Shown here piece after piece: positions 1 through 56,064 of a stretch of 56,064 bases of DNA (positions are counted from its first letter, which is position 1; every line of letters begins with the position of its first letter). Source of the DNA: Syntrophomonadaceae bacterium (GTDB lineage: Bacteria; Bacillota; Syntrophomonadia; Syntrophomonadales; Syntrophomonadaceae); assembly GCA_012522955.1 (NCBI GenBank), contig JAAYJK010000130.1, positions 1-56,064 on the forward strand. Direction: 5' to 3'. A program made the position numbers and the translations under genes. The notes beneath the pieces were generated by a model that was not told the DNA's origin, did not search any database, and worked only from the letters and a program-made list of their open reading frames with translations.

Positions 1-109
1 ACAATACCAGGGTTATCGCTGCTGTTAAAGTGGTCTTGCCATGGTCTACATGTCCTATGGTGCCAATGTTAAGATGAGGTTTTGTCCTTTCATACTTCTG
101 CTTTGCCAT
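1..109 (-). CDS. tuf: Elongation factor Tu (5' end only)
   Basis: Only the first 36 codons lie in the window; the gene runs off the left edge. The translation begins [20 protein letters not shown] and continues into the VDHGKTTL P-loop, the GTP-binding motif of EF-Tu, which delivers aminoacyl-tRNA to the ribosome. The ATG at 109 is preceded by a purine-rich ribosome site (AGGTGAGAG on the minus strand). It lies downstream of five tRNA genes in the same orientation, an arrangement also known from the E. coli tufB locus. Identity is certain; whether it is the only tuf copy cannot be seen. Confidence 0.97.
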
Positions 110-188
110 TTTCTCTCTCACCTTTCCCCTTTCTAGAATAACTTGATTAACTATCCTTATTTTACCCAATACAAGAATAAAATAATAG

Positions 189-211
189 GAGTGAGCATAT
201 TTCTCACTCCT
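189..211 (-). terminator. Hairpin between tRNA cluster and tuf
   Basis: GGAGTGAG and CTCACTCC form an 8-bp stem around a 7-nt loop. On the minus strand it is followed by a T-rich tract (TATTATTTTATT). It would end or attenuate the tRNA transcript before tuf. Confidence 0.6.
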
Positions 212-222
212 GCTTTTGTCAA

Positions 223-299
223 TGGTAGCGGCGAAGGGATTCGAACCCCTGACACTACGGGTATGAACCGTATGCTCTAGCCAGCTGAGCTACGCCGCC
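223..299 (-). tRNA. tRNA-Met (CAT), elongator
   Basis: This is a 77-nt cloverleaf on the minus strand with acceptor GGCGGCG/CGCCGCT, D-stem GCTC/GAGC, anticodon loop TTCATAC, T-loop TTCGAAT and an encoded CCA. The fully paired acceptor end and lack of the initiator C1-A72 mismatch mark it as the elongator Met tRNA rather than fMet. A CAT anticodon could also be tRNA-Ile2 after lysidine modification, but the acceptor stem resembles elongator Met. Confidence 0.9.
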
Positions 300-302
300 G
301 GA

Positions 303-378
303 TGGAGCCCTTAACCGGACTTGAACCGGTGACCTCATCCTTACCAAGGATGCGCTCTGCCGACTGAGCTATAAGGGC
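303..378 (-). tRNA. tRNA-Thr (GGT)
   Basis: This is a 76-nt cloverleaf on the minus strand with acceptor GCCCTTA/TAAGGGC, anticodon loop TTGGTAA in a CATCC/GGATG stem, T-loop TTCAAGT and an encoded CCA. It lies 3 nt from tRNA-Met and is surely co-transcribed with it. Confidence 0.95.
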
Positions 379-600
379 GATTAAACTGCTCACGCCCCCC
401 TGGTGGGGCTATTCACTTACCCGGAAAATATTTCACTTAAGCCTTTACAGGCTACGGCCTCAATGATTTCCTCGGGCCATGGTGTGACCTAACAGGCCCC
501 AATGGGACAACTTATTTTAATTCCCTTCGGGAAAGAAGAATCATGGTTGCCCTCTTCGAGGACTACCTATTTCATATTCCCTAACGGGAATAAAATTACT
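379..600 (-). other. Hairpin-rich spacer inside the tRNA cluster
   Basis: This 222-nt gap separates tRNA-fMet from tRNA-Thr(GGT). It holds no tRNA or convincing ORF, but has several short inverted repeats: TTCCCTTCGGGAA (522-534), CCTCTTCGAGG (about 552-562) and ATTCCCTAACGGGAAT (about 576-591). They may be processing sites in the tRNA precursor or remnants of a lost tRNA. Confidence 0.4.
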
Positions 601-676
<76 letters not shown>

Positions 677-682
677 TTATCA

Positions 683-767
683 TGGTGGAGGGAGAAGGAT
701 TCGAACCTTCGAAGGCGTCGCCAACAGATTTACAGTCTGCCCCCTTTGGCCGCTTGGGTATCCCTCC
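683..767 (-). tRNA. tRNA-Tyr (GTA)
   Basis: This is an 85-nt class II tRNA on the minus strand with acceptor GGAGGGA/TCCCTCC, anticodon loop TGTAAAT, a long variable arm, T-loop TTCGAAT and an encoded CCA. Confidence 0.95.
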
Positions 768-788
768 CGGTATTCTTGTTTTTTCTTT

Positions 789-864
789 TGGAGCCGAGCA
801 CAGGACTTGAACCCGCAACCTGCTGATTACAAATCAGCTGCTCTACCAGTTGAGCTAGCTCGGC
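789..864 (-). tRNA. tRNA-Thr (TGT)
   Basis: This is a 76-nt cloverleaf on the minus strand with acceptor GCCGAGC/GCTCGGC, anticodon loop TTTGTAA, T-loop TTCAAGT and an encoded CCA. It is the first gene of the tRNA cluster, about 6 nt after the predicted transcription start, and complements the GGT tRNA-Thr at 303-378. Confidence 0.95.
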
Positions 865-876
865 TCAGCAAGTAAT

Positions 877-905
877 ATTGTATACGCTGAGTCTAACAAA
901 GTCAA
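877..905 (-). promoter_or_regulatory. Sigma-A promoter of the tRNA cluster
   Basis: On the minus strand TTGACT (900-905) and TACAAT (877-882) are separated by exactly 17 bp. Transcription would start near 870, just before the first tRNA. It is a near-consensus housekeeping promoter. Confidence 0.85.
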
Positions 906-1035
906 TAGTTAAGTCCTGATTCTATTTCAATTATCTGCCCGGGTTAATGGGGCCAAAAAAGCAGACATAGGAGCGAAATGTCATAATTTAGCAAAGGGAA
1001 ATGAGGATGGCATATATAATCTAGACTGAGCTGTT

Positions 1036-1701
1036 TTAGAGCTCATGCCTGTCTTCCAGATACTTTTCCAGTTTCCTTTTTACCCTCTGTAGGGCATTGT
1101 CGATGGATTTCACATGTCTTTTCAACTCAACTGCTATCTCCTGGTAGGACTTGCCTTCCAGATAAGCCATCAATACCTTCCATTCCAGAGAGCTCAGAAT
1201 TTCTCCCATCTTCTTCTCAATAAAGATAAACTCTTCTCGGCTGATTATTATTTCTTCAGGATTGGTTATTTTGGTAGTGGAAAGTATATCAATTAGAGTC
1301 CTATCTGATTCCTCATCATATACCGGTTTATTTAAGGATACATAAGAGTTTAAGGGTATATGCTTTTGACGGGTAGCAGTCTTAATAGCAGTAATTATCT
1401 GCCTGGTTATACATAATTCAGCAAAGGCTCTAAAGGAAGTTAACTTGTCCATTTTATAATCTCGTATGGCTTTGAATAAGCCTATCATGCCTTCTTGAAT
1501 AATGTCTTCTTTATCTGCACCAATAAGGAAATAAGATCTGGCCTTGGCTCGAACAAAATTCTTATACTTGTCCACCAAGTACTCAACGGCAAACTGTTCT
1601 CCTTGTTGAGCCAACTCCACTATTTCCTCGTCGGCCATATCCGAATATGTAAGATAATATTGTTGTGCAGCGAGAGAACTAAGCAATTCAGTCGCCTCCA
1701 T
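1036..1701 (-). CDS. sigH: RNA polymerase sigma factor SigH (Spo0H)
   Basis: This 221-aa sigma-70 family protein is very similar to B. subtilis SigH, the early sporulation and stationary-phase sigma factor. Visible landmarks are the region 2 segment KNFVRAKARSYFLIGADKED, the stretch AFAELCITRQIITAIKTATR and the region 4 helix-turn-helix RHVKSIDNALQRVKRKLEKY near the C-terminus. The order rlmB-sigH-(translation genes) is typical of Firmicutes. The ATG at 1701 has no obvious ribosome site. A TTG at 1686, eight bases after GGAGG, may be the true start and would remove five residues. Confidence 0.95.
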   Translation of the reverse strand: MEATELLSSLAAQQYYLTYSDMADEEIVELAQQGEQFAVEYLVDKYKNFVRAKARSYFLIGADKEDIIQEGMIGLFKAIRDYKMDKLTSFRAFAELCITRQIITAIKTATRQKHIPLNSYVSLNKPVYDEESDRTLIDILSTTKITNPEEIIISREEFIFIEKKMGEILSSLEWKVLMAYLEGKSYQEIAVELKRHVKSIDNALQRVKRKLEKYLEDRHEL

Positions 1702-1887
1702 TAGCTATTTAGTCCAATATACGATAAATAGTCATTCTACTTGGTACACTATAAATCATTATAGTCGCTACCCCCCGAATCGTCAAGGCATGCAGAGTTT
1801 GAGCCCCGGGCCAAAGCCATGAAATCTCCCATATTTTTCCCCTTTATCTCTTCAAGTATTTGGCCCTCCAGCTATCAGCATACGGTG

Positions 1888-2631
1888 TTAGGGTTTTACC
1901 TCCCTCTGTCTAAGCACCTCATAAATAAGCAGGGCGGCAGCTACAGATGCATTTAAGGAAGCCATCTGACCCTTCATGGGGATTTTTAGCAGGAGGTCAC
2001 AGTTTTCCTTTACCAAACGCTTTAAGCCTTTTCCTTCCCCACCGATAACCAGAACCGTAGGAGTAGGTATAGAAAGGTTATAATAATGATCTTTAGCTTC
2101 CATATCTGCTCCTATTACCCACATTCCCTGCTCCTTAAGCCCCTTAATGGTGTTAACCAAATTAGCTACCTGTATAATAGGCATGTATTCAATGGCTCCG
2201 GCTGAAGCTCGGGCTACTGTTTCATTTACCGTTACCGAATGGTGCCGCGGGACAATTATCCCATGTACTCCCGCACTCTCCGCGGTTCTTACTATGGCCC
2301 CAAAATTTCTGGGATCTTCAATGCCATCCAGGATGACTAAAAAAGGTGCTTGCTTGCTCAAGGCAGCATATTCAAGAACTTCCTCCAGGGAGCTGTAGCT
2401 GTAAGCATCCACCAAAGCAATAATTCCCTGGTGGTTGCCGATGGTATATAGTTTATCCAGACGAGATTTTTCTACCACCTGCACAAAAACCCCCTTTTTA
2501 CTGGCCAGCTGTAATAATTCTGCCATCCGTTTACTCTCTTGCCGATTCTCCTGTACCAGTATCTTGTCGATTCTTCTTCGTCCCTTTAATGCTTCTACTA
2601 TACTGTTTATGCCTGCCAGTTTTTCTTTCAT
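1888..2631 (-). CDS. rlmB: 23S rRNA 2'-O-methyltransferase, TrmH/SpoU family
   Basis: This 247-aa SpoU (SPOUT) methyltransferase is expected to methylate the 2'-OH of a 23S rRNA guanosine using SAM. It has an N-terminal substrate-binding domain (about residues 1-75) and the knotted SPOUT domain with motifs LDGIEDPRNFGAIVRTAESA, VIGGEGKGL and LNASVAAALLIYE. The start is the ATG at 2631, six bases after AGGAGG; an in-frame TTG one codon upstream is too close to that site. It lies upstream of sigH in the same direction and downstream of thyX and mrnC, the usual Firmicutes order. B. subtilis calls this gene yacO. Confidence 0.93.
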   Translation of the reverse strand: MKEKLAGINSIVEALKGRRRIDKILVQENRQESKRMAELLQLASKKGVFVQVVEKSRLDKLYTIGNHQGIIALVDAYSYSSLEEVLEYAALSKQAPFLVILDGIEDPRNFGAIVRTAESAGVHGIIVPRHHSVTVNETVARASAGAIEYMPIIQVANLVNTIKGLKEQGMWVIGADMEAKDHYYNLSIPTPTVLVIGGEGKGLKRLVKENCDLLLKIPMKGQMASLNASVAAALLIYEVLRQREVKP

Positions 2632-2716
2632 CAACTGCCTCCTATTAGCCCCGGCCAGTCTGCCTCAGACACCCGGTGCTTTAGCATTTAAAATGCGTTG
2701 TTCTATATTTTATCTT

Positions 2717-3403
2717 TTATATATTGAACAGGTCATCACTTACATATACCTTTGCGTAATGTCGCCGGTCAAAAGAGCTATCATATTCTATTCTGTCAAA
2801 CAGCGCTCCAAATTTGTCCTTAAATAATAAGAGCAAGGGAATAGCCACCTGCCTCATCTGGGGGTGAGCAGCGGAAGAGCACCTGAGTTGGAAGAAGTGC
2901 CTCCACTCTCTGATATTATAGGTTACTGCAATTTCGGTTTTCAAACAGTTGGGGAGCAGGGAACGAGCTTCCTGAGGGCTGGAACCTAACTGCAGCAGCT
3001 CCAGGTAGTTTTTTTCGGCCATTAGGCAGCTTTCTTCCCAAAGCTTATAAGCGCGGCTTCCCTCTTCATAAAAAAAGGGGTTTATAACACTTATTTCGCT
3101 GCCAAACTTGTCCCGGCTGTAATTACAATAACGGGTTGATTCCTGACTGTAGCTGCCAATTCTATGCCTCACCAGTTCATGGGATATCCCCCGATCGATA
3201 ATAAATAACGCGGTTACTTTCTCATGTTCTATCACTGACTCATGTCCGCTGGCCACAATCCTCTGCAAAAAATTTCTGTTATATTCATCATCCATCTTAT
3301 CTTCCGATTTATAACAAATCCTGGCGCAACGCTCTAGACGACGCATCATACTCTCATCCAGCTGTGAGGCCGGCACTCTAACTTCTGGTGCTACGATGAG
3401 CAT
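2717..3403 (-). CDS. thyX: Flavin-dependent thymidylate synthase ThyX
   Basis: This 228-aa enzyme makes dTMP from dUMP with methylenetetrahydrofolate, using FAD and NADPH instead of the DHFR-coupled ThyA route. The ThyX signature RHRxxSxxxxSxR is present as RHRIGSYSQESTR (about residues 79-91). The HESVIEH segment and the arginines near REWRHFFQLRCSSAAHPQMR fit the FAD/dUMP site. Length is normal. It sits between mrnC (18 bp upstream) and rlmB, a common clostridial order. The start has a GGGGAGAAG site upstream. Confidence 0.95.
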   Translation of the reverse strand: MLIVAPEVRVPASQLDESMMRRLERCARICYKSEDKMDDEYNRNFLQRIVASGHESVIEHEKVTALFIIDRGISHELVRHRIGSYSQESTRYCNYSRDKFGSEISVINPFFYEEGSRAYKLWEESCLMAEKNYLELLQLGSSPQEARSLLPNCLKTEIAVTYNIREWRHFFQLRCSSAAHPQMRQVAIPLLLLFKDKFGALFDRIEYDSSFDRRHYAKVYVSDDLFNI

Positions 3404-3421
3404 TCTTCTTCTCCCCTTCCT

Positions 3422-3817
3422 TTATCCAGTTTCTCCTTGAAGCACTTTGCGGCTCAGATATAATAATCGTTCCTTATCGCCCTTTAAATAAAGATAGCCG
3501 ATTAGTGCTTCAAAGCCAGTGCTCATACGGTATTCAATTACATCTGCATGCTTGGGAGGTGAACTTTTGGCGTTTCTTCCCCTTCTTGCTATATCCTTTT
3601 CTTCCGGACTCAGTTCTTCATAGATGCTGCGAATTGCCCTGGCCTGGTTTTTAGCCTGTACCCTATCTACGGTCTCATGATGGATATCTTTGATCTTTCT
3701 GAGCCCGGATGCAACCATATGTTCTCGAACTATTAGTTCAAATACCGCATCCCCGATATAGGCCAGGATTACTGCCGAATACTGGTTAATATGATTTATA
3801 TCCGAATTCTCATGCAT
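3422..3817 (-). CDS. mrnC: Mini-ribonuclease III (MrnC)
   Basis: This protein of about 131 aa has a single RNase III catalytic domain and no double-stranded-RNA-binding domain, as expected for Mini-III, which matures 23S rRNA ends in Firmicutes. The motif AYIGDAVFELIVREH near the N-terminus carries the catalytic acidic residues. The ATG at 3817 overlaps the cysS stop by 8 nt, implying translational coupling; a TTG at 3823 would add two residues. The cysS-mrnC-thyX-rlmB order is common in Firmicutes. Confidence 0.93.
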   Translation of the reverse strand: MHENSDINHINQYSAVILAYIGDAVFELIVREHMVASGLRKIKDIHHETVDRVQAKNQARAIRSIYEELSPEEKDIARRGRNAKSSPPKHADVIEYRMSTGFEALIGYLYLKGDKERLLYLSRKVLQGETG

Positions 3818-5402
3818 TAACAAATTTCCATCTTGCTCCTTCCCTGCTGTCTTCCACTACTATACCCGCCTCCAGCAGGGCATCTCTGATATAATCAGCC
3901 AGGCTGTATTTCTTCCCTTGACGGAAGGATGATCTAAGTTCCAAAATTTTATCCATCAAAGTCTTCAGATCAGGCTGGTTTTCATATCTAGTCCTGCTGC
4001 TGTTGCCGGTATCTTCCACACTGACTGAAATACTGCTCAAAAAATTCCTTATGTTGTCGGCAGTAGCATAATCCTTCTCCTGTCGCGCCCTTTGCCTTAA
4101 GTTGATCAGAATCTCCAGCACACTATCTGCTATGCCTGTCTCTGCATAATCATTCTCTATAAAAATGCCCAGAACGTCACCCAATTCTCTTATAATACCC
4201 TGGGCCTGCTCTACTGCACTCCGATCACTAAGATTGCTCACATCGGCTCCGGCTATATAAGAGTTGAGACCGTGAGCCATTTCGAAAAGAAAGCCTATGG
4301 CTTTGGCTGTATTGAAATCATCATCCATAGCCATAATGAATGATTCCTTCCACGCTTGCAAGGAGTCCAAAAATTCCTGGGCTCTTTCATCAAGTTGGAT
4401 GGGAGTTGCCTTTTCCCGGAGGAATTCATCGGCCAGTATCAGTGAGGTCTTAAGCCTTCCCAAGGCTTTGCGAGCTTCCTCCAGTTTTCCATCATCAAAA
4501 TCCAAAGGACTTCTATAATGAGTAGATATTAAATAAAACCTCACTACATCAGCGGGGTAGCGCGCCAATACATCCCTCAGAATAAAGAAGTTGCCCAAGG
4601 ACTTGGACATTTTCTCGTTATTCACAGTAATAAAGCCATTGTGCATCCAATATTTCACAAATTGCTGGCCGGTTAGAGCTTCCGCCTGGGCTATTTCGTT
4701 TTCGTGGTGGGGAAATATTAGGTCACTGCCGCCACCATGAATATCAAAAGTAGCTCCCAAATATTTATTAGACATAACTGAGCACTCTATATGCCAGCCC
4801 GGCCTTCCCTGGCCCCAGGGACTATCCCAGGCCGGCTCACCTTCTTTGGCCGCCTTCCAGAGCGCAAAATCCACCGCTTCTTCCTTGCGCTGGTCTACTT
4901 CCACTCGGGCTCCGGCCATCATATCTTCCAGGCTTCTCCCAGACAACTTACCATAGGTGGGAAAAGCCTGGACCCGAAAATACACATCACCATCTACCAC
5001 GTAGGCATAGCCCCGTTCAATCAAGCCTTCCACTGCTGCTATTATCTCTGGAATATGTTCACTAACCCGAGGATGAACATCGGCCCGGAGTACATTAATC
5101 CGGTCTGCGTCCTGGAAATACTCGTTTATATATTTTTGGGCCAGTTCCAGGGCTCCAATCCCTTCATCACGAGCCCGGTTTATAATCTTGTCATCCACAT
5201 CGGTGAAGTTCTGTATATAAGTTACATCATAACCTCGATACTTAAGGTAACGTCTGACCGTATCAAAAATCACCAAAGGCCTGGCATTGCCCAAATGAAT
5301 ATAATTATAGGTAGTGGGTCCGCACACATAAATACTGGCCTGTTGGGGATTAAGCGTTACTAATTCTTCTTTGTTCCCACTGAGAGTATTGTATATTTTC
5401 AT
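3810..5402 (-). CDS. cysS: Cysteinyl-tRNA synthetase
   Basis: This class I synthetase of about 530 aa charges tRNA-Cys. Near the N-terminus is [18 protein letters not shown], combining a zinc cysteine with the HxGN form of the HIGH motif usual in Cys[11 protein letters not shown] and [14 protein letters not shown] supply the other zinc ligands, and [10 protein letters not shown] is the KMSKS loop. The length is longer than the ~465 aa of B. subtilis CysS, with extra C-terminal sequence (two similar segments around YATADNIR and [16 protein letters not shown]). The ATG at 5402 follows an AAAGGAGG site; a longer frame reaches 5423 but lacks such a site. It overlaps the end of cysE by 53 bp. Confidence 0.96.
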
Positions 5403-6057
5403 GGCTATTAGCCTCCTTTGCATATCCCTCTATCTTATCTTCCAGCTCTTGTATTTTATCCTGCATGCTCTTTAGCATGTCTGCTATGGGGTCCGGCAAA
5501 ATATGATGCTCCAGGTCTACCCCGTCTGAGTTTATGCGGTTTCCTTCCCGAATCACTATGCGGCCTGGCACTCCTACCACTGTACAATCGGGAGGAACGC
5601 TGCTTAATACCACTGAGCCTCCACCTATTTTGACATTATCCCCCACGGCAAAGGAGCCCAGCACTTTAGCTCCGGCACTTATAGTCACATTATTTCCTAT
5701 TGTAGGGTGTCTCTTTCCTTTTTCTTTCCCGGTGCCGCCCAGAGTTACTCCCTGATATATAGTAACATTATCCCCTATTTCCGCTGTTTCGCCAATCACC
5801 ACTCCGCCCCCATGATCGATAAAAAATCCCCGGCCAATTTTAGCCCCCGGATGGATTTCAATTCCAGTCATAAAACGACTTATATGAGAAATAAAGCGAG
5901 CGATAAAAAAGCAACGGTGCCGATAGAAGAAATGAGCCATACGATGATGAATCACCGCATGAAAACCCGGATAACAGAATATTACTTCCCATACACTTCT
6001 GGCCGCCGGATCTCTTTCAAACACCACTTGAATTTCATTCTTCAAGGTCTTAAACAT
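5350..6057 (-). CDS. cysE: Serine O-acetyltransferase CysE
   Basis: This 235-aa enzyme acetylates serine with acetyl-CoA, the first step of cysteine synthesis. The N-terminal helical domain is followed by a left-handed hexapeptide-repeat beta-helix (about residues 65-175) containing [20 protein letters not shown] and [20 protein letters not shown], the active-site region. The C-terminal tail after about residue 180 looks coiled. The start ATG at 6057 has AAAGGAGG upstream. It is the first gene after a T-box leader, so cysE and cysS should both respond to uncharged tRNA-Cys. Confidence 0.96.
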
Positions 6058-6082
6058 AAGCTTCCTCCTTTTAAAAATAAAA

Positions 6083-6337
6083 AGCCTTTCGTCTCCATTA
6101 GAGACGAAAGGCCTGGCTTCCGTGGTTCCACTCTATTTGAGCATGTTTAATTTTCTATGCTCCACTTGATTATAATAACGGCATTACCGGATATCCCTAC
6201 TTCATTTCAGCATACCTGCTCCTGGGCGCAAATTCGGACCATCTCTTACTGTAAAAAGGCTCTCAGCCGGTGACCTTTTCTCTCTGGCAGCGATTATAGC
6301 CCTACTTATCCCATTCTCAGCATTTATATATTCTATT
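6083..6337 (-). promoter_or_regulatory. T-box leader upstream of cysE-cysS
   Basis: The minus strand carries the conserved T-box sequence AGAGTGGAACCACGG (about 6119-6133). It is followed by a strong terminator hairpin (GCCTTTCGTCTC with GAGACGAAAGGC, 6083-6112) and a T-rich tail. Upstream are stem I elements AAGTA, AGAGAG and the GGTCACCGGCTGAGAGCC region. The likely specifier loop reads GAATTTGCGCC, which contains a TGC (Cys) codon; the exact register is my inference. T-box RNAs bind uncharged tRNA and antiterminate, which fits control of cysteine supply and charging. Confidence 0.88.
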
Positions 6338-6343
6338 GCTCTT

Positions 6344-6372
6344 ATTATATGCAGGTATCCATACAAAGTCAA
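6344..6372 (-). promoter_or_regulatory. Sigma-A promoter of the cysE-cysS T-box transcript
   Basis: On the minus strand TTGACT (6367-6372) and TATAAT (6344-6349) are exactly 17 bp apart. The predicted start is near 6337, at the head of the T-box leader. Confidence 0.85.
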
Positions 6373-6376
6373 CTCA

Positions 6377-6473
6377 TGTAGGGGCGACCTGTGGTCGTCC
6401 GCCATGAACCACGGTTTATATTGCATATTATTGATAAATATGTAATAACTGGCGGTCAAAGACCGCCCCTACA
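6377..6473. repeat. MITE-like element with TGTAGGGGCG terminal inverted repeats
   Basis: This 97-bp segment begins TGTAGGGGCG and ends CGCCCCTACA, perfect 10-bp terminal inverted repeats. It has further internal complementarity (GGTCGTCCGCC on the left, GGCGGTCAAAGACC on the right) and an AT-rich middle. It encodes nothing convincing. Related half-elements lie at 10801-10823 and 33386-33408. Its left end is only 4 bp upstream of the -35 box of the T-box promoter. Confidence 0.6.
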
Positions 6474-6516
6474 AGTTTAACGGGAGGTCAATCTCCTATT
6501 CCATTGTTCAAACATA

Positions 6517-6554
6517 AGGCTTCCTGCAGCATAAATTTTAGCTACAGGAAGCCT
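6517..6554 (-). terminator. Terminator after the 6667-7356 gene
   Basis: AGGCTTCCTG pairs with CAGGAAGCCT around an 18-nt loop that can extend the stem. On the minus strand it is followed by TTATGTTTG, a weak T tract. It ends the transcript of the membrane protein gene. Confidence 0.6.
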
Positions 6555-6666
6555 GAAGAAAGACCTGATTCCTAGTTATAAACATGGTTCAATAAATGAA
6601 TTATATATGATAGCTGTCAAGCATACTATTATTAAATATCAAATGGCAGTATCAACGAACTATATT

Positions 6667-7356
6667 TTAATGATGGGCTGGGGGAGGAGCAGATCCTGCA
6701 CCCATGATTTTTGCCACCAGTACACCACCATAATGAAGCGCTAGAATGATTAAGCCTCCGCCTACCAGACAGATGGCTATCCATTCCCAAACATTGGTTA
6801 CAGGAACTACGGACTCTAGTGCTTTGGCTGTAGCCCCCTGCATAGCTGCAACAAGCTCCTGGTTTCCAGTGGCCTCTGCAACTCCGACAGCATAGGCAGC
6901 AACAGTCTTAGCAGCAACTCCAATACTAGTATGAGCCCCAGCAGCTACGCCAGCTACGATGAAGAACATAAAGGTAAAATCATTAAAGAGAAGGGGTATA
7001 GCATCCTTTAACAGGACGATTAAGAAAACGAATATGAGTATATATATAAGCTTGGAAGTAAACAGGGCATGCTGGGTATGGGGATCGGTGTATTTGCTCA
7101 TATCGCCGCCAAACCAGGGAACGGAAACACCGTACCATAGTTTAATCAAATAGATCTGCAGAATTCCGAAAGCTCCTCCGACTAAGATGTTTGGACCTTG
7201 CTTAAAATCTCTATGCACACAAAAGAAGAAAACCATACACATAAAAGCCGGCCAAGTGTCCCAGTGATTAGGATGTAAGACCATTTCACCAGCTACGATA
7301 GTAAGTAGTATTACGATAGTATACAACGCTTTAGACTTGGGAAAAAATTGGCTCAT
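6667..7356 (-). CDS. Integral membrane protein of unknown function
   Basis: I do not recognise this 229-aa protein. About six hydrophobic segments are visible: YTIVILLTIVAGEMVL near residue 12, WPAFMCMVFFF near 35, ILVGGAFGILQIYLIKLWYG near 57, LIYILIFVFLIVLL near 105, FTFMFFIVAGVAAG near 127 and IAICLVGGGLIILALHYGGV near 195. Between the last two is an Ala-rich, amphipathic stretch. The tail is Pro- and His-rich (APPPAHH). It has an AGGAGG ribosome site and ends the transcript from a sigma-54 promoter at 7728-7743. Being next to a sigma-54 activator and the fatty-acid genes, it may be a transporter or energy-coupling protein, but that is a guess. Confidence 0.8.
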   Translation of the reverse strand: MSQFFPKSKALYTIVILLTIVAGEMVLHPNHWDTWPAFMCMVFFFCVHRDFKQGPNILVGGAFGILQIYLIKLWYGVSVPWFGGDMSKYTDPHTQHALFTSKLIYILIFVFLIVLLKDAIPLLFNDFTFMFFIVAGVAAGAHTSIGVAAKTVAAYAVGVAEATGNQELVAAMQGATAKALESVVPVTNVWEWIAICLVGGGLIILALHYGGVLVAKIMGAGSAPPPAHH

Positions 7357-7542
7357 TCCTCAATTACCTCCTCATATTTTATAAATGCTGCTATATTGAA
7401 GTGCTGGTATGCATATCTCAAACCAAAATGCTGGAAATCATGCTTCCTCTGCCTTCTCAGCAACTATACCGCTACCGCAGTAATGGTCTTGCTCCATTTA
7501 ATGCGGCTTTAGAGCACCTATAGGTAGCTCATCAGTCTTAAG

Positions 7543-7635
7543 TTAAAAGCTAGCTAGATCAACAGTTTGTCTAATCTCATGCTCTGAGAAGCAAATTATT
7601 AATACCTCTAAACAAGCTGTTTGACCCGTGTACAA
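7543..7635 (-). CDS. Possible 30-aa leader peptide
   Basis: Inside the roughly 370-nt leader of the sigma-54 transcript there is a TTG-started frame of 30 codons, seven bases after a strong AGGAGGAG site. The product would begin MYTGQTACLEVLIICFSEHE. No family is recognised. The evidence is only the ribosome site and its position; it could equally be a chance ORF. Confidence 0.25.
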   Translation of the reverse strand: MYTGQTACLEVLIICFSEHEIRQTVDLASF

Positions 7636-7727
7636 TTCTATACTCCTCCTAACCCTTACTATCCTCCTTCCCTCATAGCCTTATACAAGGCAAATTATAC
7701 TACACAGGGGACTCCAACTTATTAAGT

Positions 7728-7743
7728 AGCAAAATCTATGCCA
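7728..7743 (-). promoter_or_regulatory. Sigma-54 promoter upstream of the membrane protein gene
   Basis: The minus strand reads TGGCATAGATTTTGCT, a perfect match to the -24/-12 consensus (GG-N10-GC). It lies 372 bp before the 6667-7356 gene, with no other gene between. Confidence 0.85.
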
Positions 7744-7932
7744 GTTATTCAGGCTAATCCAAGTGTACAATTAATAAGTAAAAAAGTATCAGTTAAGTCC
7801 TAAGCACTAGGGGCAGCCCCAGTGCCGGCCTGCATTTATTCCTGATCCTGCTATACTTTCCATTATCCATCGGAGTAAACATATACTGGCATATCCAAGG
7901 GTATGCAATTGTGTAGCTAAAGTAGACAGTAT

Positions 7933-7959
7933 TGTTTACTTATTGTTACTACTGTTTAC
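7933..7959. promoter_or_regulatory. Candidate activator sites, TGTTTAC/TGTTAC repeats
   Basis: Three half-sites, TGTTTAC (7933), TGTTAC (7944) and TGTTTAC (7953), are spaced 11 and 9 bp, about one helical turn each. They lie about 190 bp upstream of the sigma-54 promoter at 7728-7743. They resemble the TGTTACC repeats near 25600, 27250 and 36050. The role as an enhancer is inferred. Confidence 0.4.
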
Positions 7960-8523
7960 ACTTGGCCTATGTATTCTAGCACCCCGTACCCTATCAGTAA
8001 ATGGAATTGAATGGGTGTATAAGCTTTTCCAATGTATAATGGTATACTTAACCAATTAGGATGCTGCCCCGTGCTTTAGTATATAAATGGCAAACTCTTA
8101 AAATACTGATTCGTAATTTCTAAATTACATTAATTATTAAGCTTTTGCTTTGGGCTTTTTCACTTTAATTTAATATGGGTCCAGGCAAGATTGGCATAGG
8201 GTGTCACAGTTGATTCATGAATAATCCCGCCACTGATTGGATAGGTTCATTAACATGCGCCGAGGAATATTATACCGTGGCAAATGATAGGGACTATTAG
8301 ATTTATCATCTCTGTTTAAACTTAAGGTGGGTGAAATATGCAAGGCTCATTAGCATACTATAATTGTCTCTCATTACTTCTATCATAGTCAAAAACGCAA
8401 GGGTGATTAATCTGGAGCATGGGAGCGGCGGAACCAATCTATTGATCAAGTTATACGGGTATAGCTTGGTAGCGGTAGACAGGATACTACCCGCCGCCAA
8501 TGGTTGGCACAAGGTACAACAAT

Positions 8524-10629
8524 TTACTTAATGCCATATTTAGCAAGCTTTTCATAAAAAGCCGAACGGCTTATGTTTAACATCCGGGCTGCAGCACTTT
8601 TATTGCCTTCTGTCTTGCGTAAAGTATCGATAATTATTTCTCTATCCATATCATCCAACACGGTTCGATAAGAGGAAGTTATTTTTAGTTCATCTTTAAC
8701 CTCCAATATATGGTTAGGAAGATGTTCCAATTCAACTTCTCCCTCCCACACATAATTGGCCGCTCTTTCAATAGCGTTCTCCAACTCACGTATATTGCCG
8801 GCCCAAGAATAATGCTGCAAAACATCCTGGGCTTCTTTACTAATTCCGCGTACCCTGGTATTTAGAATTGAATTATATTTTTCTATAAACATCTTGGCCA
8901 GGAGAATTACGTCCTCTTGGCGCTCCCGCAGTGGGGGGAGATGAAACTCTATAACATTGAGACGATAGTACAAGTCTTCCCTAAATTCTCCTCGACTCAT
9001 GGCTTCACGCAGGTTTCGATTGGTGGCGGCTATAATCCTTACATCCACGGTATGGGTTTTAGTGCCTCCTACCAGCATAAACTGTTTTTCCTGTAGCACC
9101 TGTAATATCTTAACTTGAATTGACAGGGGTGTATCGCCAATTTCATCCAGGAATATGGTTCCCTCATGAGCCTGTTCAAAATAGCCTGGCTTGCCTCTCT
9201 TGGCGGCACCAGTAAAAGATCCAGGTGCGTATCCGAATAACTCGGATTCCAGCAAGGTTTCTGGAATAGCCGCACAGTTTACTTTAATAAAAGGCTTACT
9301 GGCCCGGGGACTGGCAGTATGAATGGCGCGAGCGAACATGTCCTTGCCTACCCCACTTTCACCTGTTAGAAGAACCGTTGAGCTGCTCTGGGCTATCCGC
9401 TGCCCTTCTTTTTTCATGGCCATAAAATGGGCATTTTGAGTTACTATGGAATCAAAGGTGACTTTAGGGGCTCCTCCCTGTTTTTCCAACTCATCTCGAT
9501 AATATTCAACCTGCTGTTGCAGAGAAAACCATTTTCTAGTTATTTCTTCCGTAAGTTTATTGTCAGCCAGGTATAGGATACTAACAATTCCTGCAGTTTT
9601 GCTGGCAGCCTGGTTGCCAGCTTTAATGGGCACATGAGACACCACGCAGTTACGGTCTCCAATTTTACATACATCAACTTCAGCCATGCCGGTTCTGGCT
9701 ACCGGAATACTGGTACTCAAAATATCCTCAATAGACTGGCCAATCAGCTTTTCTACCCTTGATCCTATCAGCTGAACTGCCATTTCATTAACATATTTAA
9801 TTCTACCGGATCGGTCGCTAACAAATACCCCATCTGAAGAAGCACTAAGCACACCGCTAAGAGTAGTCTGTAGTTCCTTTACCGACTCTAGTTCCTGGGC
9901 TATATTTTCTATATCCGATATATCCAGCAAAACAAAATTAGTGCCTATCTGCTTGTTATTCCTCATAATGGGTACCTGGTTGATTATAACTGGAATTCCT
10001 CCCAGAGTATTCCTGACTCCCAGCTTGAACTCAGTGCTGTAGTCTATTTCTGGAAAGACTTGCTCCAGATGCAGGCCTTCAACTTCCTGGGCCAAAATAC
10101 TGAACATTTTCTCTATGGAATGATTCACTCGGATAATATACCCTTCGTTATCAGTAGCTATTATTCCCTCATGCATAGCTTCAAATATGGATTCCAACAA
10201 TGCGCTGGTTGTGGTTGCTACGTGAAAACCGGCTTTCATATATTCCAATCTCCCGGCCATGCCTATGACTTTACCCTGCTTTTCCACAACCGGCACCGTT
10301 CCTATTGTGCTATTATTCACTCTGACAATCAGGGAAACCTCATCATAGCCAAGATCAGATTGAACACTGATGGCGGGGCTAACCATATAAGGAGTACAGG
10401 ACTCATCTATACTTACCCCATCCAGCAAGGCTTGGTATAGCCTGCTCCTGGGCATTACTCCCGCCAGGACTCCTTGATTGTCAACTACGGGTACGCTATC
10501 CAGTTTAGTCTCTTTGTATATTTCAATTACAGTGCGTAAACTATCTTCAGGACGAATAACACGGTAGTTGCTATTCATCATTTCCTTGACTGACAGCCAA
10601 ATATTACCTTTGCTGTAGTCTTCCTTCAT
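8524..10629 (-). CDS. Sigma-54-dependent transcriptional activator with CBS and PAS domains
   Basis: This activator of about 701 aa is built of a tandem CBS pair (about residues 12-135), two PAS-like domains (about 140-250 and 265-370), a AAA+ sigma-54 interaction domain (about 410-640) and a C-terminal Fis-type helix-turn-helix. The AAA+ domain has Walker A GESGVGKD, Walker B GTIFLDEIGD and the sigma-54 contact loop as GSFTGA, a variant of GAFTGA. The HTH reads NKSAAARMLNISRSAFYEKL. CBS pairs in other proteins bind adenine nucleotides, so it may couple fatty-acid genes to energy state (inference). The ATG at 10629 follows GGGGTGA; the frame opens further upstream without a site. It is likely to act on some of the sigma-54 promoters in this window. 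Confidence 0.93.
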   Translation of the reverse strand: MKEDYSKGNIWLSVKEMMNSNYRVIRPEDSLRTVIEIYKETKLDSVPVVDNQGVLAGVMPRSRLYQALLDGVSIDESCTPYMVSPAISVQSDLGYDEVSLIVRVNNSTIGTVPVVEKQGKVIGMAGRLEYMKAGFHVATTTSALLESIFEAMHEGIIATDNEGYIIRVNHSIEKMFSILAQEVEGLHLEQVFPEIDYSTEFKLGVRNTLGGIPVIINQVPIMRNNKQIGTNFVLLDISDIENIAQELESVKELQTTLSGVLSASSDGVFVSDRSGRIKYVNEMAVQLIGSRVEKLIGQSIEDILSTSIPVARTGMAEVDVCKIGDRNCVVSHVPIKAGNQAASKTAGIVSILYLADNKLTEEITRKWFSLQQQVEYYRDELEKQGGAPKVTFDSIVTQNAHFMAMKKEGQRIAQSSSTVLLTGESGVGKDMFARAIHTASPRASKPFIKVNCAAIPETLLESELFGYAPGSFTGAAKRGKPGYFEQAHEGTIFLDEIGDTPLSIQVKILQVLQEKQFMLVGGTKTHTVDVRIIAATNRNLREAMSRGEFREDLYYRLNVIEFHLPPLRERQEDVILLAKMFIEKYNSILNTRVRGISKEAQDVLQHYSWAGNIRELENAIERAANYVWEGEVELEHLPNHILEVKDELKITSSYRTVLDDMDREIIIDTLRKTEGNKSAAARMLNISRSAFYEKLAKYGIK

Positions 10630-10800
10630 TTGCTCACCCCTTTTGAACCTAACGATATTAATATTATAACTCAATCCAGCCGGCTGAAAGCTAAAATGTG
10701 TCATAAAAGAACAAAATCTGACTGTGCGCGCCCTAGATTATTTTAGAAACCCCTTTTTGGCGTTTATAGCACTGTATACTTTATTCTACCCAGGACCACT

Positions 10801-10823
10801 TGTAGGGGCGGTCTTTGACCGCC
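10801..10823. repeat. Half-copy of the TGTAGGGGCG repeat
   Basis: TGTAGGGGCGGTCTTTGACC followed by GCC matches the ends of the element at 6377-6473. The inner part, GGCGGTC and GACCGCC around TTT, folds into a 7-bp hairpin and may also help end the transcript of the gene at 10835-11710. Confidence 0.6.
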
Positions 10824-10834
10824 AGTTCGGCTGA

Positions 10835-11710
10835 TTATATACGAAAATAGAGTTTTTCTTCTTCCTTTATCAAGCCATGTTTTTTTAATCTTTGCAGATG
10901 CAAATAAACCCCCTGCTGTTCCCAGAACTGTATATAATCATCGTATTGATTCTGGGCTCCATAAAACATTCGCAAAGCACCCAATTCCTTTAGGGATCGG
11001 GGTTGGTCAAGGTTGGCCAGGATTTGCTCTTCTTTTCGCAAGATACAGTCCCGGTAGGCTAAAAAGCGAACTTCAAGATTATGCTCCACTATCCCCTTAT
11101 GACCGGAAATTACCAGACGAGGTTTCAAATCCATACACTTTTCTATGGAGCTGATATAATCATCCAGGTCACTGCAGATATGCAAATACCAGGGCCCCCA
11201 GGCAGTCAAATCTATGTCCCCGCTCAAGAGTATACCATTGTACTCATCAAACAATACAGAGTGTCCGGGGGTATGGCCCGGGGTATGTATTACTCTTAGA
11301 CTTACCTTCCCCAGATCTAATACCTCCCCGTCCTTCAGTTCACGATGAACCGGTCGGTCGCTTATGCCATGATATTTTAAAAACATTTGTCCCATATCTT
11401 CAGCGCCAAAGTCCTTAAAGCCATATCTTCCCATGAAGTTGTCTGCTGAGCGAATAGCTGGAGCATCCAGACTGTGGCACCAGACTTGTACCGGACCCAA
11501 ATTCTCATTTTCCCGGGTATGGTCCCAATGAAAATGGGTGTTTATTACAATATCCAGTCCCTTGCCTCGTAGTTCAGCCGCTATCTCTGGGCTGCACCCA
11601 CTATCTATTAATACTCGCTCCGGGCCTTCTATCAGCACACAAACACAATAAGGAAATGAGACTTGTTTTGATTGCACCAAATGCAGATAACGATTTACAG
11701 GAATTATCAT
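10835..11710 (-). CDS. Metallo-beta-lactamase-fold hydrolase
   Basis: This 291-aa protein has the metal-binding motif THFHWDHT (about residues 77-84), a later HTPGHTPGH segment, GDID and SGHKG, giving the full HxHxDH...H...D...H ligand set of the MBL superfamily. The C-terminal ~70 residues look like a winged-helix-type helical extension. Such proteins include thioesterases, lactonases and glyoxalase II-like enzymes; the substrate is unknown. It is the last gene of a run with a PaaI-like thioesterase and two thiolases, so an acyl-CoA thioester hydrolase role is possible. The ATG at 11710 follows GAGAGGAG. Confidence 0.85.
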   Translation of the reverse strand: MIIPVNRYLHLVQSKQVSFPYCVCVLIEGPERVLIDSGCSPEIAAELRGKGLDIVINTHFHWDHTRENENLGPVQVWCHSLDAPAIRSADNFMGRYGFKDFGAEDMGQMFLKYHGISDRPVHRELKDGEVLDLGKVSLRVIHTPGHTPGHSVLFDEYNGILLSGDIDLTAWGPWYLHICSDLDDYISSIEKCMDLKPRLVISGHKGIVEHNLEVRFLAYRDCILRKEEQILANLDQPRSLKELGALRMFYGAQNQYDDYIQFWEQQGVYLHLQRLKKHGLIKEEEKLYFRI

Positions 11711-11803
11711 CTGTGCTCCTCTCTATTATCCGAGATTTTTTGGTGGCCTTCTACCGGCCTTAGTTTCAACTGCCTGTTGTACCAGCCTGGTCATTTATGT
11801 ATA

Positions 11804-12217
11804 TTAAAGATCTCTCCTGATATAGCTTACCGTAGCATGAGAAATCAGGTGACCTGAGATATCCTTTATCTGAACATCACCAAAAATAAGCCGTTTGCCA
11901 TTCTTGATCACCCTGGCTTCAGCATAGAGATCTACTTGGCTGGTAGGCTTTAAAAAATTAGTTTTTAACTCGGCAGTGGCAAAATTACCGGAAGCTTCTA
12001 GGCCATTCACAGTGGCTAGGGCGAAATAAAACCCAACATCGGCCAGAGTCATCAAGGCTCCTCCATGAGTGTTATTCCATGAATTGGCAAAAACTGAATT
12101 GTAGGGCATACGGACTTTGCTATACCCTTCCCTTACCTCCAGGATCTGCAGGTTTAGATATTGGTTAACCGGAACCCGGTTCATATGCATCTGACATTCT
12201 TCCTGTGTAACTTTCAT
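11804..12217 (-). CDS. PaaI-type hotdog-fold thioesterase
   Basis: This 137-aa hotdog-fold protein contains the PaaI-family stretch NSWNNTHGGALMTLADVGFYFA, with the HGG motif and downstream Asp that contribute to catalysis, and the FLKPTSQVDLYAEARVIKNG strand region. PaaI-type enzymes hydrolyse acyl-CoA, often aromatic or short-chain. The start is the ATG at 12217, behind AAGGGGGTTGA. It sits between an MBL hydrolase and two thiolases. Its role may be to release CoA from dead-end acyl-CoAs. Confidence 0.85.
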   Translation of the reverse strand: MKVTQEECQMHMNRVPVNQYLNLQILEVREGYSKVRMPYNSVFANSWNNTHGGALMTLADVGFYFALATVNGLEASGNFATAELKTNFLKPTSQVDLYAEARVIKNGKRLIFGDVQIKDISGHLISHATVSYIRRDL

Positions 12218-12384
12218 GTTCAACCCCCTTACCCGGTTCAATTTCTTTCCGGTTAATTATAGTTATTCCACTCTTTCTTGCTTGCCAAGGGCGGATAGTC
12301 ATTCAACACAATGGCAATGGCAACAATGGCATTTTATCATATTTACACTATATCCCGAAAATTATATAGGCTTGGTCCCCACCT

Positions 12385-13569
12385 TTACCTTTTAATTATT
12401 ATAGTAAAGGACTGCCCACCCAAAGCTCCAACATTAATCAACCCGGCAGCGGCATCCCGCTGTTCCAACCGGTAAAGCATATTAACTACCATAGCTCCGC
12501 CAGTAGCGGCTCCTGCATGACCATAGGCCAGGCTTCCCCCGTCCACATTAATTTTGCCCACTGCATCTGAGCCCAATTGTTCTGACACGGCCAGAGCGAA
12601 GGCAGCGGAGGGCTCGTGAATATCAATAAAATCTATATCTTTAAGAGTAAGCCCGGCGATCTGCAGCGATCGGGCTATGGATTTAATAGAGGTTTTATCA
12701 ATTAATACCGGATTTCCAGCCTTAATAGCAAACCCCTTAAGGCTGGCCAGGGGTCTGCATTCCCACTCCACAGCCTTCTTACCGGCTGCCATTATAATAG
12801 ATGCCGCTCCGTCGGCCAGAGCTGCAGTATTGCCCCCAGTGGCGGTACCATTCTCTTTAATGGCCGGCATAGCCAATAGCTCTTCCATGCTTCTGGTCAC
12901 CGGACCCTGATCCTGATCCACTATTACTTCTCTTTTATTAATTTTGGTGGTTATGGGAGTAATACAGGAGCTCATAGCACCATTCTTTATTGATTCCAGG
13001 GCCAGAGATTTACTGCCCCATGCATATTTATCCAAGATTACCCGGCTCAATCCGTAATGACGGGCTATGATATCAGCTATATCATATCGGCTGAGGCTTC
13101 CGTATTTTTCCCGGGGCTGGGCATTGCTTTCTATTTCCTCACGTTGATCATGGAAATACAGGTTATGAGCTCCCAATTCATATCTGGGGTTTTCAATATA
13201 ATAAGGGGCTTGACTGTTGGTCTCCACTCCTCCGGTTAAGATAGCCTCATATTCTCCGGCCATAATTTTGCTGCAAGCACTGATCATAGTTTGCAGCGCC
13301 CCCCCACACAGGACATTCAAGGTATAACCGGCTGGGTTTTCGTCCAATCCGGCCAGAAGCCAAGCATGCCTACCTACGTTGGCTGGTAAGCTGCTCTGAA
13401 TAGATTCACTGAAGATACTAGCGTCGAGCTGGGCTGATTCTATCCCGGCACGGCTTACAGCTTCCCTCATGGAACTAGCGGCCAGGTCCTGAGATCTTAA
13501 CTGGGCTAATGAACCCCGGTACAGTCCAAATGGTGTCCTGGCTGCACTTATGATTACCACTTCCCGCAT
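12385..13569 (-). CDS. Divergent thiolase-family protein lacking one catalytic Cys
   Basis: This 394-aa thiolase-fold protein has the nucleophile cysteine in NVLCGGALQTM (about residue 89) and the active-site histidine in YGHAGAATGGAM. Two expected motifs are altered. The usual NEAFA is HEPSAAFA, and the C-terminal CxGG motif with the acid/base cysteine is replaced by NVGALGGQSF, so the second catalytic Cys is a Gly by my alignment. It is 17 bp downstream of a normal thiolase and probably co-transcribed. It may act as a synthase-like or non-thiolytic partner, or have a changed substrate. The start ATG at 13569 has a GTGAGG site. Confidence 0.85.
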   Translation of the reverse strand: MREVVIISAARTPFGLYRGSLAQLRSQDLAASSMREAVSRAGIESAQLDASIFSESIQSSLPANVGRHAWLLAGLDENPAGYTLNVLCGGALQTMISACSKIMAGEYEAILTGGVETNSQAPYYIENPRYELGAHNLYFHDQREEIESNAQPREKYGSLSRYDIADIIARHYGLSRVILDKYAWGSKSLALESIKNGAMSSCITPITTKINKREVIVDQDQGPVTRSMEELLAMPAIKENGTATGGNTAALADGAASIIMAAGKKAVEWECRPLASLKGFAIKAGNPVLIDKTSIKSIARSLQIAGLTLKDIDFIDIHEPSAAFALAVSEQLGSDAVGKINVDGGSLAYGHAGAATGGAMVVNMLYRLEQRDAAAGLINVGALGGQSFTIIIKR

Positions 13570-13586
13570 AGCAAAACCTCACTTTC

Positions 13587-14813
13587 CTAATCCAGCCGTT
13601 CGATAATGCCAGCTACTCCAATACCACCGCCGCAGCACATGGTAGAAAGGCCGTAGCGACCTCCCATCCGTTCCAGGCCATACAATAGTTTAGTTATAAT
13701 TATGGCGCCACTAGCCCCCAGGGGATGTCCCATGGCAATAGCTCCCCCCCAGAGATTAAGGTGCTTATCCCACCACTCCTGGTCAATTCCATATTCATCT
13801 TCCCATTCCCTCAATACAGCTATACTCTGACCAGCAAAGGCCTCGTTCAGCTCTATCAGGTCCATATCCTTAAGGTCCAGGCCGGCTTTGGACAGGGCTA
13901 TCCTGGCAGCCGGGACCGGTCCCCGACCCATAACAGCAGGATCAACCCCAGCTAGCCCGGCAGCCATAAATCTAGCCCGGGCTTTAACTCCTAATTCATC
14001 TGCTTTTTCCCGTGACATAATCAAGGCCGCAGCTGCTCCATCATTTCGGCCCGAAGAGTTACCCGCAGTCACAGTGCCGTCCTTCTTAAAGGCTGGTTTC
14101 AAGCGGGCTAGGGCTTCCAGGGAGGTCTCCCGGGGATACTCATCAACCTGGAAAACCCCTCGGCTCCCATCGGCTTTTCGGTAAGTTATGGGTACTATCT
14201 CAGCCTTAAAATCTCCCCTGCCCATGGCATGGAGGGCCAGTTCCTGACTCCGGAATGCAAATCGGTCCTGCTGGGCCCGGGAAATTTGATGAATACTCAC
14301 CAGGTTTTCTGCAGTATCACCCATAGGAAGATTCCCATATCTCTCCACTGGTGCTGCTCCTGGTCCCCCGGCGGTAATGGAATCCTTAAGTATCACATCT
14401 CCATTACCAAAAGCATGGTTGTCGCCATAGCTAAGAAAATACTCTCCCCTACTCATTGATTCCACTCCACCGGCCAGTACCAGATCGGCAAAACCATTCT
14501 TAACTAACTCGTATCCTTCTATCATTGATTGCAGTCCCGATCCACAAGCAATAGTGACACTAATGCCCGGAACTGTTTCCGGCATTCCTATTTTGAGGGC
14601 CAGATTCCTGGCTATGTTGGCACAGCTGGCATTTTGTTTTACCTGACCCAGAAACACAAAGTCATAGTCCCCAGGCCTAATCTTATCCTTATTGCGATCT
14701 ACCAAAGCCCCGGCTACCTGAGCTATTAGTTCTATAGGGGGGACATCCTTAATGGTCCCGCCATGTTTACCCACCGGGCTTCTAGCCATATCAATTATGA
14801 CCACTTCTCGCAT
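13587..14813 (-). CDS. Acetyl-CoA acetyltransferase / 3-ketoacyl-CoA thiolase
   Basis: This 408-aa thiolase carries all catalytic motifs: the nucleophile in TIACGSGLQSM, NEAFAGQ, the histidine in GHPLGASGA and the acid/base cysteine in STMCCGGGIG. It catalyses reversible cleavage of acetoacetyl-CoA or longer 3-ketoacyl-CoA with CoA, the last beta-oxidation step. The start has AGGAGGGGTG upstream. It leads the run thiolase-thiolase-PaaI-MBL on the minus strand. I found no sigma-54 promoter upstream. Confidence 0.94.
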   Translation of the reverse strand: MREVVIIDMARSPVGKHGGTIKDVPPIELIAQVAGALVDRNKDKIRPGDYDFVFLGQVKQNASCANIARNLALKIGMPETVPGISVTIACGSGLQSMIEGYELVKNGFADLVLAGGVESMSRGEYFLSYGDNHAFGNGDVILKDSITAGGPGAAPVERYGNLPMGDTAENLVSIHQISRAQQDRFAFRSQELALHAMGRGDFKAEIVPITYRKADGSRGVFQVDEYPRETSLEALARLKPAFKKDGTVTAGNSSGRNDGAAAALIMSREKADELGVKARARFMAAGLAGVDPAVMGRGPVPAARIALSKAGLDLKDMDLIELNEAFAGQSIAVLREWEDEYGIDQEWWDKHLNLWGGAIAMGHPLGASGAIIITKLLYGLERMGGRYGLSTMCCGGGIGVAGIIERLD

Positions 14814-14974
14814 ACATCACCCCTCCTATCCAAGCTGCTGGAAATGGCTGGTCTATATAAATAATATTATACCTTACTTGCCATAGCCACGACTTTGCCA
14901 AGCCAGTTCGGGCTATTGACTCCTAGTGAGCCCAAAACAACCACCATTATGTGCTGTTTAGTCAATAATATGGC

Positions 14975-15007
14975 AAAAGCTGCTCACATATAATGCCAGC
15001 AGCTTTT
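14975..15007. terminator. Bidirectional terminator after nfn
   Basis: AAAAGCTGCT and AGCAGCTTTT form a perfect 10-bp stem around a 13-nt loop, with T tracts on both strands. It lies 50 bp downstream of the nfnB-type gene. Confidence 0.8.
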
Positions 15008-15057
15008 CTATAATTAAGGAAGTGTTTATCTATCTAAATATGAACTCAGCCTCAATA

Positions 15058-16461
15058 TTAGCCTTTCAGATATTCATCAATAGCATCAGCTGCTGCTTTA
15101 CCAGCTCCCATGGCCAGTATTACCGTAGCTGCCCCAGTTACCACGTCGCCTCCGGCATATACCCCTTCCATAGAGGTAGCTCCCGTCTGGGCATCTGCTA
15201 TAATGTTTCCCCATTTATTGGTTTCCAAATCAGGAGTGGTTTGAGGTACCAACGGGTTGGGACCCTGTCCTATAGCCATAATAACTGTATCTACCGGTAT
15301 TTCAAATGTCTCTCCTGGTATGGGAATTGGTTTCCTGCGTCCGGATTCATCGGCTTCTCCTAGTTCATATTTCTGGCAGATGATGGAGGTAACCCTTCCT
15401 TCCTCATTGCCCTTGATTTCAATGGGGCTGGCCAGATACTCGAAATTCACCCCTTCTTCCATGGCATGTTCGATTTCTTCATGGCGAGCAGGCATTTCCT
15501 TTAAAGTACGACGATAAATAATATGGGATTCAGCACCCAGCCTGAGAGCAGTTCTGGCACTATCCATGGCCACATTGCCTCCTCCGATAACAGCTACTCG
15601 ATCACCTACTCTAATAGGAGTAAGATAATCGGGGAATTTATAGGCTTTCATAAGGTTATTCCGAGTTAGGAATTCATTAGCGGAATAAACCCCATTCAGG
15701 TTCTCGCCGGGAATATTCATGAAATAAGGCAGTCCGGCTCCTGTTCCAATGTATACTGCATCGTAACCCTGTTCCAGCAGTTCATCGATGCTGTTGAGTT
15801 TGCCTACTACTGCATTGACCCGTATGTCCACTCCCAGCTTGGAGATATTCTCGATTTCCCGGGCTACGATTTGTTTAGGCAGACGAAATTCGGGAATACC
15901 ATAAATCAACACTCCGCCTGCTACATGTAGTGCTTCAAATACTGTAACCTGATATCCCTTAAGCCCCAGGCAGGCAGCAGTGGTTAGTCCTGAGGGGCCT
16001 GAACCTACAATGGCTACCTTTTTACCGTTGGGTTTAATATCTGGAGTAGAATCAATACCCTGAGCCATCTCCCAATCGGCTACAAAGCGTTCTAAACGCC
16101 CAATGGCAACTGGCTCGTTCTTCTTGCCAATGGTGCATTTGGATTCACACTGGCTTTCCTGTGGGCAAACCCGGCCGCAGATAGCGGGCAGATAATTCTT
16201 CTCTTTAATCTTGTTAATAGCACCAGCAAAATCCCGTTCAGATATCATCTTTATAAAAGCGGGAATATCAATTCCCACCGGGCATCCCTCTACACAGGGA
16301 CTATTCTTGCAATGGATACAGCGGCTGGCTTCGAGAACTGCAGTGTCCTCGGAGTATCCCAGGGCCACTTCATCAAAATTATGGTTGCGTATCTCAGGAT
16401 CTTGGAACGGCATGGGATGCTTATTAGGTATTATTTTTCGTTTTGGTTTGTCCTGTGACAT
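15058..16461 (-). CDS. NfnB-type large subunit / glutamate synthase small-subunit-like oxidoreductase
   Basis: This FAD/NAD(P) oxidoreductase of about 467 aa has two N-terminal 4Fe-4S cysteine sets (CIHCKNSPCVEGCPV near residue 50 and CGRVCPQESQCESKC near 93), a first dinucleotide fold VAIVGSGPSGLTTAACL and a second VAVIGGGNVAMDSART. Next to the gene at 16431-17291 it matches NfnB (NfnL) of NADH-dependent ferredoxin:NADP+ oxidoreductase, which couples NADH, NADPH and ferredoxin by electron bifurcation. The ATG at 16461, seven bases after AAGGAG, is chosen over upstream ATGs. It overlaps the upstream gene by 31 bp. A stand-alone glutamate synthase role is less likely, since no large subunit is present. 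Confidence 0.9.
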   Translation of the reverse strand: MSQDKPKRKIIPNKHPMPFQDPEIRNHNFDEVALGYSEDTAVLEASRCIHCKNSPCVEGCPVGIDIPAFIKMISERDFAGAINKIKEKNYLPAICGRVCPQESQCESKCTIGKKNEPVAIGRLERFVADWEMAQGIDSTPDIKPNGKKVAIVGSGPSGLTTAACLGLKGYQVTVFEALHVAGGVLIYGIPEFRLPKQIVAREIENISKLGVDIRVNAVVGKLNSIDELLEQGYDAVYIGTGAGLPYFMNIPGENLNGVYSANEFLTRNNLMKAYKFPDYLTPIRVGDRVAVIGGGNVAMDSARTALRLGAESHIIYRRTLKEMPARHEEIEHAMEEGVNFEYLASPIEIKGNEEGRVTSIICQKYELGEADESGRRKPIPIPGETFEIPVDTVIMAIGQGPNPLVPQTTPDLETNKWGNIIADAQTGATSMEGVYAGGDVVTGAATVILAMGAGKAAADAIDEYLKG

Positions 16462-17291
16462 TGACATTCTCCTTCCCCGCATCTGTGATAGCTCAGTGCT
16501 TCTTTTTCCTCTTTAGCAAACATTTTGGCTCTCATCTTAACCAGTTCCCAATTGACCTTGTGCCCATCAAACTCGGGACCATCAACACAGGCAAATCTGG
16601 TCTTCTTATCTACTTCCACCCGGCAGGCTCCGCACATGCCAGTGCCATCCACCATTATGGGATTCAAGCTCACCATGGTAGTAATATCCTCTGGAGTTAC
16701 CTTGCATACTGCTTCCATCATTGGCACCGGGCCAATGGCAATTATCCTGTCAACCCTGGTCTTACCTAATATTTCAAGCAGAACATCACTGACAAAACCT
16801 TTTTGTCCTAAGCTGCCATCATCGGTAGCTACGTGCAACCGGCTGCTGATGTGGCTCATTTCCTGTTTCCATATTAGCATATCGGCAGTCCTGGCCCCAA
16901 TTATGGAAATAACCGTGTTACCTGCTTCTTTTAATGCCCGGGCAATAGGAAATACTGGAGCCACACCTACCCCACCGCCTATACATACCACGGTGCCATA
17001 GTTTTCGATCTCTGATTCCATACCCAGGGGCCCTACAAAGTCCTGCAGGAAATCACCCGCTTCCAGGGTCCCTAATATATCAGTAGTTTTGCCAACCTCC
17101 TGGAAGATAATAGTTATAGTACCAGCATCACGATCAAAATCGGCAATGGTCAAGGGAATCCGTTCGCCTTCCTCGTCAATGCGTAATATTATGAACTGAC
17201 CCGGTTCGGCTTTTCGTGCCAGTTCAGGCGCTAATACTTTGAAAAGCTTAATTTTCGGGGCCAGTTCCTCCTTTAAGAGAATCTCAAACAT
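16431..17291 (-). CDS. NfnA-type small subunit (ferredoxin-NADP reductase-like)
   Basis: This protein of about 286 aa has an N-terminal FAD-binding barrel, an NAD(P)-binding domain (VVCIGGGVGVAPVFPIARAL, about residues 103-122) and a C-terminal 2Fe-2S cysteine cluster (DGTGMCGACRVEVDKKTRFAC). This is the layout of sulfide dehydrogenase alpha / NfnA (NfnS). It is translated just before and overlaps the NfnB-type gene, implying a fixed-ratio complex. In a syntrophic fatty-acid oxidiser it would balance NADH, NADPH and reduced ferredoxin. The ATG at 17291 follows GGGAGG. Confidence 0.9.
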   Translation of the reverse strand: MFEILLKEELAPKIKLFKVLAPELARKAEPGQFIILRIDEEGERIPLTIADFDRDAGTITIIFQEVGKTTDILGTLEAGDFLQDFVGPLGMESEIENYGTVVCIGGGVGVAPVFPIARALKEAGNTVISIIGARTADMLIWKQEMSHISSRLHVATDDGSLGQKGFVSDVLLEILGKTRVDRIIAIGPVPMMEAVCKVTPEDITTMVSLNPIMVDGTGMCGACRVEVDKKTRFACVDGPEFDGHKVNWELVKMRAKMFAKEEKEALSYHRCGEGECQCHRTNQNEK

Positions 17292-17879
17292 TGTTTTTCC
17301 TCCCATCCTATTTGTGTTTGCTTGGTTTTAGCAATTTCTTGCCTAGCCATCAAACTGATTAGTGTCAATTACATGTATTATTCTAATTCTGTGCGCCGAT
17401 TTTCCAAGAAAGGTACTACCGCCTTCCAAACGAGGTCATGATTCAGGTTCTTTAATATTGCCTAGCTCAAATCATCCACTCCAAGTATCTCCGGCCAAAC
17501 TTATGCGAATCATGCGGGAGTCTAATATTCTCCGGTTTCCTACTTATAATAATACTCTTGCCCCTTTTTTTCCATGGTATTAAATAGTATAGCCAAGAAC
17601 CAATCCCGCTTTTACCGTTATTTAAGCCTGATGCCAAGCCTTATTTCATGCACCATAAAAAGTATCCGGGTCATGCAAGACCCGGATACTACTATAGCCA
17701 TGCACATATCCATACTTACTTTGGCTATGGTGATAGGACTTTGAAGTATAGTTAATCACAATGCTTATTTAAATGCTCGATTTTATCACTACACTGCCTA
17801 GTTCGATCTTTGGATCTGTACATGTATTGTTAATCGGTATTTTCCGTAAATAAGTCAGAATATATCCGTTTTGGAATTC
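17292..17879. other. Intergenic region between nfn and the CoA-transferase gene
   Basis: Apart from the terminator at 17661-17690 this 588-bp interval shows no gene. A GGCAAGAAATTGC stretch at about 17329-17341 resembles a sigma-54 site but has one base too few between the GG and GC elements. The nfn promoter was not identified. Confidence 0.5.
17661..17690 (-). terminator. Rho-independent terminator after the CoA-transferase gene
   Basis: AGTATCCGGGTC and GACCCGGATACT form a perfect 12-bp stem with a 6-nt loop. On the minus strand it is followed by TTTTTATG. It is 190 bp beyond the stop of the gene at 17880-19256. Confidence 0.9.
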
Positions 17880-19256
17880 TTATAAAGGCTTCCGATTAAC
17901 CTTTTTCCAAATTCCCATTTTGCCAGCTTCTTTAATCAGTTCGTCTCTGAACTTGGGATGAGCCAGGCGCACCATTTCTTCTACGCGTTCCCAAGTGGAT
18001 AAGCCCTTCAGGTTAGCCATACCATATTCGGTTACCACCCAGTGAATGGTATGACGCGGTACTGTAACAGTCGTACCCAGATCCAGACTAGGCACAATCC
18101 TGGATTTCAGTGTGCCATCTTTATCAACATAAGTAGATTCAAAGGCCAAGAAACTCTTACCACCCTTGGAGTCAAAGGCGCCGTTAACCCAGTCCAGCTG
18201 TCCGCCGGCTCCAGATATGGTTTTGGGTCCAATACTTTCTGAGTTAGCCTGAGTCAAGAGGTCAACTTGCAGAGTATTGTTAACCGAGATTACATTTTCA
18301 TTTTGGGCAATTCTCCAAGGCATATTGACATATTCAATGTAATAGGTGGCCAATAAAGGATTGTTGTCTATAAATTCATAGAGTTCAGCAGAACCTAAAG
18401 CAAAGCTGAATACGGATTTGAATTTATCAGTTTCCTTCTTAATATTGTTTACCATCCCTAATTCATGCATATTCATCATGGAAGTACAGAACATCTCGGC
18501 ATGAAGTCCCAGATCCTTCAGGTCCGATTGACAAATCAGGTCACCAATGGAATTAGGCAGAGGTCCAATACCCAACTGTAAACAACAGCCATCATGGATA
18601 TGGGTCATTATCTGCTCTGCAATCTTTCTCTCATTTTCGTTGGGGGGTGTTGGATCCACGCAAAACAGAGGTGGATTTTCCCCTTCGATAATATAGTCAA
18701 TTTCACTGATATGGAGAGTATTTTGCAGCCCGCCCAGAACATTGGGTATATTTTCATTAACTTCCACTACGACAAGCCTGTTGGCATATGCTTTCGCTTT
18801 AACGTCCGAACTCATTATTCCAAAGTTAAAGTTGCCGTGCTTATCCATAGGGCCAACCTGTACCGCCAGGAGATCTCCTTTTCTGCCGGCCACGGTCTTG
18901 TCCGGCCAATAGGACATTAAATTGGTATCATGGTAGTTCAAGGGCAGGAAATCCAACAGCATTTGGTCATACCAATAACGGTCCAAAGCACTGAGGAACC
19001 AGCATCCAACCTGGAAGGTTTTCTGTTCTGGGTCATTAGCAATAACAGCCGGAGTAGGAGGTAGGTTATTACTGGTTTTTACATATACCCTTTCCAATCC
19101 CGGTTCGCCAGCGCGAGCACCCAAAGCCTTATCGAAGGCAGGGGACTTAATGTTGAAAGCCCCATAGTTGACTACCCATTCGCTCTGTACCAATGCAGCA
19201 GCTTCCTCAGCTGTGCGTAGTTTACTTTTGTATTCGCTCAAATAATCTCTCGCCAT
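17880..19256 (-). CDS. Acetyl-CoA hydrolase/CoA-transferase family, butyryl-CoA:acetate type
   Basis: This 458-aa class I CoA-transferase of the 4-hydroxybutyrate / butyryl-CoA:acetate family moves CoA between acetyl-CoA and a short-chain acid, which activates fatty acids without ATP. The stretch CLQLGIGPLP leads into LHAEMF, whose Glu (about residue 254) is the likely CoA-thioester residue. NSESIGPKTISGAGGQLDWV and VVTEYGMANLKG are also family motifs. It has its own sigma-54 promoter and a perfect 17-bp dyad upstream. A paralogue is at 31988-33325, about 45 percent alike by eye. Confidence 0.9.
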   Translation of the reverse strand: MARDYLSEYKSKLRTAEEAAALVQSEWVVNYGAFNIKSPAFDKALGARAGEPGLERVYVKTSNNLPPTPAVIANDPEQKTFQVGCWFLSALDRYWYDQMLLDFLPLNYHDTNLMSYWPDKTVAGRKGDLLAVQVGPMDKHGNFNFGIMSSDVKAKAYANRLVVVEVNENIPNVLGGLQNTLHISEIDYIIEGENPPLFCVDPTPPNENERKIAEQIMTHIHDGCCLQLGIGPLPNSIGDLICQSDLKDLGLHAEMFCTSMMNMHELGMVNNIKKETDKFKSVFSFALGSAELYEFIDNNPLLATYYIEYVNMPWRIAQNENVISVNNTLQVDLLTQANSESIGPKTISGAGGQLDWVNGAFDSKGGKSFLAFESTYVDKDGTLKSRIVPSLDLGTTVTVPRHTIHWVVTEYGMANLKGLSTWERVEEMVRLAHPKFRDELIKEAGKMGIWKKVNRKPL

Positions 19257-19346
19257 TCCAATATCCTCCTTCTAATTAATAATTTAGTAGTATTTGCATT
19301 GATATTGCACCTACTATTAAAGGAATAAACCTAATTATAAATATAA

Positions 19347-19362
19347 AGCAAATATTGTGCCA
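19347..19362 (-). promoter_or_regulatory. Sigma-54 promoter of the CoA-transferase gene
   Basis: The minus strand reads TGGCACAATATTTGCT, matching the full -24/-12 consensus. It lies 90 bp before the start of 17880-19256. Confidence 0.9.
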
Positions 19363-19461
19363 AACCATTAAATGTATGCCTTAATATAGACAAATGGCTT
19401 AATATTGGGTTTTGTATGGGTCGGCTAACTTACTTGCCCCGGTAGCCCAGAACTGATTCAG

Positions 19462-19499
19462 ACCGGACAAGTGTACGAATAATCGTACACTTGTCCGGT
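19462..19499. promoter_or_regulatory. Dyad, candidate sigma-54 enhancer
   Basis: ACCGGACAAGTGTACGA and TCGTACACTTGTCCGGT form a perfect 17-bp inverted repeat around ATAA. Its centre, read on the minus strand as GTGTACGATTATTCGTACAC, matches the dyad at 34977-34996 at 16 of 20 positions. The core is 108 bp upstream of the sigma-54 promoter. There is no T tract, so a terminator is less likely. Confidence 0.65.
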
Positions 19500-19570
19500 A
19501 AAAACTACAGGAATGGTGTTATGATATCCCATTTCACTTATGCTTGGTTTTTTAAGAACTTACTTAATAA

Positions 19571-20311
19571 CTAGAACATAAAGCGTCCGCCATCCACATG
19601 GATGACCTGACCGTTAATAAATCCTGCTTCATCCGAAGCCAGGAACACACAAGTGCTGGCAATCTCCTCAACAGTTCCCTGGCGTAGCATGGGAATATTT
19701 TTAATCATGGCTTTCAATAAATCTTCGGGAACCTTCTTGCTCATCTCGGTTTCAATGAAGCCGGGAGCCACTGCATTAACATTGATCTGTTTGGGAGCCA
19801 ATTCTTTGGCTAAAGCCCGAGTCAAGCCAACCACTCCGGCCTTAGATGCTGAGTAATTAGTCTGCCCAACATTGCCCATTCTAGCTGCAGAGGAAATATT
19901 GACTATTTTGCCATATCCTTTTTCGCTCATTACGGGGGCCACTGCCTGACAGAGGTTAAAGGTGCCCTTTAAATTAACATTGATTACCATATCCCATTTT
20001 TCTTCTGTCATCTTGTGCAGCCGAGCGTCCCGGGTTATACCGGCGTTGTTGATTACAATGTCAACAGTACCGAACTCCTGAACCACCTTGGCGACCAGAT
20101 CCCTCATAGCTGCTTGGCTGGTTACATCTCCAGCTACGGCCATAGCAGTACCATTCTTACCTTTAATATCCTGCTCTACTGCTTTGATCTGGCTTTCATT
20201 AACATCAACCAGGACCACCTTGGCTCCTTCCCGTGCGAAGCGCTGGGCTATGCCTTCTCCTATGCCCTGTCCAGATCCAGTAATTATGGCTACTTTATCT
20301 TTGAGCCTCAT
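19571..20311 (-). CDS. SDR-family 3-oxoacyl/acetoacetyl-CoA reductase (FabG/PhaB-like)
   Basis: This 246-aa short-chain dehydrogenase has the cofactor motif TGSGQGIGEG near residue 12, NNAG and the catalytic Tyr and Lys in NYSASKAG (about residues 151-158). It interconverts 3-hydroxyacyl-CoA and 3-ketoacyl-CoA; similarity to PhaB and FabG means the cofactor and direction cannot be told. It is the last gene of the thiolase/SDR/acyl-CoA dehydrogenase run. In this setting a 3-hydroxybutyryl-CoA dehydrogenase role is likely. Confidence 0.9.
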   Translation of the reverse strand: MRLKDKVAIITGSGQGIGEGIAQRFAREGAKVVLVDVNESQIKAVEQDIKGKNGTAMAVAGDVTSQAAMRDLVAKVVQEFGTVDIVINNAGITRDARLHKMTEEKWDMVINVNLKGTFNLCQAVAPVMSEKGYGKIVNISSAARMGNVGQTNYSASKAGVVGLTRALAKELAPKQINVNAVAPGFIETEMSKKVPEDLLKAMIKNIPMLRQGTVEEIASTCVFLASDEAGFINGQVIHVDGGRFMF

Positions 20312-20385
20312 GCTATATTATCACTCCTAATATTACTGTAATTCCCCGGGGTGGATAACACCCCTGGGCATTACAAGTAATTACT

Positions 20386-22221
20386 TTAATAATCGAATAT
20401 TTCATCAGTAGCTTCAAGAACTGAAGTATCAGCCATCTTAATAATTTCTTCCAGATGCCATACATTGGGCACCATGTTGTTCAGGTAGTAGCGGATAGAC
20501 AGCATTTTACCTTTATAGTAGCTATACTCATGATGATCTTCAGCTAATTCAGCCAGACGTTTGGTAACTACTAAAGCCTGGTCCATCAAGAGCCATCCAC
20601 ACCATAATTGGGCGGTAGCGGTCAAAACCCGGCGGGCATATACACCCATGAATCCTAAAGTTTCAGGGTTCTTCATGTAGCCCCAGATGGTCTTCTGAAT
20701 TTCTTTATAAGAAGCCAGTGCTTTCTCCAGGTGAGCCAGTTCCCGATCCATGCCGGGAATATTACCTTTGTTGGCAGCTATCCATTCCTCTATTTCTTTC
20801 AGGGAAGCAGCAAAAGCTTTACCTTTTTTCTGGCTCCATTTACGGCCGGTTAAATCCAAAGCTTGAATGTAGTTGGTGCCTTCCCAGATGGACCAGATCT
20901 TGCAGTCCCGGGCAGCATTGGCAACGGGATAATCTTCACAGAATCCATATCCACCATAGGATTGGATAGACTCAGCAATCATAGGCCAGGCTTCATCACT
21001 GGGATATGCTTTGCAGAGCGGGGTGATAACGTCGATGCGGTCATGAGCCCATTCTCTGCGTTCCGGATCCGGATCCCAGTTGGCTACATCCTGGTAGTAA
21101 TAGCATTTGGTCAACAGTGCACGGCAAGCCTCGGTGGTAGCCTTGTTAACCATATACATGCGCTTTACGTCTTCATGTTTGTTGATGGTCTGACGTCCTG
21201 CTCTGGGATTGGTCAAAAGATGACCCTGTACTCTTTCTTTACCATAGTCTTTGGCATTCCAATAAGCATTGGACATAACTGCCAAGGAACAACGGCCGGT
21301 GTCCAAACGGGCACCATTCATCATATTGAACATCTGCGCCATACCCTGGGCATTACCATCAGCATCAGGCGGGTCCCCTACCAGCCAGCCCCGGCATTGA
21401 TTGTTTTCCCCTGCTACCAGAGCAGCAGTGGCAGAACCTTTTAGTCCCATTTTATGCTCAATACCTATGCACTGGAAATCATTGTCAGTAAGGCTGCCGT
21501 CCTCATTAACCCATTTTTTAGGTACTACGAACATGGACAAGCCTTTGGTTCCAGCCTTGGCTCCCTCAATCCGGGCCAGGTACATGTGAACTATATTTTC
21601 CAGGTCGTCCCGGTCTCCGGAGGTGATAAATATTTTCTGTCCCTTGATTTTATAAATACGGGGGTCATCGGTGGGATAAGCCTTGGACAACATGTCACCG
21701 GCATCAGAACCAGCAGTAGGTTCGGTTATACACATGGTTCCGCCCCATTCGCCGGTCAAACACTTGTCTAAAAAGATTGCCTTAATGTCATCGGAGCAAT
21801 ATAACTGCATCATCCGGGCTACACCGGAAGCAGTTGATACATAAGGCATAAAAGCAGGGTTGGCAGCAATCATGATTTCATATATTACACCATAGATCAG
21901 AGTGGGCAGGGTGCCTTCATCTTCAAAGCTCATGTTGCTGGTACCCCAGCCATTATCCTGGATAAAGCGGTAAGCTTTATGCCATGAAGGAGGTATATAG
22001 GCCTGTCCATCTTTCCAGGTGGCGCCGATGGTTTCTCCATCATCGGCAATGGGAGCTAAAACCTCATCTGCGATTTTACGGACCTGGTCAATGATCATGT
22101 CCAGATCTTCTACCGCATAGTAATCCTTATAGCGATCGTAGGCCAGGACTTCTGCCGTAGGAAGCCATTCCTTCAAGCAGAATTTAATGTCTCTGGTGTT
22201 ATAAGCATATTTATAAGACAT
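20386..22221 (-). CDS. Long acyl-CoA dehydrogenase (DmdC/ACAD_C type)
   Basis: This 611-aa flavoprotein is longer than the usual ~380 aa and belongs to the acyl-CoA dehydrogenases with an extra C-terminal domain, as in DmdC. The FAD-contact motif CITEPTAGSDAG is near residue 160, and IWEGTNYIQALDLTGRK carries the presumed catalytic Glu as in DmdC. It should oxidise acyl-CoA to enoyl-CoA and pass electrons to an electron-transfer flavoprotein, which is not encoded here. It sits between SDR genes in the sigma-54-driven run. Confidence 0.92.
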   Translation of the reverse strand: MSYKYAYNTRDIKFCLKEWLPTAEVLAYDRYKDYYAVEDLDMIIDQVRKIADEVLAPIADDGETIGATWKDGQAYIPPSWHKAYRFIQDNGWGTSNMSFEDEGTLPTLIYGVIYEIMIAANPAFMPYVSTASGVARMMQLYCSDDIKAIFLDKCLTGEWGGTMCITEPTAGSDAGDMLSKAYPTDDPRIYKIKGQKIFITSGDRDDLENIVHMYLARIEGAKAGTKGLSMFVVPKKWVNEDGSLTDNDFQCIGIEHKMGLKGSATAALVAGENNQCRGWLVGDPPDADGNAQGMAQMFNMMNGARLDTGRCSLAVMSNAYWNAKDYGKERVQGHLLTNPRAGRQTINKHEDVKRMYMVNKATTEACRALLTKCYYYQDVANWDPDPERREWAHDRIDVITPLCKAYPSDEAWPMIAESIQSYGGYGFCEDYPVANAARDCKIWSIWEGTNYIQALDLTGRKWSQKKGKAFAASLKEIEEWIAANKGNIPGMDRELAHLEKALASYKEIQKTIWGYMKNPETLGFMGVYARRVLTATAQLWCGWLLMDQALVVTKRLAELAEDHHEYSYYKGKMLSIRYYLNNMVPNVWHLEEIIKMADTSVLEATDEIFDY

Positions 22222-22247
22222 ATTTTTCTTACTTCCTTTCTTCTTTC

Positions 22248-23015
22248 TTACCAGGCAGTTACTCCGCCATCGATGATTATTAACTGTCCAGTTATATAGT
22301 CGGATGCTTTGGATGCCAGTAATACCGCGGTACCCTTAAGATCGTTTTCTCCACCATAACGTAGTAAGGGAATAGCAGCATTGCGGTCACTCATATTCAG
22401 ATATTTATCAGTCATATGGGTTACAAACCATCCCGGCAGCATAGCATTTACATTAATTTCATACTTGGCCAGCTTAACTGCCAATTCCTTGGTAATGGAT
22501 ACTACTGCTGCTTTGCTGGCACCATATGCTATAGCTTCGAGGGTGGGGGAACCCTGTAGAGCTCCGATAGAAGCAATATTAATGATTTTGCCTGGTTTTT
22601 TCTGCTCTATCATAACCTTGGCAGCTTCCTTGGAACAAATATAGGTGCTAATTGAATTGATCTTAAACATATACTCCATCTTGTCAACGGGATAATCTAG
22701 GGTGGGATAGCCCCAGCTCAGTCCGGCATTGTTAATCAATATATCTACAGTGCCAAACTCCTTTACGGTTGCGGCAATGAGGTTTTCGCAGTCTTCAGTG
22801 ACCGATACGTCGCACTTAACCGCCAGGGTCTTTACTCCAAATTCCTTGGTCAGTTGGTCGGCCACTTCCTGACAGCGATCGACTTTACGTGCTGCGATAA
22901 CCACGTTAGCTCCCTGTTCAGCCAAAGCCTGCGCCATCTGATTTCCCAATCCGATGGATCCTCCAGTAACAATAGCGACTTTGCCTGTAAGATCAAACAG
23001 TTCTGCTACTTTCAT
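22248..23015 (-). CDS. SDR-family oxidoreductase
   Basis: This 255-aa short-chain dehydrogenase has the Rossmann motif TGGSIGLG near residue 16, NNAGLSWG near 90 and the catalytic Tyr and Lys in AYGASKAAV. The C-terminal LLASKASDYITGQLIIIDGG segment is typical of the family. The ATG at 23015 is chosen because GAGAGGTG lies before it. It probably acts on a 3-hydroxyacyl-CoA, but the substrate is not certain. Confidence 0.87.
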   Translation of the reverse strand: MKVAELFDLTGKVAIVTGGSIGLGNQMAQALAEQGANVVIAARKVDRCQEVADQLTKEFGVKTLAVKCDVSVTEDCENLIAATVKEFGTVDILINNAGLSWGYPTLDYPVDKMEYMFKINSISTYICSKEAAKVMIEQKKPGKIINIASIGALQGSPTLEAIAYGASKAAVVSITKELAVKLAKYEINVNAMLPGWFVTHMTDKYLNMSDRNAAIPLLRYGGENDLKGTAVLLASKASDYITGQLIIIDGGVTAW

Positions 23016-23322
23016 TTTTACACCTCTCTCTTTACTAGTCCTTATCCACATCCCGCTGTAAATACTCTATTATTATCAAACTGTAAATCTTGCTGTTGAT
23101 GGGATATTTCCTTCAAGCAAATTCAATAATTACAGGGGAAAGGGTAAACTGTTGGGCAGCTTACCCTTTCCCATTAAGGGGAGGGTGTTGATATTGAACA
23201 AATCTAAGATTAAGCTTGCGGAATAGCTACAACACTAACTGTTGGGCCAAAACCTTTACAGTCTTGATGTTTCTATCTTAGTTCACAAGTTTCCAGTTCT
23301 TTAGTCCAGAACCGGCTCCAAA
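23016..23322. other. Gap between two SDR genes, with hairpin
   Basis: This 307-bp interval has no gene. A perfect 12-bp stem (GGGAAAGGGTAA with TTACCCTTTCCC, 23136-23172) has no T tract on the minus strand. It is probably an mRNA processing or stabilising element or a weak terminator within the run. Confidence 0.5.
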
Positions 23323-24081
23323 TTAGATCATACGGATTCCGGCATCTACCCGGATGTTTTCGGCATTAATATAGCTGTTAACCACGATTTGTTCTGCCAC
23401 CATGGCAAATTCATCGGGATCACCCAGTCTCTTGGGGAAGGGAACCATGTTCTCGAGAGCTTGGCGAGCTTTTTCAGGCATCTTAGCCATCATCGGGGTT
23501 CCAAATATACCCGGAACAATGGTGTTAACTCTGATACCGCTTCTGGCCAGTTCCTTGGCTATAGGAAGGGTCATGGCTGTGACTCCACCCTTGGAAGCAG
23601 AATAGGAAGCCTGTCCTACTTGACCATCATAGGCAGCAATGGAGGAAACATTAATGATAACGCCCTTTTCTCCATCTTCTCCTTCGTTCTTGGCCATTAC
23701 CGCAGCTGTCTGGCTTAATACGTTGAAAGTACCTACCAGGTTAACATCAATTACTATCTTAAAGGTATTTATATCCAGAGGACCTTCTTTGCCCAGCACT
23801 TTACCCGGCTTGGCAATCCCGGCAATGTTAGCCAGAATATGAACTGCACCAAATTTATCTACGGCCGCTTTGATAAATGCTTGTACTTCATCAACAGAAG
23901 TGATATTGCCTTTAACAAAAATAGCTCTGTCGCCTAGTTTGGCTGCTAATGCCTGACCCAGGTCTTCCTGCAGATCAACTATTACTACATTAGCTCCTGC
24001 ATTATACAGGCGAACGGCAGTTGCTTCACCCAGACCGGAAGCTCCTCCGGTTACTATTGCTGTTTTACCACTAATTTTCAT
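23323..24081 (-). CDS. SDR-family 3-hydroxyacyl-CoA dehydrogenase type II
   Basis: This 252-aa SDR resembles 17-beta-HSD10-type 3-hydroxyacyl-CoA dehydrogenases. It has TGGASGLGEATA near residue 11, NIAGIA near 90, and the catalytic Tyr and Lys in SYSASKGGV. The Asp in VVIVDLQ after the second strand favours NAD over NADP, fitting oxidation of 3-hydroxyacyl-CoA. It follows the thiolase by 43 bp in the sigma-54-driven run. Confidence 0.9.
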   Translation of the reverse strand: MKISGKTAIVTGGASGLGEATAVRLYNAGANVVIVDLQEDLGQALAAKLGDRAIFVKGNITSVDEVQAFIKAAVDKFGAVHILANIAGIAKPGKVLGKEGPLDINTFKIVIDVNLVGTFNVLSQTAAVMAKNEGEDGEKGVIINVSSIAAYDGQVGQASYSASKGGVTAMTLPIAKELARSGIRVNTIVPGIFGTPMMAKMPEKARQALENMVPFPKRLGDPDEFAMVAEQIVVNSYINAENIRVDAGIRMI

Positions 24082-24124
24082 GTTTTTACCTCCTTTTTAT
24101 GACGCAAATATACTTATTAATAAT

Positions 24125-25300
24125 CTATTTAATCTTTTCAATTATTAGGGCATTGGCATTTCCGAATCCTCCGCAGAGGGTTGCCAAACCATATTTGGAA
24201 TCAGGCTTTTCACTCTTCATTATGTTCATCAGAGTGATGATAATTCTAGCTCCGGATTCACCCAGGGGATGACCTAGGGCTAAAGCTCCTCCCCACAGAT
24301 TGACTTTGTCGAAGGGAGGATTCTGAGCGATTCCCAGTTCTCTTAAAACAACCAGAGTCTGACTGGAAAAAGCTTCGTTCAGTTCGATTACATCCATATC
24401 ATCTACAGTCATTCCAGTTCTTTCCATCACTTTCCTTACTGCCGGAATGGGTCCAATTCCCATCATAGTAGGATCATTACCAGCCATGGCGCCGCGTACA
24501 TATTTGAAGCTATAGTCAAGACCCAGTTCGTCAGCTTTATCACGAGCCATAACGATCATGGCACAAGCACCGGTAGTCAACGGTGAAGACATGGCAGCGG
24601 TAACCTTTCCATTTTCTTTAAATGGTGAGGTCATCTTAGCCATACCTTCCAGGCTTATGTCATCTCTAATCCACTGGTCAGTCTTAACCATAATGGGGTT
24701 GCCGTCCTCATCATGTCCTTCAATAGGAATAATTTCGTTATCGAATTTGCCAGCATCTCTAGCTGCAGCTGCTCTCTGGTTACTATAAAGAGCTACTTTA
24801 CGCATATCTTCAGGTTCAACATTATATACTTCGGCTACCTTTTCTGCAGTGGCACCCATGGATAATGCACCGGGAGCATATCTAACCCCAAGTCTGGGAG
24901 CAAAGTCAATGCCCATAGACATGGGAACTGCCAGCATATCTTCGCAGCCGGCAACAATGTAGGTATCTCCATCGCCAACCATAATAGCTCTGGCAGCATG
25001 TTCTAACGCTGACATGCCGGAAGGACATTGCTGACAAATAGTATTGGCCGCAACATGTTCCGGATATCCGCCGGCCAACCATGCCAGACGTCCAATATCC
25101 AGAGTCGACGCTACCTGCTTGGCAGTACCGCAGAAAACTGCTTCAATATCATCTGGTTTTACTTTGGGGTTACGAGCAAACAACCCATCATAAACTGCAG
25201 TTAAGAGTTCATCGGCTCTCTTGTTGCGGAACCAACCTTTACTTTTGTGTGCTCTGGCATTAGCTGAGCGAACGCCGTCAATAATTACTACTTCTCTCAT
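24125..25300 (-). CDS. Acetyl-CoA acetyltransferase / 3-ketoacyl-CoA thiolase
   Basis: This thiolase of about 391 aa has the nucleophile in QQCPSGMSALEHAA, NEAFSSQ, the histidine in GHPLGESGAR and the second cysteine in TLCGGFGNANAL. The ATG at 25300 gives the MREVVIIDG start shared with the other thiolases; an ATG five codons upstream touches the GGTGG site. It is the first gene of the run from the sigma-54 promoter at 25446-25461. The expected reaction is cleavage of acetoacetyl-CoA or other 3-ketoacyl-CoA. Confidence 0.93.
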   Translation of the reverse strand: MREVVIIDGVRSANARAHKSKGWFRNKRADELLTAVYDGLFARNPKVKPDDIEAVFCGTAKQVASTLDIGRLAWLAGGYPEHVAANTICQQCPSGMSALEHAARAIMVGDGDTYIVAGCEDMLAVPMSMGIDFAPRLGVRYAPGALSMGATAEKVAEVYNVEPEDMRKVALYSNQRAAAARDAGKFDNEIIPIEGHDEDGNPIMVKTDQWIRDDISLEGMAKMTSPFKENGKVTAAMSSPLTTGACAMIVMARDKADELGLDYSFKYVRGAMAGNDPTMMGIGPIPAVRKVMERTGMTVDDMDVIELNEAFSSQTLVVLRELGIAQNPPFDKVNLWGGALALGHPLGESGARIIITLMNIMKSEKPDSKYGLATLCGGFGNANALIIEKIK

Positions 25301-25445
25301 TAAATAGTCATCCACCTTTCCTTTAATGTTTTTAATACTTATTTCACAAACTGCTTTTTGTGATTACCAGGTTTAAATTAGCCATCTTCCACAATTGGAT
25401 TGCATAATAGCTTTATTATGGAAAATTCTATATATTAACTATCTT

Positions 25446-25461
25446 TGCAAATTCAATGCCA
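25446..25461 (-). promoter_or_regulatory. Sigma-54 promoter of the thiolase-led run
   Basis: The minus strand reads TGGCATTGAATTTGCA, a full -24/-12 match. It lies 145 bp before the thiolase start. It would drive thiolase, two SDRs, the long acyl-CoA dehydrogenase and the third SDR. Confidence 0.9.
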
Positions 25462-25586
25462 AATATTTAAGCTAGCTTTTAATAAAATACATAATCTTAT
25501 TCAAACCTGATTAAATCTAGCTTTTACTTAAGATAATCTCTTTATTCCCTACGCTAAAATTCCATATGCTTCTGTTTTGTATACCC

Positions 25587-25641
25587 CCTTGTTACCTTCT
25601 AGCAACAAGGATGGCTCCCAGGGGGTTACAGTTGTGTTACC
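25587..25641. promoter_or_regulatory. Candidate activator sites, TTGTT...AACAA and TGTTACC
   Basis: CCTTGTTACC and AGCAACAAGG flank TTCT in an imperfect dyad (25587-25610). A second pair, GGTTACA and TGTTACCC, follows near 25624-25641. They lie about 125-180 bp upstream of the sigma-54 promoter at 25446-25461. A similar CCTTGTT...AGCAACAA stretch is at 27211-27234. Confidence 0.5.
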
Positions 25642-25744
25642 CATTGAATTAACATGGTTAAGTAGGCTTCCATATGGTGTTAATAAGACTTGCTTGGGCT
25701 AGCATAAGAATGGGCCTCCTGTAATAAAGGCAATGGTGCCGAAG

Positions 25745-25848
25745 AGAATTTCTCCTGCGAAATATAACTTTTCGCAGGAGAATCAGCTTTAAATAATGCT
25801 GATTTTAAAACAGGGAACATGCTGAAGCAACCTGTTCCCTGTTCGTTT
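25745..25848 (-). terminator. Three stacked hairpins after the alcohol dehydrogenase
   Basis: Read on the minus strand: AACAGGGAACA/TGTTCCCTGTT followed by TTTAAAA, then AATCAGC/GCTGATT, then CTCCTGCGAAA/TTTCGCAGGAG. The first has the T tract and is probably the terminator of the gene at 25877-26953. Confidence 0.75.
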
Positions 25849-25876
25849 AAGCAATCATTTTATTTCTGCCTTCTTA

Positions 25877-26953
25877 TTACCGGTCTTCCCAGGGAGTTAT
25901 GGCATACTTAATACATCCGTCCAGTTTTTTGGAGAAGACTTCATAGGCCTGCTCAATATCATTCAAAGGAGCTCTATGAGTCAGCATAAATTTGGGGTCA
26001 ATAATCTTGCCCAATCTGCCGTATTCAAATAAAAGATCCCTTCCAGCACTTTCCTGTATACCCATATATATATTGAGGTTTTTCACTACCGCCATGTTCA
26101 TCACCGGCACGCTTATCGGTTCTGAGAACAAGGCCACTGAACAGAATCGTCCGTGGAAACCGGCTACCTGTAAGGCCATATTAAAGGTGGCATTTAACCC
26201 TACGGTTTCTACTACAGTTGATGCCATAGCACCGCCAGTTAATTCTCTAACTCTTTCCACTACGTTTTCTTTAGCCGAGTTTATGGTATAGTCAGCCACT
26301 CCGTTCTTAACCGCTGCTTCCAACAGGTAGTCTACAACATCAACTGCAATGATGGTTTTCGGATTATACAAACGAGCTACCAGGCAGGTGCTCATTCCTA
26401 CTGGTCCACATCCTATGACTACTAGAGTGTCACCTAATCCCAGGCCAACCTGGTTTACCCCATAGTGCCCTGTGCAAAGCATATCTGGAATTAGTATTAC
26501 ATCTTCCTCAGTCTGGCCTTCAGGGATAGGGTTCATATAGACTTGTCCCTTAGGTAGCTTGACAAATTCAGCCTGGGCTCCATCTGGACCGCCACCGCCA
26601 AAAACACCATTACCCGGAGTTAAACAGAAGCGAGCCGGTTTTCCCTTTTTGCAATTAGCACACTCACCACATTTGGAGGCGGAATTTACTACTACCTTAT
26701 CTCCCACTTTGAAGCCTTTCACTGCCGGACCTATTTCTTCTATTACTCCACAGAACTCATGTCCCTGGATTTTTGGTGGAGTTACAGTTGCCATATGGCC
26801 TTGACAGATATGTACGTCACTGGTACATACCAAGTTCAGGGTTGGCCTAAGAATAACATCATCTGGTTCAGTAATCTTGGGCAGGGGAACATCCATTAAC
26901 CCATAGTCTCCAGCTGCTCGATAAACCATTGCCTTCATTGTGTCTTTTGCCAT
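25877..26953 (-). CDS. Zinc-dependent medium-chain alcohol dehydrogenase
   Basis: This MDR-family dehydrogenase of about 358 aa has the catalytic zinc ligand region CTSDVHICQG near residue 40 with GHEFCGVIEEIG near 63, the structural zinc cysteines in CGECANCKKGKPARFC near 90-105, and the cofactor motif VVIGCGPVGMSTC near 170. It is similar to secondary alcohol and threonine-type dehydrogenases. The substrate may be a short-chain 3-hydroxy or secondary alcohol. The ATG at 26953 follows GGGAGG. It has its own sigma-54 promoter and is divergent from an MBL hydrolase. Confidence 0.9.
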   Translation of the reverse strand: MAKDTMKAMVYRAAGDYGLMDVPLPKITEPDDVILRPTLNLVCTSDVHICQGHMATVTPPKIQGHEFCGVIEEIGPAVKGFKVGDKVVVNSASKCGECANCKKGKPARFCLTPGNGVFGGGGPDGAQAEFVKLPKGQVYMNPIPEGQTEEDVILIPDMLCTGHYGVNQVGLGLGDTLVVIGCGPVGMSTCLVARLYNPKTIIAVDVVDYLLEAAVKNGVADYTINSAKENVVERVRELTGGAMASTVVETVGLNATFNMALQVAGFHGRFCSVALFSEPISVPVMNMAVVKNLNIYMGIQESAGRDLLFEYGRLGKIIDPKFMLTHRAPLNDIEQAYEVFSKKLDGCIKYAITPWEDR

Positions 26954-27139
26954 AAAATATACCTCCCTCAATTCTATAACTCTTATACTGCGGGAATAAC
27001 ACTAGCTCATTTGGTGGTTCTCCGGACAGCCGACCAGGAAGTTCCCCTACTGGAGAATATCTATGTTTGTAATCACTGCTTATAGCTGTCGGAGATTGAC
27101 CAAGCAGAAATTCCCCTTTCGAATATACCCATTCCAAAT

Positions 27140-27155
27140 TGCAAAATCGATGCCA
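27140..27155 (-). promoter_or_regulatory. Sigma-54 promoter of the alcohol dehydrogenase
   Basis: The minus strand reads TGGCATCGATTTTGCA, a full -24/-12 match, 187 bp before the start at 26953. Confidence 0.9.
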
Positions 27156-27224
27156 GTCCATAATCCCGCAGCATGGCCAGGAACCCCTTTGTCGAACTCC
27201 CTATTTGTAACCTTGTTGTTTACC

Positions 27225-27267
27225 CCAGCAACAATAGTGTTACCTTAAGTAACACTATTGTTGCTGG
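27225..27267. promoter_or_regulatory. Perfect 19-bp dyad between divergent promoters
   Basis: CCAGCAACAATAGTGTTAC is repeated inverted as GTAACACTATTGTTGCTGG around CTTAA. It is followed on the plus strand by CAGTTTTAT, so a terminator is possible, but no plus-strand gene precedes it. Its place between divergent sigma-54 promoters and its TGTTAC and AGCAACAA elements favour an activator site. Confidence 0.6.
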
Positions 27268-27420
27268 CAGTTTTATCCTAATCCCATTACCCATTTCTTA
27301 TCCATCCTATCAACGGGCCTGTCCTCGGCCCCGGAAAACCCAGTTGGGGCTTCCTAGGTATATATAGCTTAAATGGATGTCAAAGCTAGCCCGGGGCCAA
27401 TAAGCAGTCCATCTAGGCTT

Positions 27421-27436
27421 TGGCATGCTGTTTGCT
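27421..27436 (+). promoter_or_regulatory. Sigma-54 promoter of the second MBL hydrolase
   Basis: The plus strand reads TGGCATGCTGTTTGCT, a full -24/-12 match, 76 bp before the start at 27513. Confidence 0.9.
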
Positions 27437-27512
27437 AGTAAACTAGCTTATTCTAATTATTATTATGGTTCTATTATCACAAGCCCGGCCTGTACAAGGA
27501 AGGAAGATTATA

Positions 27513-28337
27513 ATGATAAGATGCCACCAAATAGGTCCGGTTATTCAATTTATCATGGGACGGGTAATTAACGGACAACTAATCCGAGCTATGGCTTGTT
27601 ATTATATAGATGGTTTATTGATAGATAGCGGTACGATTCATGTATCTGCAGAGCTAGCTGGCGCTTTTTCAGGATTGCCTATCCATACTCTGGTTAACAC
27701 CCACCATCATGAGGACCATATTGGAAACAATAGCTGGTTCCAAAAACATCGGAAGCTAGGACCTGCATTGGCCCATCCTTTAGCAGTACCCATAATCGAG
27801 AAATCCTCTCCGACTATCCTCCCCTTGCCCGAATATCGCTTGAAAACCTGGGGTGATCCCCCTGCTTCCCGAGCCCAGGTTATAGGCTCGGAAATAATCA
27901 CAGAGAATTATCGATTTAAAGTCCTGGAAACCCCGGGTCACAGTCCAGACCATATAAGTCTACTAGAAGCTGAGCAAGGCTGGTTATTTGCCGGTGATCT
28001 TTATTTTGGGGAAAAAGTTATTGAAATACACCAGGATGAAGATCCTAATAATATGTTGAACTCCCTAATGAAACTACTTCAATATGATTTCGAGTATCTT
28101 TTCTGTTCCTCTGGCAAGGTTCTGCAGGGAGACACTCGCCAGGCCATATTGGCGAAAATCGCGTTCTGGGAAGAACAAAGGGCCCAAATAAGATTTTTTC
28201 ATAAACAAGGACTAGAAGCAGAAGAAATCAGAGATCGGCTCTATGGGCCGGAAACTCCACTCTACGAAAAATGCGAAGAGGAACTGGGGAAAATTCATCT
28301 GGTGCAGGCATTTCTTAAAGGCATAGACCACCAATAG
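27513..28337 (+). CDS. Metallo-beta-lactamase-fold hydrolase
   Basis: This MBL-superfamily protein of about 274 aa has NTHHHEDHIG (residues about 60-69), the ETPGHSPDHISLL histidine segment and AGDLYFGE, giving the metal ligand set. It is glyoxalase II-like; the substrate is unknown. The ATG at 27513 follows AAGGAAGGA; a frame extending to 27465 lacks such a site. It faces away from the alcohol dehydrogenase and is driven by a sigma-54 promoter. A thioester hydrolase role in fatty-acid metabolism is an inference. Confidence 0.85.
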   Translation: MIRCHQIGPVIQFIMGRVINGQLIRAMACYYIDGLLIDSGTIHVSAELAGAFSGLPIHTLVNTHHHEDHIGNNSWFQKHRKLGPALAHPLAVPIIEKSSPTILPLPEYRLKTWGDPPASRAQVIGSEIITENYRFKVLETPGHSPDHISLLEAEQGWLFAGDLYFGEKVIEIHQDEDPNNMLNSLMKLLQYDFEYLFCSSGKVLQGDTRQAILAKIAFWEEQRAQIRFFHKQGLEAEEIRDRLYGPETPLYEKCEEELGKIHLVQAFLKGIDHQ

Positions 28338-28532
28338 CGCTCTGCAAAAGCTAGATAGGCCCTTCCTCCCATCTGCTAAGGCCCACTTAAGCTCCAAGAC
28401 AATCCTTGTTTTCAGCACGAATATACAAATTAAGGCAAATATTGACTATTATTTTATTTACTTGTTTTTAATCCTGGCTTTTTGTGTTAGAATTACGAAT
28501 GAGGTTACAATTATGTATCCAAAGTCAACAAG

Positions 28533-28557
28533 GTTGTGTATAGAATTGTATACCATA
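28533..28557. promoter_or_regulatory. Small dyad upstream of the AcoR-like regulator
   Basis: GTGTATAGAATTGTATAC (28536-28553) is a near-palindrome about 50 bp before the regulator start. Its half-sites resemble those of the 20-bp dyads at 19471-19490 and 34977-34996, but with a shorter centre (6 instead of 8). Autoregulation is a guess. Confidence 0.3.
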
Positions 28558-28600
28558 CTGCATATTGGTATTTATTACCTGTATTAAAGGAGGATCATAA

Positions 28601-30532
28601 TTGCATATTTATAACGATAGAGACTACTGGCAATTATTGCATCAAGATTCGTCTGAACATAGTAGTTTAAGATCAGAAATTGCAGCTTCGTGGCAGCGAA
28701 GTTATGAATACGGAATTGCTCCTGATATGCTTTCGCCCCCCATGTGTGAAGAAGGAAAATTACAGGCTCAACCTAATTTGGACTACATACTTGATATAGC
28801 CCAACCTCTTTGTCAACAAATGCTGGAGTATCTTCCCGATGACCATGCGGTACTTCTTTTTAACCATCAGGCCTGTGTAATAGCAGTGTTAGCTACAGAG
28901 CATGTAAGAGAATGCTTTGAGCAATTTGGGATGAAAGTAGGGGCTTGCCTGGCCGAAGATAAAGCTGGCACCAGTGCTGTGGCCCTAGGCATTATATTGG
29001 GTAAACCCATACAGGTAGTGGGTTATGAGCACTTTGCCCAATTTGGTATAAGCCATGGAGCCTCTTTCGCTCCTATTCGGGATAGGAGCAAGGTGGTAGG
29101 TGGAGTAGCTATTCTGGGACCCCTGGAAGTATATGATAGCAAAATATTAGGGATGGCCCAGTTGGCTTCTCATTCCATATCTTCCCGAATTGGGCAGCAG
29201 AGGTGGAGTTATCTGGTAGACAGATACATCAGTGACGGAGTTCTTGCCGTTGACGAAGATAATCGCATTTTTTATATGAGCACACAATGTCATAGGATTT
29301 TAAAAGTGCCGGAGCAAAACACCTATAAAATACCTCTTGCTGATATAATTGATCCCGAAAAAGAGGAAAACCAATATTTTTGGACCATAATCAAAGATAA
29401 TCATACAGTAATCGATGAATCCATATTACTATCAGTGGGAGACAGAAAAGAACTGATAAATTGCAATATCACCGTTTCTCCTTTTGATGCTTCAGTGAGC
29501 GAGTGGTCAGTCAAAATAATCGTAATTCAAGAGATGGAACGGATTAACCGCCTGATCCGCAATTACTCTGGCAATAGCGCTCGGGTCTCCTTTGATGATA
29601 TCGTTGGCTCCAATCCCCAATTTTTGAATACTCTCTATCATGCCAAGCGTTCAGCGGGAACTCGTTCCAACATACTCCTGCTGGGTGAAAGCGGAGTGGG
29701 TAAAGATGTTATAGCCCAGTCTATACACAATGAAAGTCCTAGAAGAAACGGACCCTTTATCGCCATAAATTGCGCCGCTTTGCCCCGGGAGTTAATTGCC
29801 AGTGAGCTGTTTGGATACGAGGAGGGTGCTTTCACCGGGGCCAGAAGAGGTGGTAATTTAGGAAAGTTCGAGCTAGCTCATCAGGGCACCATTTTCCTGG
29901 ATGAGATTGGAGACATGCCACTGGACTCACAGGCTATGTTGCTGCGAGTAATTGAAGAAAAAACCATCGTTCGTTTGGGGGGCAACAAGTCTATTCCAGT
30001 TAATGTGCGAATTATAGCAGCTACCAACAAAGACCTGATAGCAGAAGTAGAGAATAATTCTTTTCGTCGTGATCTTTTTTATCGGCTAGGGGTCATAAAA
30101 ATAATGATTCCTCCTTTGCGGGAAAGAAACGAGGACATTGCTGTTCTTAGCCAGCATTTTCTAGCCATGCTCTGCCGTCGTTTTAACCTACCCAAAAAAA
30201 CTCTATCTCCCGAAGTATTATATGCTTTCCAAAACTACAACTGGCCGGGTAATATAAGGGAACTGCAGAATATACTGGAAAGTGCTGTGCAATGGTCGGT
30301 TTCCCCCATTATTTCCAAAAACCAGATTGAGCAGTTGCTGCCGGCCTTAAAACCAAAGAATCCAGTAAATATTCAAAATATTCCTGATCCTGAAGAACCT
30401 TCAGAATTAAAGCAAATTAAGACTTGTCTGGCCAAATATGACAATAATAAATCAAAAACCGCTAAAGCTCTGGGCATCTCCCGTAAAACTCTGTACAAAC
30501 GCCTGGATAAATACGGATTATCTTCTTCCTAA
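28601..30532 (+). CDS. AcoR-like sigma-54-dependent transcriptional activator
   Basis: This 643-aa activator starts with a TTG codon at 28601, seven bases after AAAGGAGG. The N-terminal SWQRSYEYG motif and the following GAF-like domain (about residues 60-190) are typical of AcoR-type activators. A PAS-like segment follows (about 205-300), then the AAA+ domain with Walker A GESGVGKD, the sigma-54 loop GAFTGA, Walker B GTIFLDEIGD, and a Fis-type HTH (KSKTAKALGISRKTLYKRL). The ligand is unknown. Its position in the middle of the sigma-54-promoted genes suggests it controls some of them. Confidence 0.93.
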   Translation: MHIYNDRDYWQLLHQDSSEHSSLRSEIAASWQRSYEYGIAPDMLSPPMCEEGKLQAQPNLDYILDIAQPLCQQMLEYLPDDHAVLLFNHQACVIAVLATEHVRECFEQFGMKVGACLAEDKAGTSAVALGIILGKPIQVVGYEHFAQFGISHGASFAPIRDRSKVVGGVAILGPLEVYDSKILGMAQLASHSISSRIGQQRWSYLVDRYISDGVLAVDEDNRIFYMSTQCHRILKVPEQNTYKIPLADIIDPEKEENQYFWTIIKDNHTVIDESILLSVGDRKELINCNITVSPFDASVSEWSVKIIVIQEMERINRLIRNYSGNSARVSFDDIVGSNPQFLNTLYHAKRSAGTRSNILLLGESGVGKDVIAQSIHNESPRRNGPFIAINCAALPRELIASELFGYEEGAFTGARRGGNLGKFELAHQGTIFLDEIGDMPLDSQAMLLRVIEEKTIVRLGGNKSIPVNVRIIAATNKDLIAEVENNSFRRDLFYRLGVIKIMIPPLRERNEDIAVLSQHFLAMLCRRFNLPKKTLSPEVLYAFQNYNWPGNIRELQNILESAVQWSVSPIISKNQIEQLLPALKPKNPVNIQNIPDPEEPSELKQIKTCLAKYDNNKSKTAKALGISRKTLYKRLDKYGLSSS

Positions 30533-30573
30533 CCACCTAGTAAGTATATGAATTGATTGAAGGAATATAAACA

Positions 30574-30601
30574 GGAGAGGGATGGTTAACCATCCCTCTC
30601 C
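30574..30601. terminator. Bidirectional terminator between convergent genes
   Basis: GGAGAGGGATGG and CCATCCCTCTCC form a perfect 12-bp stem around TTAA. It lies between the plus-strand activator and the minus-strand enoyl-CoA hydratase and can serve both. Confidence 0.85.
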
Positions 30602-30637
30602 TTAATTAATAGACTTTACACTTAGTGAGCTAATAGA

Positions 30638-31435
30638 TTATTTTCCTTTATATTGGGGTTTTCTCTTTTCTATAAAGGCAGTCATCCCTTCCACCTGATC
30701 CTCGGTACCATAGCACATAGCCCAGCCGTGGGTTTCGATCTGCAGGCCTTTTTCTAAACTGCTACTCCAAGCAGCGTTCAGGGATTCCTTGGCCATTCTC
30801 AAAGAAAAGGGCGGCTTTTTGCATAATTTCCGGGCCCATTTCATAGTGGTTTCTTCCAGTTCTGCCAAGGGTACTACCTTGTTAACCAAGCCATACTGCA
30901 AGGCAGTCTGGGCATCAAAAGGTTCACCAAGGAAAACGAATTCTTTGGCTTTGTTGAGGGGCATAATTTGCGGTAATTTCTGGGTGCCCCCGCCACCGGG
31001 GAAGATTCCTACATTTATTTCCGGTACTGCAAACATGGCATTATCAGCACAGATTCTTAAGTCGTGATTGAGTAGACTCTCCATACCACCGCCAAAAGCA
31101 ACTCCAGCCACCATGCATATAGTTGGCTTAGCCATATCTGCCACGATGGCACCAGTCTTGACTACAGTATCAGCAAACTCACGGGCTTCTTTAACCCCAA
31201 AGGATACAAAGGACTTCAGGTCTCCACCTGCACAGTAAGCCCGTTCGTTCCCAGTGGATATCATAACTTTGATTTCAGGGTCATTGGCAATGCCTTCATA
31301 TATTTCGGCTCTCTCCTGAATCATTTCCGCGTTAACCGCATTTAGCGCTTCAGGCCGATTCATTTGTACGATGGCTATTTCACCATCTACTATTTTGACT
31401 ATCATAGTATTATACTTCTTATCTTTATATGACAT
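30638..31435 (-). CDS. Enoyl-CoA hydratase/isomerase family (crotonase)
   Basis: This 265-aa crotonase-fold protein has the oxyanion-hole stretch YCAGGDLKSF near residue 68, the GGGMESLLNHDL segment with the first catalytic Glu, and PEINVGIFPGGGGTQKLP with the second Glu. It hydrates crotonyl-CoA or longer enoyl-CoA. Its N-terminal ~12 residues extend beyond the core. It has a sigma-54 promoter 170 bp upstream and stands alone, divergent from a CoA-transferase. Confidence 0.92.
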   Translation of the reverse strand: MSYKDKKYNTMIVKIVDGEIAIVQMNRPEALNAVNAEMIQERAEIYEGIANDPEIKVMISTGNERAYCAGGDLKSFVSFGVKEAREFADTVVKTGAIVADMAKPTICMVAGVAFGGGMESLLNHDLRICADNAMFAVPEINVGIFPGGGGTQKLPQIMPLNKAKEFVFLGEPFDAQTALQYGLVNKVVPLAELEETTMKWARKLCKKPPFSLRMAKESLNAAWSSSLEKGLQIETHGWAMCYGTEDQVEGMTAFIEKRKPQYKGK

Positions 31436-31606
31436 GTTTTTGCCTCCTATTCTATATCGCTACTTACAACTTTGAACTCTGCCTGGCCAGACCTAAGCCT
31501 GCCATTTAACCTTTTCCCCCCTTTGCCTTTTTGTGGCCGTACATGAAAAAAGCGCGGCTGTTTATCATTGGGTCCTCAGTGACCTATTATTACTTTCTAT
31601 TTAATA

Positions 31607-31622
31607 AGCAATTTCTATGCCA
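31607..31622 (-). promoter_or_regulatory. Sigma-54 promoter of the enoyl-CoA hydratase
   Basis: The minus strand reads TGGCATAGAAATTGCT, a full -24/-12 match. It is the same 16-mer as at 36394-36409. Confidence 0.9.
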
Positions 31623-31719
31623 ACTTGCTTAAGACAGGTCTGCTCAGAATGTGCAGATTAGCTAAACTCGGTCTCTTTTTGTTGTTTATATTTTGCCAAG
31701 TGCTCACAAATAATACACC

Positions 31720-31830
31720 TGGTGCGCAGGGATAATACATCCATCAAAATCTTCAAGCATTATTAAGCAGCTTGAAAGCAGCCTTGGTTTGGATTTATTA
31801 GGCCAGCAGGGGTATCACCTTGATGTATGG
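31720..31830 (+). pseudogene. Possible remnant of a LysR-type regulator HTH
   Basis: In one plus-strand frame the codons read PSKSSSIIKQLESSLGLDLL followed by GQQGYHLD. This resembles the recognition helix and wing of LysR-family N-termini (typical pattern PSxSxxIxxLExxLGxxLFxR). There is no start codon or ribosome site, and the frame ends before 31925 without a domain. It overlaps the approach to the plus-strand sigma-54 promoter. It may be a gene fossil or chance. Confidence 0.3.
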
Positions 31831-31836
31831 GCCAGA

Positions 31837-31852
31837 TGGCATTGTTATTGCA
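31837..31852 (+). promoter_or_regulatory. Sigma-54 promoter of the second CoA-transferase
   Basis: The plus strand reads TGGCATTGTTATTGCA, a full -24/-12 match, about 135 bp before the start at 31988. Confidence 0.9.
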
Positions 31853-31987
31853 TATTAGGCAGATTAAATATAATTTTTAAAAATATTTATACAGCAAGTG
31901 CTCGGGAGGTGAAATTTTAGCACTCTGGTTTTTTTTGGCGTCTATTGATTTATTTGTTGGTACAGGAGTAATTGGAGGAGGTTGAAT

Positions 31988-33325
31988 ATGGGAATGTATA
32001 TGAAGGCGTATCAGAACAAATTACGCACTCCAGATCAAGCTGTTCAAATTGTTAAATCAGGTGACAACATTAGCTACAGTCATTTTGGCATGGCTCCTCC
32101 CGCTCTGGATGAATCTCTATCCAAGCGAGCAGGAGATCTGCAAGGAGTAACCATTAAAGGAATATGCTCACTGATCCTACCTAAAGTCGCCCTGGCACCC
32201 CAGTCTTTTACTTACTACACCGGCTTCTTCAGTCCCATCGAAAGAAAACTGAGAGAAAAGGGATTAGCCCAGTTCATTCCCGCCAACTATGGCAACACAC
32301 CCATTATGGCCCGAGAGAGATACTCGTCTCCAACCAATGTGCTTATGATAGCCACTACCCCCATGGACAAAAATGGCTATTTTAATTTTGGGCCGGCCTG
32401 TTCAGAAGTACGAGCATTATGTGATATATCTGAAAAGATAATAGTGGAAGTAAATGACCAAGCTCCATGGTGCTTGGGGGGAGAACAAGAAACTGTACAC
32501 ATTTCCGAAGTCGATTATATCGTAGAAAGGAGTTCTCCCTTACCCGCTATTCCTGCCAATATCCCAGCCACTGAAGTAGATAAAAAAATAGCTTCTCTCA
32601 TCGCCGAAGAGATTGAGGATGGTGCCTGCTTGCAGTTGGGAATTGGTGCTTTGCCTGTTATGATCGGAAAAATACTGGCGAATAGCGATTTAAAAGACTT
32701 GGGCGTTCAATCAGAAATGATGGCCGATTGTTATATTGATATGTTTGAAAAAGGTATTATTACGGGAAGAAAAAAGGCTATCGACCGAGACAAGATGACC
32801 TATACTTTTGCGCTAGGCAGCAAACGGCTTTACGAATTTATCGACCGCAACCCAGCCTGTGCAATTTTGCCGGTAGATATGACCAACCAGCCGGCCAGGA
32901 TTGCTAGGAATGATAAAACCATAGCAGTAAATAATGCGGTAGAAATTGACTTGTACGGACAGGTAAACTCTGAGTCTTCTGGAATGAAATATATATCCGG
33001 TTCCGGGGGACAGCTTGACTTTACCTGTGGAGCCACTCTATCCAAAGGCGGCAAAGCCTTTATCTGCATGTCCTCCACCAAGGAAATCAATGGCCAGACA
33101 GTATCTCGTATTGTTCCCTACATGGTCCCAGGTTCAGCCATTACGGTACCAAAAACTTGGGTTTCCCGGGTAGTAACCGAGTACGGTATTGCCAACCTGA
33201 TGGGCCAGCCCGATTGGATCCGGGCAGAAATGCTGATCAATATCGCCCATCCAGATTTCCGTGATGAATTAGTTAAGGCAGCAGCCCAACAAGGCATATG
33301 GAAACCCAGCAATAAAATTGGCTAA
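31988..33325 (+). CDS. Acetyl-CoA hydrolase/CoA-transferase family protein
   Basis: This 445-aa CoA-transferase is a paralogue of the one at 17880-19256. CLQLGIGALP precedes VQSEMMAD, with the likely catalytic Glu at about residue 243; NSESSGMKYISGSGGQLDF and VVTEYGIANLMG follow. It should swap CoA between acetyl-CoA and a carboxylic acid. The ATG at 31988 lies six bases after GGAGGAGG; a TTG two codons upstream is touching that site. Having two such enzymes suggests different acids or different directions. Confidence 0.9.
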   Translation: MGMYMKAYQNKLRTPDQAVQIVKSGDNISYSHFGMAPPALDESLSKRAGDLQGVTIKGICSLILPKVALAPQSFTYYTGFFSPIERKLREKGLAQFIPANYGNTPIMARERYSSPTNVLMIATTPMDKNGYFNFGPACSEVRALCDISEKIIVEVNDQAPWCLGGEQETVHISEVDYIVERSSPLPAIPANIPATEVDKKIASLIAEEIEDGACLQLGIGALPVMIGKILANSDLKDLGVQSEMMADCYIDMFEKGIITGRKKAIDRDKMTYTFALGSKRLYEFIDRNPACAILPVDMTNQPARIARNDKTIAVNNAVEIDLYGQVNSESSGMKYISGSGGQLDFTCGATLSKGGKAFICMSSTKEINGQTVSRIVPYMVPGSAITVPKTWVSRVVTEYGIANLMGQPDWIRAEMLINIAHPDFRDELVKAAAQQGIWKPSNKIG

Positions 33326-33385
33326 CACTAAGGGTTTTCTAGTGGCAGGTAAATCCCAACCTATTAAATGTTATGGTTACAGGGT

Positions 33386-33408
33386 TTAGGGGCGGTCTTT
33401 GACCGCCC
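33386..33408. repeat. Half-copy of the TGTAGGGGCG repeat
   Basis: TTAGGGGCGGTCTTTGACCG followed by CCC matches the ends of the element at 6377-6473 and the copy at 10801-10823. It lies between convergent genes and its GGCGGTC/GACCGCC hairpin may act as a transcription stop. Confidence 0.55.
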
Positions 33409-33492
33409 GCTATTGTTAAATTCAACCCTATTAGCCAGTATGGTACAGGAATAAACTTTTTCTGTACCGTTTATTTTTTATCCTAAAACTTT

Positions 33493-34632
33493 TTACGAAC
33501 CGAGCAGTATTCCGGCTATAATCATCTTTTGCATATCGGTAACCCCTTCCACAATGGGGCCAGTAATAGCATCACGATAACTCCTGGCCACTTTGTAGTC
33601 TTCCATCAAACCATAAGATCCATGAACGTCCACTGCCAGCCGGGAGGCTATCCAAGCCGCTTCGGTTACAAAAGTCTTGGTTAAGGCTGCCGTCTTAATA
33701 AACTCAATTTGATCCTGTATATCATTGGCCATGCATCCCAGTCGGTAGGTAAGCCAGCGAGCCGCTTCCAGGCTAATAGCCAAATCAGCTAATTTAACCT
33801 GAATGGTTGGAAACTTGGCGATTACCCCATCGCGATGAGTTTTCTCTTTAGCATACTTCAGGCTCTCTTCCAGAGCTGAAGCCATACCTCCCAAAGCACT
33901 AGCTGCCATTCCGATTTTGCCAAAACCTATCCCGTATTGCAGGATAGGATATCCATGTCCCAGCTGGCCCAGCAGATTCTCGGCCGGAACCTGTACCTCC
34001 TTCAGATAAACATCTGATAGAGCCTGGCCATGCAATCCTACCTTATTCCACGGCTCTGATACCGAATAACCTGCACAAAACTTATCCACGATAAAAGCAG
34101 TAGGTTTGCCGCTCTCCTGGTCTCGAGCAAAAACTACCATAGGACCTTTAAATGTAGCATTGGATATAAACCGCTTGGTTCCATTCAGGATAAAATGATC
34201 TCCTTGTTTAACAGCCGTAGTAGTAATTTGTTTAGGATCCGACCCAGTACCTGGCTCGGTGAATGCAAAGGATGCCAACCATTCTCCCTTACAGCAAGGA
34301 CCAAGGTATTTTTCTTTTTGGAATTCAGTGCCAAACTTGGTAATCGCTCCTAAACCCAGAGTGTTAACTGAAATAATGGAAGCAATCGGCTTGCACACCT
34401 TGCTCAACTGTTCCAACACTAGAACATATCCATCATAACCAGCTCCTGCTCCGCCATACTTCTCTTCATAGGGGAGGGCGAAAAAATCATAGTCTGCCAG
34501 CTTGCTAATGATATCTTCCGGTATATGGTTTTCTCGATCAATCCTTTCAGCTATGGGCTCCAGATATTTTTCTGCGAACTCCCGGGCGGTACTCTGAATC
34601 AATATTTGCTCTTTACTAAGCTTAAAATCCAT
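33493..34632 (-). CDS. Acyl-CoA dehydrogenase (short-chain/butyryl type)
   Basis: This 379-aa protein is standard length for the family. FAFTEPGTGSDPKQI (about residue 121) is the flavin and substrate contact motif. The C-terminal GPIVEGVTDMQKMIIAG contains the Glu at the position of the catalytic base. It oxidises acyl-CoA to trans-enoyl-CoA, with electrons going to an electron-transfer flavoprotein. It has a sigma-54 promoter 220 bp upstream together with a 20-bp dyad. Confidence 0.93.
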   Translation of the reverse strand: MDFKLSKEQILIQSTAREFAEKYLEPIAERIDRENHIPEDIISKLADYDFFALPYEEKYGGAGAGYDGYVLVLEQLSKVCKPIASIISVNTLGLGAITKFGTEFQKEKYLGPCCKGEWLASFAFTEPGTGSDPKQITTTAVKQGDHFILNGTKRFISNATFKGPMVVFARDQESGKPTAFIVDKFCAGYSVSEPWNKVGLHGQALSDVYLKEVQVPAENLLGQLGHGYPILQYGIGFGKIGMAASALGGMASALEESLKYAKEKTHRDGVIAKFPTIQVKLADLAISLEAARWLTYRLGCMANDIQDQIEFIKTAALTKTFVTEAAWIASRLAVDVHGSYGLMEDYKVARSYRDAITGPIVEGVTDMQKMIIAGILLGS

Positions 34633-34852
34633 GGCTATATCTCCTTTGCTATTATATTTCCCTTGATGATTGATGGTTGCATTAACTATAAACTAGATCT
34701 GTATCTTTGTATAATATTTCTGCAAATCTGCCCCGTACCTGAGTCTAGAGTTAATTATCAACTGTTCTGGTTCCGAATGGTAACCTGCTGCCAGGTTTAG
34801 GCAATTTTCCGATGGGATTTTATTGATACCAAACCGGACTTAGTAAAACATG

Positions 34853-34868
34853 TGCAAATACTATGCCA
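34853..34868 (-). promoter_or_regulatory. Sigma-54 promoter of the acyl-CoA dehydrogenase
   Basis: The minus strand reads TGGCATAGTATTTGCA, a full -24/-12 match. Confidence 0.9.
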
Positions 34869-34976
34869 GAACAGCAAGATTCGCTAGCCGCTGCTATGTA
34901 TAAGTATCATCCTAAATCGATTCTAAGTGAAATCCCTTTATTTCTAGCCTAACAAACTGTAATTTTATCCAGACAG

Positions 34977-34996
34977 GTGTATGCTTATCCGTACAT
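34977..34996. promoter_or_regulatory. 20-bp dyad, candidate shared enhancer
   Basis: GTGTATGCTTATCCGTACAT matches the core of the dyad at 19471-19490 at 16 of 20 positions (one read on the minus strand). It is 108 bp from the minus-strand promoter at 34853-34868 and 109 bp from the plus-strand promoter at 35106-35121, so one site could serve both. Confidence 0.65.
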
Positions 34997-35105
34997 CACT
35001 ATGTCCTTATCGACCCTTTAGTTGCCTGGTCAAGCACGCTAGTTGATCCTATACAAGCCCCATACTTAGACAATTCATCCACACCCACTCTTGACTGCTA
35101 TCTTT

Positions 35106-35121
35106 TGGCACATTATTTGCT
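35106..35121 (+). promoter_or_regulatory. Sigma-54 promoter pointing into the tandem array
   Basis: The plus strand reads TGGCACATTATTTGCT, a full -24/-12 match. No ORF lies downstream on this strand for over 1 kb; the transcript would enter the hairpin at 35198 and the 47-bp array. This suggests a non-coding transcript. Confidence 0.8.
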
Positions 35122-35197
35122 TTATAGTATATTACCAACAATTAATCAGTTTTAATCTTTTTTTCCAGATTACTCCTACTCCAGCCTTATAAAAGGG

Positions 35198-35228
35198 CGG
35201 CGGCTGTTTCCTAAGGAAACAGCCGCCG
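35198..35228 (-). terminator. Very strong hairpin
   Basis: CGGCGGCTGTTTCC and GGAAACAGCCGCCG form a perfect 14-bp stem with a TAA loop. On the minus strand it is followed by CCCTTTTAT, on the plus strand by no T tract. It therefore suits a terminator for a minus-strand transcript coming from the array side. Confidence 0.7.
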
Positions 35229-35312
35229 GGTCCGACCTGATTTGTGCTACATAGGTCATAATTATAATGATACGAGAATACTGCATGTGCTGTTGCTTAT
35301 AGACTTTGTATA

Positions 35313-35711
35313 GTGCTAAAGTTTTGCTGTAAATATTGCTAAGTCCTGTGCTTGCTATAGTGCTAAAGTTTTGCTGTAAATATTGCTAAGTCCTGTGCTT
35401 GCTACAGTGCTAAAGTTTTGCTGTAAGTATTGCTAAGTCCTGTGCTTGCTACAATGCTAAAGTTTTGCTGTAAATATTGCTAAGTCCTGTGCTTGGTACA
35501 GTGCTAAAGTTTTGCTGTAGATATTGCTAAGTCCTGTGCTTGGTACAGTGCTAAAGTTCTGCTGTAGATATTGCTAAGTCCTGTGCTTGCTACAGTGCTA
35601 AAGTTCTGCTGTAGATATTGCTAAGTCGTGTGCTTGCTACAGTGCTAAAGTTTTGCTGTAAGTATTGCTAAGTCCTGTGCTTGGTACAGTGCTAAAGTTT
35701 TGCTGTAAATA
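35313..35711. repeat. Tandem array, 47-bp period, about 8.5 copies
   Basis: The block GTGCTAAAG begins at 35313, 35360, 35407, 35454, 35501, 35548, 35595, 35642 and 35689, always 47 bp apart. Units differ by a few substitutions and no indels. Each contains AAAGTTTTGCTGTA, ATATTGCTAAGTC and CTGTGCTTG. There is no spacer variation, so it is not a CRISPR. The 47-bp period and TAA/TAG in every reading frame rule out a repeated protein. Confidence 0.97.
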
Positions 35712-35770
35712 CTACTTCTTTTGCTTCTTGAATCCACCTTGGGTGGTCAGGTCATATTAACTTAGTAATG

Positions 35771-35882
35771 TGTCTCAAGCAGTCCAGCTTAATACTACTA
35801 AGGGGTACAGTATGGGTAATCAGATTTGAGGGGGTAAATCTGATTACTGGGTATCTGTTAATCAACTGTACTGCTTGAGACA
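35771..35882. repeat. Nested palindromes
   Basis: An outer perfect 13-bp inverted repeat, TGTCTCAAGCAGT (35771-35783) and ACTGCTTGAGACA (35870-35882), encloses an inner perfect 12-bp repeat, GTAATCAGATTT (35816-35827) and AAATCTGATTAC (35836-35847). A further 7-bp pair (GTACAGT/ACTGTAC) can compete with the outer stem. It would fold into a long structured RNA or a cruciform. Confidence 0.85.
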
Positions 35883-36051
35883 GAGTGGTTTATTTAATGC
35901 TGTAGCTAATTAGTATAATTATTTCTACAGCTTTAAACCATAATAGTTTGCAATCCTAAATTTATATCGGTTTTGCCTTTTACCTCTGTGCCTGTAGCTC
36001 TCCTGAGAAAGCCTCATCACTACATTCTTGCTTAGCTAAAGTACTGTGGGG

Positions 36052-36102
36052 TGTTACCCCAATTGTTACCCCAATTGTTACCTTTTGTCACCTAGTGTTA
36101 CT
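36052..36102. promoter_or_regulatory. Helically phased TGTTACC direct repeats
   Basis: Five related heptamers start at 36052, 36064, 36076, 36086 and 36096: three perfect TGTTACC, then TGTCACC and TGTTACT. Their spacings are 12, 12, 10 and 10 bp, so all face about the same side of the helix. This is typical of a cooperative protein-binding site. It lies 3' of the small gene at 36140-36352. Confidence 0.6.
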
Positions 36103-36139
36103 GGCCTGATGTGGCCATTTTCCAACCTATCTTTAAACA

Positions 36140-36352
36140 TTAAATAGCTTCATTGTGTTTGGGAATGAATTCACAGAATTCCAAGCATTCACCGGGTAAC
36201 CAACCGCTGATTTGTCCATCTAGCAACAATTTATATGAGTAGACTCTTTCGTTACCGCTATTATGCTGTTCATCTCTTATGGCAACGATAATACCCATTT
36301 TTTCCGAATATTTACCCTTGGGGCTTTTTATTATGGCCAATCTTTTAAGCAT
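36140..36352 (-). CDS. Small hypothetical protein under a sigma-54 promoter
   Basis: I do not recognise this protein of about 70 aa. It starts MLKRLAIIKSPKGKYSEKMG and ends with an acidic, Cys-containing tail (LPGECLEFCEFIPKHNEAI); the mix of short beta-type stretches could be an SH3-like fold. The ATG at 36352 is chosen because the predicted sigma-54 start is near 36383, which would put the upstream ATG at 36385 before the transcript. The ribosome site is weak (CAGGTGAAG). It is the only ORF between the gltX end and the tandem array. Confidence 0.6.
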   Translation of the reverse strand: MLKRLAIIKSPKGKYSEKMGIIVAIRDEQHNSGNERVYSYKLLLDGQISGWLPGECLEFCEFIPKHNEAI

Positions 36353-36655
36353 GTATACTTCACCTGACTCATTTGTATTATACATATACTAATAGCAATT
36401 TCTATGCCAACCTTTCCTATAAAACATCTTTTCTCGGTTTTTATAAATTCCCTTATCTTCCATCATTCTATCCCTTGCTATTTAATATACCTGTTTTTTT
36501 CTTATGCTATGCTTTCTCCAGGCTATGCAGGATCACTTGAACCATTAGAGCTAAGGATAAATAGTAGGCGCAAAAAAAAACTGCTGCCACTCAAAAAATG
36601 AGCACACCAGTTTTATTAACTGTAAATGGTCAAGTCCGCCAGCAAGAGCTGAGTG
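36353..36655. other. Interval between the small gene and gltX
   Basis: This 303-bp interval has the sigma-54 promoter at 36394-36409 and otherwise AT-rich DNA with no gene. A short frame at 36404-36601 has no ribosome site. Confidence 0.6.
36394..36409 (-). promoter_or_regulatory. Sigma-54 promoter of the small gene
   Basis: The minus strand reads TGGCATAGAAATTGCT, a full -24/-12 match identical over 16 bases to the one at 31607-31622. Confidence 0.9.
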
Positions 36656-38104
36656 CTAATTATTCAACCGTTGCAGGGACTGCTTAATTCGTTTAATAGT
36701 CTCTTCCTGTCCCCAAATACATATAAGACTTGGGAGATCAGGTCCATGCACCTTCCCACTTACCGCGCTGCGTAAAGGCATAAAAACGTTTTTGGGTTTA
36801 ACCCCGGTTTGCTTGATTATGGCTTTCAGATATTGTTTAATATCCTCGGGGCCCTCACTATCGGGAAAATCTTCAACCAGAGTCTGGAGTATCTTTACCG
36901 TTCCTTCCTCCTTAAGTACTTGAAGAGCTTCCTCTTCATATTCCAGTTGATCAAATACCACCCCTACCTCCCGGCTTATATCACTTAAAGATACTAAATG
37001 ATCCCTTACGGTTTGGATTAGCAATTGGTATTTGTCCTCATCCATTGCCTTTATTGCTTCACTATAAGGGGAACGGTCCAGGAATGGCCTCACCTTTCGA
37101 CCCAGCTCATTAATATCCAATTTCTTTATGTATTGCTGATTAATCCAGTTTAGTTTGTCCATATCGAAGACCGCCGGACTTTTAGATACTCGGTCCAGGC
37201 TAAAGGCACGGGCAATCTCGGTGGGAGATAGCAGTTGTTCCTCCCCTTCCGGTGACCATCCCATTAAGGCCAGAAAATTAAACATGGCCTCGGGTAAATA
37301 TCCCATTTCTCTATATTGAATAAGGGAGGTAGCCCCATGTCGCTTGCTCATCTTCTGACGGTCACTGCCCAATATCAAGGAAATATGTGCAAAGGTCGGT
37401 GTTTTAAAATTTAAGGCATCGTAAATCATAAGTTGTCGCGGGGTATTGGATAGGTGTTCTTCCGCTCTTATTACATGGGTAATGCCCATCAATACATCAT
37501 CAATAACCACAGCGAAATTATAGGTAGGCAATCCATCTGATTTTATAATAATAAAATCTCCTATAATACTGCTGTCAAAGCTAACCCGGCCTCTAACTAT
37601 ATCATCCACCAGATATATCTTATTGGTGGGAACTTCAAAACGGATGGTAGGTTTAACTCCCTGTTCGATTTTTTCCGCCTTTTGCTCAGGGCTTAGATGC
37701 CTGCATCTACCCAAATAACGAGGAGTATCCCCCCGGGTTATCAATTCCTGTCGCTCTTGTTCCAATTCTTCTTCAGTACAAAAGCAATAATAGGCCTGAC
37801 CCGAATCCAATAAATGCTGAGCGTATTCCTGGTAGATACTGACCCTTTCCGTTTGACGATAGGGCCCCTGGGATCCTCCCACTTCCATTCCTTCGTTCCA
37901 CTTTATACCTAACCAGAGTAGAGATTCGATAATCTCCTGTTCATATTCAGGTTTGGAGCGGTCCAGATCAGTGTCTTCAATACGCAAGACTAAATCTCCC
38001 TGTACATTTACTGCGTATAAATAATTGAACAAGGCTGAGCGAGCTCCCCCAATATGCAACGGTCCTGTAGGACTAGGGGCGAACCTGACTTTAATTTTAC
38101 TCAT
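36656..38104 (-). CDS. gltX: Glutamyl-tRNA synthetase
   Basis: This 482-aa class I synthetase has the HIGH motif in [20 protein letters not shown] near residue 10 and KMSKR in [15 protein letters not shown] near 250. The length is normal. It charges tRNA-Glu and, in Firmicutes without GlnRS, also tRNA-Gln for transamidation. It is the first housekeeping gene to the right of the metabolic island. Whether it discriminates between the two tRNAs cannot be told. Confidence 0.96.
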
Positions 38105-38159
38105 AATTTATCCCTCCCTTAAACCAAAGCTAATTATAGCATTCATCCAGCCCTGCAGG

Positions 38160-39065
38160 CTAGGCTCCAAACAGGTTTTTAATCCCTGCCAGCAGATTAT
38201 CCCAGGCCGCCCTAAGTTGTTTAAGCCAGGCTACTGCCTCTTCTCCCCGGTTTTGCACTTCATCCAATCTCTTTTCCAGGTTCTGCATTTGGTTTAACAT
38301 CTGTCCGGCACTGATATTTAACCCTTGGAGTTTTTGCATTAACTCTAGCATTCTATCTATGTCCGCTTGTGACAACTTTATATTAAGCTCGGCACTGGTA
38401 TCTATTATGATTTTTCGGATAAGCTCTGGATCCCTGCTATTATCTGCCACCACTTGTTTTTTAACTTCATAAATCAACATCTGGGCCTGATCCTGACCAA
38501 TGCGCTTTCCTAAATCCGAAGTTTGGGCCATCTCCTCATGGGCGGCGAATTTATTGGCTTCTTTTAAGCTTTCGCCGCTAATTTTTTCGAATGCCTTAAT
38601 AATACCAGTTAAAGCTGCAGTTCCTGAAACCTCAACCGGTGCTGCCACTACTACCCTGGCATCCTCGATTCCTGCTGTTATTAGGGCATTAGCATACATA
38701 AAGGGGGTAATAGCACTTATATTTTCCGTCTGTATTTCTATTCCATTACCTTGGTCCAGTAACTCGCAATAGGCCGATGAAATGGCCCGGCTGCCAATAA
38801 GCTTTTCGTCCACTAACCCTTGCAGGTAATTTCTCTCTTCCTCATTGCTGACACTTATATAGTTAAGCCTTTTACCCCGAGTCCAGTCTTTAAAATACTC
38901 CATCACCCGGTCTTTTTGTTCTGGAGTTAAATCTTCTCCCAGGCTTATAACTGCTTCATCAGGTTTTGCTCCAGTTAAGGTAGTGCTTATTGGGCTCCTT
39001 AAGCATATTATTGCTAAACACAGCCCCAAAATCCCCAGCCAAATAATTCTATTACTTTTTATCAC
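38160..39065 (-). CDS. DUF1002-type exported protein
   Basis: This 301-aa protein has an N-terminal hydrophobic segment (WLGILGLCLAIICL) consistent with a signal peptide, then a mixed domain with VVVAAPVEVSGTAALTGIIK and a C-terminal coiled region rich in Leu, Gln and Met (about residues 225-290). I associate this pattern with the DUF1002 family found in Firmicutes; the function is not known. It is between gltX and ispF, an arrangement I have seen in other Clostridia. Confidence 0.75.
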   Translation of the reverse strand: MIKSNRIIWLGILGLCLAIICLRSPISTTLTGAKPDEAVISLGEDLTPEQKDRVMEYFKDWTRGKRLNYISVSNEEERNYLQGLVDEKLIGSRAISSAYCELLDQGNGIEIQTENISAITPFMYANALITAGIEDARVVVAAPVEVSGTAALTGIIKAFEKISGESLKEANKFAAHEEMAQTSDLGKRIGQDQAQMLIYEVKKQVVADNSRDPELIRKIIIDTSAELNIKLSQADIDRMLELMQKLQGLNISAGQMLNQMQNLEKRLDEVQNRGEEAVAWLKQLRAAWDNLLAGIKNLFGA

Positions 39066-39195
39066 CTATACTTACCCCCCTCCATTTTTTTTAGCTTGCC
39101 TCATGCCGGAGGGAAATATTTATTGGTTCCCCTGGGAAAATTTAAATTCCGTAGGCTTGGATGAAACCAGTCCAGCCAAAACTCTACCGCCGTAT

Positions 39196-39669
39196 TTATA
39201 TCTCTTCCAATAAGGCTATGGCCTGGGCGGAGATACCTTCCCCCCGGCCCTCAAACCCCAATTTTTCAGTGGTAGTGGCCTTTACATTGACTCGGATGGG
39301 ACTTATACCCAGCTGGGAGGCTATGTTGCTCCTCATATCCTCCAAATACGGAGACAGCCTGGGGTCCTGGGCGATAATGGTACTGTCTATATTATTAACC
39401 CGATAACCCGCCTCTCCCAAGCGAGAATTCACTTGGGCCAAGAGCAGCAGGCTGTTTATATTCTTATAAGCTGGATCAGTATCGGGGAAATGTTGGCCGA
39501 TATCCCCCAGACCAGCAGCCCCCAACAGAGCATCACATACTGCATGCAGCAACACGTCCGCATCAGAGTGTCCTAACAAGCCCTTAGCAAAGGGTATCTC
39601 AACTCCGCCCAAAACCAGTCTCCTGCCTGGGTGCAGACTATGTACGTCATATCCAATTCCTATCCGCAA
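39196..39669 (-). CDS. ispF: 2-C-methyl-D-erythritol 2,4-cyclodiphosphate synthase
   Basis: This 157-aa enzyme makes the cyclic diphosphate of the non-mevalonate isoprenoid pathway. The metal-binding GIGYDVHSL is at the N-terminus, with [20 protein letters not shown] (about residues 33-52) and the C-terminal [19 protein letters not shown]. It is right downstream of ispD, a usual pairing. Confidence 0.97.
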
Positions 39670-39705
39670 GGACTTACCCTCCTTTGGCTGCTGGGCAGCC
39701 CCATT

Positions 39706-40389
39706 TTACAGCAATGCCCCCGCTACTCTCAAGTCCTCCGGAGTGGTTATCTTAAGATTGCGAGGATCACCGGCAACCACTTTAACCCGGCCCCCATAGC
39801 GCTCAAAGATGCTGGCATCATCAGTGCCATAAGCTCCATCAGCATAAGCCATCCGGTAAGCATTTATAAGCATGGACAGATTAAAAACCTGGGGAGTCTG
39901 AACCGCCATTATTTGCGAGCGATCTAGAGTATTTACCACCCATCCTTGTGAATCCACTGTTTTCAAGGTGTCCCGGGCCCAAAGGCCTGGAATGGCAGCT
40001 CCCCAGCTTTGAGCCGCCAGCAGCAATTCCTGCAATAAACTGGCGGTTAAAAAGGGTCGGGCTCCGTCATGAATTGCTACCCATCCCTCCACATCCCCTA
40101 GAGCCATCAGACCGGCCCAAACGGAATCCTGTCTTTCCTGGCCTCCGGGAATAACGGATCTAACTTTGTTATAGGCATATTTTTGGATAACTTCTTCCTG
40201 GCAGTATTCAATTTCAGCGGAATTGGCTACCACTACTATATCCGTAACAGCTGGAAAAGCATCCAATATATCCAGGGAATAGGCCAATATCGGTCGACCC
40301 TTAATCAGCATATAGGGCTTGTTAATCTTGCTATTCATTCTACGGCTCAAGCCAGCAGCCGCAATAATCACCTTCACTGGTTTACCCAC
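39706..40389 (-). CDS. ispD: 2-C-methyl-D-erythritol 4-phosphate cytidylyltransferase
   Basis: This 227-aa nucleotidyltransferase has the N-terminal VIIAAAGLSRRMNSKINKPY for CTP binding and the VAIHDGARPFL motif near residue 105. The late QTPQVFNL and GTDDASIFE stretches are conserved. It makes CDP-methylerythritol. It is next to the YacL-type gene and ispF, as in many Firmicutes. Confidence 0.96.
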   Translation of the reverse strand: MGKPVKVIIAAAGLSRRMNSKINKPYMLIKGRPILAYSLDILDAFPAVTDIVVVANSAEIEYCQEEVIQKYAYNKVRSVIPGGQERQDSVWAGLMALGDVEGWVAIHDGARPFLTASLLQELLLAAQSWGAAIPGLWARDTLKTVDSQGWVVNTLDRSQIMAVQTPQVFNLSMLINAYRMAYADGAYGTDDASIFERYGGRVKVVAGDPRNLKITTPEDLRVAGALL

Positions 40390-40438
40390 CTCCCCCTATT
40401 GGTTATAGCGGCCCAAGAAAGAAGAACTCGGATTTTTT

Positions 40439-41557
40439 TTATCCGTATAGATTTACCTCCGCTGAATCACACAGATTATTGCCAACCCCTGCCTCGCTTC
40501 TAGTTTCTCTAGCTTTTCGGGTAAATATCATGCGTCCGGCTGCGGTCTGGAATACACTGGTTACCACCACTTCCAAATCCTGTCCTATTTCATGGCTCGC
40601 CTCTTCAACTACCACCATAGTGCCATCTTCCAGATATCCGATTCCCTGACCGCACTCCTTACCTTCCTTGATAATGGCTACCTGCATAGTTTCACCGGGG
40701 TAAACTATTACTTTAACGGCGTTGGCCAGTTCATTGATATTTAAAACAGTAATCCCCTGTAGTTCAGCTACCTTATTAAGATTGTAATCGGTGGTTATAA
40801 TGCTGGCCTTTAATTGTTTACACAAAGCTACCAGCTTGCCATCCACATCTTTTTCTCCTTCAATGTCCGTTTCAATTATATCAATTTTTATACTGGAATG
40901 TTTCTTCATTTTGGACAAGAGCTCCAATCCCCGGCGCCCTTTATTGCGTCTAATAGCATCGGAAGAGTCCGCTATATGCTGAAGTTCCTCTATGACAAAG
41001 GTAGGAACTACAATGGGCCCCTGCAGAAACTTACTTAAGCATACATCATATATGCGTCCATCGATAATAGCACTGGTATCCAGAACCTTATAGCCTTCTT
41101 GCCATTCCTGGTCTCCCCAGGAAAGCTGTTGGTTGCCTCTGTGCAGGGAAATACTATGGAAAACATCAAAAGCACGTCGGGTGCCAATTTTGAGCCCCAA
41201 CCATACACAAAACACAAATACCAGCAAGGCCAGATAGCTTCCCGCTCCCCGCAGGACTGAAAGGGGAAAACTGCAAAGTACCCCTACCAGTATCCCCATA
41301 AGCAGCCCCGCCATTCCGCAGATAATTACTTCAATGGCGGTATCATCCAGCCTCTGGTTCAAATTGCTGGTCAATCTCTTCCCCGTATCCAGAAGCCAAT
41401 TTACCGCCACATATGATAAAGCAGCACCTACCAAGGCAATACCTGCCACCCAAGGAAGACTCAGCTTCAGTATTAGCTGTATGAGATAGGCCACCCAGGC
41501 TCCAATGAGCAGGGCCATGATAAATAAGTTCCTGGAAATTAATAGTTTATTATACAT
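40439..41557 (-). CDS. PIN/TRAM-domain membrane protein (YacL-like)
   Basis: This protein of about 372 aa has four N-terminal membrane helices (about residues 1-140), a PIN domain starting YKVLDTSAIIDGRIYDVC near 160 and a C-terminal TRAM domain (about 300-360) with EGKECGQGIGYLEDGTMVVV. PIN domains are RNases or DNA-binding; the function of YacL is not settled. The ATG at 41557 follows GGAGG. It precedes ispD on the same strand, as in B. subtilis. Confidence 0.92.
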   Translation of the reverse strand: MYNKLLISRNLFIMALLIGAWVAYLIQLILKLSLPWVAGIALVGAALSYVAVNWLLDTGKRLTSNLNQRLDDTAIEVIICGMAGLLMGILVGVLCSFPLSVLRGAGSYLALLVFVFCVWLGLKIGTRRAFDVFHSISLHRGNQQLSWGDQEWQEGYKVLDTSAIIDGRIYDVCLSKFLQGPIVVPTFVIEELQHIADSSDAIRRNKGRRGLELLSKMKKHSSIKIDIIETDIEGEKDVDGKLVALCKQLKASIITTDYNLNKVAELQGITVLNINELANAVKVIVYPGETMQVAIIKEGKECGQGIGYLEDGTMVVVEEASHEIGQDLEVVVTSVFQTAAGRMIFTRKARETRSEAGVGNNLCDSAEVNLYG

Positions 41558-41749
41558 ATTATGCACCTCCATACTTATATTCTGATATTCTAAGCCGGCT
41601 ATTATACATAAAGATATAATAGCCAGCCCAGTAAAAAGTCGAATTAAGTAAGAAGAGCAGTGAGTCCTAGAGCGAGCCTAAATTGACAAACATTCTCCCC
41701 CGGAGCTATAATTAATAAAATCACAGAATTAAAGGGGGGCAGGTCTTTC

Positions 41750-42148
41750 GTGAAGGACTTGATTTGTGATGAGTTTCAGAATGTAGTAGGGGACTTACTC
41801 ATAAGACACCGAAGCATCCTGGACATCCTTTCTAAATTATCTGAATCTACCAGCCGAGTAAATAGAGCAATAGTTAAATCCATCACCGACTGTGGTTGTG
41901 TTTCCATTAATGCTGAGAAAGTTCAAGTTCCTGAGCATATTGATTCCTTTGAAGAATTGAAAAAATGTCTGGATAATCACCTTCGGGGAGAGCTATGTTC
42001 CAATTGCGAAGATGTAATAGTTTCTGAGATGGGTAAACTACTATTTTATTCAGCGGCTTTATGCAATACCCTTGATTTAAACCTCTACGATGTATTCCTG
42101 GAAGAATATAAAAAGGCCAGTACCCTAGGGGTATTTAATTTAACTTAA
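41750..42148 (+). CDS. Conserved clostridial protein with CxC and CxxC motifs
   Basis: This 132-aa protein starts with GTG at 41750, with AGG-rich DNA before it. It has two pairs of cysteines, CGC at residues 48-50 and CSNC at 83-86, that may bind a metal, plus helical sequence on both sides. I recall similar clostridial proteins (possibly annotated DUF1573), but have not checked. It is the only plus-strand gene in this housekeeping part, divergent from the YacL-like gene and convergent with disA. Function unknown. Confidence 0.8.
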   Translation: MKDLICDEFQNVVGDLLIRHRSILDILSKLSESTSRVNRAIVKSITDCGCVSINAEKVQVPEHIDSFEELKKCLDNHLRGELCSNCEDVIVSEMGKLLFYSAALCNTLDLNLYDVFLEEYKKASTLGVFNLT

Positions 42149-42217
42149 GTTTTATTGAACTGATGTAAGCAGGGGACTCTTCTTAAGAAGTCAATGGGCA
42201 GTTTTAAGAGCACAGAG

Positions 42218-42255
42218 AAGGCTCAACTATCTATTGTAAAAGATAGTTGAGCCTT
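42218..42255. terminator. Hairpin between convergent genes
   Basis: AAGGCTCAACTATCT and AGATAGTTGAGCCTT form a perfect 15-bp stem around an 8-nt loop. It lies between the plus-strand 41750-42148 gene and disA. T tracts on either side are weak. Confidence 0.7.
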
Positions 42256-42322
42256 TAAAACAAGCTTAAGTTAGAGTTAATCATGGCGATGTAATAGGAG
42301 AACTTCCCCTTGTTACATGCTC

Positions 42323-43402
42323 TTACATCATATATTCCAGCAAGAGTTGTTCCTGCATACGTTTTAAGCCATTTTTTATGTACTTGGCCCTTACCTCGCC
42401 GATGCCTTCAACATCATCCAGTTCGGCTATACTAGCCTTTAACACATCACTTAGAAGATTAAAGCGGCCCATTAGATTATCGATAACTGTCACCGGCAAG
42501 CGGGGTAGTTTCTGTAACATCCGATAGCCTCGGGGAGAAATGGGTTGTTCCATATGACTGCTGGCAGTACCCAGGGCTAAATTCCTGGATATGAAAATGG
42601 AATCCGATATATCTTCTTCAAAGGCTTTTAATAAATTGTCCATAATTTCCCGGGGCGTTTTATCCTGATTCTTGGAATAGTCCTGAATAATATAAAGTGC
42701 TTCTTCTTCTACATTGGCGGTCATTTCATCCAGCTGCATTTTGACCAGCCGGCCTTCGACTCCTAATTCGGCGATATAATTTTCTATTTCTTTAGCTATA
42801 TTTAATACTCTTATCCCTCTTTTTAGCACTTCGCATACTTCAGAAACAGTAACCATATCTTCAAATTCCAGTCCTCCCAGCCGCTGCATTTCCTTAAACA
42901 AGACATTGCGGTATTTTTCCAAGGTTTGCAGGGCTTGATTGGCCTTAATCAAAATGGGTTCTATGTCTCGCAGGCGAAAAGTAATATTACCCTGATATAG
43001 AGTTACTACTTTGCGACGCTGGGATATGGCTACTACCAATTGCCCAGTCTGCAGAGCTACTCTTTGCGCAGTTCGATGCCTGATTCCAGTTTCATCAGAG
43101 GGTAGCTGGGGATCTGGGTCTAGCTGAGCATTGGCTATTAGTATACGTGAAGCATCAGAGTTCATAACGATGGCTCCATCCATTTTAGCCAGTTCATATA
43201 AACGGGCCGGAGAATATTCACAGTCTATGTAAAATCCACCGCTTACCAAATCCATTAATGGCGGTGAATTACCTACCACCACCATGCCCCCGGTATTGGC
43301 CTGCAGAATGTTTTCCACCCCAATCCGGAAAATACTGCCCGGTGCCAGCATTTTAAGATATTTGCGGAATTCTCCTTTATAGATTTCTTCCACCCCAATC
43401 AC
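42323..43402 (-). CDS. disA: DNA integrity scanning diadenylate cyclase
   Basis: This 359-aa protein makes c-di-AMP and monitors DNA branch points. The DAC domain motifs are MDGAIVMNSDASRILIANAQ (about residues 74-93) and GIRHRTAQRVAL (about 106-117). The C-terminal part holds HhH elements (LDDVEGIGEVRAKYIKNGL). It overlaps radA by 4 bp, the conserved radA-disA order. Confidence 0.97.
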   Translation of the reverse strand: MIGVEEIYKGEFRKYLKMLAPGSIFRIGVENILQANTGGMVVVGNSPPLMDLVSGGFYIDCEYSPARLYELAKMDGAIVMNSDASRILIANAQLDPDPQLPSDETGIRHRTAQRVALQTGQLVVAISQRRKVVTLYQGNITFRLRDIEPILIKANQALQTLEKYRNVLFKEMQRLGGLEFEDMVTVSEVCEVLKRGIRVLNIAKEIENYIAELGVEGRLVKMQLDEMTANVEEEALYIIQDYSKNQDKTPREIMDNLLKAFEEDISDSIFISRNLALGTASSHMEQPISPRGYRMLQKLPRLPVTVIDNLMGRFNLLSDVLKASIAELDDVEGIGEVRAKYIKNGLKRMQEQLLLEYMM

Positions 43403-44742
43403 CCCTTATTGATAAATTCTATTAAATCATCCAATGATGCCAGTGGATAAACTTCAATTTCATTGCTGCTCCAATTGCCGGCCCCGATAGGAACTGCCGC
43501 CCGTTTATATCCAAGTCTAATGGCCTCTTTTAAACGGGATTCCAAATAAGCCGCCGAACGGACCTGGCCAGATAAGCCCAGTTCTCCAATAAATATGGTG
43601 TGGGCAGGAAGAAGGTGATTCTTATAACTTGATATAATAGCTGCCGCAATACCTAGATCGGCAGCCGGATCTTTGATAAATAGCCCCCCACTTATTCTAA
43701 GGTATACATCCTGCTCCGATAAATTATATCCCTGTAACTTCTCCAGAACCGCAATAATTAAGGATAAACGATTATTGTCAATACCAGCTGCCATTCGGCG
43801 AGAATACCCAGGACCGGATAAAGACACCAAAGCCTGAGCTTCTATCAATAATGGCCTGCTTCCTTCGTAGCTGGAAGTAATGGCGGTACCTATAGAATTT
43901 CCAGACCCCAGCAGTAAATCAGCAGGATCCAAGACCTCAACCAAGCCCTCACTTCTCATCTCCATCAATCCTATTTCATTAGTTGAACCGAAACGGTTTT
44001 TTATTCCTCTGAGCAAGCGGAAATAATTATTGTTATCTCCTTCAAAATATACAACTACATCAACCATGTGTTCCAATACCCGGGGTCCAGCAATGACACC
44101 GTCTTTGGTTACATGTCCGATTAGAAAAAAAGCTTTCTCCGTTTTCTTGGCTATCTCGGTTATACGGGCTGTGCATTCTCTCAGCTGAGCTACACTACCG
44201 GGAATAGAAGCTATGCTACTGGAATATACGGTTTGAATAGAATCAACAATAATCAAGGCCGGATCAATTTCCTGGATATATTCTTCCAGCAGTTCTATTT
44301 CCTGTTCGTTTAACAAATAAATATTGGGGTTGTTTATATTTAGCCGCAGTGAGCGTAATCGAATCTGTTTTAGAGATTCTTCTCCGGACAAATAAATGAT
44401 CTTTTCTGCCCTTTGACCAATGTTATTAGCTACCTGTAATAGGAGGGTAGATTTGCCTATGCCCGGATCTCCCCCCAGAAGCACTATGGAGCCTGGAACT
44501 ATGCCCCCTCCCAGCACTCGGTCCAGTTCAGCCACTCCGCTGCTAAACCTCTTAATATCCCGACTGGAAATGGAGGTAAGTGGAACTGCCTCGATAAGTT
44601 TAGCTTTTTTTTGAGACGTTTTTTTCTCAACTATGCTTTCCACCATAGTATTCCAGGACCCACATCCTGGACATTTGCCCAACCACTTCAGACTTTCATG
44701 GGCACATTCATTACAGATAAATTTACTATTAATTTTCCCCAT
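43399..44742 (-). CDS. radA: DNA repair protein RadA
   Basis: This 447-aa RecA-like protein has a four-cysteine zinc finger at the start (CNECAHESLKWLGKCPGCGSW), Walker A GGDPGIGKST near residue 90, the RadA-specific KNRFGS motif and a C-terminal Lon-like domain. It acts as a branch-migration helicase in recombination. Its first 80 bp face the clpC terminator. The gene is followed directly by disA. Confidence 0.97.
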   Translation of the reverse strand: MGKINSKFICNECAHESLKWLGKCPGCGSWNTMVESIVEKKTSQKKAKLIEAVPLTSISSRDIKRFSSGVAELDRVLGGGIVPGSIVLLGGDPGIGKSTLLLQVANNIGQRAEKIIYLSGEESLKQIRLRSLRLNINNPNIYLLNEQEIELLEEYIQEIDPALIIVDSIQTVYSSSIASIPGSVAQLRECTARITEIAKKTEKAFFLIGHVTKDGVIAGPRVLEHMVDVVVYFEGDNNNYFRLLRGIKNRFGSTNEIGLMEMRSEGLVEVLDPADLLLGSGNSIGTAITSSYEGSRPLLIEAQALVSLSGPGYSRRMAAGIDNNRLSLIIAVLEKLQGYNLSEQDVYLRISGGLFIKDPAADLGIAAAIISSYKNHLLPAHTIFIGELGLSGQVRSAAYLESRLKEAIRLGYKRAAVPIGAGNWSSNEIEVYPLASLDDLIEFINKG

Positions 44743-44875
44743 ATTGCTCTCCTTATTAGAACATTATACCCTAAAGCCCCACAACAATATTGTAGAAGTT
44801 ACGAGTATCTGAATTATATTACCCAATTATATTTTAATTTTCGCTCTCACCAGGGAGAAAGTAGTCAATTTAAAA

Positions 44876-44895
44876 GGGACCACAGTTGTGGTCCC
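44876..44895 (-). terminator. Terminator of the ctsR-clpC operon
   Basis: GGGACCACA and TGTGGTCCC form a 9-bp stem. On the minus strand it is followed by TTTTAAAT. It is 22 bp beyond the clpC stop. Confidence 0.85.
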
Positions 44896-44916
44896 TCAGC
44901 CTATCTCAACGACAAT

Positions 44917-47397
44917 TTAAGCTTTAGCGATAATAATTTTTTCATCTACTGCATCTACCAGCAGCTTATCTCCCGGGACTACCGTTTTTCGCAAAATCTC
45001 CTCTGAAATACTGTCTTCAACCAGTTTTTGCAGAGCCCTTTTCAATGGCCTGGCCCCATAACTAGGATCATAACCTTCTTTCATTATGAGCTGGCGTGCT
45101 CCTTCTCTTATTTCCATCTCATAGCCATTGTCTTTAACTCGCTGTTGCAAATCCTTTAAAAGTAAATCGACGATTTGAGCCAATTCCTCATCAGACAGAT
45201 TTTGAAATACTATCATTTCGTCCACCCGGTTAATAAACTCAGGCCGGAAGGTATGCTTCAATTGCTCCATGACCCGGTTTTTCATCTGGTCGTAATTCTG
45301 GGCCTCGTCAATAGCTCGATTAAAACCTACCTGCTTATTTTGCTTGATGGATTCTGCTCCTACATTGGAGGTCATAATTACCACCGTGTTCCTAAAGTCT
45401 ACTGTTCTACCATGCCCATCAGTGAGTCGTCCATCTTCCAGCACTTGCAGCAAAATGTTAAATACATCTGGATGGGCTTTTTCTATTTCGTCCAGCAAAA
45501 CAACGGAATAGGGTTTTCTTCTAACCCGCTCGGTAAGTTGGCCCCCTTCATCATAACCTACATATCCCGGGGGGGACCCTATCATCCTGGAAACTGCATG
45601 TTTTTCCATATACTCAGACATATCCAGGCGTATAATGGCATCCTCACTTCCGAACATGGCCTCGGCCAGTGCCCGAGCTAATTCCGTCTTGCCAACACCG
45701 GTGGGTCCAAGGAAAACAAAGGAGCCAATCGGACGTTTGGGGTTTTTTAAACCAGCCCGAGCTCTTCTAACCGCTCGAGCCACAGCTTTAACTGCTTCAT
45801 TCTGCCCCACCAGCCTTTGGTGGAGAATTTCTTCCAGCTTAACCAGTCTGTCGCTTTCCTCGGCTGCTAATTTGCTTACCGGTATACCGGTCCAGCTGGC
45901 AACTATCTGAGCGATTTCCTCCTCCCCGACTAAACCGAACTGTAAACTTCGCTGATTTAACCACTCTTTGCGTTCGGTATCCACTTCGTTTTTCAGTTTT
46001 TGTTCTTCGTCCCTTAATTGGGCCGCTTTTTCATACTCCTGCCCATTGATAGCTTCTTCTTTCTCTTTTATTAGCTCCTGCAAGCGCAGCTCTTTTTGCT
46101 TAAGCTCCTCCGGCAAAATATAATTAGCCAGCCGCACCCGGGAAGAGGCTTCGTCAATGAGGTCAATAGCCTTATCCGGCAAAAAGCGATCACTTATATA
46201 ACGAGCCGATAGACGGGCTGCGGCTTCTATGGCTTCATCGGTAATCTTCACCCCATGATGGGCTTCATATCGATCCCGCAAACCTTTTAAAATCTCTATG
46301 CTTTCTTCAATAGTAGGCTCATCTACCGTAATCGGTTGAAATCTTCTTTCCAGGGCTGCATCTTTCTCAATATGTTTCCGGTATTCATCCAGGGTGGTGG
46401 CCCCTACACATTGAAATTCTCCCCGAGCCAAAGAAGGCTTCAGGATATTGGCAGCATCTATGGCTCCTTCGGCAGCACCGGCTCCAACAATGGTATGCAA
46501 TTCATCAATAAATACTATTACATCGCCGGCAGTTTTTATCTCATTGACAATTTTAGTCAAACGATCTTCAAATTCCCCTCGGTATTTGGTACCGGCAATC
46601 ATGGAGGATAAATCCAGGGCTACTACCCGTTTATTGGCCAGTATCTCAGGGACCTGATTCTCATTAATGCGTTGAGCCAGTCCTTCTACAATGGCAGTTT
46701 TACCCACCCCTGGGTCACCAATTAACACCGGATTGTTTTTAGTGCGTCGCGATAATATCTGAATTACTCTTTCTATTTCCCCAGCTCTTCCGATCACCGG
46801 ATCCAATCTACTTTCTCCAGCATCCCTGGTTAAATCGCGGCTGAAAGAATCCAGGGTAGGGGTCTTGCTCCGCTGCTTTCGCTTGATCGGGCTTGGACTC
46901 CCAGTTTCCTGCCCGTTATCTCCCAGGTTGTGGTTATCGTAAGCTAAAGGGGTATCTCCTCCCAGCAGGATAAGTATCTGTTCTCTCAAGTCATCCAGTT
47001 TTACTCCCATGGATAACAATACCTGCCCTGCCACCCCATCTTCTTCATGTAGTATGGCCAGGAGCAAATGTTCGGTACCTACATAGTTAACTCCCTGTAA
47101 TCTGGCCTCCTCAAAGGATAGATTGAAAACCTTTTTGGCCCCTGGAGTAATGGGCAGATCACCGACCGCCGGCTCACTGCTGTCTCCTTTTTCTCCAATC
47201 AACTTGGTGACTTCTGTTCTAACCTTCTCCAGGTCGGTACCCATGCTTATGAGGGCCTTGGCTCCTACTCCTTCTCCTTCACGCAACACCCCTAATAATA
47301 TGTGCTCGGTTCCAATTGCCAAGTGATTTAGCTGTCTGGCTTCCTCCTGGGCATGGATAACCGCATTTCTAGCTCTTTGAGTAAATCTTCTAAACAT
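44917..47397 (-). CDS. clpC: ATP-dependent Clp protease ATPase ClpC
   Basis: This 826-aa Hsp100 ATPase unfolds proteins for ClpP. It has two N-terminal Clp repeats (about residues 1-140), AAA1 with GDPGVGKTAIVEGLA near 215, a UVR motif (KEKEEAINGQEYEKAAQLRDEE) and AAA2 with GPTGVGKTELARAL near 555. It is the last gene of the ctsR-mcsA-mcsB-clpC operon. McsB would target it through arginine phosphorylation of substrates. Confidence 0.98.
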   Translation of the reverse strand: MFRRFTQRARNAVIHAQEEARQLNHLAIGTEHILLGVLREGEGVGAKALISMGTDLEKVRTEVTKLIGEKGDSSEPAVGDLPITPGAKKVFNLSFEEARLQGVNYVGTEHLLLAILHEEDGVAGQVLLSMGVKLDDLREQILILLGGDTPLAYDNHNLGDNGQETGSPSPIKRKQRSKTPTLDSFSRDLTRDAGESRLDPVIGRAGEIERVIQILSRRTKNNPVLIGDPGVGKTAIVEGLAQRINENQVPEILANKRVVALDLSSMIAGTKYRGEFEDRLTKIVNEIKTAGDVIVFIDELHTIVGAGAAEGAIDAANILKPSLARGEFQCVGATTLDEYRKHIEKDAALERRFQPITVDEPTIEESIEILKGLRDRYEAHHGVKITDEAIEAAARLSARYISDRFLPDKAIDLIDEASSRVRLANYILPEELKQKELRLQELIKEKEEAINGQEYEKAAQLRDEEQKLKNEVDTERKEWLNQRSLQFGLVGEEEIAQIVASWTGIPVSKLAAEESDRLVKLEEILHQRLVGQNEAVKAVARAVRRARAGLKNPKRPIGSFVFLGPTGVGKTELARALAEAMFGSEDAIIRLDMSEYMEKHAVSRMIGSPPGYVGYDEGGQLTERVRRKPYSVVLLDEIEKAHPDVFNILLQVLEDGRLTDGHGRTVDFRNTVVIMTSNVGAESIKQNKQVGFNRAIDEAQNYDQMKNRVMEQLKHTFRPEFINRVDEMIVFQNLSDEELAQIVDLLLKDLQQRVKDNGYEMEIREGARQLIMKEGYDPSYGARPLKRALQKLVEDSISEEILRKTVVPGDKLLVDAVDEKIIIAKA

Positions 47398-47399
47398 AT

Positions 47400-48500
47400 T
47401 TACTCCTCCTTTCCTAATTCGACTTCACTCTGCTTGCTTTTAAACAGAATTTCCTTAATAACTTCGGCTCTTTTAACATCGCGCATAAAAGCTTCCATTT
47501 CACCACCTGATCTTTTCTGCAGGTGGGCAGGTTTTATGGCTACCACCAATTGGTTTATAAGATAGGGGCTAATTCCTTGAATTATCCCTAAGTCCATTCC
47601 CAGACGAACATCGGAAAGAAGGGTTAATGCTTCATTGGAATTAATAACTCTTGCATGGGTCAAAATCCCATAAGCTCTTCCAACCCGGTCTTCCAATTGA
47701 TACCTCATGTCCTGCTGCAGGCTCTTACGCAATATTTTTTCTTGTTCAACCATCTGGCGAGTTATAATACCCAGATTGGTAATAATTTCATTTTCGCTTT
47801 GACCCAGGGTAATCTGATTGGATAACTGCACATAGTTTCCTATAATTTCAGTTCCTTCTCCATAAAGTCCTCGTACCGCCATTCCCAGCTGATGAATATT
47901 CTGAAATATTCGACTTCTCTGTCCACTGATGGCTATCCCTGGCAGGTGCAGCATAACTGAAGCCCGCATGCCGGTTCCAACATTGGTTGGACAGGAGGTC
48001 AGATAACCCCGCTGTTCGTTAAAGGCGAAATCCAGTCGCTTTTCCAACTCATCATCAACTATCTGAGCCAGCTCATGGCATTTCTCCAGCTGTAAACCAG
48101 GTAACACAACCTGTATCCGCAAGTGATCTTCCTCATTTATCATTATGGCAATAGATCCATCTTCACTGACTAATAAACCGCGATTAGCATCTTCTGCTAC
48201 CCCATGCTCCGGGCTTATCAGGTGCTTTTCCACCAATATCTGCCGATCCCAGGCCGAAATTTCATTAAAGCTTAGGAGCTTTAATGACGATAAAAGCCCA
48301 TTATCGCTCTGCCTCCAGGCCTCGCTTATCTCCTGCATGGATTGCTGGGCCTTTTCAGCATTCATAAAATAGGGAAAGCTTATATCTTGCAGATTACGAG
48401 CTAAACGAATGCGGCTACTAATAACTATATCCGACTCCTTGCCTTCCTTAGCATCCATCCAGGCTACAAAATTCCCATTCAGCAAATCATTCTCGCTCAC
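47400..48500 (-). CDS. mcsB: Protein arginine kinase McsB
   Basis: This 366-aa kinase of the phosphagen-kinase family phosphorylates arginines on proteins as a degradation tag for ClpCP. It has VISSRIRLARNLQDISFPYF near residue 26 and TSCPTNVGTGMRASVMLHLP near 168 for ATP/substrate binding. It overlaps mcsA by 4 bp and lies 2 bp before clpC. Confidence 0.97.
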   Translation of the reverse strand: MSENDLLNGNFVAWMDAKEGKESDIVISSRIRLARNLQDISFPYFMNAEKAQQSMQEISEAWRQSDNGLLSSLKLLSFNEISAWDRQILVEKHLISPEHGVAEDANRGLLVSEDGSIAIMINEEDHLRIQVVLPGLQLEKCHELAQIVDDELEKRLDFAFNEQRGYLTSCPTNVGTGMRASVMLHLPGIAISGQRSRIFQNIHQLGMAVRGLYGEGTEIIGNYVQLSNQITLGQSENEIITNLGIITRQMVEQEKILRKSLQQDMRYQLEDRVGRAYGILTHARVINSNEALTLLSDVRLGMDLGIIQGISPYLINQLVVAIKPAHLQKRSGGEMEAFMRDVKRAEVIKEILFKSKQSEVELGKEE

Positions 48501-49027
48501 TTGCTTCCCTCCTCATTTATCACCTTTTCCAATATCTTAATTTGATCTCTAATCTCCGCAGCCTGTTCATAATTTTCTTCTTTAATCGTCTGCTGCAGCT
48601 GGGCTTTTAGTTCATCCATTTCCTTTTTCAAAAAAAGCTTCTGACCTCCCCGCAGGGGAATCTTGCCCACATGGCGACTGTTGCCATGAATACGCCTCAG
48701 GGTAGGTTCTAGTTCATTATCAAAAGCCTGGTAGCATTGAGAACAGCCTAGCTTTCCTGTCTGTTTAATATCTGAAAATACCATGCCACAGTTGTTGCAG
48801 CGGCTGTTATGAGCCAGAGAATGCATATCCTGCAGGTTAAAACCGCCGCCCAGGAAACTGCCTAGAAAATTGGGAATGGAAAACTTTTTATCCTGGTCAA
48901 ACAATAGAAAACCCTTTTTAGCAGCACACTCAGTACATAAATGTACGTCAAATTTCTTACCATTAACCATCTGGGTTAAATGAACCGTAGCTGGTTTTTG
49001 CTTACAATCATCACAAAACATATCCAT
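48497..49027 (-). CDS. mcsA: McsA, activator of McsB
   Basis: This 176-aa zinc protein has three CxxC pairs (CDDC, CTEC, CNNC, and CSQC) in the first 90 residues and a C-terminal UVR motif (TIKEENYEQAAEIRDQIKIL). It stimulates McsB. It is translationally coupled to mcsB. Confidence 0.96.
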   Translation of the reverse strand: MDMFCDDCKQKPATVHLTQMVNGKKFDVHLCTECAAKKGFLLFDQDKKFSIPNFLGSFLGGGFNLQDMHSLAHNSRCNNCGMVFSDIKQTGKLGCSQCYQAFDNELEPTLRRIHGNSRHVGKIPLRGGQKLFLKKEMDELKAQLQQTIKEENYEQAAEIRDQIKILEKVINEEGSK

Positions 49028-49038
49028 CCTCCTATAGC

Positions 49039-49476
49039 TTACTGATTCAAATTCAGATACTCATTAAGAGCTCGGGCTACTGAATTATAAAGGTGTTGTC
49101 TATCCTCATCCTTTAGCGTGCTGGAAACAGATAATACAATGTGTTTTAACATACTGCTCTCTTTAGGGTCCAGCATCTTATTTTCTTCCAGTTCATTAAT
49201 GAGCTGAAAGAATTTTTCGGCATCGTTTATGGTACAAATATCGCTACTGATGGTAAAACGAGTAATACGAACAAAGCCCTTGCCGCCTCGGCGACTTTCA
49301 GTACGATAACCAAATTTCTCTTGAAATCTGGTGGAAATAACATAAGTAACCTGGGACGGTACACAGGAAAAGGTTTCCGCCAATTCTGTCCGCTGGATCT
49401 CTATCTGTTTCTCTTCACTTCTATCTATCAATACCTTTAAATATTGTTCTATTTTATCGGCCAGGCTTTTTTTCAC
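49039..49476 (-). CDS. ctsR: Class III heat-shock repressor CtsR
   Basis: This 145-aa repressor has an N-terminal winged HTH (FSCVPSQVTYVISTRFQEKF) with the glycine-rich wing RRGGKGFVRI. It represses the clp genes and is released by heat or by McsB. It leads the operon and has an operator over its own promoter. Confidence 0.97.
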   Translation of the reverse strand: MKKSLADKIEQYLKVLIDRSEEKQIEIQRTELAETFSCVPSQVTYVISTRFQEKFGYRTESRRGGKGFVRITRFTISSDICTINDAEKFFQLINELEENKMLDPKESSMLKHIVLSVSSTLKDEDRQHLYNSVARALNEYLNLNQ

Positions 49477-49488
49477 AGCTTTCTCCCA

Positions 49489-49505
49489 TTTGACTTTATT
49501 TGACT
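49489..49505 (-). promoter_or_regulatory. CtsR operator
   Basis: The minus strand reads AGTCAAATAAAGTCAAA, matching the CtsR heptad repeat (AGTCAAA twice, 3 bp apart). It lies just downstream of the -10 box, around the transcription start. Confidence 0.93.
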
Positions 49506-49515
49506 TTCTTTGTCT

Positions 49516-49521
49516 ATTATA
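49516..49521 (-). promoter_or_regulatory. -10 box of the ctsR operon
   Basis: TATAAT on the minus strand, with only a weak -35 (TTTATT) 17 bp upstream. The start should be near the CtsR operator. Confidence 0.6.
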
Positions 49522-49597
49522 ATATTAAAGGTAAAAAAAATAAACCCTTAGTTAAAAGGATTTATGTTTTTACGCATACTTATACTAGAGCAATAAT

Positions 49598-50338
49598 TTA
49601 TCGGGATAGGTATTTGCTCTTTAAGACCTGCCCCACAAACAAGGGTAAGCAAATCTGCCTTTTAATCCGATTTGGTTCAGACAGCAATCGATACATCCAC
49701 TCCAGATTAAGCTTGATAAAGCATTCCGGTGCCCGCTTTTTTTCTCCCGCAATAACATCCAGGCTTCCACCTACGCCAATACATACCCTTACTTCCAAGT
49801 CCTTTTTATGCTCATATATCCAGAATTCCTGGCGGGGAGCACCCAGGGCTACCAATAAAATATCGGGCTGAAGCTTGTTAATATTCTCTATTACCGCCGA
49901 CATATCCTGAGCATTATGATAGCCATGGTCACTGCCAACAATTTGCAGTCCGGGATAGATTTGCTGAAGAGTGTAAGCGGCTTGCTTGGCTATCCCCGGA
50001 GCAGCACCCAACAAGAACAACTTCCATCCTTGCTTGGCTGCCTCCTCACTTACTCGATAAGCCAATTCGATTCCGGTTACCCTATTACTGATTTCATAGC
50101 CCAATAACCGGGCCGCCCATACAATGCCAATTCCGTCCGGGGTTACTAAACCCGCCGAGTTTATAATGGCTTGCAGGAGCTGGTCTTGCTGGGCTAAATA
50201 GGCTATCTCTGCATTTAGAGTAACTATCTGCTGGGTACCAGGGTCTCGGATCATAGTTTTAATCTTTTCCATTACCCCGTTCATATCCAGCAAATCTATA
50301 TAAGACCCTATTATCTTAGCTTTTGGCCTCTCCGGCAT
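49598..50338 (-). CDS. WecG/TagA/CpsF-family glycosyltransferase
   Basis: This enzyme of about 246 aa is likely an N-acetylmannosamine transferase to an undecaprenyl-linked sugar in cell-wall polymer synthesis. The family motifs TPDGIGIVWAARLLG (about residue 67), LFLLGAAPGIAKQA, and LVALGAPRQEFWI near 165 are present. The ATG at 50338 is five to six bases after GAGG; ATGs slightly upstream lack a site. It lies between mbl/mreB and ctsR, pointing the same way. Confidence 0.92.
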   Translation of the reverse strand: MPERPKAKIIGSYIDLLDMNGVMEKIKTMIRDPGTQQIVTLNAEIAYLAQQDQLLQAIINSAGLVTPDGIGIVWAARLLGYEISNRVTGIELAYRVSEEAAKQGWKLFLLGAAPGIAKQAAYTLQQIYPGLQIVGSDHGYHNAQDMSAVIENINKLQPDILLVALGAPRQEFWIYEHKKDLEVRVCIGVGGSLDVIAGEKKRAPECFIKLNLEWMYRLLSEPNRIKRQICLPLFVGQVLKSKYLSR

Positions 50339-50422
50339 ATTCATCCTCATTTCTCTAAAGAATAATATTTTCCCTTATTACCGGCCGGACCGGGTATACT
50401 TTGCCCCTTATGTACTATCTCA

Positions 50423-51454
50423 CTATCTCAGTCTCTTGATTCCTTTTTTCTTGGTTTGCCTAAGTACCGATATCTGTTCCAAGGCTTTTCCGGTACCTAT
50501 GGCTACACAGGAGATGGCATCTTCAGCAATATGCACCGGCAGATTGGTTTCCTGGCTCAGAAGTATATCCAGCCCGTGTAATAATGATCCTCCACCGGTC
50601 ATGACTATTCCATTGTTTACTATATCTGCAGCCAGTTCTGGAGGAGTTATTTCCAGAACCTTTTTTACTTCTTCGATTATTGCTTCCACGGGTTCTTTCA
50701 TAGCCTTAAAACTCTCTTCTGAGTTTATTTGAATGTTTTTGGGAAGTCCGGTCAATAAATCTCGTCCCCTTACTTCCATGAAGCGATTTCGGCTCTCATC
50801 ATTGACCCAGGCAGTCCCGATCCTGACTTTTATCTCTTCCGCAGTAGGTTCTCCTATCAACAAATTATATTCCCGCCGAATATATCGAATTATAGCTTCA
50901 TCAAACTTGTCCCCTCCCATTCTAAGGGAAGAATCACAGACTATACCACCCAGGGAAAGAACTGCTATATCGGTAGTTCCTCCTCCAATATCCACTACCA
51001 TGTTGCCACTGGCATCAGATATGTTTATTCCTGCTCCTAATGCCGCCGCTAAAGGTTCCTCCACTATAAAAGACTGCCGGGCACCGGAAGAAACAGTAGC
51101 CTGGTTAACCGCTCGCTCTTCTACATCGGTGGCTCCAGTTGGTATACAGACAATAACCCTGGGTTTGAATAAAAGTCTTTTTCCCACTACTTTTTTGATA
51201 AAATAAGTCAGCATTTTCTCAGTTGTATCATAATCAGCAATGACTCCTTCTTTAAGTGGCCTAATGGCTACAATATGCCCTGGGGTCCTTCCTATCATCT
51301 TACGGGCAGCTTCTCCTACCGCAATGGTTCTATGAGTATTTTTATCAATGGCTACTACTGAAGGCTCATGTAATACAATACCTTTGCCTTTTTTGAAAAT
51401 TAGTACACTGGCTGTTCCAAGATCGATCCCAATATCTTCGCTGGCGAAAAACAT
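50423..51454 (-). CDS. mbl: MreB/Mbl-family cell-shape protein
   Basis: This bacterial actin of about 343 aa has IGIDLGTASVLIF as phosphate 1, VVDIGGGTTDIAVLSLG as phosphate 2 and NGIVMTGGGSLLHGLD as the adenosine motif. It guides wall synthesis along the cell. Next to spoIIID it matches Mbl/MreBH of Firmicutes, not the mreBCD operon. The ATG at 51454 fits family N-termini; the AGGAGGG site is 12 bases away, and a TTG at 51463 is also possible. Confidence 0.93.
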   Translation of the reverse strand: MFFASEDIGIDLGTASVLIFKKGKGIVLHEPSVVAIDKNTHRTIAVGEAARKMIGRTPGHIVAIRPLKEGVIADYDTTEKMLTYFIKKVVGKRLLFKPRVIVCIPTGATDVEERAVNQATVSSGARQSFIVEEPLAAALGAGINISDASGNMVVDIGGGTTDIAVLSLGGIVCDSSLRMGGDKFDEAIIRYIRREYNLLIGEPTAEEIKVRIGTAWVNDESRNRFMEVRGRDLLTGLPKNIQINSEESFKAMKEPVEAIIEEVKKVLEITPPELAADIVNNGIVMTGGGSLLHGLDILLSQETNLPVHIAEDAISCVAIGTGKALEQISVLRQTKKKGIKRLR

Positions 51455-51545
51455 GGTTGGCAAGGCCCTCCTCGACATTTTTCATAATTATACCATTATT
51501 AATCTCTCAGGTTATTAATATGTGATTAATATTGTTACTATTTTC

Positions 51546-51812
51546 TTATGAGCTCACTTCCTTGCTGCTCGCAGCATATTTCTGTCGAGTGGCTTCTCCT
51601 CCTCTAATGTGTCTTTCCGCCTTGTTTTTTTCCAATACTTCTTTTACCTGTTCGGCGAGTTTGATGTCGATCCGAGGCAGTCGTTCTGATACATCCTTGT
51701 GCACCGTGCTCTTGGATATGCCAAATATCTCCGCAGTCTGTCTTACTGTGTTAGATGTTTTTATAATGTAATGGGCTACCTTAACCGCTCTTTTTCTAAT
51801 ATAATTTTGCAT
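51546..51812 (-). CDS. spoIIID: Sporulation transcription factor SpoIIID
   Basis: This 88-aa HTH protein controls mother-cell genes in sporulation. The HTH (TVRQTAEIFGISKSTVHKDV) and basic tail match the B. subtilis protein. It precedes the Mbl-like gene, the conserved Firmicutes order. Confidence 0.97.
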   Translation of the reverse strand: MQNYIRKRAVKVAHYIIKTSNTVRQTAEIFGISKSTVHKDVSERLPRIDIKLAEQVKEVLEKNKAERHIRGGEATRQKYAASSKEVSS

Positions 51813-51914
51813 CCCAGTCCTCCCGCCAATGAAATTATTTAAATATATTCAATTGCCCGGCAGGAGAGAACAACCTGAAGCTTTTTTGATTATTTTTACC
51901 GGTTCATCACAGAA

Positions 51915-52847
51915 TCAATAATTCAACTTTTCTAGGCGGATGTTCTTATAGTAGTGAGATAATATTTGCCGATAACCTTTTCCCTGCTGGGCCATGCCAT
52001 TGGCTCCATATTGACATAAGCCCACTCCATGCCCATATCCTCTGCTATTGATAATTAATTCTTTTGACTCCTTTTTTAGCTCCCAATTAGTAGAAGGTAG
52101 GTTAAATAGTTGACGAAAGCTGCCTGCGGATATGAGCTGGTCATTGACCCTAAGCTCACGAGCTCTGCCGCTATCACTTTTTTGACTGATTTCAATATGG
52201 GCACTATCGTTGCCAGTCAGCTTATCCTGTAGCATTCCTAATGAAATCACCTGAGTGCTTTCATAATAATCAGACTCACTGCAATAATTGCACTTTACAC
52301 TTTGCAGATAGGGTATGTCGGATCCCCAAGCTGCAGCTGCGCTCTCCGTATAGCCTCCGCAAGTGGAATGATATAGAGCATCAATAGGTAAATCCTTATA
52401 GCTGATTAATTCTCCCCGGGTAGCAGACACTGCTGACTGGATTTTCTCTTTAAGCTCCTCATAGCGAGCCGGATGCAGCTCTTGAAATCCCTCCCAGGAA
52501 ACATAGGCCTGGCAGCAGTTTATATCATCGGAAAGATTAGCATTTAGAGGATAAGGCTTCCTGTCCAAAATTTTTTTGCAAGCATAGGTGCGGGCGCATA
52601 CAGCCTGAGCCTTCAAAGCTTCCAGCTCAAAAGAAGCGGGCATTTCAGCCGCCACTACTCCAGCCACATATTTTTCTATTTCCAGCTCAATGACCTGTCC
52701 CGATTGATGGAGGAATAATCTAATGATAGGTTGAGGTATTGTTTCCTGCACAGGTTGCACTTTAAGATTTGCAGCAATAGCTATAATCAGCACCATCATC
52801 ATAACCACTAAGCTCAGTTTTTTCATGTATATTTTTTTGCTTTTCAT
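51915..52847 (-). CDS. spoIID: Stage II sporulation protein D
   Basis: This 310-aa protein has an N-terminal membrane anchor (LSLVVMMMVLIIAIAANL) and is a lytic transglycosylase needed for engulfment. The catalytic Glu lies in GVVAAEMPASFELEALKAQA. The zinc and active-site region is YHSTCGGYTESAAAAWGSDI. No clear ribosome site precedes either start Met. spoIIQ, which follows spoIID in B. subtilis, is not present before spoIIID. Confidence 0.95.
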   Translation of the reverse strand: MKSKKIYMKKLSLVVMMMVLIIAIAANLKVQPVQETIPQPIIRLFLHQSGQVIELEIEKYVAGVVAAEMPASFELEALKAQAVCARTYACKKILDRKPYPLNANLSDDINCCQAYVSWEGFQELHPARYEELKEKIQSAVSATRGELISYKDLPIDALYHSTCGGYTESAAAAWGSDIPYLQSVKCNYCSESDYYESTQVISLGMLQDKLTGNDSAHIEISQKSDSGRARELRVNDQLISAGSFRQLFNLPSTNWELKKESKELIINSRGYGHGVGLCQYGANGMAQQGKGYRQILSHYYKNIRLEKLNY

Positions 52848-52888
52848 GTATTAATTTTATTAAAGGGTTAAGGGATTTATGACCGGTG

Positions 52889-54130
52889 CTATCCTCGATG
52901 AATCTTGGCTCCTGCCCCATTTAATTTTTCCACTATATTCTCATAGCCTCGATCAATATGGTGGCTATTAGCAATACAGGTAGTCCCTTCAGCCATTAAT
53001 CCGGCAATTAGCAAGGCAGCTCCGGCTCGTAAATCGGTAGCCTTTACCTGAGCTCCCCCCAGGCAACCTACTCCTTTAACAATGGCGGTTCTGCCTTCAA
53101 TTTTTATGTTGGCACCCATGCGCATCAATTCTTGCGCATGCATAAAACGATTTTCAAATACTGATTCCGTTATTACGCTGCTACCTGAAGTATGACTTAG
53201 GTAAGCCATGAATTGAGCCTGCATATCAGTGGGAAAACCAGGATAAGGAAGGGTTTTGATATATATTGGTTTTATGGGCCCCAATCTTTCTACTCTTATT
53301 GATTTATCCCTTTCCTCCACCTTAGCTCCGCTCTCCACCAGTTTTGCGCTAGTGGCCTTTACATGTTCAGGAATAACATTGTTTATTAATAGATTGCCGC
53401 CGGTAGCGGCAGCGGCTACCATGTAGGTCCCAGCTTCGATACGGTCCGGAATTGGAGTATAGGTGCATCCATGCAGCCTTTTTCGTCCTTCTATTTTAAT
53501 CAGGTTGCTTCCGGCCCTATGAATACTACCGCCCATTCGGTTTATAAAATTAGCCAGATCCACTACTTCTGGTTCCAGAGCTGCGTTCTCAATGAATGTG
53601 GTACCCTGAGCTAAAGCGGCAGCCATCATCAAATTCTCAGTAGCACCTACACTGGGAAAATCCAAGTAGATGTGATTTCCTTGAAGTTCCCGGGCTTGGG
53701 CTATAACATTGCCTCCGCTCAACTTAATCCTGGCTCCCAAGGCTTCAAAACCTTTTAAGTGCAAGTCAATGGGTCGGGTTCCTATAGCACAACCTCCCGG
53801 CAGGGATATCTTAACCGTCTTTCTAGTGGCCAGAATGGGCCCCATAAGCAACAAGGAGGCTCTAATCTGTCTAACCAGCTCATAATCAGGAAATATATTA
53901 CTAATAAAGCTCTTTACGCTTAATTGACCCTGGCTTTTAGATACGGAAGCCCCCAGGTTTTTTAACAGCTTTTTCACAATTTCTACGTCATTTATTTCCG
54001 GCACCCTATGAATACAAACCTCTTCCTCGCTTAAAAGGGCAGCGATTAAAATTGGTAATATGGCATTTTTCGAAGTACTGATCTCTACCTCTCCCTGTAA
54101 AGTCCCTTTACCTTCTACTAATAATTCCAT
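52889..54130 (-). CDS. murA: UDP-N-acetylglucosamine 1-carboxyvinyltransferase
   Basis: This 413-aa enzyme starts peptidoglycan synthesis by adding enolpyruvate to UDP-GlcNAc. The fosfomycin-target cysteine is in LPGGCAIGTRPIDLHL (about residue 115). KNAILPILIAALL near the start and the C-terminal DLRAGAALLIAGL are conserved. The order ywmB-murA-spoIID is as in Firmicutes. Confidence 0.97.
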   Translation of the reverse strand: MELLVEGKGTLQGEVEISTSKNAILPILIAALLSEEEVCIHRVPEINDVEIVKKLLKNLGASVSKSQGQLSVKSFISNIFPDYELVRQIRASLLLMGPILATRKTVKISLPGGCAIGTRPIDLHLKGFEALGARIKLSGGNVIAQARELQGNHIYLDFPSVGATENLMMAAALAQGTTFIENAALEPEVVDLANFINRMGGSIHRAGSNLIKIEGRKRLHGCTYTPIPDRIEAGTYMVAAAATGGNLLINNVIPEHVKATSAKLVESGAKVEERDKSIRVERLGPIKPIYIKTLPYPGFPTDMQAQFMAYLSHTSGSSVITESVFENRFMHAQELMRMGANIKIEGRTAIVKGVGCLGGAQVKATDLRAGAALLIAGLMAEGTTCIANSHHIDRGYENIVEKLNGAGAKIHRG

Positions 54131-54147
54131 TATTTCACCTGCTTACC

Positions 54148-54876
54148 CTAATAATCACCCATGATCAAAGGTTGTCCAATATATACTATAGCTTCCTGCT
54201 GGCGCTGAATGCTTCTGGCGGCTACCTGCACATTATACTTTTGCTCTTGCACTGTAATTCCATTGTCAAATAATGGGGTGAAGGAAGCCATGCTGCTGGC
54301 ATTATCATCTTCATAAAGCTCTCCGCCCTTAGCCCCCAGGTTATCAATTATTACCTGTATTATGGCAGCTCTTGATTCCTTATCCAGATAATGATTTATT
54401 TTGCCGGTGTATAGATAATAATACTGCCAGTCCAGTTCATCCTTATGCAATTTTTTTTCAACCTGAGCTAGATCTGCATTGGCTGTGGGGCTGATCACCT
54501 TAAGCAGAAAATAACTCTCGTTTTTATTCTTATCTGTTTGGGCTGATATATAGTAACTAAGTTGCCGGTCTTGAAAAGTATATCTAAGCAGGATATCCGA
54601 TTCCCTTTCCTTTTTAAGCTCTGGGGAGGCTGGAGCAAATCCCAAGGCATGGAGAATCTCCAGGGATCTTCTCTCCAGCTCCTCCTCTTCTAGCTTATGG
54701 TTTATTTTTGCCCAGCAATCAAGTCGTGATTCCAGTGAAATTGCACCGATTGATGCAAAAGATAGGTAATATGGAGATGAACTTTTAATTTTTCGGTCAA
54801 CCTGTTCATCAATAGCGTATCCGCTTAAGCTACATAGGCCAGCAAATATGGTCAGATAGATTACTACTCGTTTTAT
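54148..54876 (-). CDS. ywmB: YwmB-family secreted protein with a non-standard ATA start
   Basis: The coding frame runs from an ATA at 54876 to the stop at 54148 (242 aa), close to the 247 aa of B. subtilis YwmB. The N-terminus reads KRVVIYLTIFAGLCSLSGYA after the start, a good signal peptide. No ATG, GTG or TTG occurs in frame between the TAG at 54922-54924 and a TTG at 54645. The TTG would cut off the signal peptide and about 78 residues. GGGGAG lies six bases before the ATA. YwmB function is unknown; the location upstream of murA-spoIID is conserved. A sequence error or strain-specific mutation is the alternative. Confidence 0.75.
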   Translation of the reverse strand: MKRVVIYLTIFAGLCSLSGYAIDEQVDRKIKSSSPYYLSFASIGAISLESRLDCWAKINHKLEEEELERRSLEILHALGFAPASPELKKERESDILLRYTFQDRQLSYYISAQTDKNKNESYFLLKVISPTANADLAQVEKKLHKDELDWQYYYLYTGKINHYLDKESRAAIIQVIIDNLGAKGGELYEDDNASSMASFTPLFDNGITVQEQKYNVQVAARSIQRQQEAIVYIGQPLIMGDY

Positions 54877-54950
54877 TTTTATCTCCCCCCCGGCTTTTCT
54901 TATAAAAATTCTTGCCCAGGACTAGGGAAATATACCTTTTAAAACAGAAA

Positions 54951-55012
54951 ATCCTGACTCAGTCAGAATTGCAGATCAGTCTTATGCTCTGTTATTCTGA
55001 CTCAGCCAGGAT
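54951..55012 (-). terminator. Terminator after the small gene at 55044
   Basis: ATCCTGACTCAGTCAGAA and TTCTGACTCAGCCAGGAT pair at 16 of 18 positions. On the minus strand the stem is followed by TTTTCTGTTTT. It ends the atpC-side transcript before ywmB. Confidence 0.8.
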
Positions 55013-55043
55013 ATTTTGCTCATTAAGAATCTAAAGGCCAGGC

Positions 55044-55289
55044 TTAAGCCTCATTCTGTTCATCAGACTCAGCTGAACCAGCCAGTTCAGCCAACCTTTT
55101 TTCCTCTTCCGCTTTTTTCTTCTCTTCTTCTGCTTTAAGGGCCAGATATTCCTTAATATATTCTTCTTGTCGCTTTTTGGCCTTTAGTGCCCTTTTTTCA
55201 AAAGATCCAAACTGCCTGATTATAAGTAGGCCAAATGAAATGGTAATGATAAATACTGCAGCTATCACCATAGTCAACGCCCTGCTCAT
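55044..55289 (-). CDS. Small membrane protein with a charged coiled tail
   Basis: This 81-aa protein has one N-terminal membrane helix (LTMVIAAVFIITISFGLLII) then a highly charged Lys/Glu helix (about residues 33-70). I do not recognise a family. The similar position of small membrane proteins between the ATP synthase genes and ywmB in other Firmicutes suggests it is real. Confidence 0.75.
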   Translation of the reverse strand: MSRALTMVIAAVFIITISFGLLIIRQFGSFEKRALKAKKRQEEYIKEYLALKAEEEKKKAEEEKRLAELAGSAESDEQNEA

Positions 55290-55324
55290 ATTGCTATCCC
55301 CCCATTGCAGATCTATAATAAACT

Positions 55325-55522
55325 TTACAACTCTTCATCCTCATCATCAAAGTACCATCCATCTTTCCCTCGTTTAAATTTTCTCTGTTTTGCTCGCTGT
55401 TTACTTTCCCTAGACTTCTCTTCCACCTTTTTGGTAGCCTGCCATAATATTAAATATATTAATCCTTTTACCAAATAATAACACAAGGTTATGATAATCA
55501 GATATTTTAACATATCATTCAT
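55325..55522 (-). CDS. Small membrane protein
   Basis: This 65-aa protein has one N-terminal membrane helix (LIIITLCYYLVKGLIYLIL), a basic stretch (ESKQRAKQRKFKRGKDG) and an acidic tail. The family is not recognised. It lies after atpC on the same strand, 35 bp from the next small gene. Confidence 0.7.
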   Translation of the reverse strand: MNDMLKYLIIITLCYYLVKGLIYLILWQATKKVEEKSRESKQRAKQRKFKRGKDGWYFDDEDEEL

Positions 55523-55577
55523 AATATATACCTTATTCCTCTTTTATTATGGCTACAGGGTATGTCAGAGTAGCAAT

Positions 55578-55616
55578 CAAGCCGGAAGAAACTGATTAAA
55601 GCTTACTTCCGGCTTG
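55578..55616 (-). terminator. Hairpin after atpC
   Basis: CAAGCCGGAAG and CTTCCGGCTTG form a perfect 11-bp stem. The T tract is poor (TGATTGCTACTC), so it may be a processing site or an attenuator rather than a full terminator. Confidence 0.65.
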
Positions 55617-55639
55617 CTAATACTTGACTAAATCCTTGA

Positions 55640-56050
55640 CTACTCAGCTCCAGCTGCTCTTATTCTAGCTATAGCTCTCTTTAGGGCCTGTTCAGCCCGA
55701 ATTGCATTGATGGTTTCGTCTCTTTGCGCCAGCCTCCGCTCAGCCCGTTCCCTGGCGGCTTTTGCTCTAAGAACATCAACATTTTGACCTAATTCTGCCG
55801 TTTCGGCTAGTATGCGTCCTGTATTATCAATGATCTCCATAAATCCGCCGCTGACTGCTACTTTCTTTTCAGTACCTTTAGCATCCTTGTAGCGCAACAC
55901 TCCAATTTTGAGGGCTGCCACCAGCGGGGCATGGTTTCTCATTACGCCTATTTCACCGTCTACAGCAGGGGCCACCATAAATTCAACTTCATCCTTAAAG
56001 AGAATTTTTTCTGGGGTGACTATCTCCAGCATGAAGGTGTTGTCTGCCAT
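55640..56050 (-). CDS. atpC: ATP synthase F1 epsilon subunit
   Basis: This 136-aa subunit has the N-terminal beta barrel (MLEIVTPEKILFKDEVEFMV, GEIGVMRNHAPLVAALKIG) and the C-terminal helical hairpin. It links F1 to the rotor and regulates ATP hydrolysis. It is the last gene of the atp operon, whose other genes lie beyond the right edge. Confidence 0.97.
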   Translation of the reverse strand: MADNTFMLEIVTPEKILFKDEVEFMVAPAVDGEIGVMRNHAPLVAALKIGVLRYKDAKGTEKKVAVSGGFMEIIDNTGRILAETAELGQNVDVLRAKAARERAERRLAQRDETINAIRAEQALKRAIARIRAAGAE

Positions 56051-56064
56051 AGGCTACGCCCCCA

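Follow-up and report, generated by a model that had tools for sequence, protein, structure and literature searches.

A conserved folded RNA downstream of a small gene with a predicted sigma-54 promoter in a genus of Syntrophomonadaceae

In a 56,064-nucleotide contig of a Syntrophomonadaceae bacterium (the window, i.e., the whole stretch of DNA analysed), we found a predicted sigma-54-controlled unit on the minus strand that combines a gene for a 70-aa protein with a conserved folded RNA. The conservation and pairing of this RNA, its strand bias, the selection on the ORF, and the conservation of the promoter are seen by comparing the sequences of five species of the genus. We tentatively propose, with a confidence somewhat short of even, that the unit is a sigma-54-controlled mRNA with a riboregulator in its 3' part, which would probably act via C-rich loops. 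The initial annotation, which described two convergent promoters around a tandem array and nested palindromes, found the true locus and correctly suspected an activator-controlled RNA. What counts at this locus is the conserved palindromic RNA together with the small gene, rather than the array or the opposing promoters.

Bacteria that oxidise fatty acids in syntrophy exist close to thermodynamic limits, and the regulation of their metabolism is poorly understood (PMC4324140). The literature searched contained no report of a small RNA from Syntrophomonas. The RNA appears to be new relative to Rfam, and the small protein appears to be without a known family. A conserved RNA and a small protein in the predicted sigma-54 regulon of fatty-acid genes would represent a concrete and testable regulatory candidate.

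Sigma-54 sites and the small gene

The window corresponds to contig 92 in a draft assembly of 137 contigs and 2.53 Mb, to which, among named genomes, Syntrophomonas and Syntrophomonadaceae MAGs are most closely related. Beta-oxidation genes and sigma-54 promoters are abundant in the window. This genome is designated G000 and its congeners G001-G004, with G004 as the nearest relative of G000; together they make up the five species of the genus. Sigma-54 sites were far above chance, with 27 genome-wide matches to the pattern YTGGCAYN5TTGCW at fixed spacing and 0 matches to the reversed pattern used as control (2.53 Mb). Nine of the 27 lie in the 56-kb window, including those at 34853 (minus), 35105 (plus), and 36394 (minus); the latter two had been called in the initial annotation, and both match the consensus with its fixed spacing. 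The genes behind such sites in this genome encode CoA-transferases, enoyl-CoA hydratases, thiolases, and acyl-CoA dehydrogenases, and sigma-54 is predicted to control fatty-acid CoA-ester genes here. This 56-kb contig alone holds about one third of the genome's perfect sites, most of them preceding genes for CoA-transferases, hydratases, thiolases, and dehydrogenases. An activator is encoded at 28601-30532. The features of the locus are listed below.

34869-34853, minus strand: predicted sigma-54 promoter (CTGGCATAGTATTTGCA) of the divergent acyl-CoA dehydrogenase gene (33493-34632)
34978-34995, no strand: putative enhancer (UAS) palindrome TGTATGCTTATCCGTACA, conserved in G001 and G003
35105-35121, plus strand: predicted sigma-54 promoter (TTGGCACATTATTTGCT), orphan, of a former decarboxylase operon
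35198-35228, minus strand: predicted intrinsic terminator hairpin of the minus-strand transcript, 14 pairs with tail CCCTTTTATA
35312-35711, no strand: tandem array of 47 bp x 8.5 (Tandem Repeats Finder, 95% matches), in the trailer between RNA and terminator
35771-35895, minus strand: conserved structured RNA core with a 13-18-bp outer stem, inner hairpin loop ACCCCCUC, and second C-rich stretch UACCCCUUAGU
35895-35940, minus strand: RNA stem 1 (GCUGUAG...CUACAGC), 5' of the core, with three pairs changed on both sides
36352-36140, minus strand: small protein gene, 70 aa (MLKRLAIIKSP...), with homologs in 5/5 species
36410-36394, minus strand: predicted sigma-54 promoter (-24/-12; TTGGCATAGAAATTGCT) of the small gene/RNA transcript

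A perfect-form -24/-12 element precedes the small gene in all five species, and also precedes a second copy in G002 (L069). The gene proposed behind the 36394 promoter is an open ORF, as the initial annotation had it, with a start that differs from the ATG at 36385. Because promoter spacing places transcription initiation near 36383 on the minus strand, the ATG, which lies just upstream, is probably unused; the start common to the homologs is the MLK codon at 36352, which sets the gene bounds at 36352-36140. The dN/dS of 0.07-0.19, with synonymous sites near saturation between species, indicates that the small ORF is a real gene under purifying selection. An upstream activator site common to the small-gene promoters was looked for, and none was found.

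A protein search with the small protein gave matches in G001-G004 and weak matches in one other genus, as well as two in G003, and no match was found in Pfam, NCBIfam, PHROGs, or PDB sequences. Its AF2 model (pLDDT 70) weakly suggests an SH3/Tudor-like barrel, with a best VIA Z of 6.9 and many unrelated barrels tied; the lack of a structural family among these fold matches was not taken as evidence. The order gltX, small gene, RNA is identical in G000, G001, G003, and G004. In G002 the small gene/RNA unit is placed between PAS-sigma-54 activator genes, and each of the two RNA copies of that species (loci L093 and L094) immediately precedes such an activator gene in the same orientation. The spacer between ORF and RNA (36052-36082) carries a 12-bp repeat, TGTTACCCCAAT x2.6, which has a diverged form in G004 and is replaced by a hairpin in the other species.

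Structure and conservation of the folded RNA

The whole folded RNA extends over about 170 nt (35940-35771, minus strand). Its core contains the nested palindromes noted initially, which were present as described, with outer arms at 35771-35794/35859-35882 and inner arms at 35816-35827/35836-35847. The minus strand folds far more stably than its shuffles, with a z of -7.6 for the core (112 nt), which becomes -8.9 when the upstream stem is included.

Comparison with relatives restricts the RNA to this genus. A blastn search of 35150-36650 against 60 related genomes matched G001-G004 and nothing else, and a covariance model (R1) built from six copies matched all five species and two paralogs, with the RNA found in 0 of 58 other genomes of the order searched. 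Promoter, ORF, and RNA thus occur together in 5/5 species. Between orthologs, the RNA core shows a p-distance of 0.05-0.16, and the flanks mostly 0.4-0.65 (less in the closest pairs). None of the five orthologs differs in the loop ACCCCCUC of the inner hairpin or in the 3' arm of that hairpin, and the C-rich stretch UACCCCUUAG is near-invariant, so that one conserved C-rich stretch lies in a hairpin loop and one in an open multiloop. Within the transcript the RNA is, by these comparisons, more strongly kept than the ORF. A search of Rfam over 34630-36660 gave no match at the gathering threshold (best E 4.5, a chance match to mir-122), and a known RNA family was rejected.

Among the seven RNA copies, 91% of the stem cells pair, and six pairs carry changes on both sides. 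The covariation of 0.169 exceeded that of shuffles (0.125), being above all 500 shuffles and all slid controls; sequence relatedness can inflate the comparison with shuffles, so the result is supportive rather than proof, and most stem pairs are invariant, hence the modest value. The strand test gave the cleaner evidence. The minus strands of the five orthologs contain 14 G-U cells against 1 A.C cell (21 against 5 with the paralogs), and as these G-U cells would be mismatches in a plus-strand RNA, the minus strand is indicated as the RNA strand.

Additional copies occur in two species. The second G002 copy (L069, C38) has its own perfect sigma-54 site; its small ORF is frameshifted, and UUUUUU (TTTTTT in DNA) follows the outer stem, which makes a terminator in the same direction. 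A decayed extra copy in G003 (C23; L014 2243-2362) lies between fatty-acid genes, with no ORF or promoter detectable. That the RNA stays where the ORF decays suggests that it matters on its own.

Proposed action of the RNA

In the mechanism that we propose, sigma-54 and an activator would switch on one minus-strand transcript from about 36383, which would encode the 70-aa, putatively SH3-like protein and then carry the folded RNA in its 3' part. The nearest promoter upstream of the RNA is that of the small ORF. In G000 the transcript would pass the array and end at the hairpin terminator at 35228-35198. Acting either as the whole mRNA or as a 3' fragment processed from it, the RNA could pair through its C-rich stretches, in the hairpin loop and the open multiloop, with G-rich ribosome-binding sites, so that sigma-54 activation would be coupled to post-transcriptional control. 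Transcription, processing, and trans action through the C-rich loops are inferred steps of this proposal.

This kind of action has a precedent in IsrR of staphylococci, whose exposed C-rich regions act on Shine-Dalgarno sequences (PMC9410917). In Firmicute sRNAs of the IsrR/FsrA type, too, stem-loops combine a strongly conserved primary sequence and little covariation with C-rich stretches that lie exposed (PMC9410917), and the RNA described here exposes conserved C-rich stretches of this kind in the ACCCCCUC loop and the UACCCCUUAG stretch. Unlike those Fur-driven RNAs, it is predicted to be sigma-54-driven, has a conserved small ORF 5' on its transcript, and shows no sequence relation to them. 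Qrr and CrcZ are sRNAs made from activator-dependent -24/-12 promoters. For GlmY, a reference given in PMC4211561 concerns a sigma-54/sigma-70 promoter. In the sigma-54-dependent sRNAs GlmY/GlmZ, Qrr, and CrcZ, as here, the RNA lies behind a predicted activator-dependent -24/-12 promoter, but they are separate RNA genes in Proteobacteria, whereas the present promoter serves an ORF first, and Rfam gave no sequence or structure match to any of them.

Target prediction covered the translation starts of the window and of the fetched loci. The sigma-54-driven genes were not better paired with the C-rich loops (loop 1 mean duplex -8.7 against -9.5 kcal/mol for other genes), and among the starts covered the idea that the loops are aimed at these genes found no support, with no enrichment seen and no target set emerging.

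The folded RNA could instead be a cis element of the small-protein mRNA, serving as a 3' stabiliser, in control of translation or termination, or as a binding site of the small protein, rather than acting in trans. Wherever the ORF is intact, the RNA follows on its 3' side and shares its strand, the outer stem and UUUUUU of the second G002 copy are themselves a terminator, and the predicted SH3/Tudor-like fold includes NusG/KOW nucleic-acid binders. However, the structural resemblance is poor (Z < 8), the inner hairpin and its loop show a far stricter sequence conservation than stabilisation would demand, and the RNA is retained despite a frameshifted (G002 C38) or undetectable (G003 C23) ORF. 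We regard a purely cis-acting element as less likely than not in itself, and consider a cis role, or a partnership with the small, putatively SH3-like protein, nearly as likely overall as the trans riboregulator. A role as cis attenuator of the downstream gene was rejected because the neighbour varies, being an activator gene in G002 and a convergent operon in G001 and G003.

The trans riboregulator could be extended to a dual-function operon, in which a small RNA-binding-like protein and its partner riboregulator would jointly control the translation of fatty-acid-oxidation genes in syntrophic growth, with a relic promoter as antisense off-switch; this extension is speculative, and we give it little credence.

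The trailer, the tandem array, and the plus-strand promoter

No U tract follows the outer RNA stem in the five main loci, so termination there would require a separate site. The 14-bp hairpin of the initial annotation lies where it was described (35198-35228), and it scores as an intrinsic terminator, with its T tract, on the minus strand only. The terminator scanner gave a right-strand terminator in G000 only; in G003 and G001 there were hairpins read by eye. No convincing plus-strand terminator was found before the array.

Tandem Repeats Finder confirmed the 47-bp array of 8.5 copies at 35312-35711. The array occurs in G000 and G004 and is absent in G001-G003, which keep gene and RNA, so that a survey of relatives, as suggested initially, recovered the small gene in 5/5 species and found the array missing from 3/5. 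The view that the array is a strain-specific minisatellite absent from relatives, named in the initial annotation as evidence against its reading, was half borne out. The G004 unit has 48 bp, and 32 of 48 aligned columns are identical to the 47-bp unit of G000; units are homogenised within each species. The G004 array ends at the same place beside the RNA, and the G004 contig ends inside the array, leaving the left flank outside it. The simplest reading is a lineage-specific minisatellite in the putative trailer, a spacer that expanded with little or no selective effect. Bacterial minisatellites (VNTR arrays) likewise have homogenised, intergenic, lineage-restricted units such as these of 47/48 bp, but the present array sits in the trailer of a conserved predicted transcript.

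Two special roles of the array were rejected. An unusually unstructured RNA was suggested by dinucleotide shuffling (z = +4.1), and proved to be an artefact of repetition when shuffled units were tiled (z ~0.3); with this null, neither strand showed an excess or deficit of structure. Of the RNA folding proposed as a check, the palindromes stood out (z = -7.6) and the array did not. The phased repeats of the initial annotation did not hold up either. TGCT recurs every 11-12 nt within the 47-bp unit, but 47 bp is about 4.5 helical turns and not a whole number of them, and the motif count per unit falls from 5 in G000 to 1 in G004, which argues against a helically phased, iteron-like protein-binding array. 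The 48-bp unit of G004 (L096 1-311) gives an open 16-aa repeat on the minus strand, which is probably incidental because the 47-bp unit of G000 shifts frame.

The plus-strand promoter has a separate origin. In G001 and G003, two divergent sigma-54 promoters surround a shared palindrome, with a biotin carrier/carboxyltransferase operon in one direction and the beta subunit of a Na+-translocating decarboxylase in the other. The 34853(-)/35105(+) region of the window aligns with this divergent region, including both promoters and the palindrome TGTATGcTTATCCGTACA, and its 34853(-) promoter is the counterpart of the biotin-carrier/carboxyltransferase promoter. The plus-strand leader is alignable to about the ribosome-binding site and then enters the hairpin. 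G001 and G003 share a beta-subunit ortholog with 98% identity, which is absent from G000 and G004, where only a 53-54% paralog is left. The aligned leader and the missing ortholog indicate that the 35105(+) promoter was orphaned by deletion and is a relic of the beta-subunit (gcdB/oadB) operon: promoter and enhancer align with the GcdB/OadB (TIGR01109) version of G001 and G003, which keep the gene that the genome of the window has lost. An operon deletion can thus leave an intact enhancer-promoter pair aimed at the end of a neighbouring gene.

A distance of 126-127 bp separates the palindrome at 34978-34995 from each of the two divergent sigma-54 promoters. A second copy of the form TGTAYG..N..CRTACA (TGTACGATTATTCGTACA) was observed 126 bp upstream of the CoA-transferase promoter at 19347 (minus). 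With the same distance of 126-127 bp from the -24 of three sigma-54 sites, the enhancer-like palindrome is probably the binding site of one activator. The divergent acyl-CoA dehydrogenase gene probably continues to depend on it, so the plus promoter could still fire, and as the relic -24/-12 and the enhancer are intact, antisense transcription from it is possible.

The initial annotation went further, raising the possibility of sigma-54-controlled transcription of both strands, with an antisense RNA pair or an array sponge as the product. The perfect -24/-12 of the plus promoter, its intact enhancer at 127 bp, and the lack of a convincing plus-strand terminator before the array accord with this. 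Nevertheless, the plus promoter is homologous to the decarboxylase operon promoter still present in G001 and G003, where RNA and plus-strand operon are separate and convergent, and an antisense pair as the ancestral design was rejected after this operon was found. Moreover, the array is missing in three species and is without unusual structure under the tiled null, and an intact -24/-12 is expected in a fraction of neutral relics, here with an enhancer still used by the divergent gene. We therefore consider the antisense pair or sponge improbable: the predicted activator-type minus-strand transcript with its small gene and structured RNA, ending at the hairpin and T tract, is supported, with promoter, gene, and RNA conserved genus-wide, and the single bidirectional system is not, the plus promoter being a relic.

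That the nested palindrome is a DNA element (a mobile-element end, a recombination site, or protein-binding DNA) fits its perfect inverted repeats and the extra copies in G002 and G003, but is very improbable given the G-U versus A.C bias tied to one strand, the constant location on the 3' side of an ORF with a sigma-54 promoter (in 4/5 species in conserved order behind gltX), and the lack of copies on phages, plasmids, or elsewhere in its own genome. A mobile element was rejected, with no matches in phages, plasmids, or IMG/VR (the last for the exact motif) and a single copy in its own genome. Elsewhere in the window, a T-box leader was observed at 6097-6327 on the minus strand.
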